Source of the DNA: Planctomycetota bacterium
GTDB taxonomy: Bacteria > Planctomycetota > Planctomycetia > Pirellulales > Pirellulaceae
DNA length: 64,000 nucleotides
Assembly: GCA_016872725.1 (NCBI GenBank)
Contig: VGZC01000004.1
Location: forward strand, 62,001-126,000
Direction of reading: 5' to 3'
A model generated the notes under the pieces. It was not told where the DNA came from and did not search any database. It worked only from the letters and a program-made list of their open reading frames with translations. The number at the start of each line of letters is the position of its first letter. The stretch's first letter is position 1. Shown piece by piece: positions 1-64,000 of this stretch. The position numbers and the translations under genes were made by a program.

Positions 1-64
1 CCAGGAGTTCACGCTAGCACGCCGCCCCCGCCGATGTCACACAGGCTTGCCGAAAGGACACGGA

Positions 65-613
65 TCATCGCGGCCACATCGGCAAGCTGTCGCCGACGAG
101 GTCGACACGTTCTCGTAATTGAGCGGGTTGCCAATATTGGCTGCGGATCAGTGCGGTTTGCGTTCCAATCGTGCGACCGAATTCGGCGTCGCTCAATTCG
201 TCGCCGACGGTCCAGCTGGTCGCGATGTCGATCGGTGCGCCGAGCAATCGCTCGATCTCGTCTCGGATGGCTGTGGCCGGCTTTCGGCACTTGAAGCCGT
301 CAGCTGGCGAATGGGGGCGGAAGGCTACGCCGTCGATGGATGCGCCCTGGCGGGCGAGTTGCTGTTGCACGTGTTCGTGCAATGCCCAAAAATCGCTCTC
401 GGCAAATATCCCGCGACCGATACCCGGCTGGTTGGTCACGACGGCAATCGCATAGCCCGCCTCGCGGAGCCCACGAATGGCTTCGATCGCACCAGGCCCA
501 AGTCCCCAATCGTCGATGCGAAAGACGTAACCTCGATCAACGTTGATTGTGCCATCGCGGTCAAGAAAGATGACCTGTCGGGGAGATGTGCTTCGATGGT
601 CATTTGGGCTCAT
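65..613 (-). CDS. gmhB: D-glycero-D-manno-heptose 1,7-bisphosphate 7-phosphatase-like HAD phosphatase
   Basis: This is a 182-residue HAD-superfamily phosphatase of the GmhB/HisB-N type, which removes the C7 phosphate in ADP-heptose synthesis for the LPS core. The nucleophile motif DRDGT lies at residues 18-22, NQPGIGRG at 61-68, K111 is in RKP, and a late acidic GDELSD motif follows. The usual zinc loop (C-x-H ... C-x-C) is only half kept: H101 and C109 are present, but the other two positions are R99 and F107. The ATG at 613 is preceded by GAGGA at good spacing; an alternative ATG lies at 625. The gene begins inside the tail of the orphan Rhs fragment upstream, so its original promoter may have been displaced. 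A related sugar bisphosphate substrate cannot be excluded. Confidence 0.85.
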   Translation of the reverse strand: MSPNDHRSTSPRQVIFLDRDGTINVDRGYVFRIDDWGLGPGAIEAIRGLREAGYAIAVVTNQPGIGRGIFAESDFWALHEHVQQQLARQGASIDGVAFRPHSPADGFKCRKPATAIRDEIERLLGAPIDIATSWTVGDELSDAEFGRTIGTQTALIRSQYWQPAQLRERVDLVGDSLPMWPR

Positions 614-980
614 CCGATTCCTCATGACCGACCAGCGTTGTGGGCCGGATCGTGTACCAGTAGCCGTCCTTGATCCGGCCGAAGCGATCGAAGCCCCGGT
701 AGATGTCGCCCGTATCCGGATCGTTGCCGCCCGCCGTGCCGACCAGCGTGTATTTGACGTCCGGCTCGGTGTAGTCGACTTCCACGAACGTGCCGAGTCC
801 CAGGTACGAGTAATCGGCCAGGTGCGTCGACGAACCGTCGTCGTCGATGAGCGACTCGACGCGGCTCGCCGCGTCATTATTGCCGCCGGCCGTCCCGTAG
901 CCGTACGTGAGCACGCGGCCGTCCGGATAGGTTATGGTCGTGGGCCGGATCGTGTTCGCGCTGCTCGCGTATATCCGCAT
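600..980 (-). pseudogene. Orphan Rhs core fragment (duplicate of the downstream-facing Rhs gene)
   Basis: This short reading frame of 126 codons encodes a piece of Rhs core (YDPDGR-like and NDPDTGDIYRGFDRFGR-type motifs). Positions 656-966 match 2914-3227 in the larger Rhs gene without indels until the last codons, where this copy lacks one codon. It is therefore a segmental duplicate. It starts within the last codons of the DUF3841 gene and ends just before gmhB. A 15-bp direct repeat (tgggccggatcgtgt) lies at 641-655 and 941-955, and its second copy is where the protein sequence jumps back to the TIRPTT motif. It lacks a signal peptide, an N-terminal half and a toxin tip, so it is most likely a silent core donor or a relic. 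Confidence 0.8.
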
Positions 981-1564
981 GTGAACGATCCCTTGAACAG
1001 AGTAGCATGTTGCACGTCGTCATAGCGTAGTCGTTCGAAAACTGCTTCCATACCGTCGCGACGCGACCAGGGCGAGTCGCGGTCCCAGTCCACCAAGGGC
1101 AATTCCGGGGAAAACAGGTTCCGCCAACTGGCTTCCAATTGCAACCGCATCGGTTGCGGTAACGGCCAAGTGTCCTCGCATTGAACGATCCTCCGCACTT
1201 CTCGTCTCCAGTTCTCGTACTCCTTTCGCGTGGGCGCCAAGTAGTCTTCGCAAAAAACCCGTTGCCACGCCCAACAGGGAAACTGGACAACAAATTCGTC
1301 GCTGATTTCCAGCTCCAACCTAACTTCCATTTCGCCTTTCGGTCGGAGATGTCGATGGTGGCGCAGATCGGGTTTCCGACAATATGCCCACCAAGGCAGG
1401 TGACCTCGATACGCAGCCAGCTTGCTCGCAATCTGTGATTGGAGCCACCGGTACGCGGAAGGAATATAGCCGGCATACTTGTCGGCATCCTCGTCGACGT
1501 ACAACACACGCCTGCGGCATAACGCATTCCACACTTGTTCTGACTGAATGGTCCAGATTCGCAT
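932..1564 (-). CDS. DUF3841 domain protein, possible Rhs-associated cognate gene
   Basis: This 210-residue protein begins MRIWTIQSEQVW and carries the hallmarks of DUF3841. These are the N-terminal WTIQ, a PxWAY-type stretch, KPDLR, a strongly acidic LELEISDE strand and a closing block of aromatic and beta residues. The function of the family is not known to me. The last 16 or so codons run out of frame into the orphan Rhs fragment, so the native C-terminus may have been replaced, although the domain looks complete before that. It lies 36 bp downstream of the Rhs tip on the same strand, the position an immunity gene occupies in Rhs toxin loci. Assigning it that role is inference. Confidence 0.7.
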   Translation of the reverse strand: MRIWTIQSEQVWNALCRRRVLYVDEDADKYAGYIPSAYRWLQSQIASKLAAYRGHLPWWAYCRKPDLRHHRHLRPKGEMEVRLELEISDEFVVQFPCWAWQRVFCEDYLAPTRKEYENWRREVRRIVQCEDTWPLPQPMRLQLEASWRNLFSPELPLVDWDRDSPWSRRDGMEAVFERLRYDDVQHATLFKGSFTCGYTRAARTRSGPRP

Positions 1565-1600
1565 GAGGCAATTGGTTCCAGACTCGCCCTCAAATGTGAC

Positions 1601-3268
1601 TCATTTGTAAATGGCCTTGCAGGCCTCGTTGAGCATCTTGTTTGTGAGTTGCTCGTTGCCCGTTAGGCAAACGGTGTCATACAAGGTCAGACACACTTTA
1701 CACCCATTTGCCCCGAAATCGCGGTGGCGGCCAATGTGCATACAGAAGGAGAAAAGCTGATTGCAAATCTTGCCCTTCAGTGCTTTGACTATGGCCAGGC
1801 GGATTGTCTGGATAGGGCCGAGGCCACTGGGATCGACGCTAACGGATGGGTTATCACCGACGTACTCGTGCAGGTTTGTCCCACTCATATACAGTACCGG
1901 ATCCCGCTGCGCCCACCCCAGCCCCACGATGTACACGCGGTGCCGGACGGCGTACCACGCGACATCGGCATCCCACGGGTAGCCCGCGATCAGCCGCTCC
2001 CAGGCGAAGCTCGAACTCGATCGCGATCCAAAACTCGCGTCCAGGAACATCGGTTCTCCGTAGGCCGAATAGGCAAAGCGTTCCTGAACGGTGCCGCTCG
2101 TCGAGACAAGGCCTGTGACGTTCCAGTTGGCGTCCAGCATGCCGTAGAGACGCTCGTCGAGCGTGCCGTTGGCGTCCGTATCGCGATCGCGAAGCACCAG
2201 GTCGTCGATGTACCGCGGGCCCCACACGAATTGACGCTCGGCACTCGAGGAGCTGTCGACGCGCTCCTCGATCACCTGCCACTTCGAGGGCTCGGTGAAG
2301 TACGCGTGACGGGTTTCCGTCAGCGTGCCCGATGTGTAGGCCTTCTTGACGATCCGGCGCTTGGCGCCGTCGTATTCGTAGCCAGCAACGGTCGTGCCGC
2401 CTGATGAAATACCGACCAACCGGTTCCAGGCGTCGTACGTCGCCCCGAACGACGTGGTCGGATCGGCGGGCTTGGGAATCGTGGTCATGTTGCCGGCCCG
2501 ATTGTAGACGGGCGTGACCCACGAGGGGCCAAGCGTCTCGGCGATGTCGGTGATCTCGTTCACCTTGTTGGCTGTGCGCGTCTGATCCAGGTCCCAGCCC
2601 GTCCCGTCGTCGTCCTCGCGGAAGGTCTTCCAGTTGCCCGTGGCGTCCAAGGACCAGCCCTGGGCGAACCGCAAGCTGCTGATCGAGTTTTTCAAGGCCG
2701 CCAGCCGGCCCCGTTCCATGTCCTGGAGCCTGTCGACGCGGTCGTACCCGTAGAGCTCGTCAAAGGATCCAAGACAGGACACCTGGATTCGCTTCGGGTC
2801 CCGTACCCGAGTGTCCTGTCGCGATTTCTGGGACGACCGGGACGGTCGTCCTACGTAGGGCGATCGTCCCCGATCGCCCTTCCGGTCGGCATCCGCGCTC
2901 GCACCGTAGTTGACCCAGTAGCTGTCCTTGATCCGGCCGAACCGATCGAAGCCACGGTAGATGTCGCCCGTATCCGGATCGTTGCCGCCCGCCGTGCCGA
3001 CGAGCGTGTATTTGACGTCCGGCTCGGTGTAGTCGACTTCCACGAACGTGCCCAGTCCCAAGTACGAGTAATCGGCCAAGTAGGTTGACGAACCGTCGTC
3101 GTCGATGAGCGACTCGACGCGGCTCGCCGCGTCATTATTGCCGCCGGCCGTCCCGTAGCCGTACGTGAGCACGCGGCCGTCCGGATAGGTCATCGTCGTC
3201 GGCCGGATCGTGTTCGCGCTGCCGCTCGCGTAACCGTACTGCGCCTTGGGCGCCGTGCTCGTGTTCAC
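1601..3268 (-). CDS. Rhs/YD-repeat protein, C-terminal half with short Cys-rich tip
   Basis: This 555-codon frame opens at a GTG and encodes the C-terminal half of an Rhs-family shell protein. Tandem YD-type repeats are followed by the core-terminating region (WYAVRHRVY, GWAQRDPVLY, NPSVSVDPSGLG). The core then gives way to a 72-residue variable tip (about 1601-1819) with six cysteines and no match I recognise. Rhs cores form a cocoon around a C-terminal effector that is released by self-cleavage. Here the N-terminal half is missing, the upstream piece is in another frame, and a stretch rich in palindromes (2773-2880) interrupts the repeats in frame. The frame may be expressed, but it looks like a remnant of a larger gene. 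Confidence 0.75.
   Translation of the reverse strand: MNTSTAPKAQYGYASGSANTIRPTTMTYPDGRVLTYGYGTAGGNNDAASRVESLIDDDGSSTYLADYSYLGLGTFVEVDYTEPDVKYTLVGTAGGNDPDTGDIYRGFDRFGRIKDSYWVNYGASADADRKGDRGRSPYVGRPSRSSQKSRQDTRVRDPKRIQVSCLGSFDELYGYDRVDRLQDMERGRLAALKNSISSLRFAQGWSLDATGNWKTFREDDDGTGWDLDQTRTANKVNEITDIAETLGPSWVTPVYNRAGNMTTIPKPADPTTSFGATYDAWNRLVGISSGGTTVAGYEYDGAKRRIVKKAYTSGTLTETRHAYFTEPSKWQVIEERVDSSSSAERQFVWGPRYIDDLVLRDRDTDANGTLDERLYGMLDANWNVTGLVSTSGTVQERFAYSAYGEPMFLDASFGSRSSSSFAWERLIAGYPWDADVAWYAVRHRVYIVGLGWAQRDPVLYMSGTNLHEYVGDNPSVSVDPSGLGPIQTIRLAIVKALKGKICNQLFSFCMHIGRHRDFGANGCKVCLTLYDTVCLTGNEQLTNKMLNEACKAIYK
2773..2880. repeat. Cluster of four palindromes inserted in the Rhs core
   Basis: Direct reading shows 10-bp arms at 2773-2782/2811-2820 that enclose 6-bp arms at 2794-2799/2805-2810. 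These are followed by 9-bp arms at 2831-2839/2843-2851, the self-complementary ctacgtag at 2851-2858, and 10-bp arms at 2857-2866/2871-2880 with a tccc loop. The encoded residues are basic and unlike the YD repeats on either side, and they replace part of the expected core. This looks like a composite palindromic (REP/MITE-like) insertion that kept the frame open. Confidence 0.8.
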
Positions 3269-3760
3269 GGCACCCGCGTGCGAAAGGTGGTCACCCGGTC
3301 CTGCGTTTGCCGGCCGAGCTTGTCGAAGTCGAACGCATGTACCGTGCCGTTCTGATCGGTCCGCGCCTTCACTTCTCCCTGACGGTTATATTTGAACTTG
3401 ATCCGGTCGTCGCTGTCCACCGAATCGGGATAGATTTCCGCGACTTTGAGCAGACTGGACGCGACGTCGCTGTCCGACAACGTCGTGCCGTAGACGAACT
3501 CGGTCGTCTGGTTGCCCGAAATCGCGTTGTCCGCCGTGATGGTCGACACATTCCCGTCGGCGTTGTAGGCCGTGCGGATCGTGATGTCGACGTCGACCGA
3601 TTCGGGAAAACCCGAGGACGAACCGCTGGACGACGAACTGCTGCCTGAGCAGTTCATGATCCGCGCGAGTTCCCTTCCCATATCGTCGACTAAAAAACAG
3701 GTCGCCTTGCCGCCGGGATCGGTCTGGGTCGCTAAGAGGAATCGAGGCGTCGGGAGGCAT
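3265..3760 (-). pseudogene. Upstream Rhs core fragment, 5'-truncated and out of frame
   Basis: The frame encodes Rhs core sequence (a polyserine stretch, then ITIRTAYNADGNV, FVYGTTLSDSD and GTVHAFDFDKLGRQTQDRV) and stops at 3265-3267. The following Rhs gene continues from 3268 in another frame. The join reads DRVTT, then in the new frame HAGAVNTST. This suggests that a block of repeats between these points was deleted, which caused the frameshift (breakpoint about 3280-3295). Upstream, the frame stays open without a Met until it meets the end of thpR near 3767, so the 5' half of the original gene has been lost. Confidence 0.75.
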
Positions 3761-3766
3761 CGCGGC

Positions 3767-4330
3767 TCACGCGCCCCGCAATTCGGCTCGACCGAGCACT
3801 TCGTACCGGGGCCCGCGCCGTTCCGGACGGCTCGCGACGACGAGGATCTCCGAGACGTCGAACGCGCCGAACGCGTCCTCGGCGTGTTCGCGGAGAAAGG
3901 CCGCCAGTTCGGGGCCCGGGCCGCGGCGGATACGGCCGAGCGTAACGTGCGGCTCGAACCGCCGCGCTTCGCCGCGGAAACCGATCTCGCCCAGCGCCTG
4001 GGCGACGACGGCCTGCAATCCGACGAGCGGTTCGCGCCCCTCGTCGATTCCGAGCCAAACGACGTGCGGCCGGTCCGCGTGCGGGAACGCGCCGACGCCT
4101 CGGCAGACCACGTCGAACGGCGTCAGCGGCCGGACCGCTCGGGACAGGCTCGCGAAGACGGTGTGGATGTCGGTCTCCCGGACGTTGCCCAGGAACTGCA
4201 GCGTGAGATGCAGGTTGTCCGGTTCGACCCATTTCGCGTCGACGCCCAAGTCCCGGCATTTTTTGGCGAGTTCGGCGGCGAGCTGCCGTGCCGACGGCGC
4301 GATTTCGACGGCGACAAACGTACGCAACAT
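3767..4330 (-). CDS. thpR: RNA 2',3'-cyclic 3'-phosphodiesterase (2'-5' RNA ligase family)
   Basis: This 187-residue protein belongs to the 2H phosphoesterase superfamily. Both signature HxTx motifs are present, HLTL at residues 41-44 and HVTL at 128-131, and its length is typical for ThpR/LigT. Enzymes of this family hydrolyse 2',3'-cyclic phosphates at RNA ends and can reversibly form 2'-5' linkages in tRNA halves. The N-terminus MLRTFVAVEI is the usual family start. The gene lies 87 bp downstream of the sugar kinase gene on the same strand and may be the last gene of the gltX-glnS-kinase operon. The Rhs debris begins right after its stop. Confidence 0.9.
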   Translation of the reverse strand: MLRTFVAVEIAPSARQLAAELAKKCRDLGVDAKWVEPDNLHLTLQFLGNVRETDIHTVFASLSRAVRPLTPFDVVCRGVGAFPHADRPHVVWLGIDEGREPLVGLQAVVAQALGEIGFRGEARRFEPHVTLGRIRRGPGPELAAFLREHAEDAFGAFDVSEILVVASRPERRGPRYEVLGRAELRGA

Positions 4331-4417
4331 GGGCGGCCCGTTCCGGTCGTGGCGGCGTGGACGATTCGTGGACGTTTCGTGGAGGTTCGTCGTTCGAGCC
4401 GTTTCGAAAAGGACGCG

Positions 4418-5320
4418 TCAGAGCCGCAACATTTCGCGGTATTCGGCCATGCGGTCGTCGACCGCGCGGCGCTCGATCCGCCGCATCCGGTCCAAGCTGA
4501 AATCCTCGACGTTGAAGCTCGCGACGAGCGTCCCGTACGCCATGGCGACCTTGATGGCGTCGGGGTCGTCGCGGCCGTTTTCGGCGAGGTACCCCATCAT
4601 GCCTCCCGCGAAACTGTCGCCCGCCCCCGTCGGATCGACGACCTGGGGCGTCGGATAGGCGGGCAGCACGATCGTCCTCCGTTCGGAGAAATACATCGCC
4701 CCGTGCTCGCCCTTCTTGATCACGACGAACTTCGGGCCCATCGCGCGCACCTTGCGGCCCGCCTCGACGATATTCTCATCCTGCGTCAACAACCGGGCCT
4801 CGCTATCGTTGAGGACGACGCCGTCGAGCCGGCGGAAGAGGCGCATCAGTTCGTCGTGTTCCTCACGGATCCACAGGTCCATCGTATCGGCGACGACGAG
4901 GCGCGGTTGCCGCATCTGTTGGAGCGTCTTGAGTTGGAGGCGAGGCGATCCGTTGGCCAGGAAGACGTAGGGGCATTCGCGCTGGGGGGCGGTGAGCACC
5001 GGATCGAACTGGGCGAACACGTTCAGGTGGACTTCCAGCGTCTCGCGGTCGTTCATGTTCGGCAGGTACTTGCCCGTCCAGCGGAACGTCTCGGCGCCGG
5101 GGATGACGCGCAGGCCCGACATGTCGATCCCCCGCGCGCGAAGCAGCTCGGTGTGCTCCGCCGGCCAGTCCTCGCCGACGACACCGACGAGATGCACGGG
5201 CGTGAAGTAGCTCGCCGCGTACGAGCAATACACGGCGGAGCCCCCCAACACGCGCTCGCGGCTCGCCGTCGGCGTGTGCACGCTGTCGAACGCGACCGAT
5301 CCCACGACCAGAAGCGACAT
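4418..5320 (-). CDS. PfkB-family carbohydrate/nucleoside kinase
   Basis: This 300-residue protein belongs to the ribokinase/PfkB family. It has the N-terminal GSVAFDSV and a GG near GGSAVYCS. The C-terminal signature DPTGAGDSFAGG lies at residues 229-240, with the catalytic base D235 and the anion-hole glycines. ATP-dependent phosphorylation of a sugar or nucleoside is expected; the substrate is not evident from the sequence. The ATG at 5320 lies 4 bp beyond the glnS stop, so it is almost certainly cotranscribed with gltX and glnS. The much longer open frame upstream (to 5572) is antisense-like read-through of glnS and was not used. Confidence 0.87.
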   Translation of the reverse strand: MSLLVVGSVAFDSVHTPTASRERVLGGSAVYCSYAASYFTPVHLVGVVGEDWPAEHTELLRARGIDMSGLRVIPGAETFRWTGKYLPNMNDRETLEVHLNVFAQFDPVLTAPQRECPYVFLANGSPRLQLKTLQQMRQPRLVVADTMDLWIREEHDELMRLFRRLDGVVLNDSEARLLTQDENIVEAGRKVRAMGPKFVVIKKGEHGAMYFSERRTIVLPAYPTPQVVDPTGAGDSFAGGMMGYLAENGRDDPDAIKVAMAYGTLVASFNVEDFSLDRMRRIERRAVDDRMAEYREMLRL

Positions 5321-5324
5321 GCGG

Positions 5325-7073
5325 TCAATCTCCCTTCTTTTCGATTTTCGCCCACGTATCGCGGAGCGGGACGGTGCGGTTGAAGACGAGCGAGCCGGGC
5401 TTCGAGTCGTCGTCGAGGCAGAAATAGCCTTGCCGCTCGAACTGGAACCGGTCGCCGACGCGCGCCTCGGCGAGACTCGGCTCGACCCGGCACCCGCGCA
5501 GGACGCGGAGCGAATCGGGGTTGAGTCCATCGAGGTACGACTCGCCGGGCCCCGTGTCGTCCGGGTCGGCATTGCGGAACAGGTGCTCGTACAACCGCAC
5601 TTCGGCGTCGAGGCCGTGTTCGGCCGAAACCCAGTGGATCGTTCCCTTCACCTTGCGTCCGTCGGGCGGCGCGTTGCCGAGCGTCCGGGGATCGTACACG
5701 CAGCGAAGCTCGACGACCCGCCCTTCGCCGTCCTTGACGGCCGACACGCACTTGAGGAAATACGCGTAGCGCAGACGCACCTCGGCGCCCGGCGCCAACC
5801 GAAAGAACTTCCTGGGCGGATCCTCGCGGAAATCGTCCCGTTCGATGTGGAGCACGCGCGCGAAGGGGACTTTGCGTCCGCCCGCCGAAGGGTCCTCCGG
5901 ATTGTTGATCGCGTCGAGCCATTCGACGCGATCCTCGGGGTAGTTCTCGATCACGACGCGCAGCGGATCGAGCACGCCCATGACGCGCGGCGCCGTTTCG
6001 TTCAGATGCTCGCGCACCGCGTTTTCCAGTACGGCGACGTCGATCGTGCTGTTGAACTTCGCCACGCCGATCCGCTCGCAGAACCGGCGGATCGACTCGG
6101 GCGTGAACCCGCGCCGCCGCAGGCCGCGGATCGTCGGCATGCGGGGATCGTCCCAACCCGTCACATGGCCGTCCCGCACCAATTCGAGCAACTTGCGCTT
6201 GCTCATCACGGTGTAGGTCAGATTGAGCCGCGCGAATTCGATCTGGCGCGGATGGTAGATCGCCAATTCGTTCAGGCACCAATCGTAGAGCGGTCGATGG
6301 TTCTCGAATTCGAGCGTGCAGATCGAGTGCGTGATCCCTTCGATCGAGTCGGATTGGCCGTGCGCCCAGTCGTACGTCGGATAGATGCACCAGGCGTCGC
6401 CCGTGCGATGGTGGCGGGCCCGCAGGATCCGGTACAGGACCGGATCCCTCAGATTCAGATTGGCCGCCGCCATGTCGATCTTCGCGCGCAGCGTCCGCGT
6501 TCCGTCGGCGAATTCGCCCGCGCGCATGCGGCGGAACAGGTCCAGATTCTCGTCGACCGATCGGTCGCGATTGGGACTGTCGCGGCCGGGTTCGACGAGC
6601 GTGCCGCGGTACTCCCGCATCCGCTCGGCCGACAGATCGCAGACGTACGCCTTTCCCTTCCCGATCAACCGCTCGGCGAACGCGTAAAGCCGCTCGAAAT
6701 AGTCCGACGCGTAGTAGAGGCGGCTGTCCCAGTCGAAGCCGAGCCACCGCACATCGTCCATGATCGACTCGACGTACTCGACCTCCTCCTTGCTCGGGTT
6801 GGTATCGTCGAAACGCACGTTGCATCGTCCGCCGTATTTTCGGGCGAGTCCGAAATTCAGGCAGATCGACTTCGCGTGCCCGATATGGAGATAGCCGTTG
6901 GGTTCGGGCGGGAACCGCGTATGGACGCGGCCTTCCCACCGATTCGTCCGCAGGTCCTCCTCGATGATCTGTTCGATGAAATGCAGGCGGGCCGGGCCAT
7001 TGCCGTCGCCCGGCGCATCGCCCGCGGCGCCGTCGGTCCGAGCGCCGCCCGTATCGTCGTGTGACGCCGTCAT
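5325..7073 (-). CDS. glnS: Glutaminyl-tRNA synthetase
   Basis: This 582-residue class I aminoacyl-tRNA synthetase has [12 protein letters not shown] (HIGH at 63-66) and the KMSKS-equivalent VMSKRKL near residue 265. The C-terminal anticodon-binding beta-barrels include the [16 protein letters not shown] motif typical of GlnRS. It charges tRNA-Gln directly, so glutamine incorporation need not rely only on transamidation. The chosen ATG at 7073 overlaps the gltX stop as ATGA, which implies translational coupling. The frame is open further upstream to 7127, but that part lies within gltX. The first 30 or so residues are low-complexity and Gly/Asp-rich. Confidence 0.96.
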
Positions 7074-8644
7074 GACACCTCCTCGCCGTGCCCCCGCGCA
7101 ACGGCTCGATCGATCCGCGCCAGGCATGACGCGCGGCCCAGGATTTCCATCGCATCAAACATGCCGAATCCGACCGGCTTCCCGGTCAGGGCGATCCGCA
7201 GTGCGTGGATGACTTGTCCGATCTTCCGGCCCGTCTCCTCCAGATGCGCGTGCAACGCGCGTTCGACGACGGGCGCCTCGAACGGGTCGACCGATTCGAG
7301 CACGCCGCGAAAGACCTTGAGCCACGCCTTCGATTCGCCGGTCGACACGCGTTTTTCGAACGCGGGCTCGTCGTACTCGAGCCGATCATCGGCGACGAAG
7401 AACTCATCATATTGAAGCACGTCCCCGGCGACGCGAATCCGCTCGCCGGCCGCCCGCGCGATCCGGCGCACCTTCGCGAGCTCGGCGTCGCGGTCGACAC
7501 CCGAAAGCCATCCCGCGCGGATCACGAAATCGAGCATCGATTCGGCCTTCGAATCGATCGGAACGCGGCGCATGTAGCGTTCCTGGAACGCCATCAGCTT
7601 CGCCGGATCGAAGCTCGCGGGCGACTTCGTCACGCGCGCGAGGTCGAAGGCGCGGATCATCTCGTCCCGCGTGAAGTCCTCGGTCTTGTCGTCGAGCGAC
7701 CAGCCGAGCAGCAGGAGGTAGTTGACGATCGCGTCGGGCAGGAATCCGACGGCCCGGTAGAACTCGATCAGGACCGGGTTGAACGATTCGGGAGTCGCCG
7801 CGTGCCCGGTCTTTTCGGCGATCGACCGGGCGTGGTCGTACAGTTTCTGGAAATCGGCGTTCTTCAAATACTTGTCGATCTTCCGTTTGCTCAGCTTGCT
7901 CTGACTGCCGGGCTCCGCCACGTACGGCAGATGGGCGTAGACGGGGAGCTCGTATCCGAGCGCCTGCGCGATGAAGATCTGGCGCGGCGTGTTGGAAAGA
8001 TGTTCGACGGCGCGGATCACGTGCGAGATGGCGAAATCGTGATCGTCGACGACGCTCGCCAAATGATAAAGGAACGTGCCGTCGGGTCGCCGAACGACAT
8101 GGTCCTGTTCCTTGGCCCAATCGAAGGCGACATCGCCTCGGATGAGATCCTGGAACGCGCATTGTCCGGACCGGGGCATCCTGAGCCGCACGACGCACGA
8201 GCGGCCGTCCGCTTCGAACCGAGCGGCCTGCTCGTCGGTTTCCGCCATCCAACGGCGGCTGTAGACGAACGCCCCGCCGCTTCGCTCGGCCGCCTCCCGC
8301 TCGACCTGCAGTTCCTCGGCCCGCGCGTAATCCCGGTACGCCGCGCCGCGCGCAAGCAGTTCCGCGACGGCCGTCTCGTACCGCGCTCCGCGCCGGGACT
8401 GGAAGTACGGCGCGTGCGGACCGCCCACTTCCGGACCTTCATCCCAATCGATGCCCAACCAGCGGAAACCGTCGAGAATCGGAGGCAGAGCCTCGTCGAG
8501 GTTCCGCTGCTGATCGGTGTCATCGATACGGAGCAGGAACCGGCCGCCATGTCTCCGCGCGAAGAGCCAGTTGAACAGCGCCGTGCGCACTCCACCGATG
8601 TGAAGGTATCCGGTTGGGCTGGGTGCGAACCGAGTGCGAACCAT
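7070..8644 (-). CDS. gltX: Glutamate--tRNA ligase
   Basis: This 524-residue class I synthetase has the [13 protein letters not shown] motif at residues 6-18 and KLSKRK at 250-255, the arrangement of GluRS. It attaches glutamate to tRNA-Glu. The C-terminal all-alpha anticodon-binding region is present, so the enzyme appears complete. The gene is the first of the gltX-glnS-kinase run and overlaps glnS by 4 bp. The 143 bp between it and the next upstream gene should hold the promoter, but I could not identify a convincing one. Adjacent, paralogous GluRS and GlnRS genes make a compact tRNA-charging operon. Confidence 0.96.
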
Positions 8645-8787
8645 CCTCGTTCCACCGTTTCCTCGTCATTGCCGTTATCGCGCCAGGGCCGCCTGATTAG
8701 ACGCTATCGGCCCGGGTCGTCCAAGTGGGGCTCGGCGGGCCCGCGCTCGGCGCGCGGCACGGGCGGAAGTCGGGTGATTCGCGAACC

Positions 8788-10140
8788 TCACGCGGCCGCC
8801 CGCTGCTGGCGGCGCTGTTCCTTCTTCAGCCGCTTCCGCTCGGAACGACTCAGCGGACCTCCGCTTTCCTCGTCGACCTCGATCTCCCCAACCGGCTTGG
8901 CGTCCCTCCCGCCGCGTTCGAGAACGGACGGTTTCGAGGCCGATGGGTTGGCGGGAGCCGGCGGCGTCGAGCGATCGGGCGCGGACGGGCGAGGCGCATT
9001 TGTCGCCGCAGCCGAGGACTGCGGCGCGTGTGTCGCGCTGCCGGTCGACGCGCGAACCGACCGACGCGCCTCGGCGCCGCCCGGCCTTCCGTCATCGGCG
9101 CGGATCGTGGCGCCGATTCCCGAGGACGACGGTGACGACGCGGCGATCGTCGCGGCCGCCGGTTTCGCGGACGCGGGTGACGGTTTCGCCGGGTCGGCCG
9201 ACGCGCGGTCCGCCTTGGATCGCCCTTTGCGCGGGGAATCGGCTTGCGATTTCAAGCGGGATGACCGCCGCGGGCGGCGAGCGGAGACCCGGATCAACCC
9301 GTGCGCTTCGCGATAGACAAAGCGACCGTAAACGAGCAGGCTGAAGAGCGCGGCGCTGAGCGCGGCGAGATGGATGCCGGGAACCACCATGCCGCGCATC
9401 GGACCGGGCGGAAACCGGGCCCCGGCCGACTCGATCCACACACATGCGGCGCCGATCCACGCGCCGATCAACCATGCCGTCGCGCTCCGGCACCGACGCA
9501 TCTCCAGGCCCAGACGCAGGGCCGCGAGGGAAACCAGTACGATCGATGGGAGCACCGGCGCGAGGGACCGGGAAACGACACGCGCCGACGGCCCGCCGGA
9601 CGCCCATTCCAGCACGCCCGGTCCCGCCTCCGAAAGACGGGCGACCGAATCGGCCGACGCTCCGCACGCGAAGACGGCCGCCCACAACCAGACGCGGTAG
9701 CGGCCGCGCAGATCGTCGAGCCGGTAACGGCGCATGACGTAGATCCCGAGCGACATGCCCGACATCGCCATCCAGACCATCGACGCGTACCAGCCGCCAA
9801 CCGAATCGGCTCGTTCCAGGTCCGTCGCGTTCCGGAGCGCCGGGTCTTCGCAAAACCGGACAACGCGCGTCTGGCCGTACGCCGCCTCCAATCCGGTCCA
9901 AACGGCGGCCATCGCGAGAAACAGGACGAACAGCGTGTAGGCGCGCACCGGGATCAGATCGAGCACGGGAGGTTGGCGATCGCGCTGCGCGGATCGGGAG
10001 TAGCCGAGCGATCCGGCGGGCCCCCACCTCGGCGACGCAGGTTCACCCGACGACGGAGTCGGCACCGGAGTCTTGGTATCGAGCCGCGACTCATCGAGCA
10101 GGACTCGGCGGCGGCGCTCGCCGCTTCGATGGAACTCCAT
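8788..10140 (-). CDS. Six-TM membrane protein with a basic disordered tail, function unknown
   Basis: I do not recognise this 450-residue protein. It has a charged N-terminal stretch of about 60 residues. Six hydrophobic segments follow, starting near residues 66, 117, 150, 190, 220 and 250 (for example YTLFVLFLAMAAVW and AALSAALFSLLVYG). The remaining 170 or so residues are Ala/Pro/Ser/Lys-rich and end in a strongly basic block (SRSERKRLKKEQRRQQRAAA). Such basic tails often sit at the membrane face or bind nucleic acid, but no function follows from this. The start is uncertain, because the first 60 residues could be untranslated. The gene stands alone between gltX and the repeat-rich region. 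Confidence 0.6.
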   Translation of the reverse strand: MEFHRSGERRRRVLLDESRLDTKTPVPTPSSGEPASPRWGPAGSLGYSRSAQRDRQPPVLDLIPVRAYTLFVLFLAMAAVWTGLEAAYGQTRVVRFCEDPALRNATDLERADSVGGWYASMVWMAMSGMSLGIYVMRRYRLDDLRGRYRVWLWAAVFACGASADSVARLSEAGPGVLEWASGGPSARVVSRSLAPVLPSIVLVSLAALRLGLEMRRCRSATAWLIGAWIGAACVWIESAGARFPPGPMRGMVVPGIHLAALSAALFSLLVYGRFVYREAHGLIRVSARRPRRSSRLKSQADSPRKGRSKADRASADPAKPSPASAKPAAATIAASSPSSSGIGATIRADDGRPGGAEARRSVRASTGSATHAPQSSAAATNAPRPSAPDRSTPPAPANPSASKPSVLERGGRDAKPVGEIEVDEESGGPLSRSERKRLKKEQRRQQRAAA

Positions 10141-10477
10141 AGGCCCCCCTGCCCTATCCTCCCTGAAACGGCGCGCGCGGCGTCTCGCGCCAAATGCCCC
10201 CGCGACGTACGCGACGCGGGCGACGGCCGCGGCGGTCCCTCGCCGCGCCCCCCTATTTCCATTCGGCTATTCGGAGTGGATTTCTCAACCCTCGCTTTCG
10301 GCGCCATCCGAAAGTCGGCCGCGGCCGTGTTCGCGCACACGGTTCGGAAGGCCTTTTACACGCGCGAGTTAGGCAATGAGCGATGAGTCGCGTCCCAAGT
10401 CGCGAAGCGACGGTCCCGTCGGATGCCGCACCGCATGTGACGCATTGATGTCCGTCGATCATCGAGTCGCCCGGTTC

Positions 10478-10638
10478 GTGAAACCCGAAGCCGACGGCGT
10501 CCGCGGCGCGGGACGCGGATGCCCGAAGGGGAGGTCTTCCTTCGCGCGCGGGCCTCGGCGCGGGACGTCTTGGGGTGACGCCCCCTCGCCTCCGCATCGC
10601 GAGCCTGACGGCTCGCGACGCTCGGCTTCGGGTTTCAC
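10478..10638. repeat. 161-bp element bounded by 17-bp perfect inverted repeats
   Basis: The arm gtgaaacccgaagccga at 10478-10494 is the exact reverse complement of 10622-10638. The right end extends into a 30-bp sequence (10609-10638) that recurs with one mismatch at 29123-29152. This makes it a dispersed, non-coding palindromic element, possibly mobilised in trans. No transposase is present, and I saw no clear target-site duplication. Confidence 0.75.
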
Positions 10639-10786
10639 AAAAGGCGGCTCCCACGCAATTCCGCGCCGCTTCGCCCTCGCCTCGGCACCGAACGACCTAA
10701 CAAAACTCGTTCGCGCCGGCACGTTGTTTTCGAGCGAACGCGATCGCATCGTCCTGGCGCGGTTCCAATCCCCTCACCCCCGTCGG

Positions 10787-10812
10787 CTCTCCCCAAACGA
10801 GTTTGGGGAGAG
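10787..10812. repeat. Strong 11-bp-stem hairpin (REP-like)
   Basis: The arms ctctccccaaa (10787-10797) and tttggggagag (10802-10812) are perfectly complementary around a 4-nt loop. Flanking C-runs and G-runs could extend the pairing. No T-tract follows on either strand, so it fits a repetitive extragenic palindrome better than an intrinsic terminator. Confidence 0.7.
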
Positions 10813-10823
10813 GGGTGTCCGAA

Positions 10824-10949
10824 TGCAAGGTACGATCGGCCTTGTCCCAGGGCATTCGTTTCCATGGTCATGCGTCCCAGGCCGCCGGTCGCGAACTGGG
10901 CAGTGTTGCCGACCGGATCGGTCAGCGAGACCCGCTTGTTACGCCTATC
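10824..10949 (-). pseudogene. Rhs core relic
   Basis: Reading the minus strand gives about 42 residues of unmistakable Rhs core, including NKRVSLTDPVGNTAQFA followed by GGLGRMTMETNALGQGRSY. Both ends stop abruptly in non-Rhs sequence, and the hairpin at 10787-10812 lies just beyond one end. It is an isolated fragment about 7 kb from the main Rhs locus. It shows either that Rhs sequence has been shed and moved locally or that a second Rhs gene has decayed here. Confidence 0.7.
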
Positions 10950-11171
10950 GTGCGCAAAACCCGTTACGCCCCCCCTATCGGGCGTCCCACCCCAGGATAC
11001 GCCGGCCGTCCATGAGGCAATCCGCCGGGCGTTTGCCGTTTGACCGACTCCCCGGGACGACCTAGGTTTTCAGGGCGGGTCTCGGGGTCGGAGCTCGGAT
11101 CGGCGAGTCGTCGGCGCGGGAAACCGGGCCGCACATTGGGTGGGAATACGGCTGGGGTTGGAAAGCTGACG

Positions 11172-13457
11172 ATGGACGACACGTTCACCGGTCGCACCGA
11201 GGCACACGCCGCGCCGAGCAGGCCGCGTGGTTCGGCGGAAGGCCGAGTCGCCGCGCTGGCTTCGTATTTCGAGAACCTCGACGAGGCCCTCACGTGCGAA
11301 TCGGCGCGGTCGCGGGACGCTCCCGTCCAGGATGCCTTGGCCGCCCGCCGACTGGGCATGGCGAGCAGCCTATTCCTGGCCCTTCGCGCGAAACACGCGC
11401 CGACCGCCGCGCACAGCCTTCGCGTCGCCCTGGCGTGCTCGTCCTGGGCGAATCGGCTCGGACTTCCCGAACGTCTGCGCGACGCGTTGGAAATCGCCGC
11501 CCTGCTGCACGACGTCGGCAAGATCGGCATCCCCGATTATTTGCTCATGAAGCCCGGAAAGCTCGTCGGCGAGGAACTGCTGGCCATGGACCGGCACCGG
11601 GCGCACGGGCATGAGATCCTCTCGGCGTGCTGCGAATCCGAGGCCGTACTCGAAGTCCTGCGATACAGCGGGTCGTGGTTCGACGGAACGCGCCACGGTT
11701 TCGATTGCGCCGGCAACGACCTGCCGCTCGGCACGCGCATGCTCGCCATCGTCGACGCGTACGATTCGATGACGACCGAGCACGTCTATCGGCGGGCCAT
11801 GTCCCGGGAGCGGGCGGTCGCCGAGTTGTTCGCCTGTGCGGGCACGCAATTCGATCCGCGGCTCGTCAAGGAATTCGCCAAGGTCGCGTTGAGCGACGGG
11901 CTGGGTCTCGATTCGGCCATGGCGCAGCGCTGGCTCCGCGAAATCCAACCGGAGCATGCCGAGGCGATGCTCAGGGCGAGCGGCGCGCGGCCGCATGCGA
12001 CGGCGCCGGTTCCCGAGGGACCGGTGATCGGCGAGGATTTCCATTGGCGGCTTCTGGAAAACATGCACGACGGGGTCTTCTTCGTCAGCGAACAGCTCCG
12101 CGTCCTCCATTGGAACCGCGCGGCCGAGCGTCTTACGGGCATCCGCGGTTCGAACATGGTCGACCGGCGGTTCGTTCCCAGCTTGATCCAGATGCGACGG
12201 GAGAACGGGAAGCCGATCGACGACGACGCATGTCCGGTCGCCGCGACGATCGTCACCGGTGTCCAAATGCTGCAGCGCGTCCAGTGCGCCGGACGCAACG
12301 GCCGGCTTGTGCTTGTCAACCTCCATCTGGTTCCCGTGCTCAGCCCGATCGGCGAACCGAAAGGCGCGGCGGTGATCCTCCACGATACGTCGAACCAGGT
12401 CACGCTCGAGGAACGCGTGCAAAAACTCCACGAACGGGCGACCCAGGACCCGTTGACCAAGGTGGCCAATCGAGCGGAATTCGATCGGGTCATCGCGGAG
12501 TTCGTCGAAACCCATCGCCAGGCGGGCGCGCCGTGCAGCCTGATCATCTGCGACATCGATCACTTCAAAAAGATCAACGATGTCCACGGCCACCAGGCGG
12601 GTGACGAAGCGCTGGTCCATTTCGCGGCCGCGCTGAGCCAGTTCGCGTCGCCGGGCGATTTGGTCGCCCGTTACGGCGGCGAGGAGTTCGTGCTGCTTTG
12701 CGCCTCGTGCGACAACGCGGCCGCGACGGAGCGTGCCGAAAGGGCTCGACGGCACATCGCCTCGACACCGCAATCGGTGCTGGGCGGACGGTGCATCACG
12801 GCGAGCTTCGGCGTCAGCGAGATCCAGGGCGGGGACACGGCCGAGACGCTGCTGCGCCGAGCGGACCGGGCCCTTCTGCAGGCGAAGGAGACCGGACGCA
12901 ACAGGGTCGTCCAACTGGGAACCGGCCTGCGCGGAACGTTGCCGTCGCTCGAACGCCGCAAGAACTGGCTCATCGGCTGGCTGCCCGCCGGGCACGGCGC
13001 CTCGGCCGTGACGCGCGACCTCATCACGCCCGTTCCGCTCCACGTCGCCGCGGAGAAACTGAAGGGATTCATTTCCGACCACCACGCGGAGATCATCGAC
13101 GTCGCGGAAAACCACGCGGTGATCAAGGTGGACGGACCGAGTGCGCCCGTCCCGCGGCGCCAATCCGACCGGCGCGTCCCGTTCACGATCCGGCTCGAAT
13201 TCCGCGAGGCGCGGATCCAGCCCGGCCACCGGTCGGGCGGCCACTTCCTGCGGACCGAAATGCGCGTGGAGATCACTCCCGCGCGCAAGCGGGACCGGCG
13301 CCATGCGGACATCGCGCAGCGGGCCAACCAGTTGCTCGTCAGTCTCAAGGCCTACTTCATGGCGGAGGAACTTCCCGGCGCCGTTTCCGGCCCGTCGGCC
13401 GATGACGGCGCGAGCCGTCCGGGAGCCGATGCCGGCGGACCACGCTCACCCGTTTGA
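11172..13457 (+). CDS. Hybrid HD-GYP / PAS / GGDEF c-di-GMP signalling protein
   Basis: This 761-residue cytoplasmic protein has three signalling domains. An HD-GYP-type phosphodiesterase domain (about 70-240) keeps HD at 113-114, LLHDVGKIG, PLGTRMLAIVDAYDSM and GTQFDP, but the HHExxDGxGYP block is degenerate (YSGSWFDGTRHGFD). A PAS domain (about 290-405) follows. The GGDEF domain (about 422-575) has an intact GGEEF at 502-506, so diguanylate cyclase activity is expected. The inhibitory RxxD site reads SPGD and is lost. A further C-terminal region of about 160 residues is unassigned; its RRQSDRRVPFTIRLEF stretch hints at a PilZ-like receptor. The ATG at 11172 follows GGAAAG; the frame is open back to 11040. 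The next gene is flagellin-like. Confidence 0.85.
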   Translation: MDDTFTGRTEAHAAPSRPRGSAEGRVAALASYFENLDEALTCESARSRDAPVQDALAARRLGMASSLFLALRAKHAPTAAHSLRVALACSSWANRLGLPERLRDALEIAALLHDVGKIGIPDYLLMKPGKLVGEELLAMDRHRAHGHEILSACCESEAVLEVLRYSGSWFDGTRHGFDCAGNDLPLGTRMLAIVDAYDSMTTEHVYRRAMSRERAVAELFACAGTQFDPRLVKEFAKVALSDGLGLDSAMAQRWLREIQPEHAEAMLRASGARPHATAPVPEGPVIGEDFHWRLLENMHDGVFFVSEQLRVLHWNRAAERLTGIRGSNMVDRRFVPSLIQMRRENGKPIDDDACPVAATIVTGVQMLQRVQCAGRNGRLVLVNLHLVPVLSPIGEPKGAAVILHDTSNQVTLEERVQKLHERATQDPLTKVANRAEFDRVIAEFVETHRQAGAPCSLIICDIDHFKKINDVHGHQAGDEALVHFAAALSQFASPGDLVARYGGEEFVLLCASCDNAAATERAERARRHIASTPQSVLGGRCITASFGVSEIQGGDTAETLLRRADRALLQAKETGRNRVVQLGTGLRGTLPSLERRKNWLIGWLPAGHGASAVTRDLITPVPLHVAAEKLKGFISDHHAEIIDVAENHAVIKVDGPSAPVPRRQSDRRVPFTIRLEFREARIQPGHRSGGHFLRTEMRVEITPARKRDRRHADIAQRANQLLVSLKAYFMAEELPGAVSGPSADDGASRPGADAGGPRSPV

Positions 13458-13523
13458 ACCGACCTGCGTCGATCGTCGCGCGTCGCGCCGATCCCTGTTT
13501 CCTTGCGGACTCCCCACGCGGCC

Positions 13524-14927
13524 ATGCGCATCAGTGCGTCCATTATCGGAGCCGAACAGCGGCTGCTCGGCGCCCTCGCGAGCGCCAACGCCGCGGCGCT
13601 CCTGCATTCGGTCCGGCTCGCGACGGGCAAACAGATCAGTCGGCCGAGCGACGGGCCGGCCGCGTTCGTGCAGATCGCTTCGCTCGAATCCCGCCTGAGC
13701 CACTACGGCGCGACGCTCGCCAACGTCCAAACCGCGTCGAACGTCGCCGCGCAAACCCAGCTCGCCCTCGACCAGGTCCGAACCGAACTCGAATCGATCC
13801 AGTCGGCCCTCGAAGAGGACGAGGACCTCGGGCTGACCGATGAGGAGCGGGCCGCGAAGCAGCTTGAAATCGACGCGTCGCTCGCCGCCATCGACGAGCT
13901 CGCCGGATCGACTATCGAAGGCCGACGGCGCCTCGACGGCTCGTCCGACTACCGCGCCGTCGGCCGCGATCCGAGTGAAGTCCTTTCCATCCGGATCCAC
14001 GCCTCGCGCGAAACGGATATCCGCGGCGAGGTGACGAGCCGAGCGACGCGAGGGACGCTGCAATATGAGAGCGACAACGGCAAGATCAAGAACGATGCGT
14101 CGTTCGACTTGATCGGAGCCGAGGGGACCGTGTCGTTCGAATTCGAAGAGAACGATCAGCTCGACGACGTCGCCGAAGCGATCAACGAGTATTCGTATCA
14201 AACGGGGGTTATCGCGTTGGAGAACGACGATGGTCTTGAGTTCCGTACCGTCGGCTACGGGTCGCGAGCGACGATTGCGATCGACGTCACGTCGGGCACG
14301 TTCACCACGACGGGAGGCAATGGCGACGGAACGGCCCAGGGCGGCGACGCGGTGGCCCGCATCAACGACGAGCTGTTGACGGGCGACGGCAATCGGTTCG
14401 AATACAACCGCAACGGGCTCCGATTCACGATCGAGTTCGACTCGGGTTTTCAGGGCGGCTTCCACCCGATCGTCGTCGACGACCAGGCGGTCCAGCGATT
14501 CGCCGTTTCGCCGCGAGCGGGCGACGCGGCCATGCTCGCGATCCCCGGCCTTCAGCCCGAACAGTTCCGCGGCTTGAGCGGATCGCTCGATCAGCTCGGC
14601 ACGGGCGGATCGCTCGCCGGACTCGGATCGAACACGTCGCAGGCGCTGTGGGTCGTGCGGGAGAGCCTCGCTCGGCTCGCGCGGATCGAAGGCACGGTCG
14701 ACGGGTTCGCGGACCACGCCATCGCCGCCTCCGCGAATCTGCTCGAAGGCATGTCGACGTCGATCGAGGACACGCTCACGGCGATCAACGGAATCGACGA
14801 GGACGAGGAAGACCTCCTGGTCGCGCGCTACGAACAGCTCGGCCAGAACGCCGTCAGCTCGCTCGCCGTCTTCAACAACCAGCGCGCGAGCATCGTCGCC
14901 CTGCTCCAGCAGCTCGCCGGGTTCTGA
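13524..14927 (+). CDS. Flagellin/FlgL-like protein with hook IN-type insert
   Basis: This 467-residue protein has an N-terminal flagellin D0/D1-like helix pair (MRISASIIGAEQ, LATGKQISRPSDGPAAFVQI) and a C-terminal partner helix region ending in NNQRASIVALLQQLAGF. The central part resembles the flagellin hook IN motif (QLDDVAEAINEYSYQTGV). It could be a filament or hook-filament junction protein (FlgL) that is exported by the flagellar type III system. No other flagellar gene is in the window, so the gene is solitary here. The ATG at 13524 was chosen over 13503 because it gives the canonical MRI start. It lies 66 bp after the c-di-GMP gene, on the same strand. Confidence 0.75.
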   Translation: MRISASIIGAEQRLLGALASANAAALLHSVRLATGKQISRPSDGPAAFVQIASLESRLSHYGATLANVQTASNVAAQTQLALDQVRTELESIQSALEEDEDLGLTDEERAAKQLEIDASLAAIDELAGSTIEGRRRLDGSSDYRAVGRDPSEVLSIRIHASRETDIRGEVTSRATRGTLQYESDNGKIKNDASFDLIGAEGTVSFEFEENDQLDDVAEAINEYSYQTGVIALENDDGLEFRTVGYGSRATIAIDVTSGTFTTTGGNGDGTAQGGDAVARINDELLTGDGNRFEYNRNGLRFTIEFDSGFQGGFHPIVVDDQAVQRFAVSPRAGDAAMLAIPGLQPEQFRGLSGSLDQLGTGGSLAGLGSNTSQALWVVRESLARLARIEGTVDGFADHAIAASANLLEGMSTSIEDTLTAINGIDEDEEDLLVARYEQLGQNAVSSLAVFNNQRASIVALLQQLAGF

Positions 14928-15082
14928 CTTCGGACGAGGCGTCGGCGGGCTCATGCCGAGTTTCGCGTTGAGCTTCGCGGAGTCGCACTTTTCAGACGGC
15001 GGGAATCGGATATCGTGATTCGGAGCACGTTGATTCCGAAGAGAACCTTGGAAACCGGACATTGTTGAAGGAAGGAACGACC

Positions 15083-15694
15083 ATGGCTTTCACTCTCCCC
15101 CCCCTGCCCTACGCGTGCGACGCCTTGGAGCCGCACATCGACGCGCGGACGATGGAAATCCACCATACGAAGCACCATCAGGCGTACATCACCAATGGGA
15201 ACGCCGCCCTGGAAGGCTCGCCGCTCGCCAACGCCTCGGTCGAGGAGATCGTGCGGGACCTCGAGGCCGTTCCCGAGAACATCCGCACGGCCGTGCGGAA
15301 CAACGCCGGGGGACACGCCAACCATTCGTTGTTTTGGACGGTCATGACGCCCAAGGGCGGCGGGACTCCGGGCGGCGCGCTGGCCGACGCGATCGACGCC
15401 ACGTTTGGCTCATTCGAGCAATTCCGGGAACAATTCGGATCGGCCGCCGTCAAGCGGTTCGGAAGCGGCTGGGCGTGGCTCAGCGTCGACAAGGGGCGTC
15501 TGATCGTCGAGAGCACGGCCAATCAGGACAGCCCGCTCATGGAAGGCCGCACACCCGTCCTGGGACTCGACGTGTGGGAACACGCCTACTACCTGCACTA
15601 TCAGAACCGGCGTCCCGACTACATCAAGGCGTGGTGGAACGTCGTGAATTGGGACGAAGTCGCTCGACGCTTCGAGCTCGCGAAGTCGATGTAG
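15083..15694 (+). CDS. sodA: Superoxide dismutase, Mn type
   Basis: This is a complete 203-residue Fe/Mn superoxide dismutase. Metal ligands are visible as H27, H81, D163 and H167 (DVWEHAYY). G76-G77 in [10 protein letters not shown] together with Q148 in ANQD is the pattern of the Mn-dependent subgroup rather than the Fe subgroup. It lacks a signal peptide and should act in the cytoplasm to dismutate superoxide. The ATG at 15083 is preceded by GAAGGAACG, a good ribosome-binding site. The gene appears monocistronic, with 155 bp upstream. Confidence 0.95.
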
Positions 15695-16063
15695 CCGCGC
15701 GAAGCATGCTCGGGAACCGCGGGACGGTCGCTCCCGTAATCGTGCGTTCCTTCATGACGTCCTGATTGCCGTCCCGAATCGTCCATCGCAGTCATATTCG
15801 CGCGATTCGTGTCATTCGTGCGATTTGTGTCATTTGTGGTTCGCAAAGGGGTCGCGAGCAAGCACGACGGTAAGTAACGGATGCGGACTTCGAGCGGGCC
15901 GTGAAGGCGAGCGAATCGTCAACAAGAAAAGCGGCGAAAAATCCGGCGCAGTCCATGCACGCAACGGGCGGAATTGAGCGGCAAGGCGACAACGCCGCGC
16001 ATCAAGAAAGCCTTGTTTTTCCGAGTCTTGCGGGCGGTTGCGATTCGGTGCAACCGCGAAGTG
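15695..16063. other. Intergenic stretch between sodA and tRNA-Leu
   Basis: This stretch of 369 bp has no credible gene. It contains the five-unit 9-bp repeat at 15796-15840. The remainder is unremarkable. Confidence 0.6.
15796..15840. repeat. Five 9-bp degenerate tandem units (ATTCGTGTC family)
   Basis: The successive units are attcgcgcg, attcgtgtc, attcgtgcg, atttgtgtc and atttgtggt. On the minus strand they read as a repeating NDTNRT-type peptide, although no real gene is present. Repeats of this ATTCGTG type are, to my knowledge, scattered in intergenic DNA of several bacterial phyla. Confidence 0.75.
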
Positions 16064-16148
16064 TAGCCGAGGCGGGACTCGAACCCGCACGGGGGTAACC
16101 CCCCACAGGATTTTAAGTCCTGTGCGTCTGCCATTCCGCCACTCGGCC
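16064..16148 (-). tRNA. tRNA-Leu (anticodon UAA)
   Basis: The minus strand folds into an 85-nt class II tRNA. The acceptor arms are GGCCGAG/CTCGGCT, closing with one G-U pair. The D-arm begins GCGGAATGGC, the anticodon loop is CTTAAAA with anticodon TAA, and there is a long variable arm (GGGGGTTACCCCC). The T-arm is GCGGG-TTCGAGT-CCCGC and the discriminator base is A. CCA is not encoded. The long variable arm and the UAA anticodon fix it as tRNA-Leu, decoding UUA/UUG. Confidence 0.96.
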
Positions 16149-16372
16149 CGCTCGGCGCGCGGATCCGCGTTCAAAACGACCGTCGGCCCGAAACGATCGT
16201 GATCCGCGTGCGGCGCCGTCCTCCCGTTTTTCGAACTTCGGGCGAACGCCGCGCGTTCATGATAGGCTACGATCGTGAGTCACTCCAGGTCGGACGGCGA
16301 TCGACGCCTTCGGCGCGCGCGGGACCTGGGGACCTGGATCCGGGATCGATCATCGAACGAGGCGGACGGGCC

Positions 16373-16906
16373 ATGAGCACGATGGGGTGGGGACCGAATG
16401 CGCATGGCGGCCCGATCGTGGCGTTCGCCGGTCTCGACGGATTCCTCGGCACGCGAGGTTCGTTGATGCTCGACGTCGTCGTCGTGCTCCTCGCCGCCGT
16501 CGTTCCCGTTTTGGCGTGGAGTATCCATCTCGCTCGACGCCGCGCCGTCACCGCGCACCGCCGCATCCAGACGGTGCTGGCGCTCGCACTGCTCGTGGTC
16601 ATCACGGCGTTTGAGCTCGACGTGCGTTACTTTTCGGACTGGAGGGAACGGGCGACGGACTCGCCGTACTACGCGCGCGACGTCGCGTCGGTGGTCGGCG
16701 CCGGTTTGCTCCTGCACCTCGGGATCGCCGTTCCGACGGCCGTCCTTTGGTGCGTGGTCGTCGTGGACGCGTGGCGCCGCGCGGGGCAAACGCCGACCGG
16801 CGCGTTCCGGTCGCGCCACCGAGCCCTTGGGTGGGCCGCCGCGCTGGGCATGGCCCTCACGGCCGTCACGGGCTGGGTCTTCTATTACCTCGCGTTCGTC
16901 GCATGA
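16373..16906 (+). CDS. DUF420 family membrane protein
   Basis: This 177-residue protein has four hydrophobic segments. It opens with GSLMLDVVVVLLAAVVPVLAW and continues with a short HRRIQ loop and LALLVVITAFELDVRY, a layout typical of DUF420 (YozB-like) proteins. Members of this family often lie near cytochrome oxidase or haem-copper assembly genes, although none is adjacent here. The molecular role is unknown. The ATG at 16373 was chosen because the residues before it are Arg-rich and unlike the family; the frame is open back to 16199. It converges with the next gene, with 10 bp between the stops. Confidence 0.78.
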   Translation: MSTMGWGPNAHGGPIVAFAGLDGFLGTRGSLMLDVVVVLLAAVVPVLAWSIHLARRRAVTAHRRIQTVLALALLVVITAFELDVRYFSDWRERATDSPYYARDVASVVGAGLLLHLGIAVPTAVLWCVVVVDAWRRAGQTPTGAFRSRHRALGWAAALGMALTAVTGWVFYYLAFVA

Positions 16907-16916
16907 GATCGGGAGA

Positions 16917-17924
16917 TCAATTGTTGTCGCGGCTTCCGCTGTAGCCCGCGGGCTGGACGCCCGTCGGATCCGCGGAATACGGCGTCAGCCGACCCGTGCT
17001 CCCCGGCGTGTAGGGCGTCGAGCTGTTCCACGTTCCGGTCGAACCCGACGCGCCGTACGCGGCACCGGGCGTTGAGCCCGGCGCGGCATAGGGATTCGTC
17101 GTGGGCTGGGCGGTTCCCGGGTTCCAGCCGCCCGGAGTGGTCGGGGACGCGGCGCCATATCCGGACGGCGCGCCGGTGTAGGCCGGGCTTCCCGCGTACG
17201 AAGGCGTTGTCGGGGCCGAGGCCCCGTACGCACCCGCGCCGCCGCTCGGCGCCGCGCCGTACAGACCGGCCGCCGGGGAACCACCGAGCGTGTTGGAGGT
17301 CGATCCGGTCGACGTCGGTGTCGAACCGTAGGTCGACGCCGCGCCGCCGTTGGGCACGGTGTATCCGTAGGACGATCCGCCGTAGGCGGTCCGCGCATCG
17401 GGAATGCCGCCGTAACCGCCCGACGTCGACGGTGAACCATAGCCCGAACCCGTCGTCGAACCGGCTCCGTAACCCGCGCCCGTGCTCGGCGCGCCATACG
17501 ATGTGCCGCCATAGGTCAACGACGCCGGTTGATTCGGATTGGGAGTCTGGCCGAGGTTTTGGAACTGGCCCTGCGGCGACGTGGACCCGGACGCATAGCC
17601 CGAGGCGGGTGACGTGTAACCTCCGGCCGTTCCATATCCGGTGGACGTATTCGAGGCGTACGATCCCGTATAGCCTCCCCCGGTCGCCACGTTGTTCGGC
17701 GATGTCGGTGTGAACGCGTTGGACGGCGGCGCCGGGAGGTTCGGTGTGCGGTTGGCATACGACGAAGCGGCAGGCGGCTTCGGCTTGCCCCAACTGAACA
17801 GGTTGGGACTCCAACCTCCTCCCGTCGACTGGCATCCGGTGAACCCGATCGAGCCCGCGGCGACGATCGCAAGCAGACCGAGGGAACTGCGCGGCGAACG
17901 TAAAGTCGAACAATCCATGGCCAA
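16917..17924 (-). CDS. Low-complexity Gly/Ser/Tyr-rich lipoprotein
   Basis: This 335-residue protein has a type II signal: a short basic start, the hydrophobic LGLLAIVAAGSIGFTG and the lipobox cysteine C31. The rest is disordered and strongly enriched in G, S, T, Y, P and A, with recurring GYG, YGG and TGSG motifs and no enzyme-like fold. It is probably an envelope-anchored structural or matrix component. No family was recognised. Two ATGs lie close together at the start (residues 1 and 3). Confidence 0.7.
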   Translation of the reverse strand: MAMDCSTLRSPRSSLGLLAIVAAGSIGFTGCQSTGGGWSPNLFSWGKPKPPAASSYANRTPNLPAPPSNAFTPTSPNNVATGGGYTGSYASNTSTGYGTAGGYTSPASGYASGSTSPQGQFQNLGQTPNPNQPASLTYGGTSYGAPSTGAGYGAGSTTGSGYGSPSTSGGYGGIPDARTAYGGSSYGYTVPNGGAASTYGSTPTSTGSTSNTLGGSPAAGLYGAAPSGGAGAYGASAPTTPSYAGSPAYTGAPSGYGAASPTTPGGWNPGTAQPTTNPYAAPGSTPGAAYGASGSTGTWNSSTPYTPGSTGRLTPYSADPTGVQPAGYSGSRDNN

Positions 17925-18360
17925 CTCGCCCTCTCAAGACATGCCGGGAAACGGATCGACGCATCGCACGCAGGAGTCGAGCGGCGTCGGAATCCCCTTC
18001 CCTGAGGATGGAAACCGAGAAGTGTGTAACGGAACGGGGTTTGGGTCGGGTCGTGTTCCTTCCAATTTCGGCCGGAGAACTCGTCGCAGACCAGACAATC
18101 GTCAAATTTTCCCCAGATTTTCCCGGAATCAGGGGGGTACCGTGAATCGGGGCGGCGGATCTTACGCGTCGCCTTGCCGTTCGTCAACACCGAAGATAAG
18201 GGATAACGGAGGCGCAACCGAGGAACCCGGAGGAACGGAAGGAGGAATGCGGCGGAAGATTGACACGGCAACAATGGCCTTCCACAATGCGCGGCGGCAG
18301 CGCGTGCGTCTCGCGAATCCGTGCTTGTTTTCCGGATTTTTCCATTCCTTGGTGAAGGAG
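17925..18360. other. 436-bp gene-free divergent region
   Basis: This stretch separates the minus-strand lipoprotein gene from the plus-strand protease relic. It includes an A/T-richer patch near 18105-18125. I see no convincing ORF, hairpin or consensus promoter. The lipoprotein promoter should lie at its left end. Confidence 0.5.
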
Positions 18361-18969
18361 ATGGTCGTGGATGCGACATGCCGGATGCGAATTCCGTCGT
18401 TGGTGTTGTGGGCGGTCGTTGGCATGTGCGTTTCGGATGTACGGGGCCAGGACCCAAGACCGTCGGTTGCGGAAATCCGTCGCGGTGTCGTCTATATCAA
18501 GTCATTCATCCCGAACGTCGGAACGGGCGTGGGAACGGGGTTCCTTGTTGACAAAACGGGCGTGATCTATACGAATCGTCATGTGATTGAATCCGGCAAT
18601 CGATCGCATCGCGACTCGGTGATCATGGTCGGTGTTCCTTCCCGGGACGATCTGGAGAGACTCGATTACTTTCCTCGGCGGTATTGCCGAGCCGACGCAG
18701 CCGCCACAGGGGGAATGGGTCCACTACGCGGTAACGATCAACCGGGTGCGAAAGGAAGTCAGCATTTTGTCAGCGGCGAAGTCGTCGCGTCCGGGAAACT
18801 CAAGCATGATCGCGACAACCTCGTCTGCTGGGTGTTCGGACATGACTCCGATCCCCGAAACCACCGAGATCAATTCGTTGGACTGCTCGACGACCTGCGA
18901 GTGTATTGCCGCATCCTATCTCAGGCCGGCGTGCAACGGCTCGCGGGCGTCGTGGAAATCGCCCAATAG
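18361..18969 (+). pseudogene. Chimeric relic: trypsin-like protease N-terminus joined to a frameshifted LamG domain
   Basis: The first part has a signal peptide (MRIPSLVLWAVVGMCVSDVRG) and the start of an S1/Do-like protease. It keeps GTGFLVDKTGVIYTNRHV with the catalytic His, then stops being protease-like after VGVPSRDDLERLDYF. What follows belongs to a different fold, a LamG/concanavalin-like C-terminal half (GEWVHYAVTINRVRKEVSI, then FVGLLDDLRVYCRILS). That half is itself split between two frames near 18765, consistent with loss of one T in the run attttg. Asp and Ser of the protease triad are absent. A deletion fusing two secreted-protein genes, followed by a frameshift, explains the structure. 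Confidence 0.75.
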
Positions 18970-18977
18970 GCGGCGAC

Positions 18978-20777
18978 ATGCGCGGATCCTCTGACGTCGA
19001 CCGAGGAGTACCCGTTCCCGTCGATGGAACCTTGATCGCCAACCCCGAGCGCGCCATGGAACGAGACCGTGGGGCGTCCGCGGCGGGGGCGAGGCGGCGG
19101 CGCGTCGCGCGCATCGCTTTGGTTTGTGTTTCTTGCGGCTCGCTCGCGCTGAGCCTTCGCGTTCCACACCTCTCCGAATCTCTTTGGCTGGATGAACTCC
19201 ACACGGCGTGGGTCGCAACCGGTCCGTTCGATCAGATCGCGCGGCGCGCGGCGCTGGGCAACCAGGCGCCGGTCTATTTCGTGGCCGAGTGGCTGATCGC
19301 CCGCGCGGCGACGCCAAGCGAAACGACGCTGCGCATCGCCTCGCTTGTGTTGGGCGTGGCGTTGATCGCCGTCACCGGCTTTTTGGCCTATCACGCGACC
19401 CGGTCGACCGCCTGGGGATTCCTCGCCGCGTGCGCCGGAGCGATCGACAGCCATTGGGTTTTCTACTCGGTCGAAGCCCGCCCTTACGCGGCCGTCCAGT
19501 TCCTCGGCCTGCTCCATGGCGCGCTCTTCGTTCGGCAAATGCGAGGCGGCGCGGGATGGGCGCCGCGCGCCGCGCACGTGATCACCGGCGGCCTCATGTT
19601 CTGGTTTCATTACACGGCGAGCTTGCTGCTCGCGGCCGAAGGCGTCGCCGCCCTCGTCTTGCTCGTCCGTTCTCGCCGATCCCGAGCGATCGCGGCGTCG
19701 GTCGTGGGGCAGTTGATCCTGATCGGCGCCATCGGCTCCCCTGCCCTGCCCCACCTCGCGGCCATCGCGTCGCGGGCGCCGGCATGGAGCGAACTTGGCG
19801 CGCCGGGTAGCCCCTGGAAGATCCTCGACATGCTCCACGGGGGAGCCTATGCCATTCCGTTGCTCGTGATCTTCGTTTGGGATTCGATCCTTCGCCAGTT
19901 GCGGCTGACCAACGAAGGCGACTCGGTCCGCGACGCGCGGCGCTCGAATTGGGCCGCCTTGAGCGTTTGGATAGCGCCGCCCGTTCTCGCGTGGCTCGTC
20001 GCGCGCCATGCCGGAGTGCCGATCTTCATGAACCGTTACGTCGCGGCGGCGTCCGCCGCGCCGATCCTGCTCGCCGCCCGGCTCGCGGGCCAACTCGACT
20101 CGGCCCTCCCGCGCCGCATCGCCGTGATCGCTTTCGCATGCTCCACGCTGTACGTGAACCACGTCCGGTTGTTTCAATGGAACGAGACGCCGGCTCCGCC
20201 GCGCACCGAGGACTGGCGCGCGATGATCCACCACCTGAATCGGATGCGCGGGGAAGAACGGCGAGCCTATCCGATCCTCGTGCGGGCCGGCCTGATCGAG
20301 ACCGACGCGCCGGAAGGCTGGGCACGGGACACCGACGAATCAAACGCGTACCTCACGTTCCCTCTTCGATCGATCTACCCATTGGAACCACCCGCGGATC
20401 CGATCCCGATCGGCAACGCGTCGGATTTCACGCTGCCGCCGGCGGAGCTCGCCTTGGTGGCGGAGGCCGGCGGAGCGTGGCTCGTGGTGCGGGGACCCCC
20501 TCGGCGCGGCACGGACTATGCCGCGCGGCTCGCCGAATTGCTCGGCGAACCATGGAGAACGGTCGCCCACCATGTGCACGGGACCGTTCAGCTGCTGCGC
20601 GTCGAACCGATCAACGGGGAACCGGTTTCGGTTCGGGTCGAGACGGCAACGGGAGTCCGAACCGAGGCGCGACCTTCTCATAGAACTCGAATCCGCGCGG
20701 ATGGTCGGCCTTCAGCTCGTCGACGTTCTTGGCTTCGAACTTCTCGACGACCTTCTGTCCGTCGCGCGTCTCGGTGA
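18978..20777 (+). CDS. GT39/ArnT-like membrane glycosyltransferase
   Basis: This 599-residue integral membrane protein has the first-loop signature of lipid-linked glycosyltransferases (SLWLDELHTAWVA), with the acidic pair that binds the polyprenyl-phosphate donor or metal. There are about nine further hydrophobic segments and a soluble C-terminal part from about residue 410. It probably transfers a sugar from a lipid carrier to an envelope acceptor; the acceptor is unknown. The start is uncertain (18978 or ATG 19056). The last 55 codons lie antisense to the next gene and are Arg/Ser-rich, which suggests that the original stop has been lost or that the 3' ends truly overlap. Confidence 0.75.
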   Translation: MRGSSDVDRGVPVPVDGTLIANPERAMERDRGASAAGARRRRVARIALVCVSCGSLALSLRVPHLSESLWLDELHTAWVATGPFDQIARRAALGNQAPVYFVAEWLIARAATPSETTLRIASLVLGVALIAVTGFLAYHATRSTAWGFLAACAGAIDSHWVFYSVEARPYAAVQFLGLLHGALFVRQMRGGAGWAPRAAHVITGGLMFWFHYTASLLLAAEGVAALVLLVRSRRSRAIAASVVGQLILIGAIGSPALPHLAAIASRAPAWSELGAPGSPWKILDMLHGGAYAIPLLVIFVWDSILRQLRLTNEGDSVRDARRSNWAALSVWIAPPVLAWLVARHAGVPIFMNRYVAAASAAPILLAARLAGQLDSALPRRIAVIAFACSTLYVNHVRLFQWNETPAPPRTEDWRAMIHHLNRMRGEERRAYPILVRAGLIETDAPEGWARDTDESNAYLTFPLRSIYPLEPPADPIPIGNASDFTLPPAELALVAEAGGAWLVVRGPPRRGTDYAARLAELLGEPWRTVAHHVHGTVQLLRVEPINGEPVSVRVETATGVRTEARPSHRTRIRADGRPSARRRSWLRTSRRPSVRRASR

Positions 20778-21336
20778 TTTCGATCCGGATCTCGTCATCC
20801 TTTTTCTGGATCCGGATCGAGCGGCCGTTTTCGGAGATCGAGATCGAGATGCTCCGCGCGCCGACGGGGACGGGAGCGCGGGGCAACTGGATACGGGCCT
20901 GCGCGGCGCGGAGGATCTGGATACCGGCCATGCGGCGTCGCGGATCCTGGGCGGGAGCGGCGGGCGGATTGAGCACGCGGCGCGCCGCGCGACCCGCGGG
21001 GCCGTCCCCTTGGGCGAGCTGTTCGAGGGCCTGCTTGGCGCGCGTCTGCAGATTCGGATCGCCCTCGCGGAGATGCTGTTCGAGCACATCGAGCGCGCGT
21101 TGGCGAGCGTCGGCGTCCTCGCCCTTCGCCGCGTCGATCAGCGCGGCAATGCCTCGAAGGCCCGCCCGCCTGAGCGCCAGCGTGGCCTCCTGGCGATCCG
21201 CGAACGAGTCGGCCCGCAGCCGCTCCGTCATCGCCGCCGGATCGGGTTCACCCGGGACGTCCGTTCGGTCGGCGGCAAGGGTCCATGGGCCGACGATGAG
21301 CACACCGATCGCCGCGATGGAATGGACGCGTCGCAT
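20611..21336 (-). CDS. Exported HEAT-repeat-like protein
   Basis: This 241-residue protein has a cleavable signal peptide (MRRVHSIAAIGVLIVGPWTLA). A helical region follows with HEAT-like repeats (DRQEATLALRRAG, ADARQRALDVLEQHL, LQTRAKQALEQLA). A predicted beta-rich segment (RSISISISENGRSIRIQKKD) comes next, and the tail is Pro-rich. Such proteins serve as periplasmic scaffolds; no enzymatic residues are evident. The start at 21336 lies 32 bp past the stop of the FAD oxidoreductase gene, so cotranscription is likely. Its 3' end overlaps the GT39 gene by 167 bp on the opposite strand. Confidence 0.72.
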   Translation of the reverse strand: MRRVHSIAAIGVLIVGPWTLAADRTDVPGEPDPAAMTERLRADSFADRQEATLALRRAGLRGIAALIDAAKGEDADARQRALDVLEQHLREGDPNLQTRAKQALEQLAQGDGPAGRAARRVLNPPAAPAQDPRRRMAGIQILRAAQARIQLPRAPVPVGARSISISISENGRSIRIQKKDDEIRIEITETRDGQKVVEKFEAKNVDELKADHPRGFEFYEKVAPRFGLPLPSRPEPKPVPR

Positions 21337-21368
21337 TTCCGGGCTCCTCGCCGCGCGATCCCGCAATC

Positions 21369-22739
21369 TCAATGGGGCAATCGAGCCGCCGTCGCATAGA
21401 GATTGAGTCCGGCGCGGTCTCCAATGATCGTGAAGAGATCGCGAATCTGGTGCAGACCGGTCAGGAACAGGAAATCGGATCTGCGGCCGTAGCTCTTCGC
21501 GCCAAGCACATAGTAGTTCGGTTCGGCCGTCACCAACACCCGGGCGCTCGGCGCGGTCGATTCACCATCGGCCTCCGATCGATCCCCGGGCGCGTCCGGT
21601 TCCTCCCCGGCATCGGCCGGTCGATATGCCGCGTTTCCTCGCGCGTGCGGCCCTTCGCCGAGCGCCGCGGCAAGCTCGAACGGCCCCTCGGTCGTCGGGC
21701 AGAGATGGACACGCAGCTCGGATTCCGGCCCATGATCGGGCCGATATCCGACGTTGCCGATGATCCGATCGAATACGGCGTCGCGGACCGGACCGTTTGT
21801 CGGCGACTGCGAATCGGGGGCAAGCCGAGTTCGAAACGCGTCCGCGTCGCGCGCAATCGAATCGACGCGCCATCCGGGCAGATGTTCGAATCCGTTGGAA
21901 GCGGATGGCGTCCTCGAGGCGCGCGCCAGTTCATTCGCTTCGCGGGCCACGGCGTCCCGAGCCGGAAGCCGATCACCGACCAACCTGGGGACGGGACCGC
22001 CGTCGCGGTCGGCGCGGTCCCGCGTCACCCAGGTGACGCGGGTTTCCGGATGATCGCGACGGAGCGCTGCGAGCGCGATCGCGGTGGCGGCCGCCGAGTG
22101 GCCCGAGCCCACGAGCAGCACGCGACGGCCCGCGTACCGATCCCGCTCCCGGCCCGCCGCGTCGGGCAGTCCGTATTCGATCTCGGACCGCAAAGCCGTT
22201 TCGCCCACGGCCGGACCTCCGCCGGGTCCGACCCAATTGGCGTTCTGATAGACGCCCGTCGCATCGATCACGATGTCGGCCGTTTCCACGATCTCCTCGC
22301 CCCGCGGGCCGCGCGCGAGGATGCGAAACGGCATCTCGTCACGATCCCCGTCGCCGTGCTCGCATCCGCCCTTCGAGCCGCTCCATCGCGTGACGCGCAA
22401 GACGTCGGTTCGCTCACGGATCGAATCCGTTAGGAGATCGGTCGCGGCGAGCGGACCCACGTAGCGGTCGACCCATTCGCGACCCGTCACGAAGGCGTCG
22501 TCGGCCGGCCCGCGGTACGCGGCGTCCTGGGCCACCAGCGCGGCGCGGCCCAGCGGAGAATGGACGCATGCGAACGGCGTGTACATCCGCGCGTGTCCCC
22601 ACCGGAGAACATTCTCGGCGATTCGCCCGCGTTCCCAAACCCGAACGTCGTAGCCCAGGAACCGGCCGTATAGGGCCGCCTCGACTCCGATCGGGCCGGC
22701 GCCAAGAATGGCAATCGTGGCGGGTGTGTCAACGGCCAT
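21369..22739 (-). CDS. FAD/NAD(P)-binding oxidoreductase, flavin monooxygenase-like
   Basis: This 456-residue protein has an N-terminal dinucleotide-binding motif IAILGAGPIGVEAALYG and a second, internal Rossmann motif VLLVGSGHSAAATAIALA. Between them lie VIDATGVYQN and RIIGNVGYRPD, the ATG-like motifs of two-domain flavoproteins. The substrate is unknown; the layout resembles thioredoxin-reductase-like or FMO-type enzymes. The insertion around residues 385-405 is acidic and low in complexity. The ATG at 22739 is the first residue before the FAD motif; a much longer open frame extends to 23261 but consists of Arg/Pro-rich shadow. It lies 53 bp after the TIGR04282-type gene, in the same orientation. 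Confidence 0.82.
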   Translation of the reverse strand: MAVDTPATIAILGAGPIGVEAALYGRFLGYDVRVWERGRIAENVLRWGHARMYTPFACVHSPLGRAALVAQDAAYRGPADDAFVTGREWVDRYVGPLAATDLLTDSIRERTDVLRVTRWSGSKGGCEHGDGDRDEMPFRILARGPRGEEIVETADIVIDATGVYQNANWVGPGGGPAVGETALRSEIEYGLPDAAGRERDRYAGRRVLLVGSGHSAAATAIALAALRRDHPETRVTWVTRDRADRDGGPVPRLVGDRLPARDAVAREANELARASRTPSASNGFEHLPGWRVDSIARDADAFRTRLAPDSQSPTNGPVRDAVFDRIIGNVGYRPDHGPESELRVHLCPTTEGPFELAAALGEGPHARGNAAYRPADAGEEPDAPGDRSEADGESTAPSARVLVTAEPNYYVLGAKSYGRRSDFLFLTGLHQIRDLFTIIGDRAGLNLYATAARLPH

Positions 22740-22792
22740 GAAATCCCGAATCGGGGTCCGGCGATTCGAACGCAAGGAGTGGGAACCGATCG

Positions 22793-23473
22793 CTACGACT
22801 GAGCATACCGTCCACCCATGCCGCGCACCAGATCGTCGACGAGCCGGCGAAGCGTGGTTTCGGACCAGGGTGGATCGGCCAGTTCGCGCTGGAGGCGCAT
22901 CAGGTCGGGTGCCGAATCCACGTCGTACCACGCGGGCAATGCGGCATGCCGCGCATCGCATGCCCTGAGCCGGTTGACTGTCGTTCGCCACACGCGTTCG
23001 GTGCTCCACGGGATCGCCTGAAAAAGCTCGGGGACAAGCCGCGACGCGCCGACCAGGTAATAACCTCCGTCGGCCGTCGGTCCCAGGACGACATCGTGGC
23101 GATCCAGTTCCTCCCAAGCGCGGTCGATCGCCGATTGGGGAACGGTCGGGCTGTCGCTTCCCAGGACGATCACGCGCCGAGCGCCGCGTTGAAACGCGTC
23201 CTCGAAGAACGCGGCGAGTCGGCGGCCAAGATCGCCGGGCACCTGCGCGACGCATTCCCAATCGGGGCCGGCCATTTGTTCGAACGCGGAAAGCGATTCC
23301 GGCGGACTTCCCACGACGTAGCGCCGCGCCGCCTGGGACGCCATGCGGCGAAGCAACAGGGCGAGGAACTCACGACTCAGCGCGGCCGCCCCTTCCGCGC
23401 CGATCGTCGCGGCCAACCGCGTCTTCACCGAACCGGGTCGCCAGTACTTCGCAAAAATCCCTAAAACGTCCAT
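22793..23473 (-). CDS. TIGR04282/DUF2064 family glycosyltransferase-like protein
   Basis: This 226-residue protein is a GT-A-like nucleotidyl/sugar transferase of the TIGR04282 group. It carries the N-terminal GIFAKYWRPGSVKTRLA (the usual FAKxPxxGxVKTRL), then VIVLGSDSPTVP, DVVLGPTADGGYYLVG and AIPWSTERVW, in the family order. The motif normally reads AKxPxPG; here the residues are YWRPG. The biochemical function of this family is not settled. The ATG at 23473 gives the canonical start. It is probably cotranscribed with the downstream FAD oxidoreductase and HEAT-repeat genes. Confidence 0.85.
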   Translation of the reverse strand: MDVLGIFAKYWRPGSVKTRLAATIGAEGAAALSREFLALLLRRMASQAARRYVVGSPPESLSAFEQMAGPDWECVAQVPGDLGRRLAAFFEDAFQRGARRVIVLGSDSPTVPQSAIDRAWEELDRHDVVLGPTADGGYYLVGASRLVPELFQAIPWSTERVWRTTVNRLRACDARHAALPAWYDVDSAPDLMRLQRELADPPWSETTLRRLVDDLVRGMGGRYAQS

Positions 23474-23600
23474 CGGCGCGGCATGCCGGTGAGGCACCCC
23501 GAGGCGACGCGGCGCGGTAAGCCGCCTAGCCCGACCGACGGCGACCCGTCCGCCGGGCCGATGCGATGACAGGCTTGTCGCATGTTCGGCGCGGCGCGCG

Positions 23601-24350
23601 TCATATCCGGTCGTGCCGCCGAATGACGCGCCGGAGCGCCTTGCGAACCATCTCCGCCCGGCTCGCCTTGTACCCGTACTCGATCGCGAACCAATCGGCG
23701 TACCGCTCCCGGTCCACATGACTGCGATTGCGGTCGTCCACGATATGCCCCAATTCGTGGATCAGAACATTGTTGAGGTAATAGTCGCGGATGGCGGGCC
23801 ATGTCCATTGGAGCACCCACGTGTCGGGCGAGTCGTGCGACCAAACCGCGCCGTACATAGCCGCTTCGCGCAGTTCCGAAGGACGCGGCGGTCGATTGAA
23901 GTACTCGGTGAGCGACTCTTCGATCGGATACAGATAGATCGTCGTGCCCCACTGCATGCCGTAACACGGATAGATGCACTTTTTTCGCGTCATGCGGCTG
24001 AGCTGGACGATGTCGAGATTGGCGAGCAGGTGTCCGGGGAGCCGCGCGAGCCGGTCCCGGATCTCATCGGCCGTCAAGACATGCCGCAAACCGTCGCCCG
24101 GATACTGCTCGATGATCCGGTATGCATCGAGGACTCCTTCGGGTGGATCGTACCAATCCTCGGGCGGTTGGCTCGGCCCCGATCGACCGCAATCCGCGCC
24201 TCGTCGCCGCTTCCCCATCACAACATGGTCGGCGCGCAGCCGACTCACCGGCGGCGCGCCACGCGCCGCGAGCCACTCGCCATGTTTCTTGTTGGGGGAA
24301 AGCCGCCGTTTCATCCGACGCACGCTCGTTTGCGATTGAGAACCCGCCAT
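23601..24350 (-). CDS. HExxH zinc metallopeptidase-like protein of unknown family
   Basis: This 249-residue protein has a clear HExxH zinc motif (LIHELGHIVDD, His at about residue 198), followed 19-23 residues later by ERYADWFAIEYG, which can provide a third ligand. The DWFAxEYG pattern after HELGH is common in gluzincin-like peptidases. There is no signal peptide, and the N-terminal 40 residues are basic. I recognise no specific family. It could be a peptidase or a catalytically idle relative. Two possible starts exist, 24350 (preceded by CTGGGGCG) and 24314. It is transcribed away from the cupin gene, with a palindrome-bearing spacer between them. Confidence 0.65.
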   Translation of the reverse strand: MAGSQSQTSVRRMKRRLSPNKKHGEWLAARGAPPVSRLRADHVVMGKRRRGADCGRSGPSQPPEDWYDPPEGVLDAYRIIEQYPGDGLRHVLTADEIRDRLARLPGHLLANLDIVQLSRMTRKKCIYPCYGMQWGTTIYLYPIEESLTEYFNRPPRPSELREAAMYGAVWSHDSPDTWVLQWTWPAIRDYYLNNVLIHELGHIVDDRNRSHVDRERYADWFAIEYGYKASRAEMVRKALRRVIRRHDRI

Positions 24351-24504
24351 CACGCCCCAGGCTCGCCCGTTCCAAACTGCGGATTGGGCCGCGTTGCCAC
24401 CCGTTTCGCGACACCTCCATCGTAGGAAGGTTTGCGACCCAAATTCAAGCTGGTTTCCTAAGTTGTTATTTATCCGTATGTTGCGACGCGACCTATCGGC
24501 GGGA

Positions 24505-24619
24505 CGGTGGGGCGGAGGTCGCCCGTTCGCTCGGATTGCCGAGAGCCGCCGCGGAAGTCGCGCGACGTCCGCCCCACCGAACCGTAGCGGAAAAGGGCTG
24601 GAAGTCTTGCGACTTCCGC
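24505..24619. repeat. Inverted-repeat spacer upstream of the cupin gene
   Basis: A 12-bp perfect inverted repeat (24505-24516 with 24568-24579) and a 7-bp-stem hairpin (24600-24606/24611-24617, loop ttgc) fill most of the divergent spacer. The tgcgacttccgc at 24608-24619 recurs at 29214-29225 inside another hairpin. This marks a dispersed palindrome family. Confidence 0.7.
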
Positions 24620-24660
24620 CACCCGTTGGTCGAATACGACATGAAGGGACACTTGAAGCC

Positions 24661-24990
24661 ATGAGTTCGTATTTTCAAACGCTTGACGACGCCTCGAAAC
24701 ACGCGATCTTCCCGGGAGTGCGCATCCACACCGTCGCGGGCGACGCGATCATGTTGTCGGTCGTGGACTTCGAGCCCCATTCGGTGGTGCAACCCCACCG
24801 GCATCCGCATGAGCAAATGGGGTACTTGCTGGAAGGCGAATTGACGTTTGTCGTGGGGGACGAGCGGCGGACGGTGCGGGCCGGCGAAATGTGGCGCATC
24901 CCGGGTGGCGTCGAACACGCGGTCCATGCGGGAGATCGTCCTGCCCGAGCGCTCGACGTGTTTCACCCTGTTCGGGACGACTATCGCTGA
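24661..24990 (+). CDS. Small single-domain cupin
   Basis: This 109-residue protein forms one cupin barrel. The first metal motif is HRHPHEQMGYLLEGELTF, with the H-x-H ... E spacing of cupin motif 1. The second, RIPGGVEHAV, supplies the motif 2 histidine. Such small cupins are mostly metal-dependent dioxygenases, isomerases or sensors, and the substrate cannot be read from sequence. The ATG at 24661 is the first residue before the domain; the open frame upstream (to 24394) runs through palindromic spacer and was rejected. The gene is alone on this strand and converges with the D-aminoacylase gene. Confidence 0.85.
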   Translation: MSSYFQTLDDASKHAIFPGVRIHTVAGDAIMLSVVDFEPHSVVQPHRHPHEQMGYLLEGELTFVVGDERRTVRAGEMWRIPGGVEHAVHAGDRPARALDVFHPVRDDYR

Positions 24991-25063
24991 GCCGATCGTC
25001 CGCGCGAGCGATCCTCGTCATAACGAAGTTCGCCAGAGCATGGACGCATCGTCGCGCGATTCG

Positions 25064-25140
25064 GCCACCGTCTGGCGACGGTGGCTACGGGTGACGGTGG
25101 CTACGGGTGACGGTGGCTACGGGTGACGGTGGCTACGGGT
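25064..25140. repeat. 16-bp tandem repeat (4 copies) with hairpin, over the D-aminoacylase stop
   Basis: The unit gacggtggctacgggt occurs four times without change from 25077 to 25140. Its first copy pairs with gccaccgtc at 25064-25072 to form a 9-bp stem. The repeat carries the stop codon of the minus-strand D-aminoacylase gene (25133-25135), so its last two codons come from repeat DNA. The shared core gtggctacgggt appears again at 29027-29038. Confidence 0.85.
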
Positions 25141-26758
25141 GGGCACGCTGAGCGGTCCGGCGGAGCACGACGCCGCCGAGCGCGCCGGTGGGGAGCCGAT
25201 CATGGATGGCCGGGACGCCGTTGACGAATGCGTAGCAAACGCCCGTCGAGTAGCGGAACGGTTCGTCGTAGGTCGCCTGATCGCGGAAATCCCGGGGATC
25301 GATGACCACGATGTCGGCGGCCATCCCCGTTCGAAGATAACCGCGGTCGGTCAATCCGAGGATATCGGCGGGCAAACCGCTGCACGATCGGACGGCGAGC
25401 GGGACGGAGATATGGGATTCGGCGATCGCGTACCGGCCGATCTTCCGCGAAAACGTCCCGAAGCTCCGAGGATGCGGCTGCTCGTCGCTGGGGATGCGCG
25501 AGCTGCCGTCCGACGCGGTCGCGACCCAGGGCAGGCCCATCGCGAACCGCATTTCCTCGTCCTGCATGCCGAAATGGACGATCGAGGCCCCGCCTTGATC
25601 CTCGATCGCGAGCACGGTATCGGCGACCGACGCCCTAGTTGACTCGGCGATCGCGTCGAGACTCTTGCCGACCCATTCGGGTTTTCCGCGGAACGAGGCG
25701 ATTTGGATTCGACCGCGCGTCGGAAGTTCGGCGGCGACCGCATCGCGGATCCGAGCGCGCGTTGGGGGATCCTTGAGGCGTTCGGCGAGCCGGGACCGGC
25801 CTCCCTCGCGGGCCCATGCGGGGAGCAACGTGGCTTCGAGCGAGGTCGAGGAGGCGGTATAGGGGTATTGGTCGGCCGTCACCTTGCCGCCGCGTTCCCG
25901 AGCCGACTCGACGAGGCTCGCCGCCGAACGGAGCAGGCCCCACGCGTCTTTTCCCGACGCCTTGAAATGCGAGATGTGAACGGCGGCTCCCGATTCGCGT
26001 CCGATCCGAAGTGTTTCCTCGACCGCGTCGAGGAGTCCTTCGGATTCGCTTCGCATGTGCGACGCGTAGAAGCCTCCGTGCCGACCGACGACCTTGGCGA
26101 TTTCGATCAGTTCGTCCGTCTTCGCGAAGCTGCCGGGAATGTAGATCAATCCGGTCGACATGCCGAACGCGCCGTCCCGCATCGCTTGATCGGCAAGCCC
26201 GCGCATGCGTTCGAGTTCGTCGGAGGTCGGCTCACGATTCGTCTGCCCCATGACTTCGGTCCGCAAGGACCCGTGGGGCAGCAGGTGGGCGACATTGGTT
26301 CCCGCGCCCAAGCGTTCGATTGTTTCAAAATACTCGGCCGCGTTGACCGGCCCCGACCCGCAATTGCCGGTGACGATGGTCGTGCAGCCTTGCGTGAGAT
26401 AGTTGACGTTGGCGCGCGCCGCGTCGCCGACGATCGGCCGGTCGCTGTGGTTATGGAGATCGATGAAGCCGGGCGCGATCCAGAGTCCGGAACAATCGAC
26501 GCGGCGACCCGCGGAAGCGTTTTTCAGATCGCCGATCGCCGCGATCGCGGCCGATCGGATGGCCACATCGGCGACGACCGGTTCGCCTCCGGAACCGTCG
26601 TGGACGGTGCCGCCGACGAGGATCCAGTCATATCGCGCGGCGCCGTCGTCCTGCCACCCCGCGGAGTCCCGCGGGGACACGGCGAGTGCCCAGACGACGC
26701 ACAATCCGGCGACGGCGCGCGCCGCCCGCTCGATCCGTTGCGATGCGTCATACCACAT
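25133..26758 (-). CDS. N-acyl-D-amino-acid deacylase (D-aminoacylase family), exported
   Basis: This 541-residue amidohydrolase has an N-terminal signal peptide-like segment (AVAGLCVVWALAVSP). The metal site includes WIAPGFIDLHNHSD (HxH), TGNCG, ASHMRSE and AVHISHFK, with a late ATASDGSS acidic residue. This is the order of D-aminoacylases and dihydroorotase-like amidohydrolases. It releases D-amino acids from N-acyl derivatives, probably in the periplasm, which would help in recycling peptidoglycan or D-peptides. The ATG at 26758 precedes the signal peptide. The next gene upstream encodes a sigma-54 activator on the same strand, but I found no -24/-12 promoter in the 97-bp gap. Confidence 0.88.
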   Translation of the reverse strand: MWYDASQRIERAARAVAGLCVVWALAVSPRDSAGWQDDGAARYDWILVGGTVHDGSGGEPVVADVAIRSAAIAAIGDLKNASAGRRVDCSGLWIAPGFIDLHNHSDRPIVGDAARANVNYLTQGCTTIVTGNCGSGPVNAAEYFETIERLGAGTNVAHLLPHGSLRTEVMGQTNREPTSDELERMRGLADQAMRDGAFGMSTGLIYIPGSFAKTDELIEIAKVVGRHGGFYASHMRSESEGLLDAVEETLRIGRESGAAVHISHFKASGKDAWGLLRSAASLVESARERGGKVTADQYPYTASSTSLEATLLPAWAREGGRSRLAERLKDPPTRARIRDAVAAELPTRGRIQIASFRGKPEWVGKSLDAIAESTRASVADTVLAIEDQGGASIVHFGMQDEEMRFAMGLPWVATASDGSSRIPSDEQPHPRSFGTFSRKIGRYAIAESHISVPLAVRSCSGLPADILGLTDRGYLRTGMAADIVVIDPRDFRDQATYDEPFRYSTGVCYAFVNGVPAIHDRLPTGALGGVVLRRTAQRAHP

Positions 26759-26855
26759 GGAAGCGGACCTTTCGCGCGAGGCGGACGCCGGGCCGTCCGC
26801 GTGTTGGGATCGCGCGCGTGGCGCGAGCCCGGTTTCCGGTTCCGAGCCATCCCCG

Positions 26856-28850
26856 TCAAACGGGTCCTCGCCCATCGAACGCGCGCCGATCGTCGGCCGC
26901 GCCGCCGTCCGCGTCGGCTTCGAGCGGCTCCGTCGCGTCGGCCGAACCGGACAGCTTGTTATAGAGCGTGCCTCGCCCGATTCCGAGAATACGGCAGGCT
27001 TGCGTCTTGTTGCCGTGGACGGCGTCGAGGACGTACCGGATGTGGCGCCGTTCGAGTTCCTGGAGCGAGATGAGCTGGGCTTGGGGCGGCGGCGTGTTGC
27101 CGGGATGAGGGAGCCCGAGATCGGCGGGGCTGATTTCGAGCCCGCTGCCGAGCACGACGGCCCGCTCGACCGCGTTCTTCAGCTCCCGGACGTTGCCGGG
27201 CCACGGATAATCGCGAAGGGCCTGCGAGGCCTCCATCGACAGACGCCGCGGACCTCGCCCCGTCGTCCGCCGAAACCGTTCGAGATACAGCGTCGCCAGC
27301 TCGATGACGTCCTCGCCCCGATCGCGCAGCGGCGGGACTCGGATGTCGATGACGCGAAGCCGATAATAAAGGTCCTCGCGAAACCGTTTCTGCCGCACCA
27401 GTTGTTCGAGGTCGCGGTGCGTCGCGGCGATCAGACGCACGTCGACGCGGATCGAATCCTCGCCGCCCAACCGCTGGAACGAGTGTCCTTCGAGGACGCG
27501 AAGGAGTTTCGCCTGGCATGCCAGACTCATTTCGCCGACTTCGTCCAGGAAAAGCGTGCCGCGATGCGCCCGCTCGAACTGGCCCACGTGCCGCCGGTCG
27601 GCGCCCGTGAACGCGCCCGCTTCATGGCCGAAGAGCTCGCTCTCGAGCAGCGATTCGCTGAACGCCGCGCAGTTCACCGCGATGAACGGCCCCGCGCCGT
27701 ACCGGCTCAGCTCGTGAATGGCCCGCGCGATCAGCTCCTTGCCCGTTCCGCTTTCCCCCAAGACAAGGACGTTCGACGACGCCGGCCCGACCCGCGAGAT
27801 CTGGTCCAGGACGCGTTGCATCGGAGGGCTGGAACCGACAAGCTGGTTCTGGTCGTCAAGCCGCCTGCGCAGCTCGACATTCGCCTGTTCGAGCCGCTCG
27901 CGGTGCTCCAGATTCTCGAGCGCGGCTCCCATCTGGTGCGCGACGACCGCCGCGAAATCGAGATCCCCGCGCTCAAACGGCGCTTTTTCCAGGTCCCGAT
28001 GGCACTCGATCGCGCCCCGGCACCCCTGCCTCGCCGGAATCGGAATGCCGATCGCCGTTCCGGCCGTCGACGTTTTCTTGTCCGCCCCGGCCTTTTCGTC
28101 CACGCAAATCGCCTTGCGCTTCTCGACCGCTAGGCTCGCCAGCACGTGTTCCGTCAGCGGAGCCCCCTCCCGGCCCTCGCACCGAAGGCGGCCGTCCGTT
28201 CCCACCAACCAGACGGCGACCGCGTCCGCGTCCAACCCCTCCCTCAATGCGTCCAAGCCGGCCCTCGCCAAGCTCGCCACATCGTTGTGCGATTGGAGCG
28301 AGTGGGCCAGACGACAGAGCACGGCCGAGTCGCGCACGACGCGCGACATAGCATCCCCAACGTTCTGCTCCACCAGCGCCTTGGATACGCCCGACGCATT
28401 CACACGCTGGTAAATCGTCGTCGCCCGCAACTTCGACGATCCGTCGAACGGCGCCTTCCACTCCTCCGACCGCGGCGCGAACAGGATCAACCGATCGCCC
28501 ACACGAATCAAATCGCCCGGCTCCAATACCACCTGCTGCACCAATTGCGAGTTGACATAGGTGCCGTTGCGACTGCCGCAGTCCTCGAGATGCCACCGAT
28601 CGGCCCGATACGAAATCCGCGCGTGCAGGCGGCTCGCCCGATCGTCGTCGAGCGGAATTTCGCGCGAAGGATGCCGACCGATCGTGACCGCCGCGTCCCG
28701 AGTCAAATGGCGCGTCGTTCCAGCCGAAGGACCGTTGAGCATGATGAGCGAACACGCGTCGCTCGCACGCCCTTCTTCCGCTCGCTCGCTCAACCCGCGA
28801 CCCTCCCGCTCCGCCGCCCGCCAACCCCGCGCGCCGACTTCGTACCCCAT
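26856..28850 (-). CDS. Sigma-54-dependent activator with FHA and GAF sensory domains
   Basis: This 664-residue enhancer-binding protein starts with an FHA domain (about residues 35-125, GRHPSREI and SRNGTYVN). A GAF domain (about 180-325) follows. The AAA+ core has Walker A GESGTGKE at 365-372, the sigma-54-contact GAFTGA at 412-417 and Walker B TLFLDEVGE at 432-440. A Fis-type helix-turn-helix (about 605-635, KTQACRILGIGRGTLYNKL) completes it. The FHA domain should read phosphothreonine, coupling Ser/Thr kinase signalling to sigma-54 transcription, which is a common layout in Planctomycetota and Myxococcota. Target genes are unknown. No cognate kinase is in the window. Confidence 0.93.
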   Translation of the reverse strand: MGYEVGARGWRAAEREGRGLSERAEEGRASDACSLIMLNGPSAGTTRHLTRDAAVTIGRHPSREIPLDDDRASRLHARISYRADRWHLEDCGSRNGTYVNSQLVQQVVLEPGDLIRVGDRLILFAPRSEEWKAPFDGSSKLRATTIYQRVNASGVSKALVEQNVGDAMSRVVRDSAVLCRLAHSLQSHNDVASLARAGLDALREGLDADAVAVWLVGTDGRLRCEGREGAPLTEHVLASLAVEKRKAICVDEKAGADKKTSTAGTAIGIPIPARQGCRGAIECHRDLEKAPFERGDLDFAAVVAHQMGAALENLEHRERLEQANVELRRRLDDQNQLVGSSPPMQRVLDQISRVGPASSNVLVLGESGTGKELIARAIHELSRYGAGPFIAVNCAAFSESLLESELFGHEAGAFTGADRRHVGQFERAHRGTLFLDEVGEMSLACQAKLLRVLEGHSFQRLGGEDSIRVDVRLIAATHRDLEQLVRQKRFREDLYYRLRVIDIRVPPLRDRGEDVIELATLYLERFRRTTGRGPRRLSMEASQALRDYPWPGNVRELKNAVERAVVLGSGLEISPADLGLPHPGNTPPPQAQLISLQELERRHIRYVLDAVHGNKTQACRILGIGRGTLYNKLSGSADATEPLEADADGGAADDRRAFDGRGPV

Positions 28851-29009
28851 CGACCCGCCCGCGCGACCTCAATTCGCGTCGTTCACATACAGAGCGCGCC
28901 GCGCGGAAGCGCATTGATTATAGACAGCCGTCCGCCGATTGGATACGACCCCGATCGATGGCCGACCGGTAGGCTCGGTCGCCGGACGGCGGCCGACGCG
29001 CGCGAAGCG

Positions 29010-29031
29010 GCCACGCTCGGGCGAGCGTGGC
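29010..29031. repeat. 9-bp-stem hairpin of the gtggctacgggt family
   Basis: The arms gccacgctc (29010-29018) and gagcgtggc (29023-29031) enclose loop gggc. The following ctacgggt links it to the 16-bp tandem repeat at 25077-25140. Confidence 0.7.
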
Positions 29032-29122
29032 TACGGGTATCCAAGAGGAGCTGTGCGCGGGGCACGGTTTCACATGCACGTGTCGTTGAGGCGGCAAGCA
29101 GGGTGCTGGCCCCACTCTGTGG

Positions 29123-29152
29123 CGGCTCGCAACGCTCGGCTTCGGGTTTCAC
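29123..29152. repeat. Second copy of a 30-bp dispersed repeat
   Basis: The sequence matches 10609-10638 at 29 of 30 positions (a for g at the tenth base). Here the inverted partner arm seen at 10478-10494 is absent. Confidence 0.75.
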
Positions 29153-29202
29153 GAGGGACGACAGCGAATTGGAGACCCACATTGCGGAATCGAACGGAAC
29201 AC

Positions 29203-29226
29203 AGCGGAAGCCGTGCGACTTCCGCT
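29203..29226. repeat. 8-bp-stem hairpin, acttccgc family
   Basis: The arms agcggaag (29203-29210) and cttccgct (29219-29226) are complementary. The 3' part shares tgcgacttccgc with the hairpin at 24600-24617. Confidence 0.7.
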
Positions 29227-29374
29227 GGTGCGTCTGAGAACGCGTTTTGGCGCGCGGCTGGTCGACCATGGGCTTCGCGAGGAAGTGGTCGCCGGTTACG
29301 ATGGCCATCGCGGGTCGGTATTTTTCTTGGCGGGAATGGGAAATCGGGAAGCTCGGGCGATCGGGTGAGCCGAC

Positions 29375-30115
29375 GTGACAACGGCAGTCGACAAATCGAG
29401 CGCGCGGATCCGGGGCATGTTCGCGGCGATCGCGCCGCGCTACGATCGGTTGAACCATCTCTTGTCGATGCAGGTCGACCGGTACTGGCGGTGGCGGACG
29501 GCGCGACGGATCGCGAAACCGGGGTGCGGTCCGATCCTGGACGTCTGCACGGGAACGGGCGATCTGGCATTCGCCTTCGATCGGCGGACGCGCGGGACGG
29601 CGTCGATCGTCGGCGCCGATTTCTGTCGGCCGATGCTCGAGATCGGCGAGCGGAAGGCGGTCCGGCGGGGAGTGGAGGACCGGGTTCGATTCATCGAGGC
29701 GGACGCGTTGGCGTTGCCGTTCGACGCGGATTCGTTCGCGGTGGTTTCGGTTGCGTTCGGCCTTCGCAATCTGGCGGACACCGACCTTGGGCTCTGTGAA
29801 ATGCGGCGGGTCTGTCGTCCGGGAGGGACGGTGGCCGTCCTGGAATTCAGCCGACCGGCCCGGCAGCCGTTCGCGGCCCTTTACGGCTGGTATTTCCGCG
29901 CAGTGCTGCCTCGGATCGGGCAGTGGCTCGCCCGCAACGCGGACGACGCCTACGGCTATTTGCCGGCGAGCGTCGCGGCATTTCCGAGCGGCCGGGAATT
30001 GGCCGATCGCATGGAGCGGGCGGGCCTTCACGACGTGCGGTGGCAAGCGTTCACGCTGGGCGTCGCGACGCTGTATATCGGCCGGAAGCGGGGTGGATGG
30101 AAGCGGGACGGGTGA
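29375..30115 (+). CDS. ubiE: Demethylmenaquinone/ubiquinone C-methyltransferase
   Basis: This 246-residue SAM-dependent methyltransferase of the UbiE/MenG family has the SAM-binding glycine motif ILDVCTGTGDLAFAF. It also has FGLRNLAD and the family-specific VLEFSRPARQPFAALYGWYF. It methylates the quinone ring at the last step of menaquinone (and ubiquinone) synthesis. Translation probably starts at the GTG at 29375. It is the first gene of a tight four-gene run, ubiE-ubiX-mqnP-mqnE. The presence of mqnE downstream suggests that menaquinone is the product. Confidence 0.93.
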   Translation: MTTAVDKSSARIRGMFAAIAPRYDRLNHLLSMQVDRYWRWRTARRIAKPGCGPILDVCTGTGDLAFAFDRRTRGTASIVGADFCRPMLEIGERKAVRRGVEDRVRFIEADALALPFDADSFAVVSVAFGLRNLADTDLGLCEMRRVCRPGGTVAVLEFSRPARQPFAALYGWYFRAVLPRIGQWLARNADDAYGYLPASVAAFPSGRELADRMERAGLHDVRWQAFTLGVATLYIGRKRGGWKRDG

Positions 30116-30147
30116 AAGCGGGACGCGTGGGGACAGGACGATCGCAG

Positions 30148-30816
30148 ATGAGTCAAGGGCCTTGGGTGGTCGCCGTGACGGGAGCGAGCGGCGGCATCTA
30201 TGCGCTGCGGCTCATCGATTGCCTGCTCGCCGCCGACCAGGAGGTGGCCTTGTCGATCAGCCGTTCGGGCGCCGCTGTGCTTCGGCACGAAACGGGGCTC
30301 GACGTGTCGCTCGACGCATTCGACGCGCACCGGCTATGGACGCGTCCCGACGGCCGTCCCTGGTGGACAGCCTTGCATGGGCCGTTCGCGGAGGGTCGAT
30401 CGGTGCCCGCCGAGGGACGGGGCGCGCTTCGGTACTACGACCACCGCGATTTCATGGCGCCGATCGCGAGCGGATCGCACCGTACGCGGGGCATGGTGAT
30501 TTGTCCTTGTTCGGGCGGGACGTTGAGCGGCGTGGCGCACGGGTCGTGCGACAATTTGATCGAGCGCGCGGCCGAGGTGCATTTGAAGGAGGGACGAACA
30601 CTCGTGCTGGTGCCTCGCGAGACGCCCGTCTCGCGAGGCTACCTTCAAAACCTCGTGCGCGCCGCGCGGGGCGGCGCGGTCGTGCTCCCTGCGATGCCCG
30701 CCTTCTACCAGGGACATGCTTCGGTCCACGATTTGGTCGATTTCATCATCGCGAGGATCCTGGACCAATTCTCGATCGAACACGCGTTGAGCCGTCGGTG
30801 GGGGGCATCGCCATGA
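30148..30816 (+). CDS. ubiX: Flavin prenyltransferase UbiX
   Basis: This 222-residue flavodoxin-like protein has the N-terminal AVTGASGGIYALRLI, a CPCSGGTLSGVAHG active-site loop and the RETPVSRGYLQNL and PAFYQG motifs of UbiX. It makes prenylated FMN, the cofactor for UbiD-type decarboxylases, which in futalosine-pathway organisms act on the quinone precursor. It is longer than most UbiX proteins because of an insert around residues 75-105. The ATG at 30148 is 32 bp after ubiE, and the stop overlaps the next start as ATGA, so translation is coupled. Confidence 0.93.
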   Translation: MSQGPWVVAVTGASGGIYALRLIDCLLAADQEVALSISRSGAAVLRHETGLDVSLDAFDAHRLWTRPDGRPWWTALHGPFAEGRSVPAEGRGALRYYDHRDFMAPIASGSHRTRGMVICPCSGGTLSGVAHGSCDNLIERAAEVHLKEGRTLVLVPRETPVSRGYLQNLVRAARGGAVVLPAMPAFYQGHASVHDLVDFIIARILDQFSIEHALSRRWGASP

Positions 30817-31727
30817 TCGGCGGGATCCGCCGCGTGCTCGACATGATCCGGTTCAGCCACACGCTCTTCGCCATGCCGTTCGCCGGTTTGGCGGCGGTGA
30901 TGGCGTGGGTCGCGCCGACGCCGGACGGGATCGACCGGGGGATTCGCGTTCGGGATCTGGCGGGCGTCTTGGTTTGCATGGTCGCCGCGCGCAGCGCGGC
31001 GATGGCGTTCAACCGGATCGTCGATCGGCGATTCGACGCGGCGAATCCGCGGACGGCGGGGCGGCACTTGCCCGCCGGCCTCGTTTCGGCTCGAAGCGCG
31101 GCCGCGTTCACGATCGGATCGGCGAGCCTATTCGTCGCATCGACGCTCGTGTTCCTGCCCAATGTCCTTCCGATCGTGCTTGCGGCGCCGGTCCTCGCCG
31201 TGTTGTTCGTCTACAGCTATACGAAGCGATTCACGTCCCTTTCGCATTTCTGGTTGGGGTTCTCGCTCATGCTCGCTCCGGTCGCCGTCTGGATCGCGGT
31301 CCGCGGCCGCGCGGTGTCAGCGGATCCGTTCGACCTGGCGATCCCCCTGTTGCTCGGGCTCGGCGTCTTGTTCTGGGTCGCCGGCTTCGATGTGGTCTAC
31401 GCGTGCCAGGACGCCGACTTCGATCGGCGGTCGAAGCTCCACAGCCTTCCCGCTCGGCTCGGTGTTCCGGCGGCCCTTCGGCTGTCCGCCGCCTGCCATC
31501 TCGCGACGGTCGGCCTCTTCGCGTCGTTGCCCTGGCTTTTTCCGGCGCTTGGGCTCGGCGCCTTGTACCACGCGGCCATGGTGGGGTTGGCGGGCCTCCT
31601 CGCGTACGAACATTGGATCGTCCGACCGGACGATTTGACACGTGTCAACCTCGCGTTCTTCCACGTCAACGTGGCCGTGAGTTGCGGCATGCTGGCGGTC
31701 GGAAGCGCGGACCTCCTGTGGATCTGA
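30813..31727 (+). CDS. mqnP: UbiA-family prenyltransferase, probably MqnP
   Basis: This 304-residue membrane prenyltransferase has eight or nine hydrophobic segments. The first Asp-rich motif, NRIVDRRFD (N67, D71, D75), binds Mg-prenyl diphosphate. A second motif, DVVYACQDADFDRR, follows in the UbiA position. The context, between ubiX and mqnE, and a length typical of the UbiA group assigned to the futalosine pathway point to MqnP, which attaches the polyprenyl tail to the naphthoate. 4-hydroxybenzoate polyprenylation is the alternative. The start overlaps the ubiX stop (ATGA). Confidence 0.85.
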   Translation: MIGGIRRVLDMIRFSHTLFAMPFAGLAAVMAWVAPTPDGIDRGIRVRDLAGVLVCMVAARSAAMAFNRIVDRRFDAANPRTAGRHLPAGLVSARSAAAFTIGSASLFVASTLVFLPNVLPIVLAAPVLAVLFVYSYTKRFTSLSHFWLGFSLMLAPVAVWIAVRGRAVSADPFDLAIPLLLGLGVLFWVAGFDVVYACQDADFDRRSKLHSLPARLGVPAALRLSAACHLATVGLFASLPWLFPALGLGALYHAAMVGLAGLLAYEHWIVRPDDLTRVNLAFFHVNVAVSCGMLAVGSADLLWI

Positions 31728-31728
31728 T

Positions 31729-32829
31729 ATGGCGCCAGCGGCTCCCGACATGGCGAGCATCCGTCGCAAGGTGGAGGCCGGCGAACGGCTCACGATGGAC
31801 GACGGATTGTTCCTGGATCGTCCCGACGCGCGTCTTCAGGAAGTCGGCCTGCTCGCGAACATCGCCCGCGAGCGGATCAACGGCAACGTCGGCTACTACA
31901 ACATCAACACGCATCTGAACGCGACGAATATCTGCGTCTACCGCTGCACGTTCTGCGCGTTCCGGGCCGATCTCCGCGACCCGCGCGGCTATCGGATGAC
32001 GGACGAGCAGATCCTCGCGCGCGGGCGCGAGGCGGTCGACAACGGTTGCACGGAGATGCACATCGTCGGCGGACTGCACCATCAGATGGAATACGACTGG
32101 TACGTCCATCTGCTGCGCGTCCTGCGCGGCGCTTATCCCGAACTGCATCTGAAGGCGTGGACGGCCGTCGAAATCCACTGGTTCGAGTTCCTTTCCGGGC
32201 AATCGACGCGCGCGGTGCTCGAGGAACTGCGCGACGCGGGCATGGGGAGCATGCCGGGCGGCGGCGCGGAGATCTTCCATCCCGAAGTGCGGGACCGGAT
32301 CTGCGAACACAAGGCCGACGCCGGGAAATGGCTCGACATCCATCGGACGGCGCACGAGCTCGGCATCCGGACCAATTGCACGATGCTCTATGGCCACGTC
32401 GAACGATCGTTCCACCGGATCGACCACCTGCTCCGGCTGCGCGCCTTGCAGGACGAAACGGGCGGATTCCAGGCATTCGTCCCGCTCGCCTTCCATCCCG
32501 CCAATACGGGCCTATCGCAGATCCCGAAGGCATCGTCGACGACCGACCTGCGGACGATCGCCGTCTCCCGATTGATGCTCGACAACATCCCCCACATCAA
32601 GGCCTACTGGATCATGCTCGGCTTGGGTGTCGCGCAAACGGCTCTGGCGTACGGAGCCGACGATTTGGACGGCACGGTTCGGCACGAGCTGATCTACCAC
32701 GACGCGGGCGCGACGACGCCCGAGATCCTGTCGGTCGACGAGATTCGCCGCCGGATCATCGAAGCGGGCCGGGAGCCGGTGGAGCGCGACACGCTCTACC
32801 GACCGGTCGTCGGCGCGCGTCGGAAATGA
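31729..32829 (+). CDS. mqnE: Aminofutalosine synthase, radical SAM
   Basis: This 366-residue radical SAM enzyme has the CxxxCxxC cluster motif at C69, C73 and C76 (NICVYRCTFCAF). MqnE motifs follow: HIVGGLHHQMEYDWY, LKAWTAVEIHWFEFL, GSMPGGGAEIF, HRTAHELGIRTN and MLYGHVE. MqnE joins SAM and the MqnA product to give aminofutalosine, the first committed step of the futalosine route to menaquinone. CofH/MqnC relatives differ in the middle motifs, so MqnE is the better call. The start is 1 bp after the mqnP stop. The other mqn genes (A, B, C, D) are not in the window. Confidence 0.93.
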   Translation: MAPAAPDMASIRRKVEAGERLTMDDGLFLDRPDARLQEVGLLANIARERINGNVGYYNINTHLNATNICVYRCTFCAFRADLRDPRGYRMTDEQILARGREAVDNGCTEMHIVGGLHHQMEYDWYVHLLRVLRGAYPELHLKAWTAVEIHWFEFLSGQSTRAVLEELRDAGMGSMPGGGAEIFHPEVRDRICEHKADAGKWLDIHRTAHELGIRTNCTMLYGHVERSFHRIDHLLRLRALQDETGGFQAFVPLAFHPANTGLSQIPKASSTTDLRTIAVSRLMLDNIPHIKAYWIMLGLGVAQTALAYGADDLDGTVRHELIYHDAGATTPEILSVDEIRRRIIEAGREPVERDTLYRPVVGARRK

Positions 32830-32896
32830 ACCGACGGGGCTTCCCGCGCGACGGGTTCCGGGCGAGCTCGCGGGCGGCGATCGGCGATCGGAGCCG

Positions 32897-32925
32897 TTGA
32901 CAGCCGAGCCGGCGGGCCGTACCAT
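32897..32925 (+). promoter_or_regulatory. Candidate sigma-70 promoter upstream of rpmF
   Basis: TTGACA at 32897-32902 is followed after 17 bp by taccat at 32920-32925 (4 of 6 matches to TATAAT). It is correctly oriented for rpmF and the fatty-acid genes, with a leader of about 135 nt. This rests on pattern only; no transcript data are available. Confidence 0.5.
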
Positions 32926-33069
32926 CGGGAACTTGTCGTCGAGTATGGGACGATCGCGCGGCCGGCGGATCGCCGGCGCCGTGTGGACCGCGTCTTGGGC
33001 GCGGTCGAACCCGATCCGGCCGCTCGGCGGCCGGAGCCCGCATTGGTCCTGTGATGATTGGTTCTTGCC

Positions 33070-33255
33070 ATGGCAGTCCCCAAACGCAGACAGTCGAATT
33101 CGCGCACCGGCCGCCGCCGGGCTCACGACGCATTGAAGGCGAAGCAATTGGCGTTTTGCTCGAATTGCCGCTACGCCATCCCGACGCACATCGTGTGTCC
33201 GAATTGCGGCTATTACATGGGCCGGCGCGTCACGGAACCCGAAGAGACGGAATGA
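33070..33255 (+). CDS. rpmF: 50S ribosomal protein L32
   Basis: This 61-residue L32 starts MAVPKRRQSNSRTGRRRAHD. It has the zinc-ribbon cysteine pairs CSNC and CPNC, so it is the Zn-binding (C+) form. In many bacteria rpmF heads a plsX-fab operon; here plsX and fabH are absent and fabD follows directly after 88 bp, which keeps the link between ribosome and lipid synthesis. The ATG at 33070 was preferred over the in-frame upstream ATG because it gives the canonical start. Confidence 0.95.
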   Translation: MAVPKRRQSNSRTGRRRAHDALKAKQLAFCSNCRYAIPTHIVCPNCGYYMGRRVTEPEETE

Positions 33256-33343
33256 TGACCGCCGATCGGTACCTTGACCGACGCGGACGGGCTCGACGGG
33301 CTCGCCTCGACGCGCGGCGACGGGCGCCGATCCAGGTGATCGC

Positions 33344-34255
33344 GTGAAACGAATCGCATTCTTGTTTCCCGGTCAGGGCGCGCAGTACGTGGGAATGGGC
33401 CGCGTATTGCTGGAGACTTCGCCGAGCGCGCGGCGCCGGTTCGACGAAGCCAACGAGCGGCTCGGCTACGACTTGGCGTCGGTCTGTTTGGAGGGGCCCT
33501 CCGAGCTGCTCGATTCGACCGTTCAAAGCCAACCCGCGATCTACGTGACCAGCCTCGCCGCCTTGGACGTCTTGCGCGCCGGTCGTCCCGACGTCGTGGC
33601 CGGATGCGAGGCGGCCGCCGGGCTGAGCCTTGGCGAATTCACGGCGCTGACCTTCGCGGGAGTGCTCGCCTTCGAGGACGGGCTGCGCGTGGTCCAGCGC
33701 CGCGGCGAGGCGATGCAGGCGGCGTCGGACGCCCGATCGAGCGGCATGGTGAGCATCCTGGGACTCGAAATCCCCCGAATCGAGGAACTCTGCGCCCAGG
33801 CGTCGGCCGACGGTGAGATCCTGAGGATCGCCAACGACCTGTGCCCGGGCAATACGGTGGTTTCCGGAGATCAGGCGGCGTGCGAGCGGATTTCCGAGCT
33901 TGCGGTCGAAGCCGGCGCGATGCGCACGATCCCGCTCGCCGTCGCCGGCGCGTTCCACACGCCGATTATGGGGTCGGCCGTCGATCGGCTCGCCGAAACG
34001 CTCGCCGGAGTGACCCTCGAGCGCGGCCGGATCCCCGTGTATTCGAATGTCGACGGGAGTCCGCACACCGATCCGCGCGAGATCCACGATCTCCTGATCC
34101 AGCAGGTCGTTTCTCCCGTTCGCTGGGCCGCATCGATGCGCGCGATGCTCGCCGAGGGTTTTCAACCGTTTTTTGAAATCGGCCCTGGCCGCGTCTTGAC
34201 CGGCCTGCTCAAACGTTTTGACCGCAAGATCCCGTGCGAGAACACGGCCTGTTGA
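33344..34255 (+). CDS. fabD: Malonyl CoA-acyl carrier protein transacylase
   Basis: This 303-residue transacylase has FLFPGQGAQYVGMG, an active-site serine S95 in GLSLGEF (the usual His before Ser is Leu) and the catalytic His205 in GAFHTPIM. It loads malonyl groups onto ACP for fatty-acid elongation. Translation begins at GTG 33344. The gene is part of rpmF-fabD-fabG-acpP-fabF, with gaps of 88, 117, 251 and 112 bp; the larger gap before acpP contains its own promoter candidate. Confidence 0.95.
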   Translation: MKRIAFLFPGQGAQYVGMGRVLLETSPSARRRFDEANERLGYDLASVCLEGPSELLDSTVQSQPAIYVTSLAALDVLRAGRPDVVAGCEAAAGLSLGEFTALTFAGVLAFEDGLRVVQRRGEAMQAASDARSSGMVSILGLEIPRIEELCAQASADGEILRIANDLCPGNTVVSGDQAACERISELAVEAGAMRTIPLAVAGAFHTPIMGSAVDRLAETLAGVTLERGRIPVYSNVDGSPHTDPREIHDLLIQQVVSPVRWAASMRAMLAEGFQPFFEIGPGRVLTGLLKRFDRKIPCENTAC

Positions 34256-34372
34256 TCGGTCCGGGGCCGGGCCCGCCGATCGTTGAGCGGGTGGTTCGGT
34301 CGGTTTTCGAGCGGTTTTTCTGATCTTCCGGATTACCTCGATCTTCGTGGACTCGATGAAGGCGCAACGAAC

Positions 34373-35134
34373 ATGACAACTCCTCCCATTACGTCGGACC
34401 TGACCGGCCAGGCGGCGATCGTCACCGGAGCCTCGCAAGGGATCGGCAGGGCGGTGGCCCTCGTATTGGCCCGGAACGGCGCCAAGGTCGCGTGCGTCGC
34501 CCGCAACGCCGAAAAACTGCGGGAGACGGTCGCGGCGATCGAGGGCGCGGGCGGCCAGGCGATGGCGATCGCGTGCGATGTGAAGGACCGAGTGAGCGTC
34601 GACGGGGCCGTCGACCGGGTCGCCGACCAATGGGAACGGCTCGACATCCTGGTCAACAACGCGGGCGTGACGCGCGACACGCTGCTGCCCCGCATGTCGG
34701 ACGAGGAATGGGACGAGGTGATCGACACGAACCTTCGAGGCGCGTTCCTGTTCGCCCGAGCCGCGTCGCGGCACATGATGCGAGCGCGGTACGGTCGGAT
34801 CATCAACATGGCGAGCGTGGCCGGGCTGATCGGAAACGCCGGCCAAACCAACTACTCGGCCTCGAAAGCCGGACTCATCGGCATGACGCGGAGCCTCAGC
34901 AGGGAACTTGCCGGCCGCAAGGTGACCATCAACGCGGTCGCGCCGGGATTCATCGAAAGCGACATGACGCAGGCGATCGGCCCCGCCGTGCTCGAGGAAG
35001 CCGCCAAACGGATCCCCGCCAAGCGGCTGGGACGCCCCGAGGAGATCGCGTACGCCGTGCTCTTCCTCGCGGGCCCCGCGGCCGCCTACGTGACGGGCCA
35101 GGTCCTGACCGTGGACGGAGGCATGACCGGTTGA
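34373..35134 (+). CDS. fabG: 3-oxoacyl-[acyl-carrier-protein] reductase
   Basis: This 253-residue classical short-chain dehydrogenase has the NADPH-binding [10 protein letters not shown], the structural NNAG, the catalytic Ser of NMASVAG and the YxxxK of NYSASKAG. The C-terminal [12 protein letters not shown] is typical of FabG. It reduces 3-oxoacyl-ACP in each elongation round. The ATG at 34373 was chosen because it precedes the Rossmann motif by the usual distance; the frame is open back to 34283. It lies between fabD and acpP. Confidence 0.95.
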
Positions 35135-35208
35135 TCCTCGGGCCGCCGATCCGCGCCGCGGGCGTTTTCCGTTCGTTCGGGAACGCGGTTCAACTTCCCT
35201 GGTCTACC

Positions 35209-35238
35209 TTGACCGGCTTGGTGGCCATCCTCTATCTT
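35209..35238 (+). promoter_or_regulatory. Candidate promoter for acpP-fabF
   Basis: ttgacc (35209-35214) and tatctt (35233-35238) are separated by 18 bp. The same TATCTT -10 element occurs in the nusA promoter. The implied leader to acpP is about 140 nt. An independent promoter for acpP would fit its usual high expression. Confidence 0.55.
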
Positions 35239-35385
35239 GTTGTCTCACCAATCGATCTACGCGGCGGGGCGTTGAACCCGGCCGGCGTCGCAGACGTGTG
35301 TGTCCTACCCTGTCTGCCGGTATGTAGGTTTGCGGGTCCGGCCAGGTGGCTCCCCCATTCGAGTCTATTGCAGGAGACGTGGAAC

Positions 35386-35622
35386 GTGGCTTCCATTGAA
35401 GAACGGGTTGTCGACATCGTCGCCGAACAGTTGGGTGTCGATAAGGAAAAAGTGAAACGCGAGACGTCCTTCGTGAATGACCTAGGCGCGGACTCGCTCG
35501 ATCAGGTCGAGCTGGTCATGGAACTCGAAGAGGAGTTCGACCTGGATATTCCCGACGACGCGGCTGAGAAAATCCAGACGGTCGGACAGGCGATCGAATT
35601 CATCGAACAGCACCAGGAGTAG
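35386..35622 (+). CDS. acpP: Acyl carrier protein
   Basis: This 78-residue acidic ACP has the phosphopantetheine attachment serine S37 in [13 protein letters not shown]. It carries growing acyl chains between the Fab enzymes. The start is the GTG at 35386, preceded by CAGGAG. The N-terminus ([16 protein letters not shown]) is canonical. fabF follows after 112 bp. Confidence 0.96.
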
Positions 35623-35734
35623 TCGCCGTGAAGGACCGCTCGCCGGCGCGCCGGGGCGGATGTCAACACGACGGAGTGCCGCGTGGGTGCGGGCCGGAGT
35701 CATCGAACGGGTGGACCAGGTTGCGAGCGGTCGA

Positions 35735-36973
35735 ATGAGGCGCGTGGTCATTACGGGGCTGGGGGTCGTCACCTCGCTGAGCTGCAAGGTCGGCGACCTC
35801 TGGCGCAGATTGCTCGCCGGCGAAAGCGGCATCCATCCGATTCGCGTCGTCGACACCGAGCATTTCCGTGTGAAGTTCGGCGGCGATGTCTACGATTGGG
35901 ATCCCGCCGACTACATCGATCGCAAGGAAATCAAACGGCTCGACCGGTTCACCCAGTTCGCGCTTGTCGCCGGCGTTGACGCCGTCCAGGACTGCGGCAT
36001 CGATTTTTCGAAAGAGGAATCGTTCCGTTGCGGCGTGATCTTGGGTTCGGGCGTCGGAGGAATCGCGGAAATCGAGGCCCAGACGGCGCGGCTCCTGCAA
36101 AAAGGGCCCGATCGGGTATCCGCGCTGACGATTCCCAAACTGATGCTCAACGCGGCCGGCGGGAATATCTCGATCCGATATGGCCTGCGCGGCCCGAACT
36201 ATACGGTCGCGACGGCCTGCGCCAGCGCGACCAACGCGATCGGCGACGCCTTCAAATCGATCCAGCACGGCGATTCGGACGTCATGATCACGGGGGGCAC
36301 CGAGGCCGCGATCACGCCGATGGGACTCAGCGGTTTTCAAAACATGAAAGCCCTGTCGGAACGGAACGAGGCGCCCGAAAGGGCGAGTCGCCCGTTTGAC
36401 CGGGACCGCGACGGTTTCGTGCTCAGCGAGGGCGCCGGGCTGCTCGTCTTCGAGGAGCTCGAACACGCCAAGGCTCGGAATGCCCGAATCTACTGTGAAG
36501 TGCTCGGATTCGGCGCGAGCGGCGACGCGGGCCACATTACCCAGCCGGACGAGCATGGTTACGGCGCCGCGCGGGCCATGGCGAACGCCTTGAGCGACGG
36601 ATCGCTCCGACCCGACCAGGTCGACTATATCAACGCGCACGGCACGAGCACGCCGTTGGGGGACGCGGCCGAAACGGCCGCGATCAAGAACGTATTCGGC
36701 GAACACGCGTACCGTGTGAGCATTTCGAGCACCAAAAGCCAGCTCGGCCATTCGCTCGGCGCGAGCGGCGGCATCGAGCTCGTCATCTCCGTCAACGCGC
36801 TCGTCGAAAACACCGCGCCTCCGACGATCAATCTCGAAAACGCCGACCCGAGGTGCGATCTGGACTACACGCCGAACACGCCCCGCGAGCGGCCGATCCG
36901 GGTCGCCATGAGCAACAGTTTCGGATTCGGCGGACACAACGCATCGGTGGTGATCGGGCGCTACGCGCCCTGA
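35735..36973 (+). CDS. fabF: 3-oxoacyl-ACP synthase II
   Basis: This 412-residue beta-ketoacyl-ACP synthase has a complete Cys-His-His triad: C162 in TACASATN, H302 in NAHGTSTP and H339 in LGHSLGASG. It condenses malonyl-ACP with acyl-ACP. The ATG at 35735 yields the standard MRRVVITGLG start; the frame is open back to 35660. The adjacent acpP gene and the KAS-like paralog 2.4 kb downstream show an enlarged ketosynthase set. Confidence 0.96.
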   Translation: MRRVVITGLGVVTSLSCKVGDLWRRLLAGESGIHPIRVVDTEHFRVKFGGDVYDWDPADYIDRKEIKRLDRFTQFALVAGVDAVQDCGIDFSKEESFRCGVILGSGVGGIAEIEAQTARLLQKGPDRVSALTIPKLMLNAAGGNISIRYGLRGPNYTVATACASATNAIGDAFKSIQHGDSDVMITGGTEAAITPMGLSGFQNMKALSERNEAPERASRPFDRDRDGFVLSEGAGLLVFEELEHAKARNARIYCEVLGFGASGDAGHITQPDEHGYGAARAMANALSDGSLRPDQVDYINAHGTSTPLGDAAETAAIKNVFGEHAYRVSISSTKSQLGHSLGASGGIELVISVNALVENTAPPTINLENADPRCDLDYTPNTPRERPIRVAMSNSFGFGGHNASVVIGRYAP

Positions 36974-37072
36974 TCGATCTTGTCCGGCTTTCCGCCTCCG
37001 CCTATACTCCGCCCCCGCCCGGGGAATTCGAAAGGGGAATGGAGGCCGCGTCGCACATCGCGCGGGAGACCG

Positions 37073-38146
37073 ATGGGGGCGTTCGGCAGGATGGTGGTCG
37101 CGGCCTGGATCGCCGGCGCCGGACTGGCGACGGTGCCGACGGCGCCCGCGCAGACCGCCTCGGAATCCTTGTTGTCTGCGACACAAGGCCAACGCTGGGT
37201 CGAATACGATCTGCGGCCCTATGCGTCGCGCGCGGCGGGAGTCGAGCATCCCGAGCGTACGGTCGTGGATTGGATCCTGCGCGAGACGGGAACCGATCGC
37301 TGGTTCACCGAACCGATGGGCTTGATGAGCGCATCGCGCGGGACGCTCCGCGTCTACCATGTCCCCGACGTGCAGCGGTCGGTGCGGTCGGTGGTGGATC
37401 GATTCGTCGATCCGCGCGGCGAGCGGATCGGCCTTTCGGTGCGGCTCATGACGATCGGGAACCCGAATTGGCGGTCGATCGCCTTGCCTCGGCTCCGCGC
37501 GCTGGCCGTTCGGTCCCCGGGCGTCGACGCGTGGTTGATTTCCAAGGAGGACGCGGCCGTCCTGAGCGCCCAATTGGTGAAACGGATCGATTGCACCGAA
37601 CTCGATGTGCCCGACGCCGAGTTGGTCAACGGCCAATCGAGGACGATCGATCGTCTGCGAACACGGAGCTATATTCGATCGGTTCGGCCGCGCGATGCCG
37701 GCCCCTCGGGCTATCAGGCCGAACCCGCGACGTTGCGCGAAGGCTATTCACTCCAGTTCAGCCCGCTCGCGGACATCGATTCCCGTGAAATGGAAGTCGT
37801 CGTCCTGTGCCGGATCGACCAGGTGGAGCGATTCGTTCCGGTCACCGTCGAGATGCCTCCCGTGCCGGGCGTGTCGTCGCGTGTCCGGATCGAAGTCCCT
37901 CAGATGTCCAGTTGGACGTTGCACGAGCGGTTTCGATGGCCGCTCGAAGAGACGCTGCTGGTCTCGTGCGGCGTGGTCGCGTCGCCGCGCGGCGATCCGC
38001 CGTCGTCCGGGTTGCCGCTCGGACTCGGATCCGGCGCGGTCCGAGCCGACGCGTTGCTCTGGATCGAATGCAAGACTCGCGACGCGGTCGCCCGTCCGTC
38101 CGAATCGGCCGCGCGGAACGGGACGACGATCCGCGGCCGATACTGA
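37073..38146 (+). CDS. Exported protein of unknown function
   Basis: This 357-residue protein has a cleavable signal peptide (MVVAAWIAGAGLATVPTAPAQ). The mature part begins with YDLRPYASRAAGVEHPERTVVDWILRE, and a later beta-rich half includes FVPVTVEMPPVPGVSSRVRIEVP. The ring-forming or secretin-like feel of the second half is not strong enough for a family call. No catalytic motif is visible. The ATG at 37073 follows GGGAG. It starts 99 bp after fabF, so it may be transcribed from the same promoter, but its role in lipid metabolism is unproven. Confidence 0.65.
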   Translation: MGAFGRMVVAAWIAGAGLATVPTAPAQTASESLLSATQGQRWVEYDLRPYASRAAGVEHPERTVVDWILRETGTDRWFTEPMGLMSASRGTLRVYHVPDVQRSVRSVVDRFVDPRGERIGLSVRLMTIGNPNWRSIALPRLRALAVRSPGVDAWLISKEDAAVLSAQLVKRIDCTELDVPDAELVNGQSRTIDRLRTRSYIRSVRPRDAGPSGYQAEPATLREGYSLQFSPLADIDSREMEVVVLCRIDQVERFVPVTVEMPPVPGVSSRVRIEVPQMSSWTLHERFRWPLEETLLVSCGVVASPRGDPPSSGLPLGLGSGAVRADALLWIECKTRDAVARPSESAARNGTTIRGRY

Positions 38147-38250
38147 ACGCCATTCTTGGCGGCGGAACTTCGAGGCGATTCGGGCATGAAACGCGCGCCG
38201 GTCGAGCTCGCTTGGTCGGCAATCGATTTCCTCGAGGGGCCAACCGACCT

Positions 38251-38556
38251 TCAGCATTTCGGCGGGACGTAGTCCGTCCAGCCGCCCGCCGCCGCCTCTT
38301 TGGGCGTCTTGCCTTTTTTGGACGCGCGGAACGCGTCGCGCGCCTGGCGATCGTCGGGGTGCATCCCCTGTTCGATCATCGCCATCCGCTCGCGGTGCCG
38401 CATCATCGAATTGGCGAGCGCGACTCCGCATCCCGCGATGATCGCGACGATGGGAATCGATATGGCCATCATGTCCGAAATCCACGGTGGAAGATGACTG
38501 GAAGCCTGCGCCACGACGCAGATCGAAGCCATCTCGCGACAGAAGTCGACGTTCAT
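38251..38556 (-). CDS. Small single-TM membrane protein
   Basis: This 101-residue protein has one membrane helix (MMAISIPIVAIIAGCGVALA). A cytoplasmic segment RHRERMAMIEQGMHPDD follows, a motif I associate with small membrane proteins that often lie near phage-shock or anti-sigma genes, although none is adjacent. The C-terminus ends in GGWTDYVPPKC. Three in-frame starts are possible (38556, 38532 or later), so the N-terminus is uncertain. It is the only minus-strand gene in a run of plus-strand genes. Confidence 0.65.
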   Translation of the reverse strand: MNVDFCREMASICVVAQASSHLPPWISDMMAISIPIVAIIAGCGVALANSMMRHRERMAMIEQGMHPDDRQARDAFRASKKGKTPKEAAAGGWTDYVPPKC

Positions 38557-38844
38557 CGTCGCCCGCCTTCGAATCGAGGCTCACACGGAGTCCCTATTTC
38601 TCCCAGTTCCCGCGGCTCCGTGCAAGCCCGCGGACTTCCACGGACATTTCGCCCGCCACCCGTCGATCTTGGGTTCGGAACGACAATTCCCTAACATCCT
38701 CGTACTCGTACGCGTACGCGTGCCGGGGGCGGCAACGGTGGCGCCGACCGCGAGTCCTGGGCCCGAACCCGGGCCGCCTTTGACCTCCATCGCGAATTGG
38801 TGGAAAATGGCGGTCGGGTCCTTCTCGCGGAAAGGAGATTCGGG

Positions 38845-39420
38845 ATGGTTTCGATCAACCCGCGGACGATAACCACCGCGGAACAACTGTATTCGATTCC
38901 GGACGACGGCAACCGCCGTGAACTCGTCGAAGGAGTGTTGTCCATGATGTCGCCGGCCGGTTGCGAGCACGGTCGAATCGCGGGCCGGATCTTCTTGCGT
39001 TTGGCGACGCATGTCGAACAACACGCATTGGGGGAGACGTATGCGGCGGAGACCGGTTTCCGGATATCCGAATCACCGGACACGGTTCGAGCGCCCGACG
39101 CCGCCTTCGTCAGCCGAGGACGGCTTGAGGCGGCGGCGCCGACTGCGGGATTCCTTTCCCTGGCTCCGGATCTCGTCGTGGAGGTGGTATCGCCCAACGA
39201 TTCGTTTTCGAGTGTCGAGGCGAAGGCGGCCGATTGGCTTCGCGCGGGTTGTCAGGTGGTGTTGGTCGCCGATCCGGGCAATTCGACGATTCATGTCTAC
39301 GAATCGGGGTCCGGGATTCGGTTGTTGCGGTCGGGCGACCGGTTCTCGGCGGGTCCGGTGTGCGGCGGGTGGAGCCTGGATGTTGATGACGCGTTCGGTG
39401 TTTCGAGGCAAGTGACATGA
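38845..39420 (+). CDS. Uma2-family (DUF820) restriction endonuclease-like protein
   Basis: This 191-residue protein has the PD-(D/E)xK-like Uma2 fold. The motifs are RRELVEGVLSMMSPAGCEHG, RAPDAAFVS and DLVVEVVSPNDSFSSVEAKAADW, with an acidic D and ExK-like residues at the expected spacing. Many Uma2 proteins are of unknown function, and some act as nucleases. The ATG at 38845 follows a strong AAGGAG. Its stop overlaps the start of the KAS-like gene (ATGA), which is an unusual partner for an Uma2 gene. Confidence 0.82.
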   Translation: MVSINPRTITTAEQLYSIPDDGNRRELVEGVLSMMSPAGCEHGRIAGRIFLRLATHVEQHALGETYAAETGFRISESPDTVRAPDAAFVSRGRLEAAAPTAGFLSLAPDLVVEVVSPNDSFSSVEAKAADWLRAGCQVVLVADPGNSTIHVYESGSGIRLLRSGDRFSAGPVCGGWSLDVDDAFGVSRQVT

Positions 39421-40736
39421 TTTCGACACGTGGTCCGAACCGTCGCGTGGTCGTGACGGGGCTGGGCGTCATCAGCCCGCTCGGAAACCGCCCGGATGCG
39501 TTTTGGTCCTCGATCATGGAGGGAACGAGCGGCGTACGGCGCCTGCGGTCGCTCCCGACCGACGGCCTGCCGGTGGTCTTCGGAGGCGAATCGATCGACT
39601 TCACGGGGGACGCCGCCGATTTCGGCGTTACCGACAAGCAGGCGGCGCGGGCGATCAAGAAGTCGCTCAAGGTGATGTGCCGCGAGGTGATGATGGGCGT
39701 CGCGGCCGCGCAGCTCGCCTTGATCGACGCGGACCTGTCGGCCGAGCGTCGCGATCCCGACCGGACCGGCGTCGTCTACGCGTCGGACTACATCCAGACG
39801 AGTCCGTTCGATCTCGTGGACGCGATCCGCGCGTGTCTCGGCGCCGACGGCGTCCTTCAATTGAAACAGTGGTCGGCCAACGGCATCGGGAAAATCGATC
39901 CGCTCTGGTTGCTGAAATACTTGCCGAACATGCCGGCGAGCCATATCGCGATCCTGAACGACCTGCGTGGTCCGAGCAACTCGCTGACGGTTCGCGAGGC
40001 GGGCGCGAATCTGGCGGTCGCGGAGGCGTATTGGTCGATCGCGCGTGGGAATACGGACGCGATGATCGCCGGCGCCACCGGATCGCGCATCCATCCGCTT
40101 TGTTCGACGCGCGCCGCCCTGCGGGAACCGCTCGCTCGAGGCGACGATCCGGCCGTTCTTTGCCGGCCGTTCGACCGCGGGCGGAGCGGCATGGTGCTCG
40201 GCGAAGGCGCCGGAGCGTTGGTCCTCGAAGAGCGGGAGCGGGCGATCCGCCGCGGTGCCGTGATTTGGGGCGAGATCACCGGGTACGGCTCGTCCGCCGT
40301 GCTCGGACTCGATCACCCCGATCACGGCCGCCGCGCGATGCGCAACGCGCTCGCCGGCGCGCTCGCCTCGTCGGAACACGCGGCTTCCGACATCGGCCAT
40401 GTGCACGCGCACGGATTGGGAACGATCGAGAGCGACATCGCCGAAGCGCGCGCGATCGCCGATCTGTTCGGACCGAACACCGTGCCGGTCATCGCCTGCA
40501 AGAGCTATTTCGGAAACCTCGGCGCGGCCGGCGGCATGGTCGAACTGATCGCCAGCCTCCTCGCCATGCGGAACGGCCGATCGATCCCCGTACGGAACTA
40601 CCGCGATCCCGACCCAGAATGCCCGGTCGCGGTCGTGATCGATGCCGACACCGCGCCGGGCGATCGGTTCATCAACCTGAGCGTCTCGCCGCAGGGCCAG
40701 GCGAGCGCCATCCTGATCGACCGCGCGTCAGCTTGA
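39417..40736 (+). CDS. Beta-ketoacyl synthase-like protein lacking catalytic residues (KS-beta/CLF-like)
   Basis: This 439-residue thiolase-fold protein aligns with FabF along its whole length but has lost the active site. The TACAS region reads TVREAGAN (no Cys, near residues 191-197), and the second His motif GHSLGASG is replaced by GNLGAAGG (N366). The first His is kept in VHAHGLGT (H332), as is the Lys of KSYFG. This is the signature of chain-length factors (KS-beta), which pair with an active ketosynthase, or of decarboxylating paralogs. It is translated through a 4-bp overlap after the Uma2 gene. The active fabF upstream is a plausible partner; the product is unknown. Confidence 0.8.
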   Translation: MISTRGPNRRVVVTGLGVISPLGNRPDAFWSSIMEGTSGVRRLRSLPTDGLPVVFGGESIDFTGDAADFGVTDKQAARAIKKSLKVMCREVMMGVAAAQLALIDADLSAERRDPDRTGVVYASDYIQTSPFDLVDAIRACLGADGVLQLKQWSANGIGKIDPLWLLKYLPNMPASHIAILNDLRGPSNSLTVREAGANLAVAEAYWSIARGNTDAMIAGATGSRIHPLCSTRAALREPLARGDDPAVLCRPFDRGRSGMVLGEGAGALVLEERERAIRRGAVIWGEITGYGSSAVLGLDHPDHGRRAMRNALAGALASSEHAASDIGHVHAHGLGTIESDIAEARAIADLFGPNTVPVIACKSYFGNLGAAGGMVELIASLLAMRNGRSIPVRNYRDPDPECPVAVVIDADTAPGDRFINLSVSPQGQASAILIDRASA

Positions 40737-40761
40737 CACTCCGCGCCGGCGCCGGTATCTT
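40733..40761 (+). promoter_or_regulatory. Strong sigma-70-like promoter ahead of nusA leader
   Basis: A perfect TTGACA (40733-40738) is followed after exactly 17 bp by TATCTT (40756-40761; 4 of 6). The -35 hexamer overlaps the stop codon of the preceding KAS-like gene. The predicted start, near 40768, gives a nusA leader of about 430 nt. Confidence 0.65.
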
Positions 40762-40767
40762 ACCTCA

Positions 40768-41072
40768 TCGACGTGGCGGTGGTTATGGATCTCGCCGGCG
40801 TGGGTTAGGGTGTCGTCGGGTCCTGTCGTAACGCATGGGATAGGGTTCCGGCGGCGGTGTGGCACGGCCGATCGGCTTGGGCCGAACGGTCGGAAAACGA
40901 CGCCGCCAGGGAGTGGATGCAACATGACCAAGTCGCCCTAGGCATCATGGCGGAGCACGGGACCGCGGCGGGGCGCCGCCTTCACGGGGCCTCGGATCGC
41001 CGGTCCGAAACGGCAACTCCATTGCCGTCGGCAGGACGACCGTACTGTCCGCCAGCCGACGGTTTTTTTTTT
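40768..41072 (+). ncRNA. Candidate leader RNA or short non-coding transcript
   Basis: The promoter at 40733 and the terminator at 41072 delimit about 305 nt with no credible ORF. The sequence has G/C-rich local pairings (for example cggc-ttgg-gccg near 40874-40885). I could not match it to RNase P, tmRNA, SRP or 6S RNA. It is either an attenuated leader of nusA or a stand-alone small RNA. The limits are predicted, not observed. Confidence 0.45.
41025..41072 (+). terminator. Intrinsic terminator/attenuator in the nusA leader
   Basis: The perfect 8-bp arms ccgtcggc (41025-41032) and gccgacgg (41055-41062) are followed at once by ten T residues (41063-41072). Inner ggac/gtcc pairing can extend the stem. 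The 3' arm can also pair with gtcggc at 41073-41078. It lies 128 nt before the nusA start codon. Confidence 0.8.
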
Positions 41073-41096
41073 GTCGGCGGAGGGGAATCGCAACGG

Positions 41097-41130
41097 GAAG
41101 CGAAAGCGAAGCAGAAGCGAAAGCGAAGCA
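41097..41130 (+). repeat. Two perfect 17-bp purine-rich repeats in the nusA leader
   Basis: The unit gaagcgaaagcgaagca is present twice, head to tail, just after the terminator. It resembles a purine-rich translation-enhancing or protein-binding sequence, but no role is known. Confidence 0.75.
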
Positions 41131-41199
41131 GGTCGGATACGGCGTGTGGCCGAAGGAATAGACCGCGAGGTGCCGTTGAGAGGATTGTAGACGCCAGCC

Positions 41200-42702
41200 A
41201 TGAATCCAAACGAGATCCTTCGAATCGTGGACTCGCTCCACCGCGACAAGAACATCGATCCCGAAATCGTATTCCAGGCGATCGAGGCCGCCCTGGTGAC
41301 GGCGGCGAAACGGCGGTACGGCGAGGAAACCGAGGTCGCCGTTTCGATCGCCCGCGAAAACGGGCTGGTGAGCGCGACGCGGAACGGTGTCGAGCTGGCC
41401 ACCGATGAGATCGAGACGATCGGCCGCATCGGGGCCCAGTCGGCGAAGCAGGTCATCATCCAAAAGATCCGGGAGGCCGAACGGGACTCGCTGATCGAGG
41501 AATACGCGGCGCAGATCGGCCATATGGTCAATGGGATCGTCCAGCGCGCCGAACCGAACGCGATCACCGTCTCGGTCGGCACAATCGAGGCGTTTCTGCC
41601 TCGCAGCGAGCAGATCCCCGGCGAATCGCACCATCCGAACGAACGGGTCCGCGCCGTCATTTGCGACGTGCGCCCCCAGGGAAGCCGCGTCCGCGTCGTG
41701 CTCAGCCGCACACGCCCCCTGCTCGTCCAACGGCTCTTCGAACAGGAGATTCCGGAGATCGCCGACGGCGTCATCCAGGTGCGCGCCATCGCGCGGGAAC
41801 CGGGCTATCGAAGCAAGGTCGCCGTCAGCAGCGCCGATCAGCGCGTCGATTGCGTCGGCGCCTGCGTGGGAGTCCGAGGCAACCGGATCAAGAACATCGT
41901 GGATGAACTGGCCAGCGAACGGATCGATATCGTCCGCTGGAACGATGATCCCAAGACGCTGATCAGCAACGCCCTGCAGCCGGCCGAAGTCGATCAGGTG
42001 CTGCTCTGCGACATGATCGGCCGCGCCATCGTCCTCGTGCGCGAAGACCAATTGTCGCTCGCCATCGGACGAAAAGGCCAAAACGTCCGACTTGCGAGCA
42101 AGCTGTGCGGCTGGGACATCGAGATCATGACCGAGGATGAACTCGACGAACAAATCGAACGCGCCGTGAACGGATTCAGCCAGATCGACGGGATGAACGA
42201 GGAACTCGCCCAACGGCTCGTCGAGCAGGGTTACCTGTCGTACGACGACCTTTCGGTCATCGAACCGGACGATCTGATGGAAATGGGCGGGCTTACCGCC
42301 GAACAAGTCGACCACATCGTCACGCAGGCCGAATTGAAGGCCGCCGACGCCGAGAAGGCGGCCGAGGAAGAACGGCGGCGGCGGCGGGATGAGGACCGCC
42401 GCGCCAAGGCGGCCGAAGAAGCCAGTGACGCGGAAGCCAGTGACGCGGAAGCCAGTGACGCGGAAGCCAGTGACGCGGAAGCCAGTGACGCGGAAGCCAC
42501 GGAACCGTCCGAGGACGGAGCCAAGGACGGGGAGGTGGCGGACGTCGAGCGATCGAGGGGCACGCTCGAATACGAGAGCGAATCGACCGGTGGATCATCG
42601 GACGGGTCCGACGGCGCACCGATCGTGGCCGAGGCGTCGGATGAGCCGGGTTCGGATTCGGAGGGCGTCGTCGACGAACGAACGGCGGGTAGCGACCGAT
42701 AG
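41200..42702 (+). CDS. nusA: Transcription termination/antitermination protein NusA
   Basis: This 500-residue NusA has an N-terminal RNA polymerase-binding domain, an S1 domain (about 110-180, [17 protein letters not shown]) and two KH domains ([14 protein letters not shown] and [16 protein letters not shown]). The acidic C-terminal extension of about 140 residues contains a five-fold perfect ASDAE repeat. NusA modulates pausing, termination and antitermination. In most genomes rimP precedes nusA; here rimP is absent and a promoter plus terminator precede it. Because NusA stimulates intrinsic terminators, the leader terminator could act as autoregulation (inference). The start at 41200 matches the family N-terminus. 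Confidence 0.94.
42421..42495 (+). repeat. Five perfect 15-bp tandem repeats within nusA
   Basis: The unit gccagtgacgcggaa is repeated five times without change and encodes five ASDAE pentapeptides in the disordered acidic tail. Perfect identity, including third codon positions, points to recent slippage expansion. The frame is kept because 15 is a multiple of 3. Confidence 0.92.
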
Positions 42703-42832
42703 GATTCCGCATCGAGGAGATTGGCCTCGCTCCGCTCGCGGGAGCGCCGACATAGGAGACCGCGGAAATGGAATGAGGCGTTGGCGCGGAGCCGAAGAGG
42801 CCCGCCGTTTGTGACAAAGGAGGGCTCCGAAG

Positions 42833-45757
42833 GTGCCCATGCGGATTTACGCGTTAGCGAAAGAACTGAAGGTCGACAGCAAGGCGCTGGTCGATATCTG
42901 CACGCGCGCGGGTATCACCGGAAAGGGGTCGGCGCTCGCCAGCCTCGAAGACGACGAGGTCGCTCGCGTGCGCGCGTTCCTGGCGAGCCCGAAACCGTCA
43001 TCCAAATCGGGGGCTCCGCTGCGCGAGGGCGGGCTGAGCCATCCGGGGTCCATCGCGCCATCGTCGAGCGTCCCTGTCGGCGCTCCGACCTTTTCGGTTC
43101 CGAGTCCGTCGACTCCATCGCCCGCGCCGGCGGCATCGGCGTCCGTTTCGGCGATACCCGTTTCATCGGCATCGGAATCGCCGCCGCTCGTTTCGCCGGC
43201 GTCGGGGTCGATCGTTCCGGGCTCCTCGGGGAGCGGTTCGACGGGTCTCGGGCGGTTCCTGCCGGCGCGTTCGGGTCCGGCGGCGACGACGGAGGCGCCA
43301 TCCGACCCCGCGGCGACTTCGGCGGGCGGCATCGCGCCGGTGCCGTCCGCGCCGACGCAACCGCCGCCCGACTCGGGAGCCTTTCGCCGCGATGATTACC
43401 TTCCGGCCACGACGGGCGGCAAGGTCAAGGTCCTTGGCGCGAAGGCCAAGTCGGCGAGACCTACCGAGGGCGGTGAGAAACCCCGCGTTCCGAAAGTGCG
43501 CGTGCCGGTGATCCATATCGCTCAAATGCCCGAGGTGCAGCAGCCGGTCGCGGCGCCCAAGTCGAACGAGCCCGCTCCGCAGAAACCCGACATTCGCCTT
43601 CCCCAGGATGCGATCGCCAGCGCCAAGCTCGGCGCGCGGCCACCTCTGGAACATCTCACGGCGAAGGCGGAGAAGAAGAAGAAAGAGAAGGAAAAGGAGC
43701 GGGAAAAGCCCCGCGAGAAGGGTGCTCCGCCCGCGAGTCCCCCGGCCGATCTTGCGTCGCGCGGCAGGATCCGAGGGAAGCGGGACAAGGTCGAGGGCGT
43801 CGATTCGGATCTGGCGGGAATGGCCAGCGCGCGGGCCGACCGTCAGAAGGCGAAGCGTCCGAAGAGCCCCGCCGCCGGAGGGTCCGATCGCGACGACGAT
43901 TCGTTCCGCTCGCATCGACGCCGCATGGTCAAACGCAAGGGACTGAGCACGGCCGCGCCGCGAAAAGGAGCGGTCGCCGTCCAGTTGCCGTGCACGGTCC
44001 GTTCGTTCTCCGAGGCGACCGGTGTGGGCTCGGGACGCGTCCTCGCCACGCTGCTCAAGATGGGCGTGATGCTGAACATCAACGCGCAGATCGAGCAGGA
44101 GACGGCTGAGCTGATCGCGGCCGAACTGGGACTCGAAGTCGAAATCAGACAGCCGGTCTCGATCGAGGAGACCGTGCTTGGCGACATCCACGGGCGCGAG
44201 GACTCGCCCGAATCGCTCGAACCGCGCCCGCCGATCGTCACGTTCCTTGGACACGTCGACCACGGCAAGACGTCCCTGCTCGACCGGCTTGTCGGCACGA
44301 ACGTCGTCGCCGGCGAGGCCGGTGGGATCACGCAGCATATCCGCGCCTACCAGATCACGGCGGCCGACGGACGCGTGATCTCGTTTGTCGATACGCCGGG
44401 CCATGAGGCGTTCACCGAAATGCGGGCTCGCGGCGCGAATGTCACCGACGTCGCCGTCATCGTCATCGCGGCCGACGACGGGATCATGCCACAGACCGAA
44501 GAGGCGATCAGCCACGCGCAGGCCGCGAAGGTGCCGATCGTCGTCGCGCTGAACAAAATGGACTTGCCCGGCGCGAACGCCAACCGCGTCCTGACTCAGA
44601 TGACCGAGCACGGCCTCACGCCCGGCGAATGGGGCGGCGACGTCGAAGTGGTGCGGACGAGCGCCGTCACGGGCGCGGGGATGGACGATCTGCTCGAGAC
44701 GTTGTTGACGATCGCCGAGATCCACGGATACCGGGCGAATCGGGGGCGGCCCGCCCAAGGCGTGTGCCTCGAAGCCGAACAGGGCGGCTCGCGCGGCGTG
44801 ATGGCGAAACTCATCGTTCAGAACGGGACGCTGCGCGTCGGGGACATCGTGGTCTGCGGCGAGTCGCATGGCCGAGTCAAGTTCATGTACGATACGCTGC
44901 GCGCGACGCGGCGCGTCGAGGAAGCCGGACCTTCGATGCCCGTGAACGTCGCGGGCTTCGACTCCCCGCCCGGCGCGGGCGAGACGTTTTACGTCCTTTC
45001 GGACATCACGCAAGCGCGCGAATTGGCCGATCAGCGAAGCCGCCGAGCCCGTGCGGCGAACCTGACCGGCACGTCGACCCGCGTTTCGTTCGAACGGTTC
45101 CAGGAAATGCTCCGCGACGGCCGGCTCGGCGCGAGCACCGAAACGGTGACGCTCAACCTCATCATCCGAGCCGACACGCGCGGATCGATCGAGGCGATCG
45201 TCAAGGAACTGGACAAGCTGGAGCATCCCGAGGTCCGCATCAAGGTGCTGCTCAAGGGCGTCGGCGGAATCACGGTCGGCGACGTGCATCTGGCCGAGGC
45301 ATCCGACGCGGTCATCGTCGGCTTCAACGTGACGACCGATGAAGGCGCCCGGCAACTCGCCGAGGAAAAAAGCGTGGAGGTGCGCCGCTACGAGATCATC
45401 TATAAGCTCACCGACGACCTCCGCGCGATGCTCGAAGGCAAGCTCAAGCCCGAGGAACGGGTCGTCGAACTTGGACGGGCCGTGGTCAAACAGGTGTTCC
45501 CGATCAGCCGTGTCGGCACGGTCGCCGGTTGTTACGTCGTTCAGGGGTTGATCGAACGCGCGTGCCGGGTCCGCGTGTTCCGCGAAGGCCGGCAGATCGG
45601 CGAGTATCCGCTCGATTCGCTCAAACGCGTCAAGGACGATGTGAAGGAAGTGCAGCGGGGCATGGAATGCGGTCTGAAACTGATGAACTTCAACGACATC
45701 AAGAAGGACGACATCCTCGAGGCGTTCAAGATCGAGGAATTCGCGCGCACCCTGTAG
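42833..45757 (+). CDS. infB: Translation initiation factor IF-2
   Basis: This 974-residue IF-2 has a short N-terminal IF2-N helix domain ([19 protein letters not shown]). A long low-complexity linker rich in Ser/Pro/Ala, then Lys/Glu, follows. The GTPase core has GHVDHGKT near residue 473, DTPGHEAF and NKMD near 573, and the C-terminal fMet-tRNA-binding domains complete it. It positions initiator tRNA on the 30S subunit. AAGGAGG precedes the GTG start at 42833; an ATG follows two codons later. It lies in the classical nusA-infB-rbfA order. Its stop codon is inside a 14-bp tandem repeat. Confidence 0.96.
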
Positions 45758-45785
45758 CGCGCGCCCTGTAGCTCGCGCCCTGTAG
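45744..45785 (+). repeat. Three 14-bp tandem repeats carrying the infB stop
   Basis: The units end in ccctgtag at 45757, 45771 and 45785, so three TAG codons are repeated. The first is the infB stop codon (45755-45757). The unit differs by one or two bases among copies. Confidence 0.8.
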
Positions 45786-45832
45786 CGCGCGCTGTGGGCC
45801 CGCGCCGTTCGTTTCCGCCGCAAGAAGTCCCC

Positions 45833-46333
45833 ATGAGCTCGCGAAGAACGCTGAAAGCCGCCGAGGCCGTCCGGGAGGTGGTCAGCATGGCCATCCTCAC
45901 CGAACTGCGGGACCCGCGCGTCCGCGACGTGACGGTAACGCACGTCGAAGTGGCGCCCGACATGCGGTCGGCCAAGGTGCACGTCTCGATCATGGGCAAC
46001 GAATCGCGCCAAAACCTGTCGCTCGCCGGCCTGCGGAACGCGGCCGGATTCCTCCAACAGCGGATCGCCGCGCGCATCGACACGCGGTACACGCCCCGCC
46101 TGCAGTTTGTACTCGACCAGGGCGTCAAGAACTCGATCGCCGTCGCCCGCATCCTGCGGGAAGTTTTGAAGGCCGAGACTTCGTCCGAGCCATCCGAGAC
46201 CGACGCGGATTCTCCGCTCGCGGTCGACCCGGCGTGTCGATCCGATGAGGCGGGCGGCGCCGATTCCGACTCGCCCCCCATCGATCGCGCGGACGATCCT
46301 CCCGCCCCGTCCCAACCCTCCACCGCTTCGTGA
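45833..46333 (+). CDS. rbfA: Ribosome-binding factor A
   Basis: This 166-residue RbfA has the KH-like core ([45 protein letters not shown] and [15 protein letters not shown]) in the usual order. It also has an acidic, Ser/Pro-rich tail of about 50 residues not found in short homologs. It helps late 16S rRNA processing of the 30S subunit, especially in the cold. The ATG at 45833 is the start; the next gene begins within the stop (GTGA). Confidence 0.92.
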
Positions 46334-47391
46334 ACGATGAGACCGGCATGAGCACGAACCGCGCTGCCCTCTACACCAAGATCCATCGGATCCTCAAGAA
46401 GCACTATCGTCCCGCGACGCACGTGGAACGCTCGGTGCTCGAACACCTCCTGCACGGCCTGTGTCTGGAGAATTCGAAACCCGAAGCGGCCGACGAGGCG
46501 TTCGCGAGACTCCAGCTCTACGCCGATTGGAACGAGGTTCGCGTGACGAGCGTCGCCGAGCTCATGGAAGTGATGGGCATGCTGGCCGACCCGGGCGAAG
46601 CGGCTCGCCGTATGAAGCGGGTCCTCCAAAGCGTTTTCGAAACGCGGTACTCGTTCGATCTCGAGCACTTGCGGAAAGCCAATCTCGGCAAGGCGATCAA
46701 GGACGTCGAATCGTTCCAGGGAATCACGCCGTTCGCCGCCGCCTACGTCAGCCAGCACGCGCTGGGCGGCCATTCCATTCCGGTCAACGGCGGCGTGCTC
46801 CAGGTGCTCGTCGCGCTGAACGCCGTCACGCGGTCCGAGGCGGACGAGCGGCGCGCGCCGGGCATGGAGCGGGCCATTCCGAAATCCAAAGGGATCGAAT
46901 TCGCGTCGCTGCTCCACCAATTGGGCGTCGATTTCCTCGGCCCCAACAGCAGTCGGCTCAAGGCCATCCTCCAGGAAATACTCCCCACCGTGGAGTATCC
47001 CCGGCGGGAACGAAAGACCGCGCCGGAATCGGCGTCCGCCAAGGACGCGGGCGGCGCGAAGGGAGCGGCGGAAAGCCGATCGGATCGGAAGTCGAGCGGA
47101 CGCGACGCGGCCGCCCGATCGATGAAGGCCGCGAAACGGATCGAAGGAGAACCGGCCGATCGGACCAGGTCGCCCGCCGCGCACGGCACGCCCGAGAAAC
47201 CCGAGAAGACCGCCAAAGGGGAACGGACCGACAAGTCGGATAAGTCCGAAAAATCGGTCAAGACGCGGGCGGGCAAGGCGGACCGGCCGGCGAAGGACAA
47301 GTCGCGCGACAAGGAGCGCCCGTCGAAGGCCGGCTTGAGCGCGAAACCCACCTCGCCCGCGAAACCGATCACCAAGAAGAAACCGAAGTGA
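46330..47391 (+). CDS. EndoIII-like (HhH-GPD) protein with lost catalytic residues and Lys-rich tail
   Basis: This 353-residue protein has an N-terminal half that follows the endonuclease III/HhH-GPD fold, with the helix-hairpin-helix as [19 protein letters not shown]. The catalytic Lys of LPGVGRKTA is F135 here, and the catalytic Asp of VDTHV is N153 (IPVNGGV). The iron-sulfur cluster cysteines are absent. It is therefore unlikely to cleave DNA and may be a nucleic-acid-binding relative. The last 130 residues are low-complexity, rich in Lys, Ser, Ala, Asp and Glu. It sits in the nusA-infB-rbfA operon, overlapping the rbfA stop, which hints at an RNA or ribosome role (inference). The start is GTG 46330, or ATG 46348. 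Confidence 0.72.
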
Positions 47392-47444
47392 ACCAAGGCC
47401 GACATGTTCCTTGGGAATAGGACTCGAGAACCGGACGCAAAGGT

Positions 47445-48197
47445 ATGGCTGGCCACTCCCACTGGGCCGGAATCAAGCACAAGAAGGCCCTCATCGACAA
47501 CAAGCGGGGAAAGCTCTGGAGCAAGCTCTCCAAAGCGATCATCGTCGCGGCGAAGATGGGAGGCGGCGACGTCGCCACGAACGCGCGCCTGCGGACCGCC
47601 ATCCTCGACGCCAAGGCGGTCAGCATGCCCAAGGACAACATCGAGCGGGCCGTCAAGAAGGGCACCGGAGAGCTCGACGGCGGCAACGTCGACGAGATCC
47701 TCTACGAAGGTTATGGTCCGGGCGGGGTCGCCATCCTGTGTGACATCATGACCGATAACCGCAATCGCACGGCCCCCGAAATCCGCAAGATCTTCGATGT
47801 CCACGACGGAAAACTCGGGAGCGCCAATTGCGTGGCCTGGATGTTCGAACGCAAGGGCCTGCTCTTCTTCCCGACCGAACCGATCGACGAGGATGCGCTC
47901 ATGGAAGCCGCCCTCGAGGCCGGCGCCGACGATGTGCGCCGCGACGGGGACAAGTTCCAGGTGACGTGCGATCCGGCCGCGTACAGTGAAGTCGTCGAGA
48001 AGCTCGAAGCCGCCGGGTTCGCCGCGTCGAGCAAGGAAATCGCGCGCGTTCCGACGAATACGGTCGATCTCGACGCGCCCACCGCGCGCCTCGTCCTGAA
48101 ACTCATGGAGGCGCTCGACGACCACGACGACGTCCAGTCGGTCTCCGCGAATCTCAACATCCCCGACGACATCATGGCCGAACTGGGCCAGGCATGA
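47445..48197 (+). CDS. yebC: YebC/PmpR family transcription-related protein
   Basis: This 250-residue protein starts MAGHSHWAGIKHKKALIDNK. It has the family motifs GGNVDEILYEGYGPGGVAIL and NRTAPEIRKIF, followed by the acidic C-terminal domain. Members of this family have been described as transcription regulators and, more recently, as factors acting on ribosomes stalled at proline-rich stretches. The location after infB and rbfA fits a translation role. The gene has 53 bp of spacer after the EndoIII-like gene. Confidence 0.93.
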   Translation: MAGHSHWAGIKHKKALIDNKRGKLWSKLSKAIIVAAKMGGGDVATNARLRTAILDAKAVSMPKDNIERAVKKGTGELDGGNVDEILYEGYGPGGVAILCDIMTDNRNRTAPEIRKIFDVHDGKLGSANCVAWMFERKGLLFFPTEPIDEDALMEAALEAGADDVRRDGDKFQVTCDPAAYSEVVEKLEAAGFAASSKEIARVPTNTVDLDAPTARLVLKLMEALDDHDDVQSVSANLNIPDDIMAELGQA

Positions 48198-48225
48198 CGC
48201 GGTCCGAGCCGACCGGTTGGGGAGC

Positions 48226-49953
48226 TCAGTCTTTTCCCGGATGCGCGATGCGGGTCCAAAACGACTCGAATGCGCCCTTCTCGTGGAAATCCGGACTGTT
48301 GTCCAGGTCGTGGCATTCCATGCACTTCTTCTCCGCCTCGGCGAGCGGGAGTCGCATTTCGGCGCGGAGGCGGGACAGGGTCGCCGCGTCCGCGCTCACG
48401 TCCCCCGATTCGGCCGCCGCGTGGCGCGAGCCGGGACCGTGGCAGTTCTCGCACCCGCTGCCCACCATCTTCGGCGTCTCGGCCAATCCAAGATAACCGC
48501 TCTCGTACGGCGTGAACCGTTGCGGATTCCAACCCGTCACGTGGCAACTCAGGCACTCGGGATCGAAATGCCGGGCGATGTCGGAACGCTCGCCCGGCTT
48601 GACCAGCGAATCGGTCGCGTGGCCATGATCGCTTTCCTTCCAGACTTCCATCGCCTTGGCATGGCAGTCGCCGCACGATTCCGATCCGACATACCGGCGT
48701 CCCGACGGGTGCGGCAGCGGGCGAACGCCGAGCCCTTCGAGGCCTTGTTGTTCGAGCTGCTGCTGGTAGGTCGCCAGGAGGGCGAGCATTTCGCGGGAGT
48801 CCTCGAATCGGGCGTCCAGCGGAACGCGCTGATACCGCCAGCCCGGCTCGCTTCCATCGAAGAAGGCCAAGACGCCGACGTACATCCCCTTGATCCCCAC
48901 CTGGACCAACTGCGAGGGCGTGCCCGGAATCCGCTCGGGGACCAACGTGGGTTCATCGCCGCCGCCGGAGGTCGCGACGATATCGAAACGGGGAACCGCC
49001 TGCGCGATGGCGATCGTCTCCTCGCGCGTGCCCTGCACGAGCAACACCGTGTGATCGCACGGTTCAGCGGAAAGCCCTTGCCAGGCGGCTCGCACACCTT
49101 GGACCGCGGGTTCCGTGAGGATCTCGTCGGCCTGGATGGCGGCCCGCGCCTGATCGCCCAACACACCCACGATGCCGATCCTGCGGCCGGCGACCGTCGC
49201 CACGCGGAATCGGGGAGTGAACTCGCGGTCCAGGATCGCGACGTTCGCCGAAACGAACGCCGTGTCCTTCTCGGATCCCGGCGCCGTCGTCGCCGCCAAT
49301 TCGTCGATCGTCAATCGCAGGTCATCGGGCCCGAACGTCGAAGCGGCGAAACCCATTTTCGACAAGGCCCCGACGCTGATCTGGAACTGGATCTCGGCCT
49401 GCCTCCCGAACCGGCGCACCTGATTCCCCACGTCGATCGCGACCACGGGCCAGTCGCGCCGCGCGAGGTCACGGAGCAACGTCTGACGGCGAGCCAGGCC
49501 GCCTTTCTGTTTCGTGAGCCCCGTGCATCCGCACGGTTCGAGGTAGCCGTTCTGCCTTCCGCTGATCGCCATCACGAACCGGGGTTTCGGCCAATCGACA
49601 AAGAGCGGAGCCCGCGACGGATTCGGATCCTCCGAGCCTCCTTCGCGAGCCGGCACGCTCGTTTCATTCCGGGCCGCGGCGACGGTGCCTCCCGTCGACC
49701 CGCCCGATGGCTCTCCCGAAGGTTCTGCGGCGGCCGCCAAGCCGATCACGAAACGCCTTTCGCGCGTGTCGGTCACGGGGACTTCGAGCGAGGCGCGTCG
49801 CACGCCCGGAGCGGCGGCGGATTCCGCCGAGGCGATCGGCGCGGTCCGCGTCCCCGTTTCGGCGGGCCCCGCGCCCACACTCGATTCGGCCACCGGCCGA
49901 CAGCCTCCCAGCAGGGCAATGAGTCCGGCCGCTCCGAGCATCCTCGCGATCAT
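48226..49953 (-). CDS. Tetrahaem cytochrome lipoprotein with UshA-like domain
   Basis: This 575-residue protein begins with a lipoprotein signal (LIALLGGC, lipobox C18) and a Gly/Ala/Ser-rich linker. A metallophosphoesterase/UshA-like region (about 115-385; GCTGLTKQKGGLARR, IVGVLGD) is followed by four c-type haem motifs: CGDCH at C427, CLSCH at C467, CENCH at C501 and CMECH at C544. This is the cytochrome c-554-like architecture found in periplasmic electron-transfer lipoproteins of Planctomycetota and related phyla. The role is probably respiratory or in extracytoplasmic redox; the donor is unknown. It lies 65 bp downstream of the DUF1573 gene. Confidence 0.85.
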   Translation of the reverse strand: MIARMLGAAGLIALLGGCRPVAESSVGAGPAETGTRTAPIASAESAAAPGVRRASLEVPVTDTRERRFVIGLAAAAEPSGEPSGGSTGGTVAAARNETSVPAREGGSEDPNPSRAPLFVDWPKPRFVMAISGRQNGYLEPCGCTGLTKQKGGLARRQTLLRDLARRDWPVVAIDVGNQVRRFGRQAEIQFQISVGALSKMGFAASTFGPDDLRLTIDELAATTAPGSEKDTAFVSANVAILDREFTPRFRVATVAGRRIGIVGVLGDQARAAIQADEILTEPAVQGVRAAWQGLSAEPCDHTVLLVQGTREETIAIAQAVPRFDIVATSGGGDEPTLVPERIPGTPSQLVQVGIKGMYVGVLAFFDGSEPGWRYQRVPLDARFEDSREMLALLATYQQQLEQQGLEGLGVRPLPHPSGRRYVGSESCGDCHAKAMEVWKESDHGHATDSLVKPGERSDIARHFDPECLSCHVTGWNPQRFTPYESGYLGLAETPKMVGSGCENCHGPGSRHAAAESGDVSADAATLSRLRAEMRLPLAEAEKKCMECHDLDNSPDFHEKGAFESFWTRIAHPGKD

Positions 49954-50018
49954 GGGCGATCCCTCCCGCGCTCGACCCGCGTCCCCACGGAACGTCCGCG
50001 TGGGGACTCGCCAAGCCG

Positions 50019-51212
50019 TCAATTCACCGAGAACTGTACGTAAATCGGAAGTTCCTTGGAATGCGAATGCAGGGGGCGCAGCCGGATTTGTCCCATTTTG
50101 CCTTGAGCCGATCCGAGCCGCGTGACGCGAGGCGCCCCCGCTGGGACTTCGATGGTGAGCGGCACGGTGACCATCTTCTCGCTCGCCTTGGGGGTACCGA
50201 GTGTCGCGCGCAGCGCTTCGGGCGGATCGACCGCCTCGATCTCGATCCGGACTTCGTTCCGATTTGGTCCCTTGATCAGCACCAGCAACTCGGCCTTCGC
50301 GCCCGCCGCCTGATCGACGCTGCCGAGCCTCAGGACGCTGTGGCTCGAATCGAAAGGCGCTCCCCGCGCGACAACCGATACGTCGCTCAACACATTGCCT
50401 TCGATCGACACAAAGAAGTCGGGCGCGCCGTCCAGGGTCGTCTTGACGCGGAGCGTCTGCTGGATGTCGCCTGTCGGAAGTCCCGCGTTCAGGGTGAGTT
50501 CGAGCACCTTGCCGGTCTCCGCCGGCGGATGCGAGGCGATTTCCTCGGCGGTGGCGTCGCGCACCGCCACGTCGAAGTACGGTTCGAGGCGCTTCTGAAC
50601 GAGTTCCCATTCGGCGACGCCGAGCGTCATGGACTTGTCGGCTCCGAGCACGAAGATCTTTCGCGTCTGCGATTCATTGCCCGTCACATTCCGGAACAGG
50701 ATTGTCTCGGGTGTCACGCGCACGGCGTCTTCGACCAGACCTTCGATGCGCAACTGGATGACGGGCCGCTCGGGATCGTTCGTGAGGATCTCGGCGAGCT
50801 GGCTGAACGAGGTCGTCTCCGTCTTGGCCGTCCATTCAAGGCGAACTTCGACCGTTTCACCGGACGCGACTTCACCGTCATCCACCGTGCTCAGCGTGCA
50901 CTTGCAGGTCGTTTCCCCTTTGCGGAGGCGGAGCGGCGCGTTGCCGATGTTTCGGATGAGAAACGTGCGGGCGCCCGCGCCGTTGCGTCCCATCTTGCCG
51001 AAATCGAACAGTTCGCCGTTCATGACCTGAACCCGGGCCCGCGTCGTGGGAAGCGGTTTGTCGGGCGGGCTCGCGATGTCGGTGAACGGATTCTGCGCGT
51101 TGTTCGGCGCGAAATGATCGCGGGTCCAGTGGTAGGAAATCGTTGACGCGCCGTACCCGGCGGCGCCGCCGGCCGCGATCGCGATCAGGGCGACCCACAC
51201 GATTCGGTTCAT
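50019..51212 (-). CDS. DUF1573 protein with membrane anchor
   Basis: This 397-residue protein has an N-terminal signal-anchor (VWVALIAIAAGGAAGYGA) and a DUF1573 domain with the motif FLIRNIGNAPLRL followed by TTCKCT. A further Ig-like/beta-sandwich region, TLNAGLPTGDIQQTLRVKT, repeats the pattern. DUF1573 proteins are usually secreted beta-sandwich domains of unknown function. It is adjacent to and oriented with the tetrahaem lipoprotein, so the two are probably cotranscribed. The ATG at 51212 gives the signal-anchor. Confidence 0.85.
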   Translation of the reverse strand: MNRIVWVALIAIAAGGAAGYGASTISYHWTRDHFAPNNAQNPFTDIASPPDKPLPTTRARVQVMNGELFDFGKMGRNGAGARTFLIRNIGNAPLRLRKGETTCKCTLSTVDDGEVASGETVEVRLEWTAKTETTSFSQLAEILTNDPERPVIQLRIEGLVEDAVRVTPETILFRNVTGNESQTRKIFVLGADKSMTLGVAEWELVQKRLEPYFDVAVRDATAEEIASHPPAETGKVLELTLNAGLPTGDIQQTLRVKTTLDGAPDFFVSIEGNVLSDVSVVARGAPFDSSHSVLRLGSVDQAAGAKAELLVLIKGPNRNEVRIEIEAVDPPEALRATLGTPKASEKMVTVPLTIEVPAGAPRVTRLGSAQGKMGQIRLRPLHSHSKELPIYVQFSVN

Positions 51213-51279
51213 GGCCTGGTTCTTCCTCGTCCGCGAACGTGATTCGAACGGCCTCCGCGATTCGCGCGGGGGCGGCCCG

Positions 51280-53616
51280 TTAGCTACGCAGTTGACGCAT
51301 GAGTTGTTCGGCGTCGGTGCCGGGCGGCGGACCCGCGACCTGGCTCTCCCACCGATCCGATCGGCCCGGGTCCCGGACGGCGCGCCGCGCGAGCTTCTGT
51401 TCCCAGTGTGGATTGCGCGCGTCGAGTTGCAAAGCCGTTTCGGCATGGAATCGCGCCGAATCCGCGCGACCGGCCAGGTGGGCGACCCACGCGAGCTGGG
51501 CATGCGAATGGTTATGGTTCGGATAAAGGCGCACGGTCCGTTCCAACGCGTCCAGCGCCCCGTCGAGGTCCTCGGAACGGCCCATCGCCCGATACGCCGT
51601 CAGCCGGATGTCGCCTTCCAGACGGGACGCGGCATGCGAAACGGGGTCCCTGCGGACCATCTCCGCCAAGGCGCCGATCCATGCCTCGCGGCGCGCGGCA
51701 TCATGGGTCCGCACCCACGCATCGAGTTCCATCGTCGCGGCGAGCCGCCACGGTTCGGGGTTCCACCGATCGGCCGCCGCGGCCGCGTTCAATAGGGCTC
51801 GCGCCGTTTCGCGGTCCCGCGCGGATTCGGCTTGCCTCAACAGGCCGCCGCCCCGCACGGTCGGAAGGTACTCGGTGAACACGCACGCGGCGAAAACGAC
51901 GAGCGACGCGGCGAGGCCGATCGAAGCGCTCGGAGGCCGAACCGCGATCCACCTCGCCGGTGCCCTGTCCGATCGGCTCGAGTGTGGAGGCCCGACCAGC
52001 AGCGCGAGCAGCAACCAGAACGACTGGGCGACACCGCCGAACGAAATGCCGCCGGCCGCAAGCAAATGGACGGCAAGGACGAGCCAACCGATCGCCGCGA
52101 CCGCCGGATCCCAGTTCCCCCGCTCGATCCAAGGTCGACCGGCCGCGTAAACCAGTCCGCTGATGGGAAGCACGACACACCAGAGCACGGGGATCGGAAT
52201 CCCCGGAAACGGCTCGGGCGGAAAATCGATCAACCGGCCGTAGCCGTCGGCGAGCGGGAATGCGGCGGCCGCTCCCCAGAGCCACGCGGCATCGCCGGCT
52301 CGGTTGCCGCGCGCGTGCGATCTCTCCAAAGTACTCGCCTGGGAACGCGCCGCGCGCCGCGCGACGACGCATGCGGCGGCCAGGCATGCGAGCAAGAGCG
52401 CGAGTCCGGGGATTCCGAACGTGGCCGCCACCTCGAACGCGAAGTTGTGGGGATCGGCCACCATTTCGCTCGCTTCGGGCTTCTTGTAGGCGGCATACGC
52501 GTCCTGGAACGCGCCGGGGCCGACGCCCCAGACCGGATGGTCGACCACCATGCCGACCGCCCCGCGCCAGTACTGGCAACGATAGGTCATCGACAGGACG
52601 CCTTCGGTGAACACCTGGCGATCCAGGACACCGAGCCCGAATCCCCCGACGACGAACAAGACGATCATGGCCGCGCACACCGCGACCATGGGCCATCGAC
52701 GGCCGCCGCGGCGAGTCGAACGCGCGATGCTCCATCCAAGACCGACCACGCACGCGATCCACGCGGAACGGCTCTTGGTCAGGATGAGGCACGCGGCGAT
52801 CAGAAAACACGCCGCGAACCAAAAGGCCCTCCATCGGAATCGCGCGGAACCGCGCGGAGTTTCGCTCGTTCCTTCTTCGCTCGTCCGCCGATTCCAGCCG
52901 ACCGTGATCGCGACGACCAGCCAGGCGGACAGCAATCCGGCGAGTGAATTGGGAAGCGCGAACGTCGCGAACGGTTCGAGGCTCCGCAATCGGTTTTCGA
53001 AGAGGAAGCGGTCCGCCGAGTCGGGCGCGGGGTCGACGCCGCTTGCGACGAGAAGGCGCTGCCGTTCCGGTTCGGATGCGGCGGCGTAGTCCGTGCGGTT
53101 TCGAGGTTGTATGACGGAATATTGGCAGATTCCGTGCGCGGCGAGCCCCGTCGTGATCGCGCAGAGAATGACGACGACGGCACGCCGGTCGCGATCGGTC
53201 GCGATCACGCGCCGCGCGAGCCCAGCGGCCGCGAGCAGGCCGAGCCAGTGCCAACCGGAATGGAGCATGAGCCGAGGATTGGCTCGCCAACCCGTTGCGA
53301 ACATGGCCAGACCGATCCATGCGGCGAGCGCCAGGCCGAGGCCATCCGCGGCATCCCATGCGATGGGTTTCCGCCCTCGCCATGTGAATCCGCACGCGAC
53401 GAGCGCGGCGAGCATCCAGAGTAGCGAGAGGACGGCCGTCGTCCCCTGCCCCGCCCCTTCCGTCGGAATCAACGGCGCCAGGACGATCAGCGCCAGGACG
53501 CCGCCCCGCGGAAGGAACGGCGGCCCTCGATCGGTCGACCTTGGATCGGTCGACCTTGGATCGGTCGGCCGTTCGGGAGTCGGCCGTTGCGGCGAGGTCC
53601 GGGATCGTCGATTCAC
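51280..53616 (-). CDS. O-antigen ligase-like membrane protein with TPR tail
   Basis: This 778-residue WaaL/O-antigen-polymerase-like protein has many transmembrane segments. A periplasmic loop has the ligase-like pattern SMTYRCQYWRGAVGMVVDHP-VWGVGPGAF, and the C-terminal 150 or so residues contain TPR-like helices (LDGALDALERTVRLYPNH). It should join or polymerise surface polysaccharide on lipid carriers. The start is GTG 53616, overlapping the wecA-like stop as GTGA. The first 25 residues include the repeated TDPRS, encoded by a 15-bp tandem repeat. Confidence 0.83.
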   Translation of the reverse strand: MNRRSRTSPQRPTPERPTDPRSTDPRSTDRGPPFLPRGGVLALIVLAPLIPTEGAGQGTTAVLSLLWMLAALVACGFTWRGRKPIAWDAADGLGLALAAWIGLAMFATGWRANPRLMLHSGWHWLGLLAAAGLARRVIATDRDRRAVVVILCAITTGLAAHGICQYSVIQPRNRTDYAAASEPERQRLLVASGVDPAPDSADRFLFENRLRSLEPFATFALPNSLAGLLSAWLVVAITVGWNRRTSEEGTSETPRGSARFRWRAFWFAACFLIAACLILTKSRSAWIACVVGLGWSIARSTRRGGRRWPMVAVCAAMIVLFVVGGFGLGVLDRQVFTEGVLSMTYRCQYWRGAVGMVVDHPVWGVGPGAFQDAYAAYKKPEASEMVADPHNFAFEVAATFGIPGLALLLACLAAACVVARRAARSQASTLERSHARGNRAGDAAWLWGAAAAFPLADGYGRLIDFPPEPFPGIPIPVLWCVVLPISGLVYAAGRPWIERGNWDPAVAAIGWLVLAVHLLAAGGISFGGVAQSFWLLLALLVGPPHSSRSDRAPARWIAVRPPSASIGLAASLVVFAACVFTEYLPTVRGGGLLRQAESARDRETARALLNAAAAADRWNPEPWRLAATMELDAWVRTHDAARREAWIGALAEMVRRDPVSHAASRLEGDIRLTAYRAMGRSEDLDGALDALERTVRLYPNHNHSHAQLAWVAHLAGRADSARFHAETALQLDARNPHWEQKLARRAVRDPGRSDRWESQVAGPPPGTDAEQLMRQLRS
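53529..53567. repeat. 15-bp tandem repeat (2.6 copies) near the start of the ligase gene
   Basis: The unit gatcggtcgaccttg is repeated twice and then partially. It encodes TDPRS repeats near the N-terminus of the polysaccharide ligase. In-frame length change is possible. Confidence 0.85.
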
Positions 53617-54767
53617 GATCGGTTTCCGTTCGATTGATTCCGCCGCCGAGCGGTGAATTCGACGAGTTGGATGAGCCAAAGGACGCCGAAGACGAGCAGC
53701 ACGACGACACCGGCTCCGAAACGGTCGGTGCGGGGGAGCAGCAAGGCGCCGAGCCCGCAGGTCGCCGTCGTCAGGTAGATCGCGAGCACGGCCCGTCCGC
53801 GCGTGAAGCCGAGGTCGACGAGGCGATGCGAGAAGTGGTTCCGGTCGCCCGCGAATGGACTTCGACCCTCGCGCAATCGGATGGCGATCACCGTCACCAT
53901 GTCGTAAAGCGGAACGGCCATGACACACAGCGGCGCGGCGACCGCGTGCCGAGCCGGCGATTCATAGGACGTGTAGGTGGCCACGAGCGTGCACACACCG
54001 ATCGAATACCCGACGAAGTAGCTGCCCGCGTCACCCAGGAACAGCCGAGCGGGCGTGCGGTTGTGCCAGAGAAAGCCGAGCAGCGCGCCGACCAGCACGA
54101 GCAAGTACCCGCCGACGAAGAGTTGGGGCCCTTCGACCATCGTCGACGGCGGGAACAAGAGGAACGCGACGAGCATCGCGCCCGCGATCGCGGCGACTCC
54201 CGCCGAAAGGCCGTTCATGTTGTCGAGCATGTTGAACGCGTTGACGAGCGCCGCGATCCAGAACACCGAGAGAGCCGTCGTGATCGGCCGCCATGTGAGG
54301 AAGGCGGTCAATTGTCCGTCGTCGCCTTGCGAAACGACGACGGCCGCCGCGACGGCGAACTGCGTGCCGAGCCGGAGTTGCCAGGCGAGCGCGAAGCGGT
54401 CGTCGAGCAGTCCCAGCACCATCAGCGCCGTGCCTCCCGCGAGGACGATCGCGAGATCCGATCCGCGCGAGGCCAGTCCGTGCGCGTGGTCATGCATGAG
54501 GGACGGAAGCCAGGAGGGAACCTCGCCGCCGCGCGTGAGCCACGCGAGGCCGATTCCGCCCGCGAGGAAGTAGCCGAGGACCGATCCCCAGACCGCGACA
54601 CCGCCTCCCAGCGGAGTCGGCGCCGCGTGGATCTTGCGGCCGCCCGGCTGGTCCACCAGACCGAATCGCGGCGCCCACCGCCGCGCCGCGAACCCCAGCA
54701 ACCAGCTCATGGCCATCGCGGGAACCACTGTGCCACCGATCAGCCAGACCGTCTCGCGAAGTTCCAT
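53613..54767 (-). CDS. Polyprenyl-phosphate N-acetylglucosaminyl/sugar-1-phosphate transferase (WecA/TagO-like)
   Basis: This 384-residue MraY/WecA-family protein has about eleven hydrophobic segments. The cytoplasmic loop motif FGLVDQPGGRKIHAAPTPLGG is present, along with a DNMNGLSAG variant of the catalytic DNxDG, FLGDAGSYFVGY and HFSHRLVDLGF near the C-terminus. It transfers a sugar-1-phosphate to undecaprenyl phosphate to begin surface polysaccharide synthesis. It is 10 bp downstream of the DUF4416 gene and overlaps the ligase gene, so initiation and ligation are coupled. Confidence 0.88.
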   Translation of the reverse strand: MELRETVWLIGGTVVPAMAMSWLLGFAARRWAPRFGLVDQPGGRKIHAAPTPLGGGVAVWGSVLGYFLAGGIGLAWLTRGGEVPSWLPSLMHDHAHGLASRGSDLAIVLAGGTALMVLGLLDDRFALAWQLRLGTQFAVAAAVVVSQGDDGQLTAFLTWRPITTALSVFWIAALVNAFNMLDNMNGLSAGVAAIAGAMLVAFLLFPPSTMVEGPQLFVGGYLLVLVGALLGFLWHNRTPARLFLGDAGSYFVGYSIGVCTLVATYTSYESPARHAVAAPLCVMAVPLYDMVTVIAIRLREGRSPFAGDRNHFSHRLVDLGFTRGRAVLAIYLTTATCGLGALLLPRTDRFGAGVVVLLVFGVLWLIQLVEFTARRRNQSNGNRS

Positions 54768-54777
54768 CGCAGCCCGT

Positions 54778-55335
54778 TCACGGCGTGGGGAAGCCCGGCT
54801 CGGCGAGGCGACGGCCCCGCAGGTCGCGGCGACATGCGTCCAAGAACTGATGATAATCGGAACGCCGATAATCGGGATACGTCCAGTCCCGCGGTTGCCA
54901 GCGGCCGCCGGAATAATGGAGCGTGCATTCGCCGAAGATCCCTTCAGCCAGGTAGAGACGGTGATCGCGGTCTTTCGTCGTGGCGAGGACGAGTTTCGCT
55001 TCGGTCACGTAACCGGGGTCGAGATTGAGCGGGCGGGGTTCGGCGAAACGGCCGGATTCGGCGAGTTCGCGTTCCCAGAGGTTGGTTCGCACTTTCCGGG
55101 CCGGCAATTCGCCCGGATCGGCCAACCGCTCCAGGGCCCAAAACACCTTGGTCAAGTCCGGCCCCATATCCCGTTCATAGTAGGTCGACTCGCCGAACGC
55201 GAATCGTTCGCTCTCCAGTCGGATCGGCCCCCACCGCGATTCGATGCGCGCCCGCCCCCAATCGAGGGCTTCCGGATGACGGCTGAATGCCGCGACCAGC
55301 ATCAGGACGGGCCGGTGGGTTCGAACGGCTCCCAT
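54778..55335 (-). CDS. DUF4416 family protein
   Basis: This 185-residue protein has the DUF4416 layout: HRPVLMLVAAFSRHPEALDWG, FAFGESTYYERDMGPDLTKVFWALE, NLDPGYVTEAKLVLATTKDRDHRLYL and FGECTLHYSGGRWQPRDWTYPDYR. The function of the family is not known. It is the first gene of the polysaccharide run. The ATG at 55335 is the first in frame. A tandem repeat, perfect except for one base, lies 46 bp upstream of it. Confidence 0.85.
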   Translation of the reverse strand: MGAVRTHRPVLMLVAAFSRHPEALDWGRARIESRWGPIRLESERFAFGESTYYERDMGPDLTKVFWALERLADPGELPARKVRTNLWERELAESGRFAEPRPLNLDPGYVTEAKLVLATTKDRDHRLYLAEGIFGECTLHYSGGRWQPRDWTYPDYRRSDYHQFLDACRRDLRGRRLAEPGFPTP

Positions 55336-55380
55336 GCCATGGCCTCACGATGGTCTCGGTTTCGATCCCGCATTCCCCGT

Positions 55381-55436
55381 GTTCCTCCTTCCGTGTTCCT
55401 CCTTCCGTGTTCCTCCTTCCGTGTTCCTCCTTCCGA
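55381..55436. repeat. Four 14-bp tandem repeats upstream of the DUF4416 gene
   Basis: The unit gttcctccttccgt occurs four times (the last copy ends in a). On the minus strand it reads acggaaggaggaac, so each copy carries an SD-like GGAGG. It lies between proS and the DUF4416 start. Confidence 0.9.
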
Positions 55437-55490
55437 CACCGGGCCGGCGCCGAACGCGATACGTTCGGCGGGCTCCGTTGCGCCGATCGG

Positions 55491-57011
55491 TCAATAGGCC
55501 TTCGCGAAGACCGCGCGCTGCGTCGCCTCTCTCCCCGTGAAGACGCATGCGCCGGGTCCGCCCGCGAGTTCCGGATTGGAAGGAAGGCACCGTACGGTTA
55601 CTTTGAGGTCGGCGAGCAGCGCGTCGGTCTCGGGCGACTCGACCCAATGCGCGAGGGCGAACCCGCCGTGGATTTCGGGCCGTTCGGCATTGCGCGGCGT
55701 GAAGAATTCGCGGAACGCGTCGACCGATTCGATCGACCGCGTGTGCGCGTCCCGCATCGCGGCCGCGCGGCGCAGCAATCCATTCTGGATCTCGTCAAGC
55801 CGTTCGCCGATCGTCGCGACGAATGCCGAGCGCGGTTCGGATTGTTTTTCGGGCCGGTCGCGGCGCGCGACGAAGAGGTGGTCCGAAGCGACGTCGCGCG
55901 GTCCGACCTCGATCCGCAGCGGCACGCCCTTCTTGACGTGCTGCCAGTTCTTCTCGCCGCCGCGCAGGTCGCGATCGTCGATGAAGACGCGAACGGGAGC
56001 CTCGCCATGGCGCTGCGCGGCGATTTCCCGTTCGAGTCGACGGCAGTATTCGAGTACCGGCGTCCGGTCGTCCTCGGATCGGTAAATCGGGAGAATCACC
56101 GCGTGTTTGGGGGCCAATCGCGGAGGAACGACGAGGCCGTCGTCGTCGGCGTGCGACATGATCATCGCGCCGACCAGGCGCGTCGAGACGCCCCATGACG
56201 TCGTCCACGCGAAGTCCTCTTGGCCCTCGGCGTTTTGGAACTTGATTTCCTGGGCCCTTGAGAAATTCTGGCCGAGGAAATGCGATGTCCCGGCCTGAAG
56301 GGCCTTGCGGTCCTGCATCATCGCTTCGATGCAGAGCGTCGAAACGGCGCCCGGAAACCGCTCGCCCGCCGTCTTCTCGCCTTGGATCACGGGAATCGCC
56401 AGATAGTCGCGCGCGAAACGCGAGTAGACGTCGAGCATCAGGCGGGTTTCCTCCCAAGCCTCCTCGGGCGTCGCATGCGCCGTGTGACCCTCCTGCCAAA
56501 GGAACTCGGCCGTGCGCAGGAACATCCGCGTCCGCAGCTCCCACCGCACCACATTGGCCCACTGGTTGATCCGGATCGGCAGGTCGCGGTACGACTGGAC
56601 CCACTTCGCGTACATCGCGCCGATGATCGTCTCGCTCGTCGGCCGCACGATCAGCGGTTCGTCGAGCGGCCCGGCGGGCCGGAGTCCTCCGTCGGGTGAC
56701 GGTTCGAGCCGGTGATGGGTGACGACCGCGCATTCCTTCGCGAATCCCTCGACGTGCTTCGCCTCCTTCTCGAGGAAGCTCATCGGAATGAACAACGGAA
56801 AATAGGCGTTCTCGTGTCCCGTTTCCTTGAACATGCGGTCGAGGGCGGCTTGCATGTTCTCCCAGATCGCGTAACCCCATGGCTTGATCACCATGCAGCC
56901 GCGCACGGGAGAGATTTCGGCCAGATCGGCCGCCTTGATGACCTGTTGGTACCACTCGGGATAGTCTTCCTCGCGAGTGGGTTGGATCGCCGTCTTCGGG
57001 GCCTTCGCCAT
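55491..57011 (-). CDS. proS: Prolyl-tRNA synthetase, short archaeal/eukaryal type
   Basis: This 506-residue class II synthetase shows PLFIPMSFLEKEAKHVEGF, the class II motif 2 region RWELRTRMFLRTAEFLWQEGHTAHAT, and motif 3 TTSWGVSTRLVGAMIMSHADDDGLVVPPRLAP. It lacks the editing insertion of bacterial-type ProRS and ends in AKAY, the conserved C-terminal Tyr of the archaeal/eukaryal type. It charges tRNA-Pro. The start at 57011 matches the conserved DYPEWYQQVI region. The gene is divergent from the YhaM-like gene. Confidence 0.95.
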   Translation of the reverse strand: MAKAPKTAIQPTREEDYPEWYQQVIKAADLAEISPVRGCMVIKPWGYAIWENMQAALDRMFKETGHENAYFPLFIPMSFLEKEAKHVEGFAKECAVVTHHRLEPSPDGGLRPAGPLDEPLIVRPTSETIIGAMYAKWVQSYRDLPIRINQWANVVRWELRTRMFLRTAEFLWQEGHTAHATPEEAWEETRLMLDVYSRFARDYLAIPVIQGEKTAGERFPGAVSTLCIEAMMQDRKALQAGTSHFLGQNFSRAQEIKFQNAEGQEDFAWTTSWGVSTRLVGAMIMSHADDDGLVVPPRLAPKHAVILPIYRSEDDRTPVLEYCRRLEREIAAQRHGEAPVRVFIDDRDLRGGEKNWQHVKKGVPLRIEVGPRDVASDHLFVARRDRPEKQSEPRSAFVATIGERLDEIQNGLLRRAAAMRDAHTRSIESVDAFREFFTPRNAERPEIHGGFALAHWVESPETDALLADLKVTVRCLPSNPELAGGPGACVFTGREATQRAVFAKAY

Positions 57012-57218
57012 GTCCGTTTCCCGCTGCCGCTTTCGGTTTCCCCGCGCCGCGTTCGGCGAACGAGGTCGGCGTCATTAGACGGACTGGATCGCCGTGCGAC
57101 AAGGTGCCCCTCGACCCTATTGCCCCATCGGGGGTGCGTTCCTAGAATCGCCCACGTGTTCGATCCGGCTCCTTCTCTTCACGAACAGGACGTTCCCCGC
57201 GCGGAGCGGCGACTCGAT

Positions 57219-58217
57219 ATGGCTCGTCAATTCATCAATCAATTCGGGGAAGGCGAAGCGGTCGAACAGATCTTCCTTGCCTCCGAAAAACAGCTTCGAA
57301 CCAACCGCGCCGGAAGGCTCTACCTGCAGGTGCGGCTTTCGGACCGTACCGGATCGATGACCGCCATGATGTGGAACGCGGGGGAGAAGGTCTACGAGAG
57401 TTTCGACAACGGCGATTTCGTGCGGGTCGGAGGCACGACCCAGGTCTACAACGGCGCGCTGCAGATGATCGCCAACCGGATTGACGTCGCCGATCGACGG
57501 TTCGTCGACGAATCCGACTTCGTCACGCTGAGTGCCGCGTGCGTCGACCGCATGGCTCGGCGGCTAGCCGAACTCCTCCGCGAGATCCAAAACGTCGCGC
57601 TGCGCGACTTGGCCGAGTGCTTCCTCGTCGACGGTCCGTTCATGGACCGCTTCGCGCAGGCGCCGGCCGCCGTGAAACACCACCACGCCTACCGCGGCGG
57701 GTTGCTCGAACACGTCGTCGGGCTTATGGAGGTCGCGGCCGCCATCGCGCCTCATTATCCGCAGATCGACGCCGGACTGCTCCGCATGGGCGTCTTCCTC
57801 CACGATCTGGGAAAAGTCGACGAATTGGGTTTCGAGCGCGAACTTCACTACACCGACGCGGGTCAGCTCCTCGGACACATCACGCTCGGCGTCGAGATCC
57901 TCAGCCGCAAGATCGAGGAAACCGAGCGACTCTCGGGGGATCCGTTTCCGACCGACCTGGGCCTGCGGCTCAAGCACATGATCCTGAGCCATCACGGCGA
58001 GTACGAGTTCGGAAGCCCGAAGCTCCCGATGACCCTTGAATCGCTGGTCCTCCATCAACTCGATACGCTCGACGCCAAACTCCACAGTTTCACGCAAATC
58101 GTGCGTGACGACGTGAATTCCGACAGCCGTTGGACCACGTATCAGGCGGCGCTCGGCCGCAAACTCTACAAGACGTCGAACTCGGCGCTCGAATCCCCAG
58201 TGATCGACACCGCATGA
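57219..58217 (+). CDS. YhaM-like 3'-5' exoribonuclease (OB-fold plus HD domain)
   Basis: This 332-residue protein has an N-terminal OB-fold nucleic-acid-binding domain (LYLQVRLSDRTGSMTAMMW, DFVRVGGTTQVYNGALQM). A C-terminal HD phosphohydrolase domain (HHHAYRGGLLEHVVGLMEV, FLHDLGKVDELGF, ILSHHGEYEFGSPK) follows, the layout of YhaM/CBF1 3'-5' exonucleases. It may shorten RNA ends before further decay. It is joined to rnr by an ATGA overlap, which puts two RNA-degrading exonucleases in one translational unit. Confidence 0.85.
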   Translation: MARQFINQFGEGEAVEQIFLASEKQLRTNRAGRLYLQVRLSDRTGSMTAMMWNAGEKVYESFDNGDFVRVGGTTQVYNGALQMIANRIDVADRRFVDESDFVTLSAACVDRMARRLAELLREIQNVALRDLAECFLVDGPFMDRFAQAPAAVKHHHAYRGGLLEHVVGLMEVAAAIAPHYPQIDAGLLRMGVFLHDLGKVDELGFERELHYTDAGQLLGHITLGVEILSRKIEETERLSGDPFPTDLGLRLKHMILSHHGEYEFGSPKLPMTLESLVLHQLDTLDAKLHSFTQIVRDDVNSDSRWTTYQAALGRKLYKTSNSALESPVIDTA

Positions 58218-60691
58218 ACGAACGGGAATCACCGACCGACGAGCCGCTGTCCGCGCGCATCGCGCGCCACGTTCAGGCTCCGAACTACCGACCGGTCAAG
58301 CCCCGCGTCCTCACCAAACAGCTCGGACTTCCCGAAACGGCCCGCAAGGACGTGCGGCGCGCGCTGAAACAGCTCGCCCGAGAAGGGCTTGTCGCGTGGG
58401 GCCCCAAACACCTGGTGCGCGCGGCGGGGCGAGCCTCCCTTTCCGACGGGCCCGAATCGCGACCGGCCGCCGACGGCCCACTCGGCGCCGAACCGGCCGA
58501 CGCGACGCCCCGCGAGGCCGCGCCGCGCGACGCGTCCCCCGTCCGGACGGGACCGGCGGAACGCGCCCCGCGCGGGAAGAAGGAACGCCGCAAGACACGG
58601 GCGGGCGACGAGCGAGACGAAACGGCGAAGCATCGAACGGGCAAGGCGATCGTCGGGACGTTCAAACGGTCGGCACGCGGATTCGGATTCGTCCGACCGC
58701 TCGACGCGCTCGGGTCGGGACGCGAAGAGGACATCTTCATCGCCGGACCCCGCTCGCTCGACGCCTCCTCGGGTGATCGCGTCCGCGTCGTTCTCACCGG
58801 GCGCGAAGGACGGTCCGAAAACCGGCGACGGGGCGAGATCGTCGAGGTGCTCGAACGGCGGAATTACCGGTTCGTCGGGACCTATCGCGAGGTCGATGGG
58901 CAGGGCGAGGTGCAGGTCGACGGCAAGGTCTTCGCGCAGGCGATACCGGTCGGCGATCCCGGCGCGAAGGGCGCGCGGCCCGACGATCAAGTCGTCATCG
59001 AGATGGTCCGGTTTCCCCGGCACTACGATCCCGGCCAAGCGGTGATCACCGAACTGCTCGGGCCAAGGGGCGCGCCCGGCGTCGATACGCTCGCCATCCT
59101 CCGCGAATTCGATCTGCCGGGCGATTTCCCCGACGCCGCGATCCAAGTCGCCCGGGAGCAGGCCGAGGCGTTCGACGAGTCGCCCCCTTCCGATCGGATC
59201 GACCTTTCGGGAGAGACGATCATCACGATCGACCCGCGCGACGCGCGGGATTTCGACGACGCGATCTCGCTCGTCCGACTCGACAACGGACACTGGAAGC
59301 TCGGCGTCCACATCGCCGACGTGGCGCACTTCGTGCCGCTCCATTCGGCCCTCGATGACGAAGCGAGGCGGCGCGCCACCAGCGTCTATCTTCCCGATCG
59401 GGTGATTCCCATGTTGCCCGAGCTCCTGTCAAATCACCTCGCGAGCCTCCAACCCGACCGCTTGCGTTGCACGAGGACCGTGTTCCTCGAATTCACACCC
59501 GACGGAATCGTCGTGTCGTCCGAAATCGCGCGGTCGGTCATCGTGAGCAAACGGCGGTTCAGCTACGACGAGGTCGATCAGGTCTACACCGATCCGGGCG
59601 CGTGGCACGGCAAGCTGGCGCCCGCAATCCTCCAGTTGCTGCTCGACATGCGCGAACTCGCGATGATCGTCCGCTTTCGACGCCTCGATCAGGGAGCGAT
59701 CGATCTGAGCATGCCCGAGGTCAAGATCAACCTGGATGCCGACGGGCGGGTGGCGGGAGCTCGCGTGATCGAGAACACGGTCAGCCATCAGGTGATCGAG
59801 GAGTTCATGCTCGCCGCCAACCGGGCGGTCGCCGAGACGCTGCGCGACGCGGGCACGCTCTTCCTGCGCCGCATCCACGAGCCGCCGACGCCGATCAAGG
59901 TGCGGGCGCTCACCGATTTCGTCCGCCACTTGGGCATTCCGTGCGCGAGCCTCGAGAGCCGATTCGAGATCAAGCGCGTCGTCGCGGCCGTCAAAGGGGA
60001 ACCGCTCGAACGGGCCGTGAACTACGCCGTCCTTCGAAGTATGCAAAAGGCCGTCTACGGTCCCGACGAGACCGGCCACTACGCGCTCCATTGGGACGAC
60101 TATTGCCATTTCACGTCCCCCATCCGGCGGTATCCCGATCTCGATGTGCACCGCATGCTCGACGATCTCCAAGACGGCCGGCGACCGCGCGGCCAGCGCG
60201 GCGCGCTGAGGACGCTCGGCGAACATTGCTCGCAGCGCGAGCAGCGGGCGGAGGCGGCCGAGCGCGAACTGGTCAAACTGAAACTGCTCAACTACCTGCA
60301 CGACCGGATCGGGGAACGGATGGCCGCCGTGATCACAGGGGTCGAGGAGTTCGGCGTGTTTGCCGAGGGGATTCCGCTCCCCGCCGAGGGATTCCTCGCC
60401 GTCTCTTCGCTTGAGGACGACGTGTACCGGTTCGATCCGACGGCGCGCGCCTGGATCGGACACCGCGAAGGTCGCCGGTTGGGACTCGGCGACGTCATCA
60501 CCGTCGAGGTGGCCCATGTCGATCTGGCGCGGCGCGAGCTCGATTTCCGGCTTGTCGAAACCGCGTCCACCGCCCACCGGAGGGCCGTCCGACCCGCGAA
60601 GAGGGCCGCGTCGAAACGCACACGCGGCACGGACGCGCGACGCAACGGTCCCCCGCCGCGCGGCAAGCCGTTCCGCCGAAAGAAACGATGA
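58214..60691 (+). CDS. rnr: Ribonuclease R
   Basis: This 825-residue RNase II/R-family enzyme starts with a winged-helix-like N-terminus (VLTKQLGLPETARKDVRRALKQLAREG). A low-complexity Pro/Ala/Arg insert of about 70 residues follows. The rest comprises cold-shock domains, the RNB domain with DPRDARDFDDAISL (Mg-binding Asp residues), DYCHFTSPIRRYPDLDVHR, and an S1 domain ending in a basic tail (RPAKRAASKRTRG, KPFRRKKR). It degrades structured RNA 3' to 5'. Its start is inside the YhaM-like stop codon (ATGA). Confidence 0.95.
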   Translation: MNERESPTDEPLSARIARHVQAPNYRPVKPRVLTKQLGLPETARKDVRRALKQLAREGLVAWGPKHLVRAAGRASLSDGPESRPAADGPLGAEPADATPREAAPRDASPVRTGPAERAPRGKKERRKTRAGDERDETAKHRTGKAIVGTFKRSARGFGFVRPLDALGSGREEDIFIAGPRSLDASSGDRVRVVLTGREGRSENRRRGEIVEVLERRNYRFVGTYREVDGQGEVQVDGKVFAQAIPVGDPGAKGARPDDQVVIEMVRFPRHYDPGQAVITELLGPRGAPGVDTLAILREFDLPGDFPDAAIQVAREQAEAFDESPPSDRIDLSGETIITIDPRDARDFDDAISLVRLDNGHWKLGVHIADVAHFVPLHSALDDEARRRATSVYLPDRVIPMLPELLSNHLASLQPDRLRCTRTVFLEFTPDGIVVSSEIARSVIVSKRRFSYDEVDQVYTDPGAWHGKLAPAILQLLLDMRELAMIVRFRRLDQGAIDLSMPEVKINLDADGRVAGARVIENTVSHQVIEEFMLAANRAVAETLRDAGTLFLRRIHEPPTPIKVRALTDFVRHLGIPCASLESRFEIKRVVAAVKGEPLERAVNYAVLRSMQKAVYGPDETGHYALHWDDYCHFTSPIRRYPDLDVHRMLDDLQDGRRPRGQRGALRTLGEHCSQREQRAEAAERELVKLKLLNYLHDRIGERMAAVITGVEEFGVFAEGIPLPAEGFLAVSSLEDDVYRFDPTARAWIGHREGRRLGLGDVITVEVAHVDLARRELDFRLVETASTAHRRAVRPAKRAASKRTRGTDARRNGPPPRGKPFRRKKR

Positions 60692-60697
60692 GCGACC

Positions 60698-60879
60698 GTC
60701 GCGCGGCTCTCCGAGCCGCGTTGAAGGGCGAGAGGTTGGGGACAGGGGGCTCGCCTCGGAGAGGCGAGCGACGGAGGCGACTGTCGCGCGGCTCTCCGAG
60801 CCGCGTGGAAGGGCGAGAGGTTGGGGATAGGGGACTCGCCTCGGAGAGGCGAGCGACGGAGGCGACTGTCGCGCGGCTC
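60698..60879. repeat. 85-bp tandem repeat (2 copies plus part of a third) with two hairpins per unit
   Basis: Copies begin at 60698 and 60783 and a third partial one at 60868, an exact 85-bp spacing with a few substitutions. Each unit has two 8-bp-stem hairpins: cgcggctctccgagccgcg (60702-60720 in copy 1) and ctcgcctcggagaggcgag (60750-60768). It fills the rnr-gcvT intergenic region, which has no gene. The form resembles a BIME-type array. Confidence 0.9.
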
Positions 60880-60996
60880 GCGTCGGACCACTGGCGAACG
60901 GACGGGCGTCGGCTAGAATGGCGCCGACGACGGGTTGCCGTCGGCCGCCGCCCGGCGGTGCTCTTTCGCATCCAGACCTGGATCGTACGGTTGACC

Positions 60997-62109
60997 ATGA
61001 GTGATTCCGCGCGCACTCCCTTGTACTCGTGGCATGTGGCGCACGGCGGCCGCATGGTCGAATTCGCCGGATGGTGGATGCCGATCCAGTTCACGTCGAT
61101 CGTCGAGGAACATCGCGCGACGCGCGAACGGGCCGGACTCTTCGATATCTCGCACATGGGCCGGATCCGGTTTCGCGGAGCGTCCGCGCCCCGATTCCTC
61201 GACCGGATGCTGACACGCCGCGTCACCGATCTGAAACCCGGCGGCATCCGCTACTCGCTCGTCACCAACGATCAGGGCGGCATCCTCGATGATGTCCTGA
61301 TCTACCGTATGCTCGAACCGGCCGACGAATATCTGCTCGTCGTCAACGCGAGCAACCGGCTCAAGCTGTTGGATTGGTTCGGCGCGCGGACCGACGCGGC
61401 GGAGGATCTCGCGCGGAGCGACGAGACCGAGTCGACGGCGATGATCGCCGTCCAAGGACCCGCCGCGATCGGAATCGTGAACACATTGATCGACGCGGGT
61501 CCATCGGTCGACTCGATGAAGTACTACGCGTCGTCCCCCGCTCGCGTCGCGGGCGTTCCCGTTTTATTGAGCCGGACGGGATACACGGGCGAGGACGGGT
61601 GCGAACTCGTCGCGCCCGCCGAGTCGGTCGAGTCGCTTTGGGCGACCCTGTTGCGGGGCGGCGAAGCGGCCGGCGCCGTGCCCGTCGGACTCGGCGCGCG
61701 GGATACCCTCCGCCTCGAAGGCGGCATGCCGCTCTACGGACATGAACTCACCGAATCGATCAACCCGTTCGAGGCCGATCTGGCGTTCGCCGTCAACCTC
61801 GGCGGCCGAGCGTTCCCCGGGTCCAACGTGCTGGAGTCGGCGAGCGAGCGACCGACGGACCGAGTCCGCATCGGATTGACGGTCGACGGAAAACGCGTGC
61901 CCCGCGAGGGCTTTGAGGTCTTCGACGGGGATCAGCGCGTCGGCGAGGTGACGAGCGGGACGTTTTCCCCGACGTTCGAACGGCCGATCGCCATGGCCTT
62001 CGTGCGGCGATCCGCCCTGTCGCCTTCGCGCGCGTTGACCGTGGACATCCGAGGGAAACGCGAGACCGCGCGGATCACGCGGCTCCCGTTCTACCGCAGG
62101 ACTCGGTGA
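60997..62109 (+). CDS. gcvT: Aminomethyltransferase (glycine cleavage T protein)
   Basis: This 370-residue T protein has LYSWHVAHGGRMVEFAGWWMP, the folate-binding FDISHMGRI, LTRRVTDLKPGGIRYSLVTN and the late VGLGARDTLRLEGGMPLYG followed by LGGRAF. It takes the aminomethyl group from H protein to tetrahydrofolate, forming methylene-THF and ammonia. The ATG at 60997 is preceded by a repeat-rich spacer. It is the first of gcvT-gcvH-gcvPA, all in the same orientation. Confidence 0.95.
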   Translation: MSDSARTPLYSWHVAHGGRMVEFAGWWMPIQFTSIVEEHRATRERAGLFDISHMGRIRFRGASAPRFLDRMLTRRVTDLKPGGIRYSLVTNDQGGILDDVLIYRMLEPADEYLLVVNASNRLKLLDWFGARTDAAEDLARSDETESTAMIAVQGPAAIGIVNTLIDAGPSVDSMKYYASSPARVAGVPVLLSRTGYTGEDGCELVAPAESVESLWATLLRGGEAAGAVPVGLGARDTLRLEGGMPLYGHELTESINPFEADLAFAVNLGGRAFPGSNVLESASERPTDRVRIGLTVDGKRVPREGFEVFDGDQRVGEVTSGTFSPTFERPIAMAFVRRSALSPSRALTVDIRGKRETARITRLPFYRRTR

Positions 62110-62205
62110 ATCGACCGCGGCCCGTTCGACCGCCGGCCCGATCGCCGACCGTGTGTTCGTGAGGTGCCGCAGTTCACATCCCTCCGCCAACCGAAAGGCC
62201 ATCCG

Positions 62206-62601
62206 GTGAAACCCGAGGAACTTCTCTACAACGAAACGCACGAATGGGCCCATATCGCGCCGTCGGGCGGAGGCAACGTCGCGACGATTGGAATCAGCGC
62301 GTTCGCCGTCGAGCAATTGACCGACATCGTGTTCCTGGAGCTCCCCGCCGTCGGTCGGACGGTCGCGGCGGGCGAGGAATTCGGAGAGGTCGAGTCGGTC
62401 AAGGCGGTCAGCCCGCTCTATAGTCCGGTCGATGGAGAGATCATCGAGGTGAATACGGACCTTCCGAACCATCTCGAACATCTCGGTTCGGATCCGTACG
62501 GCAAAGGCTGGCTCATTCGAGTCCGCCTGGGGGACGAATCGTCGCTCGCCCGCCTCCTGAAGTTCGACGCCTATCAGAAGCAATGCGCAGAAGGCCATTG
62601 A
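62206..62601 (+). CDS. gcvH: Glycine cleavage system H protein
   Basis: This 131-residue H protein carries the lipoyl-lysine K66 in EVESVKAVSP. It shuttles the aminomethyl group between P, T and L proteins on its lipoyl arm. The GTG at 62206 is the chosen start (KPEELLYNETHEWA, like other H proteins); another GTG lies at 62164. It starts 96 bp after gcvT and ends 39 bp before gcvPA. Confidence 0.94.
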   Translation: MKPEELLYNETHEWAHIAPSGGGNVATIGISAFAVEQLTDIVFLELPAVGRTVAAGEEFGEVESVKAVSPLYSPVDGEIIEVNTDLPNHLEHLGSDPYGKGWLIRVRLGDESSLARLLKFDAYQKQCAEGH

Positions 62602-62640
62602 TGCGGCAACCGGCCGTCCGACTCGAATGGGATTCCCTTC

Positions 62641-64000
62641 ATGCCCTACATTCTGAACACGATTGAGGACCAGCGCGAAATGCTGCGCGCGATCGGCGCG
62701 TCGTCGATCGACGAGCTCTTTGAGTGCATTCCGCCCGAGTATCGTCTGAACCGGCCGCTCGCCATTCCTCCGGCCATGTCGGAAATGGAGCTGGCTCGTC
62801 ACATGGCCGAGCTCGCCGCGCTCAACCGAAACGCGTCGAACTCGATCTGTTTCCTGGGCGGCGGAAGCTACGATCATTTCGTTCCGGCCGCGATCGACGC
62901 GCTGGTCGGCCGCGGCGAGTTCTACACGTCGTACACGCCGTACCAGCCCGAGGTGAGCCAGGGCAACCTGCAGGCGATGTTTGAATACCAGACGGCCGTT
63001 TGCGCGCTCACCGGACTCGACGTGTCCAACGCGAGCCTGTACGACGGGGGAAGCGCGGCGACCGAGGCCGTGTTGATGGCGATGAGCGCCACGAGCCGTC
63101 CGAATCGGGTTGTGGCGGCCGAGTCGGCGCATCCGGAATACCGGCGGATCCTGCGGACCTATTTCGCGGCGCTCGGCGCGGAACTCGTCGTCGTGCCCGC
63201 GCCCGGCGGGACGGTCGATCCGGCCGACTGGGAGCGCGCGATCGACGACCGAACGGCCTGCGCGCTCGTGCAGAGCCCGAATTTTTTTGGGTGCGTCGAG
63301 GACGTGGCGTCGGTCGCGTCGATCGCCCACGCGCGCGGCGCGCTGTGCGTGCAGGCGTTTGATCCGATCAGCCTCGGCCTTCTCAAGCGGCCCGGCGAAC
63401 TCGGCGCGGACATCGCGGTCGCCGAGGGCCAATCGCTGGGGACCCCCCTGCTCTTCGGCGGACCGTACCTCGGCGTGATGGCGTGCCGCGAACCGTTCGT
63501 CCGGCGTCTGCCCGGGCGGATCGCGGGCCAGACCGTCGATCGGCGCGGGCGTACCTGCTGGGTGTTGACCCTGCAGACGCGCGAGCAGCATATCCGTCGG
63601 GAGAAGGCGACGAGCAACATCTGCACGAACCAGGGCCTGTTCGCGCTGCGCGCGCTGATCTATCTCGCGCTGGCCGGGCGGAACGGACTGCGCGACATCG
63701 CGGCACTTTGCCTGCGCAAGAGCCGCTACGCGCTCGACCGGATCCGTTCGGACGCGAGGTTCCGCCCCGCCTTCGAACGGCCGTTTTTCAAGGAGTTCGT
63801 CGTGCGCGATGGGGAAGGTCGCGTCGCCGAGCTCCTGGCCGCCGCCGAATCCGACGGCGTTCTCGCCGGGCTCCCGCTCGGCCGTTGGTATCCCGAGCTC
63901 GACGATTGCTTCCTGGTTTGCGTGACCGAGAAGCGGACGCGGCCCGAGATCGACCGACTCGCCTTCGCCCTGCAACGGCATTCGGAACATTCGGGAGCCG
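62641..64000 (+). CDS. gcvPA: Glycine dehydrogenase (decarboxylating) subunit 1, truncated by window end
   Basis: The gene starts MPYILNTIEDQREML at the ATG 62641. It runs with no stop through the right edge, giving at least 453 residues. It has the P-protein N-terminal half motifs FLGGGSYDHFVP, SYTPYQPEVSQG, MFEYQTAVCALTGLDVSNASLYDGG and LGTPLLFGGPYLG, so it is the alpha subunit of the two-subunit P protein. The PLP lysine lies in the second subunit, expected just downstream. It decarboxylates glycine and loads the H protein. Confidence 0.95.
   Translation, partial: MPYILNTIEDQREMLRAIGASSIDELFECIPPEYRLNRPLAIPPAMSEMELARHMAELAALNRNASNSICFLGGGSYDHFVPAAIDALVGRGEFYTSYTPYQPEVSQGNLQAMFEYQTAVCALTGLDVSNASLYDGGSAATEAVLMAMSATSRPNRVVAAESAHPEYRRILRTYFAALGAELVVVPAPGGTVDPADWERAIDDRTACALVQSPNFFGCVEDVASVASIAHARGALCVQAFDPISLGLLKRPGELGADIAVAEGQSLGTPLLFGGPYLGVMACREPFVRRLPGRIAGQTVDRRGRTCWVLTLQTREQHIRREKATSNICTNQGLFALRALIYLALAGRNGLRDIAALCLRKSRYALDRIRSDARFRPAFERPFFKEFVVRDGEGRVAELLAAAESDGVLAGLPLGRWYPELDDCFLVCVTEKRTRPEIDRLAFALQRHSEHSGA

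Follow-up and report, generated by a model that had tools for sequence, protein, structure and literature searches.

A gene found in most of the sampled families of the Planctomycetota, here called gene X, encodes a protein with the fold of endonuclease III (EndoIII) that shows a nearly invariant signature and has lost the catalytic set of its relatives. X is very probably a dead enzyme, a pseudo-glycosylase, judging from its residues. That it was also recruited to ribosome assembly or translation has a probability of about 0.5; its position in the genome, the charge of its tail and its lost repair features suggest, at the same even odds, work in small-subunit assembly or translation. The fold, the relationship, the loss of the catalytic set, the strong purifying selection and the gene order were all computed.

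The window, meaning the whole stretch of 64,000 nucleotides that was analysed, carries gene X at 46348..47391 on the + strand (347 aa). Open reading frames and Pfam matches give the gene order nusA-infB-rbfA-X-yebC, all on the + strand: nusA at 41200..42702, infB (initiation factor IF-2) at 42833..45757, rbfA (30S assembly factor) at 45794..46333 (PF02033, E 2.8e-26), and yebC at 47445..48197 (PF01709 and PF20772, with NF001030 over its cut-off). The open reading frame listed between rbfA and yebC, 46330-47391 on the + strand (353 codons), starts with GTG at 46330, and the original prediction placed the gene in this cluster with a GTGA overlap. The cluster holds, but the overlap probably does not: most orthologs share an M[SA]xxNR beginning, which makes ATG 46348, 14 bases past the rbfA stop codon, the most likely true start, and GTG 46330 with its overlap with rbfA is probably not the real one. 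Residues are counted here from ATG 46348, which makes the numbers of the original prediction 6 higher. Further upstream, NusA contains five tandem ASDAE units (42421-42495, residues 408-432), and another frame of this repeat reads KPVTR units. The gene upstream of nusA (39417-40736) encodes a beta-ketoacyl synthase; in other bacteria, the usual gene in this place is rimP.

The relationship of X emerges from profiles and models. With E values up to 1 allowed, the X protein of the window alone finds no match in Pfam and none to the NCBIfam nth model. Among NCBIfam models it comes closest to NF053634, the DR2438-type monofunctional DNA glycosylase (E 2.5e-5, 24 bits vs. a cut-off of 400), which 29 of 30 X orthologs match at E up to 0.1. 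Other glycosylases of the phylum fall short of this cut-off too, e.g., the one at locus L188 with 184 bits. Against PDB sequences, a profile built from close relatives (A2) retrieves DrEndoIII-1 at 6e-7, and a wider profile (A3) retrieves DrEndoIII-1 (3e-18), ROS1 (4e-14), DrEndoIII-3 (6e-12), and EndoIII (5e-9).

The AlphaFold2 model of X has pLDDT values of 95-98 in ten-residue blocks for residues 11-210, and 47-58 past residue 230. Together with the PDB matches, this delimits an EndoIII-like, all-helical folded core (residues 1-212, 46348..46983) and a mostly disordered tail (residues 213-347, 46984..47388). The best Foldseek rows for the model are DrEndoIII-1, ROS1, DrEndoIII-3, Mig, EndoIII, and MutY, with E values of 7e-7 and up and TM-scores by target length of about 0.4-0.65. 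In VIA, X aligns with DrEndoIII-3 (4uob) at Z 18.3 and rmsd 4.3 A over 218 residues; the remaining rows shown have Z 14.8-17.5 with many near ties, and the rmsd of the best rows is 4-5 A. The model of a distant relative with four cysteines (L192, pLDDT 93.7) gives the same fold picture (Z 19.5, 4.3 A, 226 aligned). Both the X model and the second model show the two-domain, all-helical EndoIII fold. In a quick tree of 88 rows, which excludes seven partial hits (L172, L174, L221, L223, L225, L229, L232), one branch separates 69 X sequences from 19 glycosylases (SH-aLRT 97); SH-aLRT was the only support computed, and 48 of the 85 inner branches are drawn open and 14 end branches are long. By these comparisons of sequences and models, X belongs with the EndoIII-type HhH-GPD glycosylases, near DrEndoIII-1 and ROS1.

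The family extends through most of the phylum. All 60 of the relatives' genomes searched contain a match to X, which is a fragment in G009 and is accompanied by a second, weak match in G007. In a scan of genome contigs, the best 80 of 486 confirmed loci bear planctomycete names, bar one titled only 'bacterium', and the closest named loci among those listed (80 of 486) are from Pirellulaceae and other Pirellulales. At E <= 0.001, the A2 profile matches 290 and the A3 profile 374 of 392 Planctomycetota genomes; since the A3 scores of glycosylases rival those of some X (118 bits at L188, 103 bits at L189), the figures 374/392 and 290/392 count matches and not X. Counting X by profile score alone was therefore dropped. 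Instead, 75 representatives were hand-picked from the list of A3 matches, mostly one per family, and the best hit in each was inspected. X is present in 63 of these, in 62 by locus reading and in one (G210) by score alone; among the 62 hits, at least four (L172, L221, L223, L225) span little beyond the N-terminal half. In the other 12 (G147, G402, G263, G411, G121, G158, G257, G071, G075, G140, G379, G430), inspection of the best hits found only other HhH-GPD-like proteins and not X, so the phylum is able to do without it. Most of the sampled Planctomycetota families thus have X. Literature searches, with subscription papers mostly outside their reach, found no description of it, and the passages searched of one paper (PMC3444138) hold nothing on it. 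As a conserved family for which no Pfam or NCBIfam model scores over its cut-off, X may be mistaken for a DNA glycosylase in profile searches.

The catalytic residues of EndoIII-type enzymes were compared across 135 distinct ortholog rows, namely 99 from close relatives (window included), 18 from the same class (families f21 and f22), and 18 more distant. The original prediction placed the catalytic lysine and aspartate columns at F135 and N153, and the ortholog alignment confirms both, here numbered F129 and N147 (46786..46788). Not one of the 135 orthologs has lysine in the first column; phenylalanine fills it in 98/99 close, 18/18 same-class, and 7/18 distant orthologs. The second column is different. 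The predicted loss of the aspartate is true of the X gene in the window and fails as a statement about the family, since Asp is kept in 67 of the 135 orthologs (42/99 close, 18/18 same-class, 7/18 distant), the other 68 having N, S, T, G, C, and one H. Among the 62 representatives, 2 have the Lys, 21 have the Asp, and none has both; the two columns are gapped in 4 and 5 rows, respectively. In 19 glycosylases of the same phylum, Asp is found in 19/19 and the lysine column holds K in 8, E in 10, and Y in 1; two more (L229, L232) were omitted for partial hits, and both have GxG and the Asp. In the X model, the Asp column lies just before the helix of residues 148-156, and capping of that helix would account for the residues seen; it leaves unexplained the A, F, E, P, and H that also occupy this column in the distant representatives.

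Two further features of EndoIII were considered. The helix-hairpin-helix of X (residues 119-134, 46702..46749) is eroded, contrary to the expectation that the DNA-binding hairpin had been kept: its GxG reads G-I-T, and among the representatives Gly125 is found in 24/62 and Gly127 in 5/62, while both are found in 19/19 of the glycosylases. The hairpin is thus not kept as a motif. The Fe-S cysteines, predicted to be missing, are indeed absent, since the X protein of the window has one Cys and so no four-Cys Fe-S motif. Four cysteines in Fe-S spacing are found near the end of the core in 30/62 representatives (28 under a narrower spacing), including one from the same class (L048, family f22), and in 21 sequences chosen for having them, all four are invariant in the alignment. 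Because so many representatives keep the four cysteines, the loss of the cluster is probably derived in the lineage of the window's gene.

On these counts, in the 135 orthologs and in the 62 representatives, an active EndoIII was rejected. Neither outcome named as refuting the original prediction came about cleanly: the Lys is missing from every one of the 135 orthologs, though 67 retain the Asp, and the genome encodes its Nth elsewhere (L001, over the NCBIfam cut-off). The same genome has MutY over its cut-off and an AlkA-like protein below its own. Since Nth and MutY have genes of their own, the genome does not depend on X for an EndoIII. A subtler possibility is that X is still a monofunctional DNA glycosylase, using the Asp alone, like Mig or DrEndoIII-1, or other residues, at least in those lineages that keep the Asp. 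The 18/18 same-class orthologs and the 67/135 overall would fit this, as would the pairing of Tyr and Asp at four loci (L160, L161, L206, L196), which is the pair seen in a glycosylase-methylase open reading frame at locus L163. The Asp is, however, replaced in the window and in 57/99 close orthologs (window counted), in a phylum whose own glycosylases all have it, and the hairpin is eroded. Persisting glycosylase activity is most improbable, and catalysis, to judge from these columns, is gone or dispensable in the X family.

The L163 open reading frame deserves a separate mention. On the - strand (L163:1741-3591; G195:C5), a single frame encodes a DR2438-like HhH-GPD domain and a DNA cytosine-5 methyltransferase (TIGR00675, E 1.5e-54). 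Its glycosylase domain scores 112 bits, below the NF053634 cut-off, with Tyr at the lysine column and the Asp kept. This looks like a methylase joined to an apparent repair enzyme for its own deaminated product.

What the family conserves lies elsewhere. The best conserved columns over the three ortholog groups are R65, N62, L93, D60, P145, and V66, and most of these fall in the signature D60-W-N-E-V-R-V66 (46525..46545), the family's best conserved site by column frequencies. With small changes, [FY]-V-D-W-N-E-x-R-V is found throughout the phylum. N62 and R65 have a frequency of 1.0 in all three groups (135 rows) and occur in 62/62 representatives; the latter count is partly circular, as the representatives were told apart partly by an N-x-x-R motif, while the 135 orthologs, found with A2, are free of this.

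Selection on the core is strong and purifying. Core dN/dS is 0.026-0.177 in the 13 close pairs with a finite value and at most 0.084 in 12 of them, although some pairs have a dS that exceeds 1 or is saturated, so that their ratios are rough (14 pairs were computed, one being saturated). Of the 12 pairs with values for both parts, 11 have a higher dN/dS in the tail than in the core. Low core dN/dS and the matches in 60/60 relatives rule out a pseudogene or a chance open reading frame. A protein in which the cutting chemistry is lost while another site stays nearly unchanged suggests a repair protein that has been given a new job.

The genomic context points to what this job might be. In 29 of 30 close loci, rbfA lies upstream of X on the same strand, the exception (L016) ending at X. 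The same holds for 105 of 107 further scored close loci, the other two (L091, L105) beginning at X; these 107 are partly from the same genomes as the 30, and three loci with no X row (L041, L132, L135) were omitted. Among the scored loci in which yebC was found, it follows the match by no more than 1.1 kb in 39 and by at least 2.2 kb in 23. X therefore stays with rbfA whether or not yebC adjoins. In the 62 representatives, read mostly for about 3 kb on each side, 20 have rbfA upstream, 21 have yebC downstream, and 9 have hisG downstream; one or other of rbfA and yebC is found in 32 and neither in 30. The rbfA region was also read in 11 genomes that lack X, and in four of them (L233, L235, L242, L243) hisG comes immediately after rbfA, which makes X an extra member of the cluster. 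One genome without X may have an rbfA-hisG fusion, since the RbfA and HisG profiles hit the same open frame there (L234:701-1954; G402:C29).

The synteny proposed by the original prediction thus extends far beyond this genome, and its central idea, a dead protein of EndoIII fold within a translation cluster, is well supported by residues, fold, and gene order. Gene order is the only direct tie of X to translation, and the 30/62 representatives in which the stretch read shows no rbfA and no yebC weigh against a ribosomal role.

The ends of the proteins are also of interest. The basic tail that had been predicted for X is present: it has 135 residues, with 39 K/R vs. 20 D/E. Its median charge is positive in all three ortholog groups, with a range of -27 to +59 among close relatives. 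The conserved tip in the window (...KPITKKKPK, 47347..47388) belongs to an ending of the form [KR][KR][KR]P[KRH] that is found in 82/95 close orthologs and in neither of the more distant groups (0/18 and 0/18). In the window, the core has a slight excess of basic residues (27 K/R, 24 D/E), while its median charge is negative in both of those groups. RbfA, encoded next door, ends in an acidic tail in 116/123 loci measured, with the other 7 at 0; in the window (45794-46333), this tail has 58 residues, is rich in Ser, Pro, and Asp, and contains 4 K/R and 14 D/E. The uneven tail charge and the negative core medians count against a ribosomal reading of X, as do the acidic end of E. coli RbfA and the lysine-rich tails that DNA-binding proteins too can have.

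This brings up the main rival, a role in DNA binding without catalysis. As a dead glycosylase, X might mark lesions or shield them, or it might belong to the nucleoid and have a tail like that of histone H1; its adjacency to rbfA would then be an ancestral accident or a matter of co-regulation. The fold is that of DNA-binding glycosylases, core and tail are basic here to the degree given above, 30/62 representatives keep four cysteines in Fe-S spacing, and DrEndoIII-3 is reported, in passages of a published study, to bind DNA with its activity undetected (PMC10523315). A recombination gene is also nearby in two cases, with ruvC directly behind X in L227 and an order X-yebC-ruvC, two genes on, in L147. 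However, the hairpin glycines are mostly gone, and the recurring neighbours of X are infB, rbfA, hisG, and yebC; the ruvC profile matches only three loci of the pool, L147, L227, and L238, the last being a locus without X. The idea of a recombination neighbourhood behind yebC was dropped for this reason. On balance, a DNA-binding role for X is rather unlikely.

Another explanation stays with the ribosome. RimM and RimP are 30S factors that appear to be missing from these genomes: the profiles RimP_N (PF02576) and RimM (PF01782, TIGR02273) match in 0/18 Planctomycetota genomes (G000, G052, G048, G083, G433, G344, G409, G425, G185, G116, G120, G070, G079, G092, G147, G402, G430, G411), and each of them matches in ten bacterial control genomes. 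As judged by these profiles, Planctomycetota may build 30S subunits without RimM and RimP. X, which is often beside rbfA, could have replaced one of them. Four of the 18 genomes (G147, G402, G430, G411) have no X and have no RimM or RimP match either, so X does not track the loss of these factors, and the proposal is weakened accordingly. Moreover, a highly diverged RimM or RimP might escape the profiles, and RsgA is found over its cut-off in 12/18 genomes. That X stands in for RimM or RimP is therefore quite improbable.

The preferred reading, in which a pseudo-glycosylase took on work in ribosome assembly or translation, can be put as a sequence of steps. An ancestor of X with the EndoIII fold would have lost base-excision chemistry within the Planctomycetota, and the disarmed protein would have been retained for another task. 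X would now be a factor peculiar to this phylum, with a part in assembling the small subunit or in translation, and it would be co-expressed with IF-2 and RbfA. The DWNExRV helix of the core may serve as the working surface, and the long, lysine-rich tail may hold rRNA, so that X would bind RNA or the ribosome. The acidic tail of RbfA is a possible partner of the X tail, although this is a guess. In its fullest form, the proposal describes a ribosome factor of the Planctomycetota that arose from a disarmed Fe-S DNA glycosylase, with a fold that binds rRNA or RbfA/YebC, a new and invariant DWNExRV site, and a lysine-rich tail, in a phylum where RimM and RimP go undetected; in this form it is tentative. 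If true, it would be a rare case of the fold of a base-excision enzyme turned into a non-catalytic translation factor and kept across most of a phylum, and it would bear on 30S assembly in Planctomycetota, where RimM and RimP go undetected. A transposon study of Planctopirus limnophila counted, in the parts of it consulted, 108 essential phylum-specific proteins of unknown function (PMC10632474); rbfA is not named in the portions of its main text that were searched.

X can be set beside several known systems. DrEndoIII-1 (DR2438) is its best relative by sequence, and the folds match over the core. X differs in its missing Lys, its eroded hairpin and, in the window, its missing Fe-S cysteines, as well as in having DWNExRV and the basic tail. 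ROS1, a plant 5-methylcytosine DNA glycosylase, shares with X in the profile alignment a D-W-x-x-x-R and a DLExL segment, and it is also similar in fold (VIA Z 17.2, 4.1 A, 215 aligned). It differs in having K, A, and A at the N62, E63, and V66 of X, and in keeping GxG and the Asp.

The highest fold score to X is that of DrEndoIII-3, which is not known to have a translation context. This protein is reported to bind DNA, to have no detected EndoIII activity, and to matter for oxidative-stress resistance, and, unlike X, it is described with an Fe-S cluster, an HhH motif, and catalytic residues, and is proposed to be specific to Deinococcaceae (PMC10523315).

RbfA and YebC resemble X in another way, through genomic company and a proposed shared process. 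The part of RbfA in 30S assembly is known (PMC8201178), and YebC has been counted among translation factors in published work (PMC12234827, PMC11990639). Both are from protein families other than that of X. SMUG1 differs from X in being an active eukaryotic enzyme of another superfamily. It resembles the reading proposed for X in that a DNA glycosylase is reported to have a role in rRNA quality control (PMC7826747).
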